In this document: one piece after another, positions 1-28,111 of the stretch | Position numbering within the stretch: position 1 is the stretch's first letter | Layout of the letters: every line of letters starts with the position of its first letter | IMG/VR virus record: IMGVR_UViG_3300046747_000375 | Span: 1-28,111 of that record | Reading direction: 5' to 3' (one strand) | DNA length: 28,111 bases | From: a virus | Program-made: the position numbers and the translations under genes | Notes under the pieces: generated by a model | The model's input: only the letters and a program-made list of their open reading frames with translations | Database searches by the model: none | What the model was told of the DNA's origin: nothing

Positions 1-1
1 C

Positions 2-427
2 GACTGCGTACTCGAACGCCGCGCCATCAGCGAAGGCGTGCCCATCACCTTCCAGCACGCAGCAGAGCAGCATCGTCTGCATGTCGCGTTCAACGAGCCG
101 TGGTGCGACGCATGTTCGGTGTGCGACACGAAGCGCGCGAAAGGCGAAGAGCCGACTACGATGGGCGATGTTGAGCGCGCGCATGTCCGCGTGCACTGGG
201 GGCACATGGTGACGTGCTCGCGCCTCTTGCAGCGGTCACACGTGCGCGCGGGGCTTGAGCTGCTGGTCGAGTACCAGAGCTCGCGCGAGGTGAACGCCAA
301 GGGCGAGATGGTCATCACGTCGCAGCTGCCGATCAGCGACGCGCACAAGGCGAGGCTGGTTGAGCTTGGGTGGCGCGAGGATGGCGGGAAGTGGTTGGCG
401 GACTATGAGCCGTACGGAGGCGTGTAA
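2..427 (+). CDS. Hypothetical phage protein, probably 5'-truncated by the window edge
   Basis: The reading frame is open from base 2 and ends at TAA 425-427. A GTG at 38 could start a 129-aa protein, but the only purine-rich stretch before it is too close to serve as a ribosome site, so the gene probably begins outside the window. The visible part has a Cys/His-rich N-terminal half (CDACSVCD near residue 23 counted from the GTG, then several His). It ends with a segment of the type seen at the end of many small phage proteins: a short helix, a GW pair, then W-x-x-D-Y-x-P-Y. No family is recognised and no function is proposed. The stop overlaps the start of the next gene (TAATG), so the two are probably translated together. 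Confidence 0.6.
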   Translation, partial: DCVLERRAISEGVPITFQHAAEQHRLHVAFNEPWCDACSVCDTKRAKGEEPTTMGDVERAHVRVHWGHMVTCSRLLQRSHVRAGLELLVEYQSSREVNAKGEMVITSQLPISDAHKARLVELGWREDGGKWLADYEPYGGV

Positions 428-912
428 TGGGCCGCGTCGGATGCAACATTGGCGGCCGCGCTGACGAGCGCAACGAAGATTGGCACTGCATCGAGCCCTC
501 GGATGAGGAGGTGGCAGCTAGACTGAAGCGGCAACAGCACGCAAAACAAACGCGTGATACGGTTGAACGCCTGCTCGCGGATGGATTCGAAGCAAGGGCC
601 GCGGAGCTCTCTGAGATTGCTGCGATGCCGGACGCAGAACGACGCCTGTTTGCCGCAGGACTGCGCTCGCACGTGCGCTGTCTGCCCAACGCCGTCCCGG
701 CATACGAAGTCGTCTACTCTGCCGAGTGCCCATATCATCCGTTCACGTGCAAGCACTGCGAGAATCGCGCGATGGAAGCAGTCTTGCGCGCGCCTTCGTT
801 CTTTGGGGTAGCCCGCAAGGAGAGCCCGCTGGCAACTGGCATGTTGTTGTCGCTGGCCACGCGCAGGCTTGCGGATGGGACGACTGACTTTGAGTCAGCG
901 CTGCGCAAGTGA
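427..912 (+). CDS. Hypothetical protein with a Cys/His cluster
   Basis: This 161-aa protein starts at ATG 427, which overlaps the TAA of the gene before it. A clear GGAGG lies 6 bases upstream (416-420), which supports the start. The N-terminal 70 residues are charged and probably helical. Around residues 98-112 is a possible zinc-binding cluster, C-P-Y-H-x4-C-x2-C. The C-terminal part has no recognisable motif. The next gene starts inside its stop codon (GTGA). It belongs to a block of three coupled small genes before the regulatory gap, a usual place for accessory phage genes. The function is unknown. Confidence 0.6.
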   Translation: MGRVGCNIGGRADERNEDWHCIEPSDEEVAARLKRQQHAKQTRDTVERLLADGFEARAAELSEIAAMPDAERRLFAAGLRSHVRCLPNAVPAYEVVYSAECPYHPFTCKHCENRAMEAVLRAPSFFGVARKESPLATGMLLSLATRRLADGTTDFESALRK

Positions 913-1106
913 CCGACCTCTGCTGCGTCGATTTCTGCCAACGCGACCCGGTGCTGTGGTGCGACCACCCGACGCGCGCCGGCAACTGCAACAAGCCCGT
1001 GTGTCGCGAGCATGGCCAGATGGGCGCCAAGGCTCCAGGCGACTTCGCTACCAATGCGCTCTGTCCGGTGCATCGCGAGACGCATAGGCCGACGCGCATT
1101 CGCTGA
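909..1106 (+). CDS. Small Cys-rich, probably zinc-binding protein
   Basis: A 65-aa protein starts at GTG 909 inside the stop of the previous gene (GTGA, 4-base overlap). No strong ribosome site precedes it, so expression probably depends on coupling. It has Cys at residues 5, 6, 10, 18, 27, 32 and 52 plus His at 20, 35 and 55, including C-R-E-H and C-P-V-H pairs. That spacing suggests one or two structural zinc sites, as in small zinc-ribbon-like phage proteins. The family is not recognised. A hairpin directly after its stop suggests it is the last gene of its transcript. Confidence 0.5.
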   Translation: MTDLCCVDFCQRDPVLWCDHPTRAGNCNKPVCREHGQMGAKAPGDFATNALCPVHRETHRPTRIR

Positions 1107-1111
1107 ATAGG

Positions 1112-1139
1112 CGAGACCCAACCCTCCCCGGCGGTCTCG
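1112..1139. terminator. Possible bidirectional terminator hairpin
   Basis: A perfect 7-bp inverted repeat (cgagacc 1112-1118, ggtctcg 1133-1139) encloses a 14-base loop, 5 bases after the stop of the Cys-rich gene and between two convergent genes. No clear T-run follows on either strand, so it is a weak candidate for a factor-independent terminator. The position is the main support. Confidence 0.35.
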
Positions 1140-1206
1140 TGTCCGCGGCGTCAAACTTCGACGCGATGCAGGACTCAGTCAGCGTGCACGTTGACGCGGT
1201 GCGAAG

Positions 1207-1422
1207 TCAAGCAGCTCGCTTCGCGGCGTCAGTCCACATCTCAACAGGGACAGCGCCCCTGGTCAGCGTGGCGATGGCTACGCAGTGGTCGACCTTTGGC
1301 TTTCGCCTGCCGTGTAGGTAGCGGCTCAAGGCCACGCGCGTAACCCCGATGGCGGCAGCGATCTCCTTCAGCGAAAGCCCCGCGTCGATCGCCCAGTGCC
1401 TCAAAGCCTTACCTGCCGGCAT
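1207..1422 (-). CDS. Cro/C-type helix-turn-helix transcriptional regulator
   Basis: This is the only convincing minus-strand gene. The 71-aa protein starts at the ATG whose complement is 1420-1422. On the minus strand GGAGG (complement of 1431-1435) lies 8 bases upstream, an excellent ribosome site that favours this start over an in-frame ATG at 1500. Residues about 16-43 form a helix-turn-helix of the XRE/Cro type: S-L-K-E-I-A-A-A-I-G-V, a turn, then T-R-V-A-L-S-R-Y-L-H-G-R-R. Such proteins bind operator DNA as dimers and control lysogeny or early/late switching. It lacks the peptidase domain of CI/LexA-type repressors, so it is Cro-like or a small C protein. It lies directly in front of the structural operon and faces away from it. 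Its likely target is the repeat-rich patch at 1473-1513. Confidence 0.8.
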   Translation of the reverse strand: MPAGKALRHWAIDAGLSLKEIAAAIGVTRVALSRYLHGRRKPKVDHCVAIATLTRGAVPVEMWTDAAKRAA

Positions 1423-1472
1423 ACATCGCGCCTCCGCTCGAAAGTGTGGCGAGGCCACTGGCCCCACTGTCC

Positions 1473-1513
1473 ACAGTATGCAACTTCGCAACCATTGCAA
1501 CCCTTATGTAACT
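1473..1513 (-). promoter_or_regulatory. Probable promoter/operator of the HTH regulator
   Basis: On the minus strand TTGCAA (complement of 1495-1500), a 16-base spacer and TACTGT (complement of 1473-1478) resemble -35 and -10 boxes. Transcription would begin roughly 45 bases before the regulator start. The same patch carries short repeats: gcaac at 1480-1484, 1488-1492 and 1497-1501 with gtaac at 1508-1512, and the pair tatgcaact (1477-1485) and tatgtaact (1505-1513). It is visibly richer in A/T than its surroundings. The overlap of repeats and promoter suggests autoregulation. No good promoter for the structural operon was found in the rest of the gap (1514-1684). Confidence 0.4.
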
Positions 1514-1684
1514 GTATGACATGTGCAGTAGCCATCTGGTTACGCAGTTCCACTCATAGCCACTAGCGCGCACCAGCCTCCCCGAGAAATCCTTGAATCA
1601 TCGCTTTCGGCGTCACCTGCGAGCCGATGCAGCGAGTTGATTCAGCAGGGCACCAACCGGACGGCCGGGGAGACGAGCACCCAC

Positions 1685-2548
1685 ATGCGCAAAGCACAAG
1701 TCAACAGTCTGTTCGCTGCAATGGCCCTCACTGGCTACGCGTTTTCGCGCGTCCAGCGTGACCCACTGCGCGTGCCTGACCCTGAGCATGGTGGCGGCTC
1801 GACTCTCTGCGGCATTACGAGCGACCCGACGGGGCGTGGCTTTCTGCTCGAGGAAGACAAGGGCGCTGGCGGCGGTGGTGCTGGCGTCACGTTCGACGAG
1901 AAGCAGCAAGCCAAGGTCAACGAGATCGTACAGGCCGAGAAGGCGAAGTTGACGGCCAAGCTCGACGATCAGAAGAAGCTGTTCGACGCTCAGGCGGCCG
2001 AGTTCGCCACGCTGAAGGAGTCGCTGGGAGCGCTGCAGAAGGCTGCAGACACGGCGCGCGAGGAAGGCGAGCTCAAGGGCAAGACCGACCTCGAGAAGCT
2101 GCAGCACCAGTTCGACAAGGCGCAGAAGCAGATCAAGGACGGCGAGACCACGTACACGGCGAAGCTCGCTGAGCTTACGAAGTCGCTCGAGACCGAGCGC
2201 GGTGGACGCGTCGACGATGCCAAGCGCAACTGGGCAACCAGCGTGCTCGCTGCGGGCGCGCGCGAAGGCATGTCCACGTACGCGATTCAGGCTCTGCTGA
2301 ACGAAGGCCAGTTCGAGATCGACGACAACCGTCAGGTCACGAAGGTGACTTTCGAAGGCGGCGCATACGACAAGCCCGCCGAAGTCGCGGCCGCTTTCTA
2401 CAAAGCGCGCCCTGGTTTCGCGAAGCCGGTTGACGGCGGCACCGACCACCCGCGCCACGCACGAGGCGGCAACGGCAGCGGCATGGATTCGCACAGCTCT
2501 ATCGCAGGCGCGATCGGAGCGGGACTCGCTGAGCGCTCAGGCGCCTGA
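1685..2548 (+). CDS. Putative capsid scaffolding protein
   Basis: I choose ATG 1685 (287 aa) because GGGGAGA (1667-1673) lies 11 bases upstream. A TTG at 1637 would add 16 residues but has a poor site. After a Gly-rich linker (about residues 58-70) comes a long Lys/Glu/Ala-rich region of heptad character from about 70 to 195, predicted coiled coil, and then a small C-terminal domain. A coiled-coil protein immediately before the major capsid gene is the usual form and place of the internal scaffold that guides procapsid assembly and is then removed. No protease motif is evident, so it does not look like a protease-scaffold fusion. The assignment rests on coiled coil plus position. Confidence 0.7.
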   Translation: MRKAQVNSLFAAMALTGYAFSRVQRDPLRVPDPEHGGGSTLCGITSDPTGRGFLLEEDKGAGGGGAGVTFDEKQQAKVNEIVQAEKAKLTAKLDDQKKLFDAQAAEFATLKESLGALQKAADTAREEGELKGKTDLEKLQHQFDKAQKQIKDGETTYTAKLAELTKSLETERGGRVDDAKRNWATSVLAAGAREGMSTYAIQALLNEGQFEIDDNRQVTKVTFEGGAYDKPAEVAAAFYKARPGFAKPVDGGTDHPRHARGGNGSGMDSHSSIAGAIGAGLAERSGA

Positions 2549-2554
2549 AGCAAC

Positions 2555-2572
2555 ACCCGCTTCGTAGCGGGT
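2555..2572 (+). promoter_or_regulatory. Short hairpin in the capsid gene leader
   Basis: A perfect 7-bp stem (acccgct 2555-2561, agcgggt 2566-2572) with a TCGT loop sits between the scaffold stop and the capsid ribosome site (AAGGAAG 2581-2587). No T-run follows, so it is not a classical terminator. It could stabilise or mark the end of the abundant capsid mRNA. The structure is seen directly; its function is inferred. Confidence 0.4.
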
Positions 2573-2597
2573 TCATCAACAAGGAAGAACCGCTACC

Positions 2598-3860
2598 ATG
2601 GCATTCACTCTCTACGAAGGCGCCAAGATCAGCCGCAACTCGCTGGCCCGAGGCGTCATGCTCGGGATCGCGACCACCAACGAGCTCTTCTCTCGCATCC
2701 AGTTCGTCGAGAAGACGGGCAACGCTTGGGTGTACGACCGCGAGAAGGCGCTGCCCACCGTCGAGTTCGTGGAGCCCACCAGCTTCACCTCGACCGAGTC
2801 GTCGGCGACGTTCGACCAAGTCACCGTGCCGATGCGTCTGATCGACAGCGTCGTGGACATCAACAACACGACCGAGAATCAGAACGACCCGAACGGCAGC
2901 CCCAAGGCGCAGCAAATCGCGTCCAAGCTCAAGGCGCTCGGCCAGACCATCGCCGCGAAGATGTTCACCGGTTCGCACGTGACGAGCTTCACCGTGTCGA
3001 ACGCTGCCCTGACGCCCGGCCTCGCGGTTGACGCCGCGGTCCCGAGCGCGCACACGGAGTCGCTGCGCACCGGTCCCGGCTCGCTGCGCTACACGCACAC
3101 GGGCACGTTCTGGGCGTATCGCGCGCCTGGCGACCGCACGTACGGACCCAACGTCGCCATCGCGGCGGACGGCTCGGCCACGCTGGTCAGCGACAACCCC
3201 AGCAAGAAGCTGACGGTCACCATCGACGTGTCCGATGCGACCGCCGACGGCGAGTGCATGATCTCGTTCGCCACGACCACGAACGAGTTCGACTCGCTCA
3301 ACAAGATGATCACGACCGGTCAGACTGTGTCCTCGACCGGCGCGTCTGGCGATGCGCTCAGCTTCGAGGTCATGGACCGACTCTTCTACGAGAAGGTCAA
3401 GGTCCGCACCGACTGCGCGTACTTCATGAACGGAGCGCTCAAGCGCAAGTTCATGGCCCTCTGCCGCTCGACGTTCGGCGCGGTGGAGAGTGTCGCGCTG
3501 ATGATGCTCGGCGTGGACGGGAAGCCGTTCACGATGAACGTGCCCGTGTGGAACGGCTGCCCGATCTTCCAGGTCGACGACATCCCCTCGAACGAGGTCA
3601 AGACGGCGACCACGCTGTCCAGCGTCTACCTTGCGAGCCTCACGCCCGGCGAAGGCTTCTACTGCGGTGTGCAGCAATCCGCGATGAGCGTGATGGCTGA
3701 CCTCGACCCGTACCGCGCACGCATCGCGGGCGTGAAGATGTACGACATCGGCCAGCGCGAGACGACCGGCGCGGACCGTACGCGCATCGAGTGGTTCGGC
3801 GCATTCGCCCTCGGCAGCGAGCTTGCCGCGGCGCGCGCCTCCGAACTCATCACCGTCTGA
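2598..3860 (+). CDS. Major capsid protein
   Basis: This 420-aa protein forms the head shell. It starts at ATG 2598 with AAGGAAG 10 bases upstream. The length, the position right after a scaffold-like gene and before neck genes, and the composition fit an HK97-fold capsid protein. The N-terminal part has a segment with R-x-x-F-V-E-K-T-G-N-A, typical of the N-arm/E-loop region. The C-terminal half has an axial-domain-like V-W-N-G-C-P-I-F-x-V-D-D-I stretch (about residues 315-327), and residues 375-400 carry I-E-W-F-G-A-F-A. Residues about 145-225 are a beta-rich, Ser/Thr-rich stretch that may be an inserted surface domain. There is no obvious N-terminal cleavable delta domain, in keeping with a separate scaffold. 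Confidence 0.85.
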   Translation: MAFTLYEGAKISRNSLARGVMLGIATTNELFSRIQFVEKTGNAWVYDREKALPTVEFVEPTSFTSTESSATFDQVTVPMRLIDSVVDINNTTENQNDPNGSPKAQQIASKLKALGQTIAAKMFTGSHVTSFTVSNAALTPGLAVDAAVPSAHTESLRTGPGSLRYTHTGTFWAYRAPGDRTYGPNVAIAADGSATLVSDNPSKKLTVTIDVSDATADGECMISFATTTNEFDSLNKMITTGQTVSSTGASGDALSFEVMDRLFYEKVKVRTDCAYFMNGALKRKFMALCRSTFGAVESVALMMLGVDGKPFTMNVPVWNGCPIFQVDDIPSNEVKTATTLSSVYLASLTPGEGFYCGVQQSAMSVMADLDPYRARIAGVKMYDIGQRETTGADRTRIEWFGAFALGSELAAARASELITV

Positions 3861-3896
3861 TTCATCGCCTGGCGCGAGCTGGGCAGGAGCTGTTGC

Positions 3897-4436
3897 GTGG
3901 GCATCTTCCCGACGGACATCCCGTTCGACGAGAGCGGACTCAATGCGGACCGCTGGCATTTCCAGCTGAGCGAGCCGCTGAACGGGCACAACTGCGGCGC
4001 GCTGCTCGAGCAGGGCCGCACGGTTGAGCCCGTTATGACCCGCATCCTGCGCCGCATCTCTGGCGGCATGGGCTCGTACTTGGTCGGTGCCGTGCGCGTC
4101 GAGGGCGGACCGGTCCTCAAGCTTGGCGATTGCGCTTGGTTTGATGGGCCGGTTGTCGATGACGCAGCCGAGAAGGCTGCCCACGCACGCAAGAACGCCG
4201 AGCAGGTCGCACTGCTGCTCGAGCAAGAACACGCAGCCGCTGCAAAGGCCAAGGCCGATGCGGATGATGCAGAAGCCGCTGCCCTGGCTGAGCTTGAGGC
4301 GGAGATTGCCGCTGAAGAGCTCGCCAAGGCCAACACAGATCTTCCACCCGCCGCGGCGCCTGAAGCTGGGTCCGCTCACCCCCCTGCTGATGGCGCCGCG
4401 GTTGTTTCTTCCAAGAAGGGGCCGGGCCGCAAGTGA
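3897..4436 (+). CDS. Hypothetical head/neck-region protein with Ala/Glu-rich helix
   Basis: A 179-aa protein starts at GTG 3897 with AGGAG (3885-3889) 7 bases upstream. Residues 1-85 look globular. Residues about 90-145 are Ala/Glu/Lys-rich with a strong tendency to form one long helix or coiled coil. The tail is Pro/Ala-rich and ends in basic residues (KKGPGRK). It follows the capsid gene and is coupled to the next gene by GTGA. By position it could be a head decoration, head-completion or connector protein, but no family is recognised. Confidence 0.6.
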   Translation: MGIFPTDIPFDESGLNADRWHFQLSEPLNGHNCGALLEQGRTVEPVMTRILRRISGGMGSYLVGAVRVEGGPVLKLGDCAWFDGPVVDDAAEKAAHARKNAEQVALLLEQEHAAAAKAKADADDAEAAALAELEAEIAAEELAKANTDLPPAAAPEAGSAHPPADGAAVVSSKKGPGRK

Positions 4437-4813
4437 TCGTTGTCGAGTTCGAGGATGCGTTGAGCAACGCGCTGGACCAGCTTCCGGCGCGTATCTCTGC
4501 GCGGTCGCGCGAGGGCCTTGACGCCACGTGCGAAGCCATCGCGGCTCGAGCACGACAGACCACGACCTATCGCGACGTGACCGGGCTGTTGCGCCAAAGC
4601 ACGCAAAACGCTGGCGTTGAGGGCAGCGGCGATGAGCTGGTTGGCATCGTCAGCTTCGCGGCGCGGAGCAAGCAGGGGTTTCTGTACGGCGTAGTTGTGA
4701 ACGCGCGCGGACAGTTCATCGAAGATGCAATCGCTGCGCAAGACGGCGCTCTTCTTGAGGGCTCGCTTGCAAGCGCATTCCGCGATTGCGGATTCTTGGT
4801 GCGCAATGCGTAG
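4433..4813 (+). CDS. HK97 gp10-like neck/tail-completion protein
   Basis: This 126-aa protein starts at GTG 4433, overlapping the previous stop by 4 bases. It begins with an acidic strand and amphipathic helices. Residues about 45-55 contain T-Y-R-D-V-T-G-L-L-R-Q-S, which matches the [P/Y]-x-x-T-G-x-L-x-x-S element characteristic of HK97 gp10-like (minor tail/neck) proteins. The size and the place between capsid and tail genes agree. Such proteins help close the neck or complete the tail. The HNH gene begins 8 bases before this gene's stop. Confidence 0.6.
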   Translation: MIVVEFEDALSNALDQLPARISARSREGLDATCEAIAARARQTTTYRDVTGLLRQSTQNAGVEGSGDELVGIVSFAARSKQGFLYGVVVNARGQFIEDAIAAQDGALLEGSLASAFRDCGFLVRNA

Positions 4814-5378
4814 AGAGCCTCAGTTGACCGAAGCGTGGTGGGATCGTCGGACGACGCCAGAGCCCAACAGCGGCTGTTGGTTGTGGACATGGGGTTGCGA
4901 CCCGGACGGCTACGGCATGACCTATGTCGATGGCAAGCAGGTGCGCGCGCCACGCGCCGCCTATCGGCATTTCAAAGGACAGATCGCAGACGGGATGTTT
5001 GTCTGCCACCACTGCGACAACCCGACCTGCGTAAACCCGGAGCATTTGTTCCTTGGCACAGTCCAGGACAACAGCTCTGACATGGTGGCCAAGGGCAGGC
5101 AGGCGCGCGGTCTGCGCAACGGCGCCTACACCTGCCCCGGCAGCCGGCAACGAGGCGACGCGCACTACTCCCGTAGGCATCCCGAGACTCGGCGCGGTGT
5201 TCTAAATGGCCGCTCTGTCCTCAACGACGAAAAGGTCTCTCAGATCCTTGCGCGTCTTGCACGAGGAGAGGGGTGCGCGGCGCTTGGACGAGAGTACGGC
5301 GTCAGCGAGGTGGCGATAGGCCACATCAAACATCGTCGACAGTGGCGCCATGTGTCTCCCGCAAAGGAGATCTCCTGA
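4806..5378 (+). CDS. HNH homing endonuclease with C-terminal DNA-binding domain
   Basis: This 190-aa protein starts at ATG 4806, overlapping the previous gene by 8 bases. An in-frame ATG at 4725 is less likely because it lies deep in that gene. The core is a textbook HNH_3-type nuclease: A-A-Y-R-H-F (51-56), then C-H-H-C-D-N-P-T-C-V-N-P-E-H-L-F-L-G-T (67-85) and D-M-V-A-K-G-R (92-98). H68 is the likely catalytic His, with N77 and H80 completing the motif. Residues 140-182 (L-N-D-E-K-V-x-x-I-L then G-V-S-x-x-A-I-G-H-I) form a helix-turn-helix used by many homing nucleases for site recognition. Both neighbours look intact, so it is a free-standing mobile gene rather than intron-encoded. It ends in a TGATG coupling with the next gene. 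Confidence 0.92.
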   Translation: MRREPQLTEAWWDRRTTPEPNSGCWLWTWGCDPDGYGMTYVDGKQVRAPRAAYRHFKGQIADGMFVCHHCDNPTCVNPEHLFLGTVQDNSSDMVAKGRQARGLRNGAYTCPGSRQRGDAHYSRRHPETRRGVLNGRSVLNDEKVSQILARLARGEGCAALGREYGVSEVAIGHIKHRRQWRHVSPAKEIS

Positions 5379-5767
5379 TGTCCACCACGCCCGTCAACAG
5401 CGTGGCTACCGACGGCGACCTCATCGCAGAGGTCACGCTCGCCAAGATCCGAAGCATGGGTTTCAGCGAGACCGAGCGCGACGTGTTCCGCCAGCGCGCG
5501 CTCGACGATTTCCTCAACGAGCTGCTGAAGCGCACGCCGCCCATCTTCGAAAGCGACATCTCAACGATCGCGGAGCTGAAGCAGGGCACCGTTTACCGGT
5601 CCATCGAGTTGATGGCGCGCACTGCGCGCGGCGTTGCCGGCGACACATTCGACACGCTCTATCGCGACATGAAAGGCGAGCGCATCCGCGAGTTCGCGCG
5701 CAGCATCACAGTCAGCCAAGGCTTGCGCGGCCCTAGCGGCGGCTCGTTCCGCATGGAGCGCCGCTGA
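5378..5767 (+). CDS. Putative head-tail adaptor (neck) protein
   Basis: A 129-aa protein starts at ATG 5378 (TGATG with the HNH stop), with AAAGGAG about 8 bases upstream. A longer in-frame GTG at 5273 lies inside the HNH gene and is rejected. The protein is mostly helical. The stretch A-E-L-K-Q-G-T-V-Y-R-S-I-E-L followed by a long helix resembles the middle of phage head-tail adaptor proteins (gp6/gp36-like, DUF1320-like), which sit under the portal. The position in the neck block fits. The family assignment is by resemblance only. Confidence 0.5.
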   Translation: MSTTPVNSVATDGDLIAEVTLAKIRSMGFSETERDVFRQRALDDFLNELLKRTPPIFESDISTIAELKQGTVYRSIELMARTARGVAGDTFDTLYRDMKGERIREFARSITVSQGLRGPSGGSFRMERR

Positions 5768-6492
5768 TGTCGAAGGCGGCCGCACTCGACAGCCTGCCCG
5801 ATCCGCTCATCACGCCGCTTCTGCAGTTCTTGCAGATCGCGGTGAACGCTGACCTGCGCGAGCAGATGGCGACCGTGACGCTTCAGCCTGGCGTCGAGGC
5901 GGAAGACGTCATCCAGACGATTGCGCCGCGCCCGCTCGACCTGCTCGTTGATGGCGACGGCAAGCTGCCGATGCTCGGCTGTGTGCGCACGAAAGTGCGT
6001 TCAAAGCAGGTCACGTTCGGCTTCAAAGAGAACTACACGACGCTGCGCTTCTACTACTTCACGCCTGCCACCAACGTTGACCAGCTCGGCGAGCGTTGGC
6101 CGCTGCTCAACCGCGTGTGGGAGTCGATGATCCGCGCGCTCGAGGTCGGCAAGCACGACGACTACCACGCCGGTGCTGACCTGCTCGAGGAGCTGCAGAT
6201 CACGTGGGTCAACTTCGAGAGCGCCACCAAGCAGGAGCTGCACGCTGAGCGCGGCCAGTTCGCGTTCCCGGCGTTCATCGGCGACATCGAGATCCGCACG
6301 CGCATGGCCGCCGCCTGGGCAGGCACGCTCTACCCGACGCTGTCGTTCCTGACGAAGATGTTCCAGGGACCTGCAGAGACTGGCCGAACGCGTGAGCCAC
6401 AGGTGCAGGTGCTCGACTTCACCGAGACCGGCAAAGAAGAGCGCGATTCAGATCCGAACGACGACGAGCAGGAACTTGAGGTTGCCGTATGA
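5767..6492 (+). CDS. Hypothetical neck/tail-terminator candidate
   Basis: This 241-aa protein starts at ATG 5767 inside the previous stop. It has mixed alpha/beta character, a central R-F-Y-Y-F-T motif (about residues 93-98) and an acidic tail (D-P-N-D-D-E-Q-E-L-E). It lies after the adaptor-like gene and before the tail-tube and sheath genes, where tail terminator or neck proteins are encoded. It is longer than most tail terminators (about 130-180 aa), and no family signature is certain. The next gene starts within its stop (ATGA). Confidence 0.5.
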   Translation: MSKAAALDSLPDPLITPLLQFLQIAVNADLREQMATVTLQPGVEAEDVIQTIAPRPLDLLVDGDGKLPMLGCVRTKVRSKQVTFGFKENYTTLRFYYFTPATNVDQLGERWPLLNRVWESMIRALEVGKHDDYHAGADLLEELQITWVNFESATKQELHAERGQFAFPAFIGDIEIRTRMAAAWAGTLYPTLSFLTKMFQGPAETGRTREPQVQVLDFTETGKEERDSDPNDDEQELEVAV

Positions 6493-7625
6493 GCGTGCCA
6501 CTTCAGCGTCTGTCCGCGTCGCAGGCCTATCGACAGTCGATCGAGACGCCTGCGTTCGAGGCTGAGCACGATTGGCCGCTCGACTCCACGCAGTGGGGCA
6601 GCATCACGGTTGGCGGCGGAAACGTCTCGCACAGCGCGCCGCTCTCTGCGCACGTGCTTGCTGTCACGACGGCCAGCGGCGACCGCGTCGTTTTGCGCTC
6701 GCATGCCCGACCACGCGCATCCGCGAATCGCTCGCGCTCGTTGACGCTGACGCTGCATCACGCGGGCACCGGTAACGCGCAACAGACGAAGCGCTGGGGC
6801 CTGTTCGACGACAACAACGGGCTGTTCTTCGAGCTCGATGGCGAGCAGCTCAAGGTGGTGCGCCGCTCGAACATCACCGGCAGCGTGGTTGACACCGAAG
6901 TACTGCGCGCGCAGTGGACCGCCGCCGGCAAGTCCACCGGCGCCACGCCGCGCGACGTCAGCAAGACGCACGTGTACGAGATTCGCGAGGTCTGGCCGAA
7001 CGGTGACGCCATCTTCCTGATGGACGGCGAGCCTGTACACCAGATCGACACAGACGGCTCGGTCGTTGGACCGGCGTACCGCACTGCGCGTCTGCCAGTG
7101 TCCATCGAGATCGTCAACGACGGCGCATCGGCTGCCGACTCGGTCTACGTGCACGCCGCGAGCGTTAGCGTCGATGGTGTGCCGACGGGCAAGGCGTTCA
7201 GCGCGCAGATGGTCGATGCCAGCGTGACCACCGAGCAGCCGTTGGTGTGCATCAGACCGGCTGCGACGTTCGGCGGGCAAGCGAACCTTGGCGAGGTCAT
7301 CGCCGATGCGTTGCAGGTCATCTGCAGCGACGACGCGCTGATCCGCGTGACCGTGGGCGGGACCATCACGGGCGGCACGTGGTCCGCGCATCCAAACGCG
7401 GCCTCGTTTGCCGAGGTCAACGACGACGCCACGAGCATCAGCGGTGGTCGTTCGGTCGAGTACCTGACTGATGGCGGACTGTCCGTGTCTGACCTTGCCT
7501 CGCTGTTCCAAGCGCTGCGCATTCAGGCAGACGGCACGACGCTCGACACGCTCGCAATCACCGCAGAGGCAATCACCGGCTCCATCAGCGCACGCGCTGC
7601 GTTGAGCTGGAAGGAGATTCGGTAA
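6489..7625 (+). CDS. Structural protein with ConA/LamG-like domain
   Basis: This 378-aa protein starts at ATG 6489 (4-base overlap). Residues about 60-230 are beta-rich and contain W-G-L-F-D-D-N-N-G-L-F-F-E-L-D-G, then V-V-R-R-S-N-x-T-G-S-V-V-D-T. This pattern resembles jelly-roll/concanavalin-like domains found in virion surface proteins of environmental phages. The C-terminal 140 residues are also beta-rich and may form a second domain. Its place between neck and sheath genes is unusual for a receptor-binding protein. A collar, neck-fibre or head-decoration role is possible. The fold is an inference from sequence pattern. Confidence 0.5.
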   Translation: MSVPLQRLSASQAYRQSIETPAFEAEHDWPLDSTQWGSITVGGGNVSHSAPLSAHVLAVTTASGDRVVLRSHARPRASANRSRSLTLTLHHAGTGNAQQTKRWGLFDDNNGLFFELDGEQLKVVRRSNITGSVVDTEVLRAQWTAAGKSTGATPRDVSKTHVYEIREVWPNGDAIFLMDGEPVHQIDTDGSVVGPAYRTARLPVSIEIVNDGASAADSVYVHAASVSVDGVPTGKAFSAQMVDASVTTEQPLVCIRPAATFGGQANLGEVIADALQVICSDDALIRVTVGGTITGGTWSAHPNAASFAEVNDDATSISGGRSVEYLTDGGLSVSDLASLFQALRIQADGTTLDTLAITAEAITGSISARAALSWKEIR

Positions 7626-7912
7626 TGTCTGAGACCAAGCGCGTATTCGCGGTGCCTGGCCGTCTGCTCACGAGCATGACGCGCAGCCGCACTGGGCAAG
7701 CCATACAGTATGTCGGTTACGACCTGCTGACCGACGCGAGCGCTCCAGCGGACCACGAGATCCCGAGGGGCAACCGATACCGCATCAAGCTCGACGGCGA
7801 GCTAGTCGTGGCTGATTCGTACATCCGCGGCGCGCTGCGCGATGGCGACATCAGCGAGACGGCGCCCGTTGCTGCAAAGCCGGCGCGCTCTGACAAGTCG
7901 AAGGAGGCCTGA
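7625..7912 (+). CDS. DUF2635-like protein preceding the sheath
   Basis: This 95-aa protein starts at ATG 7625 (TAATG coupling). It begins with V-P-G-R-L-L and has the sequence I-P-R-G-N-R-Y-R-I-K-L, then a strand and R-D-G-D-I. This recalls the small DUF2635 proteins encoded just before the sheath gene in Mu-like phages (Mu gp38 position): an N-terminal P-x-G-R, then a G-D near the end. It ends in a charged tail (RSDKSKEA). Its exact role is unknown even in Mu. The position directly before the sheath is the best support. Confidence 0.5.
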   Translation: MSETKRVFAVPGRLLTSMTRSRTGQAIQYVGYDLLTDASAPADHEIPRGNRYRIKLDGELVVADSYIRGALRDGDISETAPVAAKPARSDKSKEA

Positions 7913-7914
7913 TC

Positions 7915-9417
7915 ATGGCGCTCGCGTCCATCATTGCCAGCGACAACAAGGTCCCTGGAACATACATCAGAACCACGTTCGGAGCGGGCGCGCGCAGTGC
8001 CGCCGACTCCACCAAGCACGTAGTGCTTTTCGGCAACAAGTACGCGACCGGCTCGACCATGACGGTTGAGACCGAGTACGACTGCTACTCGATCGACGAA
8101 GCGCGCGCGCTTGCCGGCAACGGTGGCGAGCTCGCTTGCATGGCAGAGCAGGCGCTGACGGCGAACCCCGGCGCGTCGATCAAGCTCATCGCCGTCACCG
8201 AGTCTGCTGGTACCAAGGCCAACGCTACGGTCATCATTGGCGGCACCACGGCAACCACGGCTGGCACGGTCGAAGTGTCGGTGCGCGGCGAGATCATCGA
8301 GATTGGGTTCGCTGCTGGCGACGCCATCGCGGCCATCGCCACAGCAGTGCGCGACGCCATCAACAACAAGACGTTCTGGCCTGTGGTCGCGTCCGTATCG
8401 ACGGCGACCGTCACGGTGACCGCCAAGAACTTCGGCCCGCGCGGCAATTTCATCAGCCTGCGCACGCGCATCATCGAGAGCGGCACAGGCATCACATCCA
8501 CGGCGTCTGCCACGTACCTCGGCAGCGGCGCCACGAGCGATGACCCTCAGACTGCGCTTGATGTCGAGGCCGCACTACGCCGCACGTTCCTCGCCTGCCC
8601 GTACGCCGACTCGACGCAGATCGCGAAGTTCAAGTCGCACGTGGACGCGCAGGATGAGCCCGAAGTGGGCAACCGCAAGCGCGTCGTGTTCGCCTCGCAC
8701 GACACCATCGCGAACGTCACCACGCTCGCCACTGGCGTCAACTTCCAGCGCGTCGACTGCATCTGGATGCGCAACAGCGACATGACGCCTGCGGAGATCA
8801 GCGCTGGCATCTGCGCATTCCGCGCTGGCCAGGACTCGACACAGCCGCGCTTCAACTACGACGGTGTGCAGATTCCCGGCTTCAAGCCGCACTACAACTC
8901 GGCGGACCGACCGACCAACGCGCAGCTCAAGGCGGCGCTGAACAACGGCATCACGCCGCTGGCAACGGTCGGCGCTGGCGATGTGGCCATCGTCCGTGGC
9001 ATCACGTCGAAGTCGCAGGACTCGAGCGGCAAGCCCGATTACCGCGTGCTCGATTGGCACAAGGTCACCGTCATCGACTACGGCGCTGACATCTTCGAGA
9101 TCGTCTACTCCGACCGCTTCGGCGGATTCGCAGCGAGCGACGACGCCAAGGACGACAAGCTACCGCCCGACCTCGTGTGCACGCCGAAGATGGTCCGCGA
9201 CCTTGTCTTCGAGGTGCTCAACGCGATGGAAGGCAGCGGCTCCGACTCGCTGGGCATCATCGGCGGCTTGCTCGACCTCGGCAGTGTCGAGCGCAACGCC
9301 GCGCAGGTAATCGTCGAGCTCAGCAAGATTTCGCAGGGCCGATTCAACATCTCTTCACCGGTGGACGTCATCGAACTGGCTCATCAGTTCGCACACGACA
9401 TCCGCCAGGTGGGCTGA
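7915..9417 (+). CDS. Contractile tail sheath protein
   Basis: This 500-aa protein has a near-perfect ribosome site AAGGAGG (7901-7907) 7 bases before ATG 7915, as expected for an abundant virion protein. It has Mu gpL-like features: an N-terminal I-P-x-x-R-x-P-like region (V-P-G-T-Y-I-R-T), a Thr/Ser/Val-rich variable domain (about 95-205), and the conserved core with R-x-V-F-A-S (about 260). The C-terminal part has D-W-H-K-V-T-V-I-D-Y (about 380), D-x-x-F-E-I-V-Y-S-D-R and a final segment for handshake strands. It polymerises around the tube and contracts on infection. The tube gene follows directly. Confidence 0.88.
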   Translation: MALASIIASDNKVPGTYIRTTFGAGARSAADSTKHVVLFGNKYATGSTMTVETEYDCYSIDEARALAGNGGELACMAEQALTANPGASIKLIAVTESAGTKANATVIIGGTTATTAGTVEVSVRGEIIEIGFAAGDAIAAIATAVRDAINNKTFWPVVASVSTATVTVTAKNFGPRGNFISLRTRIIESGTGITSTASATYLGSGATSDDPQTALDVEAALRRTFLACPYADSTQIAKFKSHVDAQDEPEVGNRKRVVFASHDTIANVTTLATGVNFQRVDCIWMRNSDMTPAEISAGICAFRAGQDSTQPRFNYDGVQIPGFKPHYNSADRPTNAQLKAALNNGITPLATVGAGDVAIVRGITSKSQDSSGKPDYRVLDWHKVTVIDYGADIFEIVYSDRFGGFAASDDAKDDKLPPDLVCTPKMVRDLVFEVLNAMEGSGSDSLGIIGGLLDLGSVERNAAQVIVELSKISQGRFNISSPVDVIELAHQFAHDIRQVG

Positions 9418-9427
9418 GGGGTAGTCC

Positions 9428-9808
9428 ATGGCTGACATCGCATACGAGGGCGTTGGTTACGTCGTCATCAACGGACGCACCCAAGCTCAGTGCAAAAACA
9501 TCACGGTCAACCTGTCGAGCAACGACAAGGAGGTGACCACCATGGCGCTCGGCTTCGCCGGCTTCAGCGACGGCGCCGGCATGGCCAGCATCGACGTCGA
9601 GTCCGCGGTGCCGAAGAAGGGCTTCGAGAAGTCGTTCGCTCGCGCAGTCACCGACAAAGAGACGGTCTCGATCGTCTACAAGTCTGGCGGCACGCGCTTC
9701 CAGTTCACGGGCCGCTTCACTGAAGCGACCATGAAGAACGACACCGAGTCGCCGGCCTCGACCAGCGGCAAGTTCGTCGGCGGGATGCCCAAGCTTACCG
9801 GAGGCTGA
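9428..9808 (+). CDS. Tail tube protein
   Basis: This 126-aa protein starts at ATG 9428 with GAGGGG upstream. It directly follows the sheath gene, as in Mu (gpM) and P2 (FII). It is beta-rich, with T-V-N-L-S-S-N-D-K-E and S-G-G-T-R-F-Q-F-T-G-R-F strands like the small tube proteins of contractile tails. Hexamers would stack to form the inner conduit for DNA. The small size and the sheath-tube-chaperone order make the call firm. Confidence 0.82.
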   Translation: MADIAYEGVGYVVINGRTQAQCKNITVNLSSNDKEVTTMALGFAGFSDGAGMASIDVESAVPKKGFEKSFARAVTDKETVSIVYKSGGTRFQFTGRFTEATMKNDTESPASTSGKFVGGMPKLTGG

Positions 9809-9811
9809 TGC

Positions 9812-10348
9812 GTGGCGAAGTTCTCTGACGACAGCGTGCGAGCTGCACTCGCCGGACGTGGCGAGGTGCGCCGTTACGCGTTGCCAGGGGCTGACAGCAT
9901 TGACGTTGGCGTCAAGGTGCCGACCGATGCTGAGCTTGACGGCGCTCGACTGCGCGCGGTGGACTTCTGCAAGAAGAAGAAGGTCGATCCGAAGTTCGAC
10001 CCCGACTTTCTCGAGCACGCCATTCAGCGCGAGACCATCGCGCTTTCGTTCGTGGACATCGACGCGCAGACCGAAGCGTTTTTCGAGGACGCTGACGCAG
10101 TGGCAGAGCTTGACGCGATGATGGTCAGCTCCTGCTACGAGGTCTACCTGCTCCACTTCCAGGCGATGGACCCGTACGCGTTCGTCAGCGGCGACGAGGC
10201 CGAGGAGCTGGCAGACACCCTGGGAAAATCCGAAAGGCCAGAGGAGAGGTTGAGTGCGTACGACTCGCGCACGCTCCGGGCCTCTGTGCTTTCTTTGGCG
10301 TTGAAGCTGCACGAGGCACGAGCCTCACTCAAGTCGTCTACTACCTGA
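9812..10348 (+). CDS. Tail assembly chaperone, zero-frame product
   Basis: This 178-aa protein starts at GTG 9812 with GGAGG (9800-9804) 7 bases upstream. It sits between tube and tape measure genes, where tail chaperones (lambda G/GT, P2 E/E', Mu gp41/42) are encoded. It is acidic and helical. Chaperones of this type coat the tape measure during tail growth and are absent from the virion. From position 10228 the zero frame gives an undistinguished Ser/Arg/Leu-rich tail to the TGA at 10346-10348, while the -1 frame gives a more family-like end (see the frameshift entry). Confidence 0.75.
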   Translation: MAKFSDDSVRAALAGRGEVRRYALPGADSIDVGVKVPTDAELDGARLRAVDFCKKKKVDPKFDPDFLEHAIQRETIALSFVDIDAQTEAFFEDADAVAELDAMMVSSCYEVYLLHFQAMDPYAFVSGDEAEELADTLGKSERPEERLSAYDSRTLRASVLSLALKLHEARASLKSSTT

Positions 10349-10386
10349 CGACTCTCAAAGACTACCAGCGGCTACTCAAGAAGTAG
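9812..10386 (+). CDS. Tail assembly chaperone, predicted -1 frameshift product
   Basis: At 10222-10228 the sequence GGGAAAA is read as G GGA AAA in the chaperone frame, the exact X XXY YYZ phase for a -1 slip. After slippage, decoding resumes at 10228 (ATC) and stays open for 52 codons to TAG 10384-10386, giving about 191 aa. The new end contains T-Q-V-V-Y-Y-L-T-T-L-K-D-Y-Q-R-L-L-K-K, a helix typical of the T or E' part of tail chaperones. No independent start serves this frame. It stops 12 bases before the tape measure start. In other phages the shifted product links the chaperone to tail tube subunits. The frames and the heptamer are seen directly; the efficiency is unknown. Confidence 0.7.
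10222..10228 (+). promoter_or_regulatory. Programmed -1 ribosomal frameshift site
   Basis: The heptamer GGGAAAA is in the correct phase within the chaperone gene and lies where tail chaperone frameshifts usually occur, near the end of the first frame and before the tape measure. G-GGA-AAA is a known slippery type. I did not find a convincing downstream stem-loop by eye. Confidence 0.7.
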
Positions 10387-10398
10387 GAGAGCGGCAAC

Positions 10399-12378
10399 GT
10401 GGCGATAGAGGCTGAAGCGCGAATTCGCATGACTGGCGCGTCGGATGCCCGACGTGCCATGCAGGGCGTTCGCCGCGAGACTGCCGAGACCTCGAAGGCC
10501 ACGAAGGCAGCTGCGCAGGCTGAGCGCAAGGCACTTGCTGAGACCCGCAAAGCGCAAGCCGAGTCCGAGCGCGCCAAGCGTGCCGCGACCGCTGCAACAA
10601 CGAAGGAGGCACGCACGCAGGCTCGCGAGCAGCAGAAGCTGGCCGACGAGCAGTCGAAGTATTGGCGCAAGGCTGCACAGGCCAGCGCCGACGAGCGCAT
10701 CAGGCAGGAGCGCCGCGTGACAGCGGTAGCTCAGCGTGAGGCAGCCCGACGTTTGCAGAACGAAAAGCAGACGCTCGAGGCACAGAAGAAGGCGAACGAG
10801 GTGCACGCGCGTCGTGGACGTGCGTTCCTTGGCGGAGTGGTCGGAGCAGCTGTTGGCGGTGCCATGGGCGCATCGCAGACGGCGCGCAGCATCGGCGGCA
10901 TTCGCTCGATGCCGGAGCGTATCCAGGCGGCGAACGAGTTCCGCGAGCGGCTGACCATTGCGGCGTCGCAAGCGAACCTCAGCGGCGATGAGAAGGCGAA
11001 GGCCGAAGGGCAAATCAACGCCGCGTCCATCGCCACTGGCAAGGATCAGGGCGAGCTACTCAGCGTGCTCGAGACTGGCCAGGCGAAGTTCAACGACCTG
11101 CGCTTCTTCGCCGACAACCTGAAAGAGATTGCCACCATTGCACGCGCGAGCGGCTCTGATGCTGGCGAGTTCGCGCAGGCACTCGGCTTCACGCGTCAAG
11201 CGTTCGGGCTGAGCGGTGAAGAAGCGATGGAAGCGGCCAAGCTCATGGTGGCCGCTGCGTCGAAGGGCTCCATCGAGGTCAAGGATTTTGCGTCGAGCTT
11301 TGCGCCCGTTGCTGGCTTGTTTGCCCAGTCGACCGGACTCAAGGGCATCGAAGGCGTGCGTCAGTTCCTTGGCACCGCGCAGGCTGCCGGCACACTCGGC
11401 AAGAGCGCCGACGAGTCGGCCACGCTCGTTGAGCGTTTCGTTGCGTCGCTTGCCGACCCGAAGACGCGCACCGGACTCAAGCAGTCCACCGGCATCGACC
11501 TCAAGGGCAAGACGCCCGAAGCGCTCATCGCGGCGCTGGCAGACAGCAAGAAGTTCGCGCGCCCCGGTGTGATGCAGAAGGTGTTCACCGACGTCCGCGA
11601 GCAGCAAGCGGTCACGGCGATGATGGCTGCGTTCCGCCGCACGCGCGAAGGCAAGGACGGCGCGATCGACATCGGCGCGATCGCCAACGTCCAGGCATCC
11701 GAGGGTGCCGCCATCACAGCCAAGACGATGGGCGAGCTCGAAGGAAGCGGCGCCCTAGCCTTCGACCGCCAGAACGCGACGCTGCAGGAGCACACGCTCA
11801 AGAACCTTGGCGACTACAACGCGCAGCTTCTCAAGGTCAACGAGATGTCGATGAACCTGGAGATGAGCTTTTCGAAGCTCGCTCTCTGGTCAGACGCCAT
11901 CTCCGCATCTGGCATCGGCGCGGCGCTGGGCGGCATGGCAGCCGGTGGCGGGTTCGGTGGAGGCGGCGCAGCGGGCGGGAAGATGCTGGGCGGCCTGGGC
12001 AAGGCCGTCGGCGTGCTCGGCCCGGCGCTGGGCATCCTGGGTGGCGGCGCGGCCATCAGCGCGGCCATCGTCGAAGCCGGCGTTGGCGAGAAGGTCGCCG
12101 ACTTCGTGTTCGACCTGTTCAACAGCGACATCGCCAAGATGAAGGCAGGCGGCCCCACAGGCGACGTCAAGGTCCCAACCGACCTGCCCAGCAACGTCGT
12201 GCCCATCCGCCCAACAGCGCCCGCCAGCGCGCCCACAGGAGCCGGAGAGCAGCAATCCGCCGCGACCGGACAGCGCGTGCTGAAAGAGACCGAGAAGCAG
12301 ACGCGCTTGCTCGAGCAAATCGCCGCCAACGGCAAGCCGCCGCCCTTCCACGGGCCGGGACCGCGGGGGCCGAAGTGA
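10399..12378 (+). CDS. Tail tape measure protein
   Basis: This 659-aa protein starts at GTG 10399 with AGGAGA (10385-10390) 8 bases upstream. The order tube, chaperone, tape measure is diagnostic. Residues about 20-135 are an Ala/Arg/Glu-rich coiled coil. Residues about 142-160 and 505-565 are Gly/Ala-rich hydrophobic segments (A-F-L-G-G-V-V-G-A-A-V-G-G-A) that may insert into the host membrane. The C-terminus is Pro-rich (KPPPFHGPGPRGPK). In related phages length sets tail length: at about 0.15 nm per residue this would predict a tail near 100 nm (inference). No peptidase or lysozyme motif was recognised. The next gene starts inside its stop (GTGA). Confidence 0.88.
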   Translation: MAIEAEARIRMTGASDARRAMQGVRRETAETSKATKAAAQAERKALAETRKAQAESERAKRAATAATTKEARTQAREQQKLADEQSKYWRKAAQASADERIRQERRVTAVAQREAARRLQNEKQTLEAQKKANEVHARRGRAFLGGVVGAAVGGAMGASQTARSIGGIRSMPERIQAANEFRERLTIAASQANLSGDEKAKAEGQINAASIATGKDQGELLSVLETGQAKFNDLRFFADNLKEIATIARASGSDAGEFAQALGFTRQAFGLSGEEAMEAAKLMVAAASKGSIEVKDFASSFAPVAGLFAQSTGLKGIEGVRQFLGTAQAAGTLGKSADESATLVERFVASLADPKTRTGLKQSTGIDLKGKTPEALIAALADSKKFARPGVMQKVFTDVREQQAVTAMMAAFRRTREGKDGAIDIGAIANVQASEGAAITAKTMGELEGSGALAFDRQNATLQEHTLKNLGDYNAQLLKVNEMSMNLEMSFSKLALWSDAISASGIGAALGGMAAGGGFGGGGAAGGKMLGGLGKAVGVLGPALGILGGGAAISAAIVEAGVGEKVADFVFDLFNSDIAKMKAGGPTGDVKVPTDLPSNVVPIRPTAPASAPTGAGEQQSAATGQRVLKETEKQTRLLEQIAANGKPPPFHGPGPRGPK

Positions 12379-13286
12379 CCGACCTGCTGCGCGAGATCCT
12401 AATCCCGTCGAGCTTGGACGGCATCACCTTCGACGCTGCAACGCGCAACGTCAAGACGGGTCGCGACTTCACGCGCTACAAGTACCCCTACCGCAAGGGC
12501 CAGGGCGTTGAGGACGTTGGGCGCAAGACGTATGTCTGGTCGCTGACCATCCCGCTGTTCGCTGGCGTGTCGCCGTCGCTGTACCCCGGCAAGTTCGATC
12601 AGCTCATCGCGCTGGTGGAAGACGAAGACAAACGCGGCGAGGTCGAATACATCGACGCGGAGCTCGGCGCCTTCGACGTCAAGATCGTCGACTACGACTG
12701 GAGCACGGTTGGCGATCGACGCGATGGCGTAGAGCTGACCATCACGCTTGAAGAGCGCTCGTTCAATCAGTCGCTGCTGCAGAACCTCACGAGCGGCAAG
12801 CTGAGCGCGCGCGCATCGGCAGCGAAGTCGGCGCAGAACGTCGGCTACCTCGTCGACAGCCTAGACATCCCGGATCCGGCTGACCTGCCGAACGATGGCA
12901 AGTCGCTCACCGATGCGTGGGTCGATTGCCAGAAGGCGCTCGAGACAGCTGCACTCGGCGCTGACCAGGTAGCCGCCAAGATCGATGAGTTCGTGCTGGT
13001 GTCGCAGAAGTTCCTGAGCTTCAGCGCGCAGGACGAAATCGCGCGCTGGTCCATCACGTGCTCGGTCTACGACGCGATCGGTGCTGCGTACGCAGTCGGC
13101 GACGACACGGCCAAGGGCAACGGTGGCGAGAAGCTTATCGAGGTCATCCTGCCAAGCGAGATGACCTCGTTCGAGATTGCTCAGCGCTACTACGGCGACG
13201 CAAATCAGGCAGAGTTGGTCGTCTTCCACAACCCCGTCGCTGGAATGCTGTACTCGCGCGGCGCGCGCATATTGGTGGCGTCATGA
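12375..13286 (+). CDS. DNA circularisation N-terminal domain protein (Mu gpN-like)
   Basis: This 303-aa protein starts at GTG 12375 (4-base overlap). The N-terminal 130 residues fit the DNA_circ_N/Mu gpN pattern: S-L-D-G-I-T-F-D, then G-R-D-F-x-R-Y-K-Y-P-Y-R, a V-E-D-V-G-R segment and a V-W-S-L-T-I-P-L-F strand. The C-terminal 45 residues (E-M-T-S-F-E-I-A-Q-R-Y-Y-G-D, then N-P-V-A-G) look like a LysM/tail-X-type fold. In Mu this is a tail/baseplate hub-associated protein despite its name. The position between tape measure and hub genes matches Mu. The overlap with the next gene is ATGA. Confidence 0.75.
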   Translation: MTDLLREILIPSSLDGITFDAATRNVKTGRDFTRYKYPYRKGQGVEDVGRKTYVWSLTIPLFAGVSPSLYPGKFDQLIALVEDEDKRGEVEYIDAELGAFDVKIVDYDWSTVGDRRDGVELTITLEERSFNQSLLQNLTSGKLSARASAAKSAQNVGYLVDSLDIPDPADLPNDGKSLTDAWVDCQKALETAALGADQVAAKIDEFVLVSQKFLSFSAQDEIARWSITCSVYDAIGAAYAVGDDTAKGNGGEKLIEVILPSEMTSFEIAQRYYGDANQAELVVFHNPVAGMLYSRGARILVAS

Positions 13287-14617
13287 CCATCGAGCGCGAT
13301 TACGCGGCCATCGAGGTTGACGGCTTGCAGTTGGATGGCTGGCAGTCGGTGTCATTCGATGCGGATCTGTTTTCGCCCGCCGATGCATTCAATCTCAAGC
13401 TCGGCGTAGGCACCTCGTCGTCCAGCGAGATGCACAAGAACCTGGACCGCGCTCGCAAGGCGCTCAAGCCAGGCGCGCTCATCAAGTTCTACGTGTCGCA
13501 CGCCGGCAAGATGGCCTTGCAGGGCACCGGCCTCGCCGATGCGCGCCAGATCTCGAACAGCTACGAGTCAGGCACAGACCTCGTGGTGCAAGGCCGCGAC
13601 CTGGCATCGCCGCTAGTCGACAGCGCTGCAGACCTCGACCTATTCCGCAAGGCGCAAGCGAAGGCCAAAGGCGGACAGGTTCGGCTCATCGACCTGGCGA
13701 CGCTCGCTGTTGAGCCGTGGGCATCGCTCGGCATCAAGGTAAGCGCAGACGCCATCGGCGCGCGCAACGTGCGTGCTGGTTACGCATCGTCGAAGAATCC
13801 CGAGCGCACGCGGCAAGACCTCGCCCGTTCACTCGGCATCCCATCCGCGAAGATCAGCGACAAGATCATGGACGGCCTGAACAACGGCACCATCGATCCC
13901 GTCAAGTTACTCACCGGCACCGGTAAGGGCCGCGGGTTGAGCGCGTCTGTCGAAGCGGCGCAAATCTACCAGCTCAAGGTCAAGGATGCGGCAACGCAGG
14001 CCGGTGAGACCGTTTGGGAGCTGCTGTCGCGGCATGCACGTCGGCTCGGTGCGATGCTGCGCATGGGACCGAACGGTGAGCTGCTGATCGCGGCCATAGA
14101 CTACAACCAGCCAGCTCGCTACACGCTCAAGCGCCAGTTCCAGCGCCCCAACGAGAACAACATCTTGAGCGGTGGTGGTCGACTCGACACGGCGCGCGTC
14201 TACTCGACGGTGCGCGTCGTTTCCCGCGGCAAGAACACGACAGGCGGGAAGCGTTTCAAGCTCGATGTGACGGTGGACGACTTCAATGAAAGCGACACGT
14301 CGGTGCCGTTCCAGAAGGTGTTGCTGGTACACGACGACAGCCTGCGCACCGTCGACGAAGCATCGAACCGAGCAGCCGCTGAGCTCGCCAAGTGCCGGCA
14401 AGGCGCCTATGTGCTGACCTACACACTTCGCGGCTTCGGCAGCGATGGCAACGTGTTCGCGACTGACACCATCGCGAACGTTATCGACGACGTCGAAGGC
14501 ATCAGCGGCGAGTACTACGTCATCGGTCGCACGTTCGAGCGCAGTGAAGGCGCCGGCCCGTCGACCACGCTGCGGCTTGTGCCGAAGGACTCGATCGTCC
14601 TGTCGGAGGCCGCATGA
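13283..14617 (+). CDS. Baseplate hub protein (Mu gpP/gp44-like)
   Basis: I choose ATG 13283, which overlaps the previous stop as ATGA, giving 444 aa. A longer frame from 13058 lies inside the previous gene. The protein begins with a strand, V-D-G-L-Q-L-D-G-W, as hub proteins do. The middle part, V-W-E-L-L-S-R-H-A-R-R-L-G-A followed by G-E-L-L-I, is the signature region of Mu gp44/gpD-like hubs. The last 150 residues are beta-rich (tube-like domains). It forms the ring that carries the central spike. It is somewhat longer than the Mu protein. Confidence 0.8.
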   Translation: MTIERDYAAIEVDGLQLDGWQSVSFDADLFSPADAFNLKLGVGTSSSSEMHKNLDRARKALKPGALIKFYVSHAGKMALQGTGLADARQISNSYESGTDLVVQGRDLASPLVDSAADLDLFRKAQAKAKGGQVRLIDLATLAVEPWASLGIKVSADAIGARNVRAGYASSKNPERTRQDLARSLGIPSAKISDKIMDGLNNGTIDPVKLLTGTGKGRGLSASVEAAQIYQLKVKDAATQAGETVWELLSRHARRLGAMLRMGPNGELLIAAIDYNQPARYTLKRQFQRPNENNILSGGGRLDTARVYSTVRVVSRGKNTTGGKRFKLDVTVDDFNESDTSVPFQKVLLVHDDSLRTVDEASNRAAAELAKCRQGAYVLTYTLRGFGSDGNVFATDTIANVIDDVEGISGEYYVIGRTFERSEGAGPSTTLRLVPKDSIVLSEAA

Positions 14618-15138
14618 CACGCGATGAGGTCATCGACATCGTGCGCTCAGTGCTGCGCTGGGGCGAGATCAAGTCGTCCAAGCTCGATGGCTCCAAGAGC
14701 GTGGTTGTGGGCATCGCTGCCGGCGACGATGAAGAGAGCGCGACCGACGACGAGATTGCCGGGTTCGGACCGCTGCAGTTCAAGCCGCTCGCCGGTCAAG
14801 ACGCGCTCTTCTTGCAGATTGGTGACGAGAAAAATTGCCTGCACGTCAAGAATCGCGCGTGGTCCATCAGCATCAGCGATGGCGAAGTCATCTTGCAGGC
14901 GCTGGGCGGGACAACGCCGGCTTATCTGCATCTCAAGCCAGATGGCTCGGTGACCATCAACTCCACCGCCGTGAAGATTGGCGCAGCGACGGCTGCGCAA
15001 GCGGTAGTGCTCGGCAACCAGTTGCAGACGATTCTCGGCGCTCTGACAGTGCCGACCGCGATGGGACCGAGCGGCACGCCCATCAACGCGGCCAACTTCC
15101 CGAACTTCCTATCCACCAAACACGACGTGGACAGCTGA
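14614..15138 (+). CDS. Baseplate central spike protein (gpV/Mu gp45-like)
   Basis: This 174-aa protein starts at ATG 14614 (4-base overlap with the hub). An N-terminal helix is followed by an OB-fold-like domain (about 30-100, with G-F-G-P-L-Q-F-K-P and D-A-L-F-L). Then come short repeats typical of the beta-prism (L-H-L-K-P-D-G-S-V-T-I-N-S-T-A-V-K-I-G). The end, A-V-V-L-G-N-Q-L then M-G-P-S-G-T-P-I, resembles gpV-type spikes. It punctures the outer membrane. I do not see the H-x-H iron site found at the tip of several spikes. Its place after the hub gene matches Mu. Confidence 0.8.
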   Translation: MTRDEVIDIVRSVLRWGEIKSSKLDGSKSVVVGIAAGDDEESATDDEIAGFGPLQFKPLAGQDALFLQIGDEKNCLHVKNRAWSISISDGEVILQALGGTTPAYLHLKPDGSVTINSTAVKIGAATAAQAVVLGNQLQTILGALTVPTAMGPSGTPINAANFPNFLSTKHDVDS

Positions 15139-15584
15139 TGGCACTCAACCTCGCAGCGCTGAAGACGTCGCCAGGCCTGCCAGGAGCGGGAGGCGCGGAC
15201 TACCCTGCAACGCGCACGCTCTGCGCGAACGCGTGGGGAGACGCGATCCAAGCGTGGGCGGCCACTGTAGTGCCGGCATCCACGACGGTCACCGCCGCTA
15301 CTGCAACGCTCAAGACGGCGCTCGATGCGGCGTTCGCGGCGCCAAGCGCAGCAGCGGGCATGGAGACGGCCATGACGGCGTTCGCGTTGACCGTGGCAGG
15401 CGGCATGGCGCCAGCGTTCATCGCCGTTCCGCCTCCCGCTCCCGTTGGCTTCGCAGCGCAGTTCGCGAGCAACGCGACCACGCGCCAGCTCGGCGTCGAC
15501 AAGGTGGCTAACGCGCTCCAAGCGTGGGCGCTCACCGGCCTGGCAACCCCTAGCGGCGGCGGTCCTGCCGTGAACTGGAGCTGA
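15138..15584 (+). CDS. Hypothetical Ala-rich baseplate-region protein
   Basis: This 148-aa protein starts at ATG 15138 (TGATG). The upstream extension of the frame to 14835 lies inside the spike gene and is rejected. It is strongly Ala-rich and probably helical. Two segments are related: G-D-A-I-Q-A-W-A-A-T-V-V-P (about 34-46) and A-N-A-L-Q-A-W-A-L-T-G (about 123-133). They are matched at DNA level by a 20-base repeat with one mismatch (15241-15260 and 15511-15530), which suggests internal duplication. It is encoded between spike and gp25-like genes, so a virion or assembly role is likely. No family is recognised. Confidence 0.6.
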   Translation: MALNLAALKTSPGLPGAGGADYPATRTLCANAWGDAIQAWAATVVPASTTVTAATATLKTALDAAFAAPSAAAGMETAMTAFALTVAGGMAPAFIAVPPPAPVGFAAQFASNATTRQLGVDKVANALQAWALTGLATPSGGGPAVNWS

Positions 15585-15585
15585 C

Positions 15586-15975
15586 ATGGCTGCGGCTTCA
15601 CAGCGCTTAGTGGATGCGGAAACTCGAGATTACGTCGTCTCAAGCGGCGGCCTGCAGAACGACACGGGCTTCACGTCGAAGGTCGTGCTTGCACTTGGCA
15701 CACGCAAAGGCTCGTGCACGTTCTTCCCCGAGTTCGGCTCGCGTTTGCATGAGGTGCAGACTGCTGACGAGCGTGGCCGCAAGCTGGCTGAGAAGTTCGC
15801 TTGGCAGGCTGTTGAGCATCTCGTCGACCAGGTTGACGCGCTCACCGTTGAGGCGTCTCTGAAGCCCTTTGACAGGTCGCCGGCAATCGTCGGCGCAATC
15901 TACGTCCAGGTCACCGGTAAGCGAGGCACGACCACGGAGACCGCGCGCTACACGGCGTCAGCAGGGATCGCCTAA
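15586..15975 (+). CDS. Baseplate wedge protein, gp25/Mu gp46-like
   Basis: This 129-aa protein starts at ATG 15586, one base after the previous stop. The sequence F-F-P-E-F-G-S-R-L-H (about residues 46-55) is the conserved wedge motif (normally x-x-P-x-x-G-S-x-L) of the gp25/gpW/Mu gp46 family. It is followed by the helix that packs on the sheath. Both length and order before the J-like genes agree. It initiates sheath polymerisation at the baseplate. It is coupled to the next gene by TAATG. Confidence 0.78.
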   Translation: MAAASQRLVDAETRDYVVSSGGLQNDTGFTSKVVLALGTRKGSCTFFPEFGSRLHEVQTADERGRKLAEKFAWQAVEHLVDQVDALTVEASLKPFDRSPAIVGAIYVQVTGKRGTTTETARYTASAGIA

Positions 15976-17906
15976 TGGGACTCGTCTTCTACACGCTCGC
16001 TCGTCTGCGCGAGATCGCCAAGGCGCAGCGGCGCTCGCACGCGATCGTTGCGTCGGCGAACAGTGCCACGGGCTCTGACGGCGCGATCATCATCGAGACC
16101 GCGTCCATCCTGTTTCAGGCGGCGCAGGTGGCGGCTCAGTACATCTACGAGCAGATCTTCCCGAAGACTGCCGACGCGACCAATCGTGAGCGCATGTTGG
16201 CTGAGAACGGCGTCGACTTCACGAAGCCTGCCACCAAGGCTCGCGGCTACATCGTCGTGAGCAGCCTGCCCGACAACATATACGATCACCAGGTCAAGAA
16301 AGGGACGACGTTCGAGTTCCCGAGCACGGCCTTTCCCGACGGCATCGCACGCTCCTACGTGGCCCTTGAGGATGCGACGTTCCGATCCGTGGGCGATCAC
16401 TGGGCAACAGAGACTGCGGCGAATGGTTGCTCGCTGACCAAGATTCGAACACGCACGAAGTCGATGCGACGTGGAGACTGTTTTTCGAGAGTGGCCGGAT
16501 CACCGGCTCGCATCGCATTCAGTGTCGTGCGAAACGTCGACATCGCTAGTAGGCACGTTGACCTGTTCGTGCCCTTGTCCATCAGCGTCGGCAATGGCGA
16601 CTCGCTCATTGAAGACACGTGGCGCTTGCTGGTAAAGGCTGAGTCAGCAGACGCTGGCGAAGAAGGCAACGGATCGAGCTTCGTCATCCCTGTCACCAAC
16701 GAAGACTTCAGCCCAATCACGAGTAGCGACGAGGTCATCACCGCTGGCTACGTGCTCGAGATGAGCGGCGGAGGTGACGAGGTCGGCGAGATCGATCCAG
16801 ACGAAGAGCGTGTGATCCGCGTGCTCGAAGACACCATCGCCGGTGCTCCATCGAACGGCAACCCGCAGCACTGGCGCGAGATTGCGCTGGCCTGCCCGGA
16901 CGTCGCGCTCGATGACGCCATCGTCTACATGGGCGTGCGCGGGCCTGGCACGGTCGACATCGTTGCAATCGGCAAGAGTGGACAGCTTCGGCCAACCGGC
17001 CTGGATACGGTCAACGTTGAGCATTTGGCATTCGGCCACAACTCGCGCCGCATAGGTGAAGTGCAGGCGGCCATCGTTGAGCGCTGGTGCAACTTCAACG
17101 CAGACGGCACGCCGCGCACGCACTACTACGACGACGTCAAGGTTCACTCGGTCGAGTGGGACTGGCGAGGTCGCAGCAACAATCACTACAGTACCGACGA
17201 CTTCCTGCGCAGTTCAAACGCGTTCGTGCTCAGCGTTCAGGCGCAGTCTGGATACGGACCCGATAGCGGCAGCCTTGACGTGATGTTCCCGTACAAGATG
17301 GACGCAGATGAGCCGTTCTCTCGGCTCTATGCGTCGTCGTCAACAGCGCGCGTGCCAGCCAATCTCAAAGTTGGCGACCGCGTTGCGGTGACAGTCGACT
17401 CAACGGGCAACACCGTCTATCCGTTCGCCACCGTCATCACAGAGGTGATCGGTTTTGACTACGACCGACGCTATGCCGTCATCAAGGATCTATCGTCGGT
17501 CGCTCGTCTCGTTTGCCAGCGCGCCGAAGACTCGACATTCCTGCGCTGGTGGACCGCTGGCCCATTGGACCAGCAAATCGACGATGCGGTGCATGCGTAC
17601 TTCGACAGCCTTGGGCCGGGCTCTTACACGGTGCAGCCATTCGATCCTGGGGTGCAGAACTACTACGCCGGCCTGAGCGTGGCCGCGCGTCCGTTCCCCG
17701 GAACTCAGCTCGAACGATGGCCAGACGAAGGTCGGCGCTGGTCAGGAGCGCTGCGTAAGAGCGCGTTGCTGTCTCGGCTACACGCCATCGAGGGCATCAA
17801 GAGCGTGACCATTCTTTCGTACGACGGCGCGGAGCTCGTCGACATGGACGCGGCGCCGCTCATGACGCTGCGCCTTGCTGGCTCTTTCCAACTGGTGTCG
17901 CCATGA
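15975..17906 (+). CDS. Baseplate wedge protein J-like (first of two)
   Basis: This 643-aa protein starts at ATG 15975. An N-terminal helical part (with T-N-R-E-R-M-L-A-E-N-G-V near residues 69-80) is followed by K-A-R-G-Y-I-V-V-S-S and K-K-G-T-T-F-E-F-P, like the A-x-G-x-V-x-x and x-x-G-T-x-F elements of baseplate J/Mu gp47/T4 gp6 proteins. The C-terminal 110 residues have D-D-A-V-H-A-Y-F-D-S-L-G-P-G and I-E-G-I-K-S-V-T-I, again typical of J. It is much longer than Mu gp47 (about 360 aa), with an extra middle region. Wedge J proteins form the ring that links hub and tail fibres. Confidence 0.75.
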   Translation: MGLVFYTLARLREIAKAQRRSHAIVASANSATGSDGAIIIETASILFQAAQVAAQYIYEQIFPKTADATNRERMLAENGVDFTKPATKARGYIVVSSLPDNIYDHQVKKGTTFEFPSTAFPDGIARSYVALEDATFRSVGDHWATETAANGCSLTKIRTRTKSMRRGDCFSRVAGSPARIAFSVVRNVDIASRHVDLFVPLSISVGNGDSLIEDTWRLLVKAESADAGEEGNGSSFVIPVTNEDFSPITSSDEVITAGYVLEMSGGGDEVGEIDPDEERVIRVLEDTIAGAPSNGNPQHWREIALACPDVALDDAIVYMGVRGPGTVDIVAIGKSGQLRPTGLDTVNVEHLAFGHNSRRIGEVQAAIVERWCNFNADGTPRTHYYDDVKVHSVEWDWRGRSNNHYSTDDFLRSSNAFVLSVQAQSGYGPDSGSLDVMFPYKMDADEPFSRLYASSSTARVPANLKVGDRVAVTVDSTGNTVYPFATVITEVIGFDYDRRYAVIKDLSSVARLVCQRAEDSTFLRWWTAGPLDQQIDDAVHAYFDSLGPGSYTVQPFDPGVQNYYAGLSVAARPFPGTQLERWPDEGRRWSGALRKSALLSRLHAIEGIKSVTILSYDGAELVDMDAAPLMTLRLAGSFQLVSP

Positions 17907-19528
17907 CCGACATGCCGGCGTACACCAGAGAGGAACTCAACGAACGAGCGCGCTCAATCGTGCGCGCTACGCAGTTCGACTCGACCGGCGTGCGCAACGC
18001 AGACCTGAGCTACGGCAGCGATTACGACATCTGGGCGCGCATGCTCGGCGGTGTTGCGTTCCTGATTCAGGAATCTGGAAACTCTGGCAGGCGCGCGCTC
18101 GACAAGGCCAAGTCGTTCGGAGCTTTCCTGCGCGAGCACGCGAGCATCGCCGGTATCGGCGCAACGATTCAGGAGACGACGCAGGTAGCTGTTGCAGCAA
18201 CCGGCAAGCTTGCGGTGCGAGCGTCCACGAGCGCCAATCAGTCGCTGGTAGCCGGCTCCACTCTGTACTCGGCAGACGGCATCGCATACACCGTCGACAC
18301 GACGATCAGCACGGGCGTGTTCGCATCACGCACGTTCACGGCGGGCCATCGGTCGAAGCGTGACATGGTGTTTCAAGGCAGCTCGTTCCTCAGCGCAGGA
18401 GGCACGACTGAGATCTACGAGTACGCGCCAACGGGCGAGTTGTTCTGCCCGCGCGCCGTGCTGAATAACGCGCCCTACCGCTACTGCCAGCCATACCTTG
18501 CGCTGGTCGATGATCCAGAGCTGGGCGACGTTTTCACTCGCGTGCCAGGCGTTGTCGCTGCTGTGACCGCCGTGGTTGCTGGCGCTTCTGGCAACCGCGA
18601 GCCGCGCGACCTGCTGACGATGAGCCCGTGGACCGGTACCTTCTCGCAAGCGACCGTCCAATACATCGATGGCGGCCGAGACGCGCTGACGACCTCGCAG
18701 ATGCAGCAAGGGCTACGCGACCTGTACGGCACGCGGCTCGACATGATGACGCTTGAGGAGATTCGTCGACTCGCGCTCGAGACACCACGCACGAACTTGC
18801 GTCAAGTCTTCGTCTACCCTGCAGAGTTCAACCACTCGACCGAAGACTTCACAATCGGCCAAATCGGGCAAATGCGCTCCATCGGCACCGCATACGACGC
18901 CGCGGCCGTTGTGGCCAACCTCAGCGCATCCAGCACGCCCGTCGATCAATTCCAGAGCCTGGCTCATTCGCACATGGAGCCGGTCGATTGGCTTCTGACG
19001 CTGCGCGTCTCGCCAGACTTCTCGCCAGACTGGAAGTACAACCCCACCTTCGCGCAACTGTTCACTGGCGTCAGCACCATCACGCGCATCAAGCACACGG
19101 TGGCTTTGCCAACTGGCCTTCTCGCTGTCGGAGATCGCGTCATCGTGTCCACTGTCCGCGGTGCTGGCAACGATGAGGACCCGTGTCTGGTCGAGCGCGT
19201 TGTGTCCGCAGTCGGCTCAGACTACATTGATGTGAGCGAAGACCTCCCATACGTCCCATCTCGTGCTGTAGTATCTCAGAGTGGTCCGTACGGAGAAGAT
19301 CTCATCAACGCCATTGATGCGTACTTCGATGGCCAAGCGCCGTACATAGCCAATCAGTACCGTTATCCGAGTCCGGATGCCGCCGATGCGCTAGACGCGT
19401 TTCGAGGCGCGGTGAGCCACGTTCCAGGCATCGTCGATGTTGTCGTTTCTGAGCCTAGTGGAGCTGCCGTGCTGTCTGATCTCGAGGTCTACTATCCGCT
19501 AGTCATCACCATCAGGGTCTGGACATGA
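17903..19528 (+). CDS. Baseplate wedge protein J-like (second of two)
   Basis: This 541-aa protein starts at ATG 17903, overlapping the first J-like gene by 4 bases. The N-terminal 130 residues follow the J pattern closely: an opening helix E-E-L-N-E-R-A, A-R-M-L-G-G-V-A, F-L-R-E-H-A-S-I-A-G-I, and then V-A-A-T-G-K-L-A-V-R with L-V-A-G-S-T-L-Y-S-A-D-G-I-A-Y. The C-terminal part has I-N-A-I-D-A-Y-F-D-G-Q-A-P and a V-P-G-I-V-D-V-V-V strand. Both J-like proteins therefore carry an N- and a C-terminal J region and are not halves of a split gene. The copies are strongly diverged. Confidence 0.75.
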   Translation: MTDMPAYTREELNERARSIVRATQFDSTGVRNADLSYGSDYDIWARMLGGVAFLIQESGNSGRRALDKAKSFGAFLREHASIAGIGATIQETTQVAVAATGKLAVRASTSANQSLVAGSTLYSADGIAYTVDTTISTGVFASRTFTAGHRSKRDMVFQGSSFLSAGGTTEIYEYAPTGELFCPRAVLNNAPYRYCQPYLALVDDPELGDVFTRVPGVVAAVTAVVAGASGNREPRDLLTMSPWTGTFSQATVQYIDGGRDALTTSQMQQGLRDLYGTRLDMMTLEEIRRLALETPRTNLRQVFVYPAEFNHSTEDFTIGQIGQMRSIGTAYDAAAVVANLSASSTPVDQFQSLAHSHMEPVDWLLTLRVSPDFSPDWKYNPTFAQLFTGVSTITRIKHTVALPTGLLAVGDRVIVSTVRGAGNDEDPCLVERVVSAVGSDYIDVSEDLPYVPSRAVVSQSGPYGEDLINAIDAYFDGQAPYIANQYRYPSPDAADALDAFRGAVSHVPGIVDVVVSEPSGAAVLSDLEVYYPLVITIRVWT

Positions 19529-21885
19529 GGCTTGGTCTGCCAGATACAGCCGGCTTTCTTGCTCTGCTGCGACGAATGCAGGGCACCGGCTACAGCGACG
19601 ACGAGGATTCGGTGCGTGTAGCCGATCTCGACGGCGTTGCGTCTGTTGCAGCGCGCTCTTCCGAAGCGCTCGACGCGTCTGTCGGCAACGCGTTCGTCTC
19701 GACGGCTGACGAGGCGCTAGACGATTGGGACCGGTTGCTGTCGATGCCGACAGACGCGACGCTCAGCACGGCTCAGCGTCAGGCTCGCTTGGTCGCGTGG
19801 ATGAGCGCGCTGCCGAAGCTCATCGAAGCGCGGCTTGATCATGCGCTCGATGCGTGGCTTGGAACGACCAGTGGTGTAACGCTCGCTCCAAATCGCAGCG
19901 TCACGTGGCGCAGCGGCGGACACAAGCTTGGCAGCCTAGCTGTCGGACGGCTCGAGACCGGCGCAACGATCGCAACGATGCGTGTCATCGACGCACTCCT
20001 TCGCCGCGGCCTCCCAGCTCGCGCGATCGGATGCAAGGGCGCTACGCGCTACGCAGACTACGGCAGTCCCGTGGAGCGCTCGGCATTTCGCGTGTCCATC
20101 CCAGCCACGCCGTTCTTCGCGGACGCGGATACGGCGCCGCTCGAGCAGTTCCCCGGCGGTGTGCTCACCGAAGAATCGTACAAGGAGATGCAGGCACAGC
20201 TGCTGTGGAAGCCGTACCGCGGCAACACCGGCACGATGACGAATCACTTCTCGTTGGACCACGAATCGTCACCAGGCGCGATGCTGTACGCGGCTGGTAG
20301 CCTCACCGCTTTGACCACGGTGGCTCTCGAGGACTCTGGCACGGTAGACGGTGCGCAGTGGGGCAGTCGCGTTGTGCAGGCGTGGATCGTTGTGTCGACG
20401 TCGGCCATCACCGACACGACCGCGCTCAGCGGCCACGGCTGGTTGTCTGCCGTGAAGCTCGGCGACTCGGGATCGGCTCCGTTCCCACACTTGTTCGTGC
20501 CGCTCGCTGGCGGTGCCGCCGCTGCGAATATGGAGCTGAGCCTGTCAGCGAACGCACTCACGCTGACCAACAATCACGCGACCAATACGTACTACTTCAA
20601 GCTGTTCGTTCGCAGAACGCCGAAGTGCTTCGCGGACACAACGCACAGCAGAGAGCCGTGGTTGGAGCCAACGACGACGCTTGATGCTGACGCTGTCACC
20701 GCGATGGTGAGCGAGAGCCGCATTCGCAACCCGACCATCGGCACGTATGCCGACCTCATCTCTCCGGGCTCTGCAGTGCGCCGCATCCTGTACACGGGTG
20801 CCATGCAGCGCACTGCCGCTGGCGATACGCCGAATGTTGTCGTGCTCGACTCGAGTATTGACTGGCGAGGTCGTGCGCTACTGGTCACGCACCTTGTAGA
20901 CAGCAGCACCGTCGTCAAAGAGGCGTCGTCTACAAAGCTCACGGGCCGGATGATCGAGGATTCTTCCGGCTCACCGTCTGGCCTACCGCTCACAAAGATA
21001 TTCCTGACCGGCACAGGATCTGCGGCGAACCCGACGACCACCACCGCATTCCAGTACATCTGCTACACGGGCACCGACGCCGACATCTGGCTGTGGGCAG
21101 ACTCGACCACGGGTTACCTCAAGGCAGAAATGAAGGCGTCGTTGAGTGACCACGAGTATGCGTGCGGCTTTATCATGGTCACGGCCACGCCGCTGCTCGG
21201 CACGCCAGCCGTAGCGCTGCCGTCGCTGCCTTCTGCATACCCACAGGCGCTGTCTGTTGACTTCACGGTTCCGCAACTCCACGGCTGCTATGCACAGGGT
21301 CAGGCTGGGGCCACGTCGGCCGTGACCGCGCCACCGCTTGGAACCATCGTCGACGGTGCGTTGCCAGCTCGGCCTATATCGTGGCTCGTGCGTGAGCGCG
21401 CCGGACACATCTACGACCGCAAGATCGACGTCCGCCAACGCATATACGGGCAGCGCAAGCGGCTCATCTCGTTCGCTGTTGGCAGCGGCGCCGTGATGGA
21501 CATCGACGCCTGCAGCGTATTGCCAGAGGCCTCCACGAGCACGCTTGACCAGATCGACTACCGAGACCGCTTCGTGTTTATCGAAGGCGAGTGGGCGGCG
21601 TCTGACATCTCGCTGGGCAAGGCGCTTCCTGGAATCGATGATCCGGTCGTTCGGTTCTCCTGGGTGTTCTATGGCGGCCCGTACGGCGACCAGTCGATCA
21701 CGCTGCCTGGTAGCGGATCCGGCATGGTGATCACGTTCATTTTCGGACGCAACGGAAACGACGCGTTCCAGTCGCGGTTGTCCATCACGAACAACGACGG
21801 CGGAACTCGCTACCTAAACCTCGCCATCGAGTGCACGGGCTTTCTCGGCCTGACCGATCGGCGTCTCGATGGAGCTGCGTCATGA
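19525..21885 (+). CDS. Baseplate gpI/Mu gp48-like protein with large C-terminal extension
   Basis: This 786-aa protein starts at ATG 19525 (4-base overlap). Residues about 60-180 look like the gpI/Mu gp48 (DUF2313-like) region, with W-D-R-L-L-S-M-P-T-D-A, T-A-Q-R-Q-A-R-L-V-A-W, and a later R-S-G-G-H-K-L-G. In Mu and P2 the whole protein is only about 180-200 aa. Here about 600 more residues follow, rich in Ser/Thr/Gly and beta strands, with possible carbohydrate-binding-like modules. The gpI class attaches the tail fibre or spike, so the extension may be a fibre-docking or receptor-binding part. The next gene, the tail spike, starts in its stop. Confidence 0.65.
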   Translation: MRLGLPDTAGFLALLRRMQGTGYSDDEDSVRVADLDGVASVAARSSEALDASVGNAFVSTADEALDDWDRLLSMPTDATLSTAQRQARLVAWMSALPKLIEARLDHALDAWLGTTSGVTLAPNRSVTWRSGGHKLGSLAVGRLETGATIATMRVIDALLRRGLPARAIGCKGATRYADYGSPVERSAFRVSIPATPFFADADTAPLEQFPGGVLTEESYKEMQAQLLWKPYRGNTGTMTNHFSLDHESSPGAMLYAAGSLTALTTVALEDSGTVDGAQWGSRVVQAWIVVSTSAITDTTALSGHGWLSAVKLGDSGSAPFPHLFVPLAGGAAAANMELSLSANALTLTNNHATNTYYFKLFVRRTPKCFADTTHSREPWLEPTTTLDADAVTAMVSESRIRNPTIGTYADLISPGSAVRRILYTGAMQRTAAGDTPNVVVLDSSIDWRGRALLVTHLVDSSTVVKEASSTKLTGRMIEDSSGSPSGLPLTKIFLTGTGSAANPTTTTAFQYICYTGTDADIWLWADSTTGYLKAEMKASLSDHEYACGFIMVTATPLLGTPAVALPSLPSAYPQALSVDFTVPQLHGCYAQGQAGATSAVTAPPLGTIVDGALPARPISWLVRERAGHIYDRKIDVRQRIYGQRKRLISFAVGSGAVMDIDACSVLPEASTSTLDQIDYRDRFVFIEGEWAASDISLGKALPGIDDPVVRFSWVFYGGPYGDQSITLPGSGSGMVITFIFGRNGNDAFQSRLSITNNDGGTRYLNLAIECTGFLGLTDRRLDGAAS

Positions 21886-24578
21886 CCGAGACGATCAAGA
21901 GAGACACGCGGTTTCAGGGCGCAAGCAATCCAGTGCGCGCCACAGCGATACCGACGACGCCAGCCAACCGGGTATCAATCGAGAGCGGTAGGCAGGCCAT
22001 TTCGGAGACGGCGCTGGCGCTCACGTCGGGTCCTTACACCGGCTTCATCGTGCACACGGCCTACAAGACGACGCCCGGCGACGGTCTCGGACGCCGTTGG
22101 GAATGGGATGCCACGAGCACGACCGACGGTGCCGACTACTTGGGCAGCGATCCAGTGGGACGTTGGGTAGCAATCACTGATACCACTACCGCCGGTGTCG
22201 TAGACCTCGACGGCCCCAGCATTGAGACCGTCATCGCCACGGCGGGCTCATTCGCAGGCCAAACCAAGGTCTGCTCGACGCGCTGGAGCGATGGCACGGG
22301 CGACGGCTGCGAACTTATTTGGCTAACCTCAAACGCCACGGCCAACGGCGTTGACATCTATGCCAACTTCCCCGGACAAGGAACGTGGCGACGACGCAAA
22401 AACGGACAGGCTCCGTTTGCACGCAGCACGGATATCCGGGGCAACGGCGTTACTGACGACACGGCAGCGCTGCAGGCCACAATCGATCGCTTGGCGCGGA
22501 TCGCGAATCTCGAGCCCGGTTTACCGAACAATGGACCGACTCTGCGCTTCGGTTCTGCAGACCGTGTGCGCATCACCGACACCATCGTTCTCGACCCGGC
22601 CATCCACTGCGCCGACATCTGCCTCATTGGCGCCGATTCGCGGGCCACCGCCGACTACGGATCGATGATCTTTTGGGACCGGCCTGGCTCAGCGGACCGG
22701 CCCATGTTCTCCATTTCCACGCGCGGCGTGAAGCTCAAAGGCCTGTTCTTCTCGCCGAACTCTGGCCGCACGCTGCTCAGCGCGATCGACTGCTCCATTC
22801 GAGCCGGAGATGCGATGACCGCGCTCAAGATTCACGACTGTGTTATTCGCCCATTCGGAAGTGGCTCGACGCTAGAGTACGGGCTGACCACTGATATTCT
22901 TGGCGCCAGCGCGCAAAACATGGAGGAGTTCGACCTCCGAGACGTGCACTTCAGCGGTAACGAAGCGGGCATCTTGCTGTCCAACGGCCAGCCTCTGAAC
23001 TGGGCGCTCTACAAGTGCTCATTCGAATGCCACCCAGGCGTCAGCGTGCCGACAGGGCGCGGGATCTGGGTCACACAGAGCTCGTCGAGCATGGTCCTGT
23101 TTTCGCCAAACTTCGGCCTTCTGTCGACGGGCATCGCGATCGACGGCGCCGGTCTGCAGCTGTCGATAGAGGGATTCTTCGACAGCGAGCGCACAAAGCG
23201 ACTGATCGGCCGAGGCGACGGCAGCCTTACGGGCAACTCGCACAACGCGGGCGGTCCGATCACTATCGGAGCAGGCCGGGCGGCGGCGAATAGCTACGGC
23301 GTCGCTTCCGTGCGGCCGACGATTGCTGCTGAAGAAGACACATGGATCCACGCCCCATTTGGCAACACCAATCTGACGATGATTGGCACTCAGTTTTTGA
23401 GCAGCGCCGAGGCTTTGCCGCGTTGGAAAATACGGGCAAAAGACGCGAGCATCACCGCGATCAACTGCACGTTCCCCAACACGAACCCATTCGACGTCGG
23501 CCCAGTTGATGCGCCGCAACCCATTACGCGCATTGGCTGCCTCGGCCGTAACTCTGAGCCGAGCGGTGGGGCGAACTATCTCTATGACCGAATGCACTCG
23601 ATCAGCGGCACAGCGTCGCCTGACATCGTCAGCGTTGTCGTGCCTGATGGCGTGACGTCGCTCAGCGTCGCTTGGGGCAAGGTCGAGAGCTTCCCGCCAG
23701 CCGTGTTCCCTTCTGTCGCGGCCGAGAGTGGTTCTCCCAGCGCCGGTTCGCTGCTAGCGGCCATCACAGCGATCACCACGCGCGGATGCATCGTCACGCT
23801 CAACGCTGCCACGGGCGTTGGCGCAACGGTACGCATAAATCTCCACATCAAGCCGAGGCTCAACACGATCGGACTGCTTGGAGAGTCAGCCTTCACAGGC
23901 GCGTCTACCGTGCGCGCTACCGCGTCTGGCGGAGGTCTGCGAAACTTCAAGTGGGTCGCGTTGCTCGCTCACCTGAACGCCGTGCCCAGTGCTAATGAAG
24001 CGCTCGTGTGCTGCGTAAATGGAACAAACGGCTTCGTGGTCTATGGCAGCGGGAACGGCACCACGGGCTCTGTCTACTGCGTGCGCGCCTCTGGCGCAGG
24101 CAGCTCGACTAGCGGCACCGTGGCACTTTCGAGCGCTGACGTAGCCAGGACGCATTTGTTCTTCTTCACGCAGGACGGCGGCACGCTGCGCGCATATGCC
24201 GCTCGAGCGCAAATCGGCTCTGGCGTGGCGCACACTCCGGCGGCAGCTGCTGCGGGAACGCGGTTCTTCGTCGGCACTAACAACAGCGGCACCGAGCCAG
24301 TGTTATCCGACTGGACGATCCTTGGCATCGCTGGCTCTGACACTGGCACGACGCCCACGCAGGCAGAGGCTCTTGCGTACTTCGACGCCGTGCTCGCCGC
24401 TCGCAGGCTGGTCATCTACCCGCCGACTATTCCACCGTCGGTGCTGACCGAGCACCTTTGGCAGACCGACGGCGGAGCAACCGTCGACGACGAGATCGGC
24501 TCAGACGACATCACGCTCGTGTCCGGAACGGCGCCGAGCACAGCTCTAGTGGTTCCTGACTTCGTGTGGGTGACATGA
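21882..24578 (+). CDS. Tail spike with pectate-lyase-like beta-helix
   Basis: I choose ATG 21882 (ATGA overlap), giving 898 aa. Residues 1-180 form an N-terminal virion-binding part. Residues 184-198 contain D-I-R-G-N-G-V-T-D-D-T-A-A-L-Q, the hallmark of the pectate lyase 3 type beta-helix found in many phage depolymerases. A helix of short strands follows to about residue 560. The last 250 residues look like a ConA/LamG-like lectin domain (V-A-L-L-A-H-L, S-S-A-D-V-A-R-T-H-L, then S-D-W-T-I-L-G-I-A-G, A-L-A-Y-F-D-A-V). It probably binds or cleaves a surface polysaccharide. Catalytic residues cannot be assigned by eye. Confidence 0.82.
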   Translation: MTETIKRDTRFQGASNPVRATAIPTTPANRVSIESGRQAISETALALTSGPYTGFIVHTAYKTTPGDGLGRRWEWDATSTTDGADYLGSDPVGRWVAITDTTTAGVVDLDGPSIETVIATAGSFAGQTKVCSTRWSDGTGDGCELIWLTSNATANGVDIYANFPGQGTWRRRKNGQAPFARSTDIRGNGVTDDTAALQATIDRLARIANLEPGLPNNGPTLRFGSADRVRITDTIVLDPAIHCADICLIGADSRATADYGSMIFWDRPGSADRPMFSISTRGVKLKGLFFSPNSGRTLLSAIDCSIRAGDAMTALKIHDCVIRPFGSGSTLEYGLTTDILGASAQNMEEFDLRDVHFSGNEAGILLSNGQPLNWALYKCSFECHPGVSVPTGRGIWVTQSSSSMVLFSPNFGLLSTGIAIDGAGLQLSIEGFFDSERTKRLIGRGDGSLTGNSHNAGGPITIGAGRAAANSYGVASVRPTIAAEEDTWIHAPFGNTNLTMIGTQFLSSAEALPRWKIRAKDASITAINCTFPNTNPFDVGPVDAPQPITRIGCLGRNSEPSGGANYLYDRMHSISGTASPDIVSVVVPDGVTSLSVAWGKVESFPPAVFPSVAAESGSPSAGSLLAAITAITTRGCIVTLNAATGVGATVRINLHIKPRLNTIGLLGESAFTGASTVRATASGGGLRNFKWVALLAHLNAVPSANEALVCCVNGTNGFVVYGSGNGTTGSVYCVRASGAGSSTSGTVALSSADVARTHLFFFTQDGGTLRAYAARAQIGSGVAHTPAAAAAGTRFFVGTNNSGTEPVLSDWTILGIAGSDTGTTPTQAEALAYFDAVLAARRLVIYPPTIPPSVLTEHLWQTDGGATVDDEIGSDDITLVSGTAPSTALVVPDFVWVT

Positions 24579-25309
24579 ACGAGCTGAGCGTGAATCTGGC
24601 AAAAAACCTCGCCGCTGGCCTGGCGCTCGACTTGTCTGCAACAGATCCGTTTGTTGCGCTAAACGCTGACCGGGCGTGGCGCGCAGACGATGCCGTCGAC
24701 AATGGTTCCGTGACAACATCGCTGCCGAACTACGTCGGGTCGCTTTTGTCGTTGTCGGCGCAGGGCACTGGTCAAGCAAAGAAAGCCGTCGCTTCTGCCT
24801 TGGGCGGAAGGTTGGCCATTTCATGCGCCACTACGGCCGGCCTCGGGGCCTACGGGAACGTAGACGCGTTCGCGGCAATGCCAGCGTCATTCTCGGTAGC
24901 TACTGTAGTCAGGTTTGCGTCGAACAGTCGCGGGGCAATGGCCGTGACAGTTGGCGGAACAATCAACACCGGCGTGTCTCAAATTCAGACAGCAAGCACG
25001 GCTTCGGTGAAGGTTGCAAGTTCTGCGACGAGCGCGGGAGGCGCGCCGGCGAGCCGCGTCATAGTCAGCGTGTTTACGGCCGCAGGCATCACCAGCTACG
25101 TGAACAGCCTGACGCCCGCGACCGCGTCTGTGGCGGGCGCTCTTGTAGGCACGCGCCTGCACATATGCGGAATCGCGAGCAGCGAGGTGTTCGTTCTAGA
25201 TGGCCTGTGGGCGACGACTGGCTACTGGGCTCGCGCGCTCTCTGCGATCGATGCCGCTTTCGTTCTGACTCAGCTAGGACGCCGCTATGGCGTGTCCATC
25301 TCTGCCTAA
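24575..25309 (+). CDS. ConA/LamG-like tail fibre or accessory receptor-binding protein
   Basis: This 244-aa protein starts at ATG 24575 (4-base overlap with the spike). After a short N-terminal anchor, N-A-D-R-A-W-R-A-D-D-A-V (about 30-41) and the following strands match the opening of phage LamG-like domains (usually W-x-A-D or similar). The end, D-G-L-W-A-T-T-G-Y-W-A-R-A-L-S then V-L-T-Q-L-G-R-R-Y-G, is the usual closing pattern of this fold. It may be a second adhesin or a cap for the spike. No enzymatic motif is seen. The gene is followed by an 18-base gap, so coupling with the next gene is broken here. Confidence 0.6.
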   Translation: MNELSVNLAKNLAAGLALDLSATDPFVALNADRAWRADDAVDNGSVTTSLPNYVGSLLSLSAQGTGQAKKAVASALGGRLAISCATTAGLGAYGNVDAFAAMPASFSVATVVRFASNSRGAMAVTVGGTINTGVSQIQTASTASVKVASSATSAGGAPASRVIVSVFTAAGITSYVNSLTPATASVAGALVGTRLHICGIASSEVFVLDGLWATTGYWARALSAIDAAFVLTQLGRRYGVSISA

Positions 25310-25327
25310 AGCGGGAGACGTATAAAC

Positions 25328-25783
25328 ATGAGCACAAGACTTCGCAAGACAACCAAAGGCGGCGTGCCAGCGCTCAACGCCGACGCTGGCGGCAACTACA
25401 AAACGGCTGTCACATTGGCTGCTGACGAGGTTGTCGCTGACCTTCCGTACGTCTCCCTGAGATTCGGCGGGTTCCTGGCCATACAAGGAATCATCCACAA
25501 CGTGTCCGGCCTCGCCAATGCTCCAACGGACACCCCTGTTGGCGTTTTTGAGCTTTGGGCATCGGCCGACGACACAAACTACAGTCTCGTGCCCGACGCA
25601 GCGGTGAAGCTCGCTAACATCGCGCCCAACGGCAACAACGTTGTTAGCTCATGGGCCGTGTTCGAGAACGCTCCCGGCACGCGCATCAAAGTGCGTTGGA
25701 ACAACACGAGCGGTGGCGCGGGCGACTCGCGATGCACGATGAACATCGTGACCGATGGCGATTTGCTGCGGTCCGATACCTGA
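25328..25783 (+). CDS. Hypothetical beta-rich virion-type protein
   Basis: This 151-aa protein starts at ATG 25328 with GGGAG about 10 bases upstream (25313-25317). It is composed of alternating hydrophobic strands with Gly/Asn turns (G-V-F-E-L-W-A-S-A-D-D-T-N-Y, then I-K-V-R-W-N-N-T-S-G-G-A), which suggests a small beta-sandwich. It follows the fibre gene, so it may be part of the adhesin complex or decorate the virion. The family is not recognised. Confidence 0.6.
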   Translation: MSTRLRKTTKGGVPALNADAGGNYKTAVTLAADEVVADLPYVSLRFGGFLAIQGIIHNVSGLANAPTDTPVGVFELWASADDTNYSLVPDAAVKLANIAPNGNNVVSSWAVFENAPGTRIKVRWNNTSGGAGDSRCTMNIVTDGDLLRSDT

Positions 25784-25792
25784 GGTTCCCAG

Positions 25793-26269
25793 ATGTGGAA
25801 GTGGCTGATGCTGCTGGTGGTGACTTCTGGCTGTGCGCACATCGCGCACGCGCCTGTCGTTGCAACAGCGCCAATGGTCGAAGCGCGCGCCTGCTACCGC
25901 TCGTTCTCCGCATCTCTCGCAGCCTTCGAGCAGCGCCTAGGCCGCGTCGGCTACGCGTGTCAGTTCCTCGACTCGCAATACACCGTGCAGCTCGCCAGTC
26001 TCGCGGAGATTCCGTGCATGGCAGCGAGCGGCGCCGAGCGCGTACACGGCTGCACGACGCCTGTTGACCGCACCATCTACGTGCTCGCGGGCCGCGACCA
26101 GATAGCCACGCGCGACACGAGCGTGCACGAGTGGCTGCACACGCTTCTGGACTGCGTCTATCACGACGCTGACCGCGAGCACGTGCGTGCCGAGATCTGG
26201 GAAGGCTACGGCGCCAACACCGCTGAAGTTCAAGCGCAGGCCGCAGCGCCTGCAGGAGCATGTCTATGA
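25793..26269 (+). CDS. Lipoprotein with zinc-metallopeptidase motif (HEWLH)
   Basis: This 158-aa protein starts at ATG 25793 with GAGG (25782-25785) 7 bases upstream. Residues 1-14 form a short lipoprotein signal: Lys at 3, a hydrophobic core and T-S-G-C at 11-14. T at the -3 site is tolerated but not ideal. After a linker the mature part contains H-E-W-L-H at 112-116, the HExxH zinc/catalytic motif of zincins, preceded by a strand (R-T-I-Y-V-L). Candidate third ligands are H124, D126, H130 or E134. Cys 34, 56, 75, 87, 121 and 157 could form disulfides in the periplasm. A role in lysis or envelope remodelling is possible. The motif is seen directly; activity is inferred. Confidence 0.62.
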   Translation: MWKWLMLLVVTSGCAHIAHAPVVATAPMVEARACYRSFSASLAAFEQRLGRVGYACQFLDSQYTVQLASLAEIPCMAASGAERVHGCTTPVDRTIYVLAGRDQIATRDTSVHEWLHTLLDCVYHDADREHVRAEIWEGYGANTAEVQAQAAAPAGACL

Positions 26270-26649
26270 GGTACATCGTCATAGCACTCACGCTTATGCT
26301 CTCGGCATGCGCAGGCACCGCGCAGCTAGAAGAGCGCACGCGCACAGCGCTCGAGGCCACGAACGCGGCTATCGACCCGGCATACGCCGCTGCGACTGAA
26401 GGCTGCATCGTCCGCGTGCAGGCCATCGAGCGTGCGTACGACCAAGGCTTCAAGCCGGCCTACGACGCGGCGAACGAACTGGAGTCGGTGCACAAGCAGT
26501 GCAACAAGACGCGCTCCGTATTCGCGACCATTCGCACGCTCTACAACGAGGCCGTGAAGCTCTACAACGATGGGCGTTTCGCTGAGGCGCTCGCCGCCTA
26601 TGCTGACATCACGCGAGCGTGGGCTTCGCTGAATGGCGGTACCAAGTGA
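26266..26649 (+). CDS. Small phage lipoprotein of unknown function
   Basis: I choose ATG 26266 (ATGA overlap with the previous stop) over ATG 26260; the protein is 127 aa. It has Arg at 2, a hydrophobic core and a clear lipobox L-S-A-C at 12-15, so it is probably an outer- or inner-membrane lipoprotein in a Gram-negative host. The mature part is helical and contains F-A-E-A-L-A-A-Y-A-D-I, like a tetratricopeptide-type helix. It is not Pro-rich like classical Rz1 outer spanins. An outer spanin, another envelope role or superinfection exclusion are all possible. Confidence 0.65.
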   Translation: MRYIVIALTLMLSACAGTAQLEERTRTALEATNAAIDPAYAAATEGCIVRVQAIERAYDQGFKPAYDAANELESVHKQCNKTRSVFATIRTLYNEAVKLYNDGRFAEALAAYADITRAWASLNGGTK

Positions 26650-26855
26650 ACCGTCAAGCGGCCGACATCGTCGCCAGCATGCTGCCCGCGCTGTTCAAGC
26701 TGGGCGCTGACCTGCTCGCTAAGCACAACGGCGACGAGCACGCAGCACGCTCGGAGCTGCAAGACATGGTCGACCACGGCGCTCGCTACCTCGAAGAGCA
26801 CAACCGCATCAAGGCGAAGATCGACGCGGCTGTTGCGGCGGAGAAGAAGCCGTGA
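26646..26855 (+). CDS. Small helical protein in the lysis-side gene cluster
   Basis: This 69-aa protein starts at GTG 26646 within the previous stop (GTGA). A longer in-frame ATG at 26619 lies inside the lipoprotein gene and is less likely. Residues 7-27 (D-I-V-A-S-M-L-P-A-L-F-K-L-G-A-D-L-L) are amphipathic to hydrophobic, and the rest is charged with a Lys-rich tail. It is too weakly hydrophobic to call a holin. The function is unknown. Confidence 0.5.
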   Translation: MNRQAADIVASMLPALFKLGADLLAKHNGDEHAARSELQDMVDHGARYLEEHNRIKAKIDAAVAAEKKP

Positions 26856-26989
26856 CCTGGAAGCAGCGAGCAATCTTGGCGCTGGCTGGCTGGCGCGTGG
26901 TGGTGTCGCTAGTACGCGGCGCGTACCAGGCGCATCGCCTCGACAAGATCGCCAAGCATGAGCGCGACAAGCATCGAGGTGCGCGGTGA
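26852..26989 (+). CDS. 45-aa putative single-pass membrane protein
   Basis: A 45-codon frame starts at GTG 26852 inside the previous stop and ends at TGA 26987-26989, which overlaps the next GTG start. Residues about 7-22 (A-I-L-A-L-A-G-W-R-V-V-V-S-L-V-R) form a hydrophobic segment interrupted by Arg at 15. The C-terminal half is strongly basic (K-H-E-R-D-K-H-R-G-A-R). Coupling on both sides and the lack of any other frame filling the interval support a real gene. A small membrane protein near an endolysin may be a holin, an inner spanin or a regulator; none can be chosen. Confidence 0.45.
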   Translation: MTWKQRAILALAGWRVVVSLVRGAYQAHRLDKIAKHERDKHRGAR

Positions 26990-27279
26990 GCGAGCCTCAG
27001 CGAGCGGCCGACCCCGACTACCGCGCGGCCTCGCTGGCGATGTGGTGCGGCAATGCCATCGCATTCGCGCTGAAGGCCGGCGCTGACCGCGAGTCGTTCG
27101 AGCGCTGGCGGATGCTGTTCGACGCCGTGTTCCAGGCGATATCGATTCGCGGCGCTCGCTTCGGCGAAGTCATCGAAGCGGTCCGCAAGGTGCGTGAACA
27201 CGGCTCGATTCTCGATGACCTGCCAGTTGCAGGAGAAGATACGCGACGCACCAGGCCGCCGACGAGGCCGGGCGGCTGA
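26986..27279 (+). CDS. Hypothetical small helical protein
   Basis: This 97-aa protein starts at GTG 26986 (GTGA coupling). It looks mainly helical, with W-C-G-N-A-I-A-F-A-L-K-A-G-A and E-R-W-R-M-L-F-D-A-V-F-Q-A-I segments, and ends in a basic, Pro-rich tail (R-T-R-P-P-T-R-P-G-G). No motif is recognised. It sits between the membrane protein and the endolysin. A 49-base gap separates it from the next gene. Confidence 0.45.
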   Translation: MSEPQRAADPDYRAASLAMWCGNAIAFALKAGADRESFERWRMLFDAVFQAISIRGARFGEVIEAVRKVREHGSILDDLPVAGEDTRRTRPPTRPGG

Positions 27280-27328
27280 CCATGCTCGTTCAACTGCCTC
27301 GCAGATTGCGAAGGCTCCGGAGATTGAG

Positions 27329-27511
27329 ATGTTTGACCCTGCAGAAAAAGCGCTTGAGTACACCGGCCGCAGCGGATGGTCAGTCGACCCAGACGACGGC
27401 TCGAATACGGCGTGCCTCGTGATGGGCGAAGCGATGGTCGCTGTTGAGTACGAGTGCCGCGCTGGAGACGCCGGGCGCGCTTCGTACATCGAGGAGCTGC
27501 GCCGTGGATGA
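27329..27511 (+). CDS. Small hypothetical protein
   Basis: I choose ATG 27329 (60 aa) because GGAGA (27319-27323) lies at good spacing. An in-frame GTG at 27194 would add 45 residues that overlap the previous gene and have a shadow-like composition. The protein begins M-F-D-P-A-E-K-A-L-E and contains V-D-P-D-D-G-S-N-T-A. No family is recognised. The next gene starts before its stop. Confidence 0.4.
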   Translation: MFDPAEKALEYTGRSGWSVDPDDGSNTACLVMGEAMVAVEYECRAGDAGRASYIEELRRG

Positions 27512-27674
27512 TGAGGCCAAGCGCATCTACACGCGCGTAGCGGACGTGATCGTCAAGATGACCGCCGCCGCCAACAAGCTGACGCTCGCCGTGGACGAGC
27601 TGACCAGCGCGGTCACCACGCTCACTGGCAGCGTCGCGCACCGAGAGAGGCAGGACAATGAAGCCGGAAAGTGA
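27504..27674 (+). CDS. Small coiled-coil-like protein before the endolysin
   Basis: This 56-aa protein starts at GTG 27504 with GAGGAG (27491-27496) 7 bases upstream. The frame extends to 27444 but that part lies in the previous gene. Residues 10-45 are a regular amphipathic helix (V-A-D-V-I-V-K-M-T-A-A-A-N-K-L-T, V-D-E-L-T-S-A-V-T-T-L-T-G), probably a coiled coil. It lacks a membrane segment. The endolysin starts 17 bases before its end. Confidence 0.45.
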   Translation: MDDEAKRIYTRVADVIVKMTAAANKLTLAVDELTSAVTTLTGSVAHRERQDNEAGK

Positions 27675-28111
27675 CATCAACCTGCTTGTTCCTGCCTTTC
27701 GCGAGAAGCTCGAGGCGACACTGAAGGCGCTCGTTTGGCAAGGCTACAAGCCGCACGTGCACGAGACACTGCGCTCGCCAGAGCGGTCTGCGATGCTCGT
27801 GGCAAAGGGCGCCAGCAAGGCTATCCCTGGCAAGTCTCTTCACTGCTATGGCTGCGCTGCCGACGTGATTTGCGGCGAGCACGGCTACCAGTGCGCGCGC
27901 AACCACTGCAAGTTCTACGACGCGTTGCGCGCTTGCGGAGAAGACAACGGGCTGACAAGCGGCTCCAACTGGGACGGCGACGACAAGCCGCTCGAGCAGG
28001 GTGAAAACGACCTCGTTCATCTGCAGGCTGTGCCGGCAACACCGCGCATGCAGGACAAGATCAGGGCGATGGCGCCTGAGCACGTCGACACGTTCCTGCG
28101 CAGCTACTACG
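27658..28111 (+). CDS. M15-family peptidoglycan peptidase (endolysin), 3' end outside the window
   Basis: The frame opens at ATG 27658 (site GAGAGAGGCAGGA just upstream) and remains open for 151 codons to the window end. It has the M15 (VanY/L-Ala-D-Glu endopeptidase) signature: E-T-L-R-S-P-E-R-S (36-44), S-L-H-C-Y-G-C-A-A-D (60-69, the S-x-H-x-x-G-x-A-x-D motif) and D-L-V-H-L-Q (118-123). H62, D69 and H121 are the predicted zinc ligands, D118 the likely acid/base. It would cleave peptide stems of peptidoglycan at lysis. There is no signal peptide, so release would need a holin. Unusually, six Cys lie between residues 63 and 93. The missing end may hold further sequence. Confidence 0.85.
   Translation, partial: MKPESDINLLVPAFREKLEATLKALVWQGYKPHVHETLRSPERSAMLVAKGASKAIPGKSLHCYGCAADVICGEHGYQCARNHCKFYDALRACGEDNGLTSGSNWDGDDKPLEQGENDLVHLQAVPATPRMQDKIRAMAPEHVDTFLRSYY

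Follow-up and report, generated by a model that had tools for sequence, protein, structure and literature searches.

The gene at positions 25793 to 26269 (+ strand) is best read, with moderate confidence, as encoding a zinc metallopeptidase with a lipid anchor; it would belong to the zincin superfamily, is probably a late gene, and its product comes nearest to a diverged phage form of the SprT-like domain. Its zinc binding, proteolytic activity, lipidation, location and timing are properties that we infer. The HExxH lipoprotein of this phage is genuine and mildly unusual. An earlier note on this DNA had considered a lipoprotein with this motif unusual among tail and lysis genes; a lipid-anchored protein of zincin type is indeed the best reading, but it is not unique, as phage HEWxH lipoproteins recur in IMG/VR.

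The window, i.e. the whole stretch of DNA that was analyzed, corresponds to the entire virus record IMGVR_UViG_3300046747_000375, comprises 28,111 bases and is probably a fragment. The open reading frame encodes 158 amino acids; it starts with the ATG at 25793, 9 bases past the preceding stop and with a GAGG upstream, and it finishes with the TGA that ends at 26269. Its GC3 (0.75) is similar to that of its neighbours and the base composition by codon position matches that of the adjoining genes, as would be expected of a real gene. The protein begins with MWKWLMLLVVTSGC-AHIAH and also contains TSVHEWLHTLLDC. The putative lipoprotein signal peptide (25793-25834, + strand; MWKWLMLLVVTSGC14-A15) fits a lipoprotein pattern of the PS51257 form and ends in the lipobox VTSG-C, in which the Thr at -3 is non-canonical and C14 is the putative lipidated cysteine. 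Lipoproteins with Ala at +2 may be sorted to the outer membrane, and by this usual rule A15 would permit outer-membrane sorting of the HExxH lipoprotein. Six more cysteines follow C14, at residues 34, 56, 75, 87, 121 and 157.

The peptide HEWLH (residues 112-116; 26126-26140, + strand) would provide two putative zinc ligands and the catalytic Glu113, and H112, E113 and H116 are invariant with the SprT-like branch described below in an alignment that we refer to as A5. It is the sole HExxH among the six-frame open reading frames of at least 60 amino acids in the window, and its flanks match a PS00142-like pattern. When the mature protein was shuffled, an HExxH appeared in 1.8% of the sequences and a PS00142-like match in 0.2%. 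The earlier description of a short lipoprotein signal and of HEWLH at these residues was thereby confirmed, on basis of the reading frame, the lipobox pattern and the PS00142-like setting, and the protein is assigned as a putative lipoprotein with a zincin-type HExxH. A metzincin identity was considered and rejected: the HExxHxxGxxH/D signature does not fit HEWLHTLLDCV, which has neither the Gly nor a His or Asp at the required positions.

The arrangement of a HEWxH motif within a phage lipoprotein was found repeatedly. Prompted by the motif layout of SprT-like proteins, we defined a branch pattern consisting of HEWxHxL followed by DHGxxW, which identified 13 IMG/VR loci; an alignment-based extension of the SprT-like pattern search yielded 79. 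The phage branch as extracted has 62 IMG/VR members, which form 45 clusters at 60% identity and carry the signature HEWAHAL...DHGPxWG or HEWAHAL...DHGPxWGVAYA. The family model PF10263 was matched at E <= 1 by all ten seed members (10/10, the best at 4.1e-7), several of which, lipoproteins included, remain below the curated cut-off. At least 8 of the 45 clusters start with a lipoprotein signal according to a strict pattern, and therefore the phage HEWxH lipoprotein constitutes a recurring arrangement. This lipoprotein form of the phage SprT-like class seems to be undescribed in the open-access literature that was searched, as the papers found there do not describe a class of lipid-anchored phage SprT-like proteins. 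With respect to location, SprT-like lipoprotein genes adjoin the terminase in the packaging region of several diverged phages. More specifically, a PHROGs comparison placed a gene for the terminase large subunit directly upstream of six of them (L025, L026, L028, L032, L035 and L039), which were chosen because the upstream gene resembled terminase.

A direct comparison indicated that the sequence likeness of the window protein to this branch is weak outside the HEWLH stretch. The protein has no match to PF10263 at E <= 1 and, in a search with family models, no annotated family claims it. Nevertheless, several elements correspond. Downstream of the HExxH the window protein has a third His, so that H112 and H116 are joined by H130 (26180-26182, + strand), whose role in zinc binding is putative. 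The 13 residues that separate H130 from H116 represent the modal spacing of the branch (29 of the 62 members), which makes H130 the preferred third ligand, and in the MAFFT alignment A5 it falls in the invariant third-His column. The smaller alignment A2 picks His124 (26162-26164, + strand) as the putative third ligand instead, with 7 residues between it and H116; every family member counted has more. The order of the elements is also common to the window protein and the branch: a lipobox, a helix, a strand, a second strand (IYVL), the HEWLH helix and a further helix. An HMM of the branch gave the window protein 12.6 bits, a score higher than that of every plain shuffle and equalled or exceeded by 17 of 2000 shuffles that kept the motif (~0.9%). 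Alignment to the branch with hhalign resulted in a probability of 73%, which 10 of 400 motif-keeping shuffles equalled or exceeded (2.5%). The DHGPxWG-type block around the third His is absent from the window protein, which has REHVRAEIWEGYG instead. Considering the weak shuffle margins, the absence of DHGPxWG and the lack of a PF10263 match, we take the window protein to resemble a SprT-like member but do not file it as one.

AlphaFold without an alignment produced a poor model (pLDDT 43), which gave no relevant match in structure searches. The AlphaFold (AF2) model based on alignment A5 reached a pLDDT of 68 overall and about 80 in its core. It has strands at residues 64-68 and 94-98 and helices at 103-122, which includes HEWLH, and 125-150; since A5 presupposes SprT-like kinship, this model depends on that assumption. 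A Foldseek search with the A5 model against the PDB returned no match at E < 2, and the zincin entries came from a second look only. In that second look the PDB matches were led by proteins of HExxH type, namely YbeY (1oz9, Z 7.8, rmsd 3.8, 117 aligned), Wss1 (5xbv, Z 6.7, rmsd 3.9, 111 aligned) and selecase (4qhj, Z 5.6, rmsd 4.0, 91 aligned), but unrelated arrangements commonly give Z values below 8 as well. IrrE- and PPEP-type chains were also among the structural matches, and the top match in BFVD was the Peptidase of Bacillus phage Finn (prob 1.00, E 0.015). Given the low Z values, the Foldseek result against the PDB and the kinship assumed in A5, the model is consistent with a zincin fold but does not prove it.

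The presence of selecase, IrrE and PPEP-type chains among the structural matches would also suit an envelope zincin of non-SprT type (IrrE/M78-like or a minigluzincin), in which a Glu (E129, E134 or E137) and not H130 would act as third ligand. In line with this reading, which we consider unlikely, L065, a lipoprotein member of the branch, matches M78 only, and weakly, and the phage HECLH protein L309 can be aligned to the window protein without gaps over 42 residues with 33% identity. However, the likeness of L309 is limited to the strand and the HExxH helix, and H130 is found at the commonest SprT-like spacing. It is likewise improbable, in our estimate, that HEWLH is a chance match within a non-enzymatic Cys-rich envelope lipoprotein. 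The frequency of HExxH in the shuffles should be considered together with the many proteins that were read at the first stage, and neither a homologue that shows conservation of the motif nor a family match was found for the window protein; yet the PS00142 setting, the zincin-like order of the elements and the spacing of H130 all fit a peptidase, and phage HEWxH lipoproteins exist independently of this one.

Searches for relatives of the protein gave little. No close relatives were detected by tblastn among phages or plasmids, and searches of IMG/VR and GTDB contigs with peptide patterns gave none either; the matches to the pattern VHEWLHx[LF] in IMG/VR and GTDB were rejected as chance matches and unrelated zinc peptidases. 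A search of 398 genomes from one phylum provided a single match (E 7e-4), which ends before HEWLH and is at about chance level over 398 genomes. Weak PHROG profile matches were obtained over residues 60-119, HEWLH included, to phrog_37197 (E 0.019) and phrog_13742 (E 0.16), neither of them significant, and phrog_37197 found nothing in the same 398 genomes in a search without positive control. A sequence search of the PDB with the 158-residue protein yielded nothing relevant. Kin of the phage itself were not found via its baseplate protein and reached about 33% identity at best via its capsid protein; 34 of the capsid-related records contain no counterpart of the HExxH gene except for the weak L309.

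The window encodes a contractile tail, with a sheath (phrog_165) and baseplate and hub proteins, and its capsid protein is similar to those of epsilon15 and the Mesyanzhinovviridae. The phage appears as a mosaic in which a capsid gene (2598-3860) that is Mesyanzhinovviridae/Pamexvirus-like at about 30% identity is combined with a Mu-like contractile tail sheath (7915-9417), and the phage collection contains no close kin of it. An HNH endonuclease gene, possibly that of a homing endonuclease, is located among the head and tail genes (4725-5378; phrog_1872, E 1.8e-30). Ahead of the head genes, on the - strand, lies a helix-turn-helix gene of Cro/CI type (1207-1500; HTH_3, E 1.7e-9, and a sub-threshold YdaS match), the sequence of which hints at a temperate phage.

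The tail genes are followed by unmatched open reading frames, the HExxH lipoprotein, a second putative lipoprotein, several small open reading frames and an endolysin-like gene. The adhesin genes that the earlier note had placed before the HExxH gene were not confirmed, as the small upstream reading frames have no Pfam match and no significant PHROG match, but an endolysin-like gene is present downstream. This gene (27658-28110, + strand) is cut by the contig end; it matches phrog_465 (E 3.9e-6) and no Pfam family, and inspection by eye suggests an M15-like product, with SLHCYGCAAD followed further on by DLVH. The second putative lipoprotein (26260-26649, + strand, with its start at 26260 or 26266) overlaps the stop of the HExxH gene, and its assignment is based on the reading frame, the LSAC lipobox and the codon composition. 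It shows a weak, sub-threshold match to the Exc2 family of entry-exclusion lipoproteins (E 0.003) and could be a partner or a substrate of the HExxH protein.

For the favoured lipid-anchored peptidase the following route can be proposed. After export via Sec, Cys14 would be lipidated and the protein would be anchored in an envelope membrane, the outer one by the +2 rule, with the peptidase domain in the periplasm, where its cysteines may form disulphide pairs. H112, H116 and probably H130 would bind the zinc and E113 would serve as general base, and the enzyme would then cleave an envelope protein. A role in lysis is possible and fits the position of the gene. Aid in the breakdown of the envelope, alongside the adjacent lipoprotein and the endolysin-like gene, is tentatively the single likeliest task, slightly ahead of the blocking of superinfection or a modification of the surface. 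Such a role gains no support from the SprT-like phage lipoproteins for which the upstream genes were scanned, which adjoin terminase and not a lysis cassette.

Alternatively, the protein could be a lipoprotein of superinfection exclusion or lysogenic conversion, i.e. an anchored protein, acting as a peptidase or by binding, through which a surface receptor would be altered or blocked once the cell is infected. Functions of this kind are known from small phage lipoproteins, and the weak Exc2 match of the neighbour and the hint of a temperate lifestyle given by the helix-turn-helix gene agree with such a function, whereas no receptor, relatives or integrase-type gene were identified on the fragment; this reading is somewhat doubtful by itself, yet nearly as probable as a role in lysis. 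A substitute for spanins, in which the protease would sever the links between outer membrane and peptidoglycan in the final step of lysis, was suggested earlier and is very unlikely, having gained no specific support. The gene does lie between the tail genes and the endolysin-like gene, beside a second lipoprotein, and the scanned reading frames of 25793-27674 have no significant spanin match in PHROGs; but spanins, being short and diverse, readily escape such a search and may also lie past the end of the contig, which cuts the endolysin-like gene, and those SprT-like lipoproteins of other phages that were examined are found outside recognised lysis cassettes. The boldest generalization, that phages use envelope-anchored SprT-like proteases as envelope effectors, which here together with the neighbouring lipoprotein would replace spanins in the outer-membrane step of lysis, is a conjecture to which we attach very little probability.

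As far as is known, those SprT-like proteins whose function has been studied work within the cell. If the recurrent lipid-anchored phage form is true, phages would have relocated the SprT-like peptidase fold to the envelope; cleavage of envelope proteins there could take place in the course of lysis, exclusion or entry. The window protein and the at least 8 lipoprotein clusters together form a set of proteins on which this can be tested.

A comparison with known systems puts the phage branch of the SprT-like family PF10263 closest. The window protein shares with it the HEW-x-H motif, the succession of helix, strand, strand, HExxH helix and helix, the third His after 13 residues, the small size and, for some members, the lipoprotein nature; it differs in having neither a PF10263 match nor GPxWG, in having HEWLH and not HEWAH, and in being Cys-rich. 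The likeness to phrog_37197, of unknown function, and to phrog_13742, a peptidase, is weak and extends across the same residues 60-119. Wss1 and YbeY have a core similar to that of the A5 model, but they are not envelope lipoproteins, the identity is about 10% and the Z values are too low to prove kinship. A functional parallel is found in Listeria, where in the phage-derived Mtz-Tim system the lipoprotein encoded next to an exported HExxH protease is the target of that protease, and expression makes the cells more sensitive to phage lysis (PMC8235301). Both cases involve a phage-borne, exported HExxH protease (in Listeria the metzincin Mtz, here the putative peptidase) that is encoded beside a lipoprotein (in Listeria Tim). 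Unlike the window protein, Mtz is secreted and has no lipid anchor; it is a metzincin (HExxHxxGxxH/D) and belongs to a Gram-positive host (PMC8235301). The window encodes two putative lipoproteins, and its HExxH is of another type. Considering this parallel and the adjacent second lipoprotein gene, a pairing of protease and partner between the HExxH gene and its neighbour is a reasonable hypothesis.
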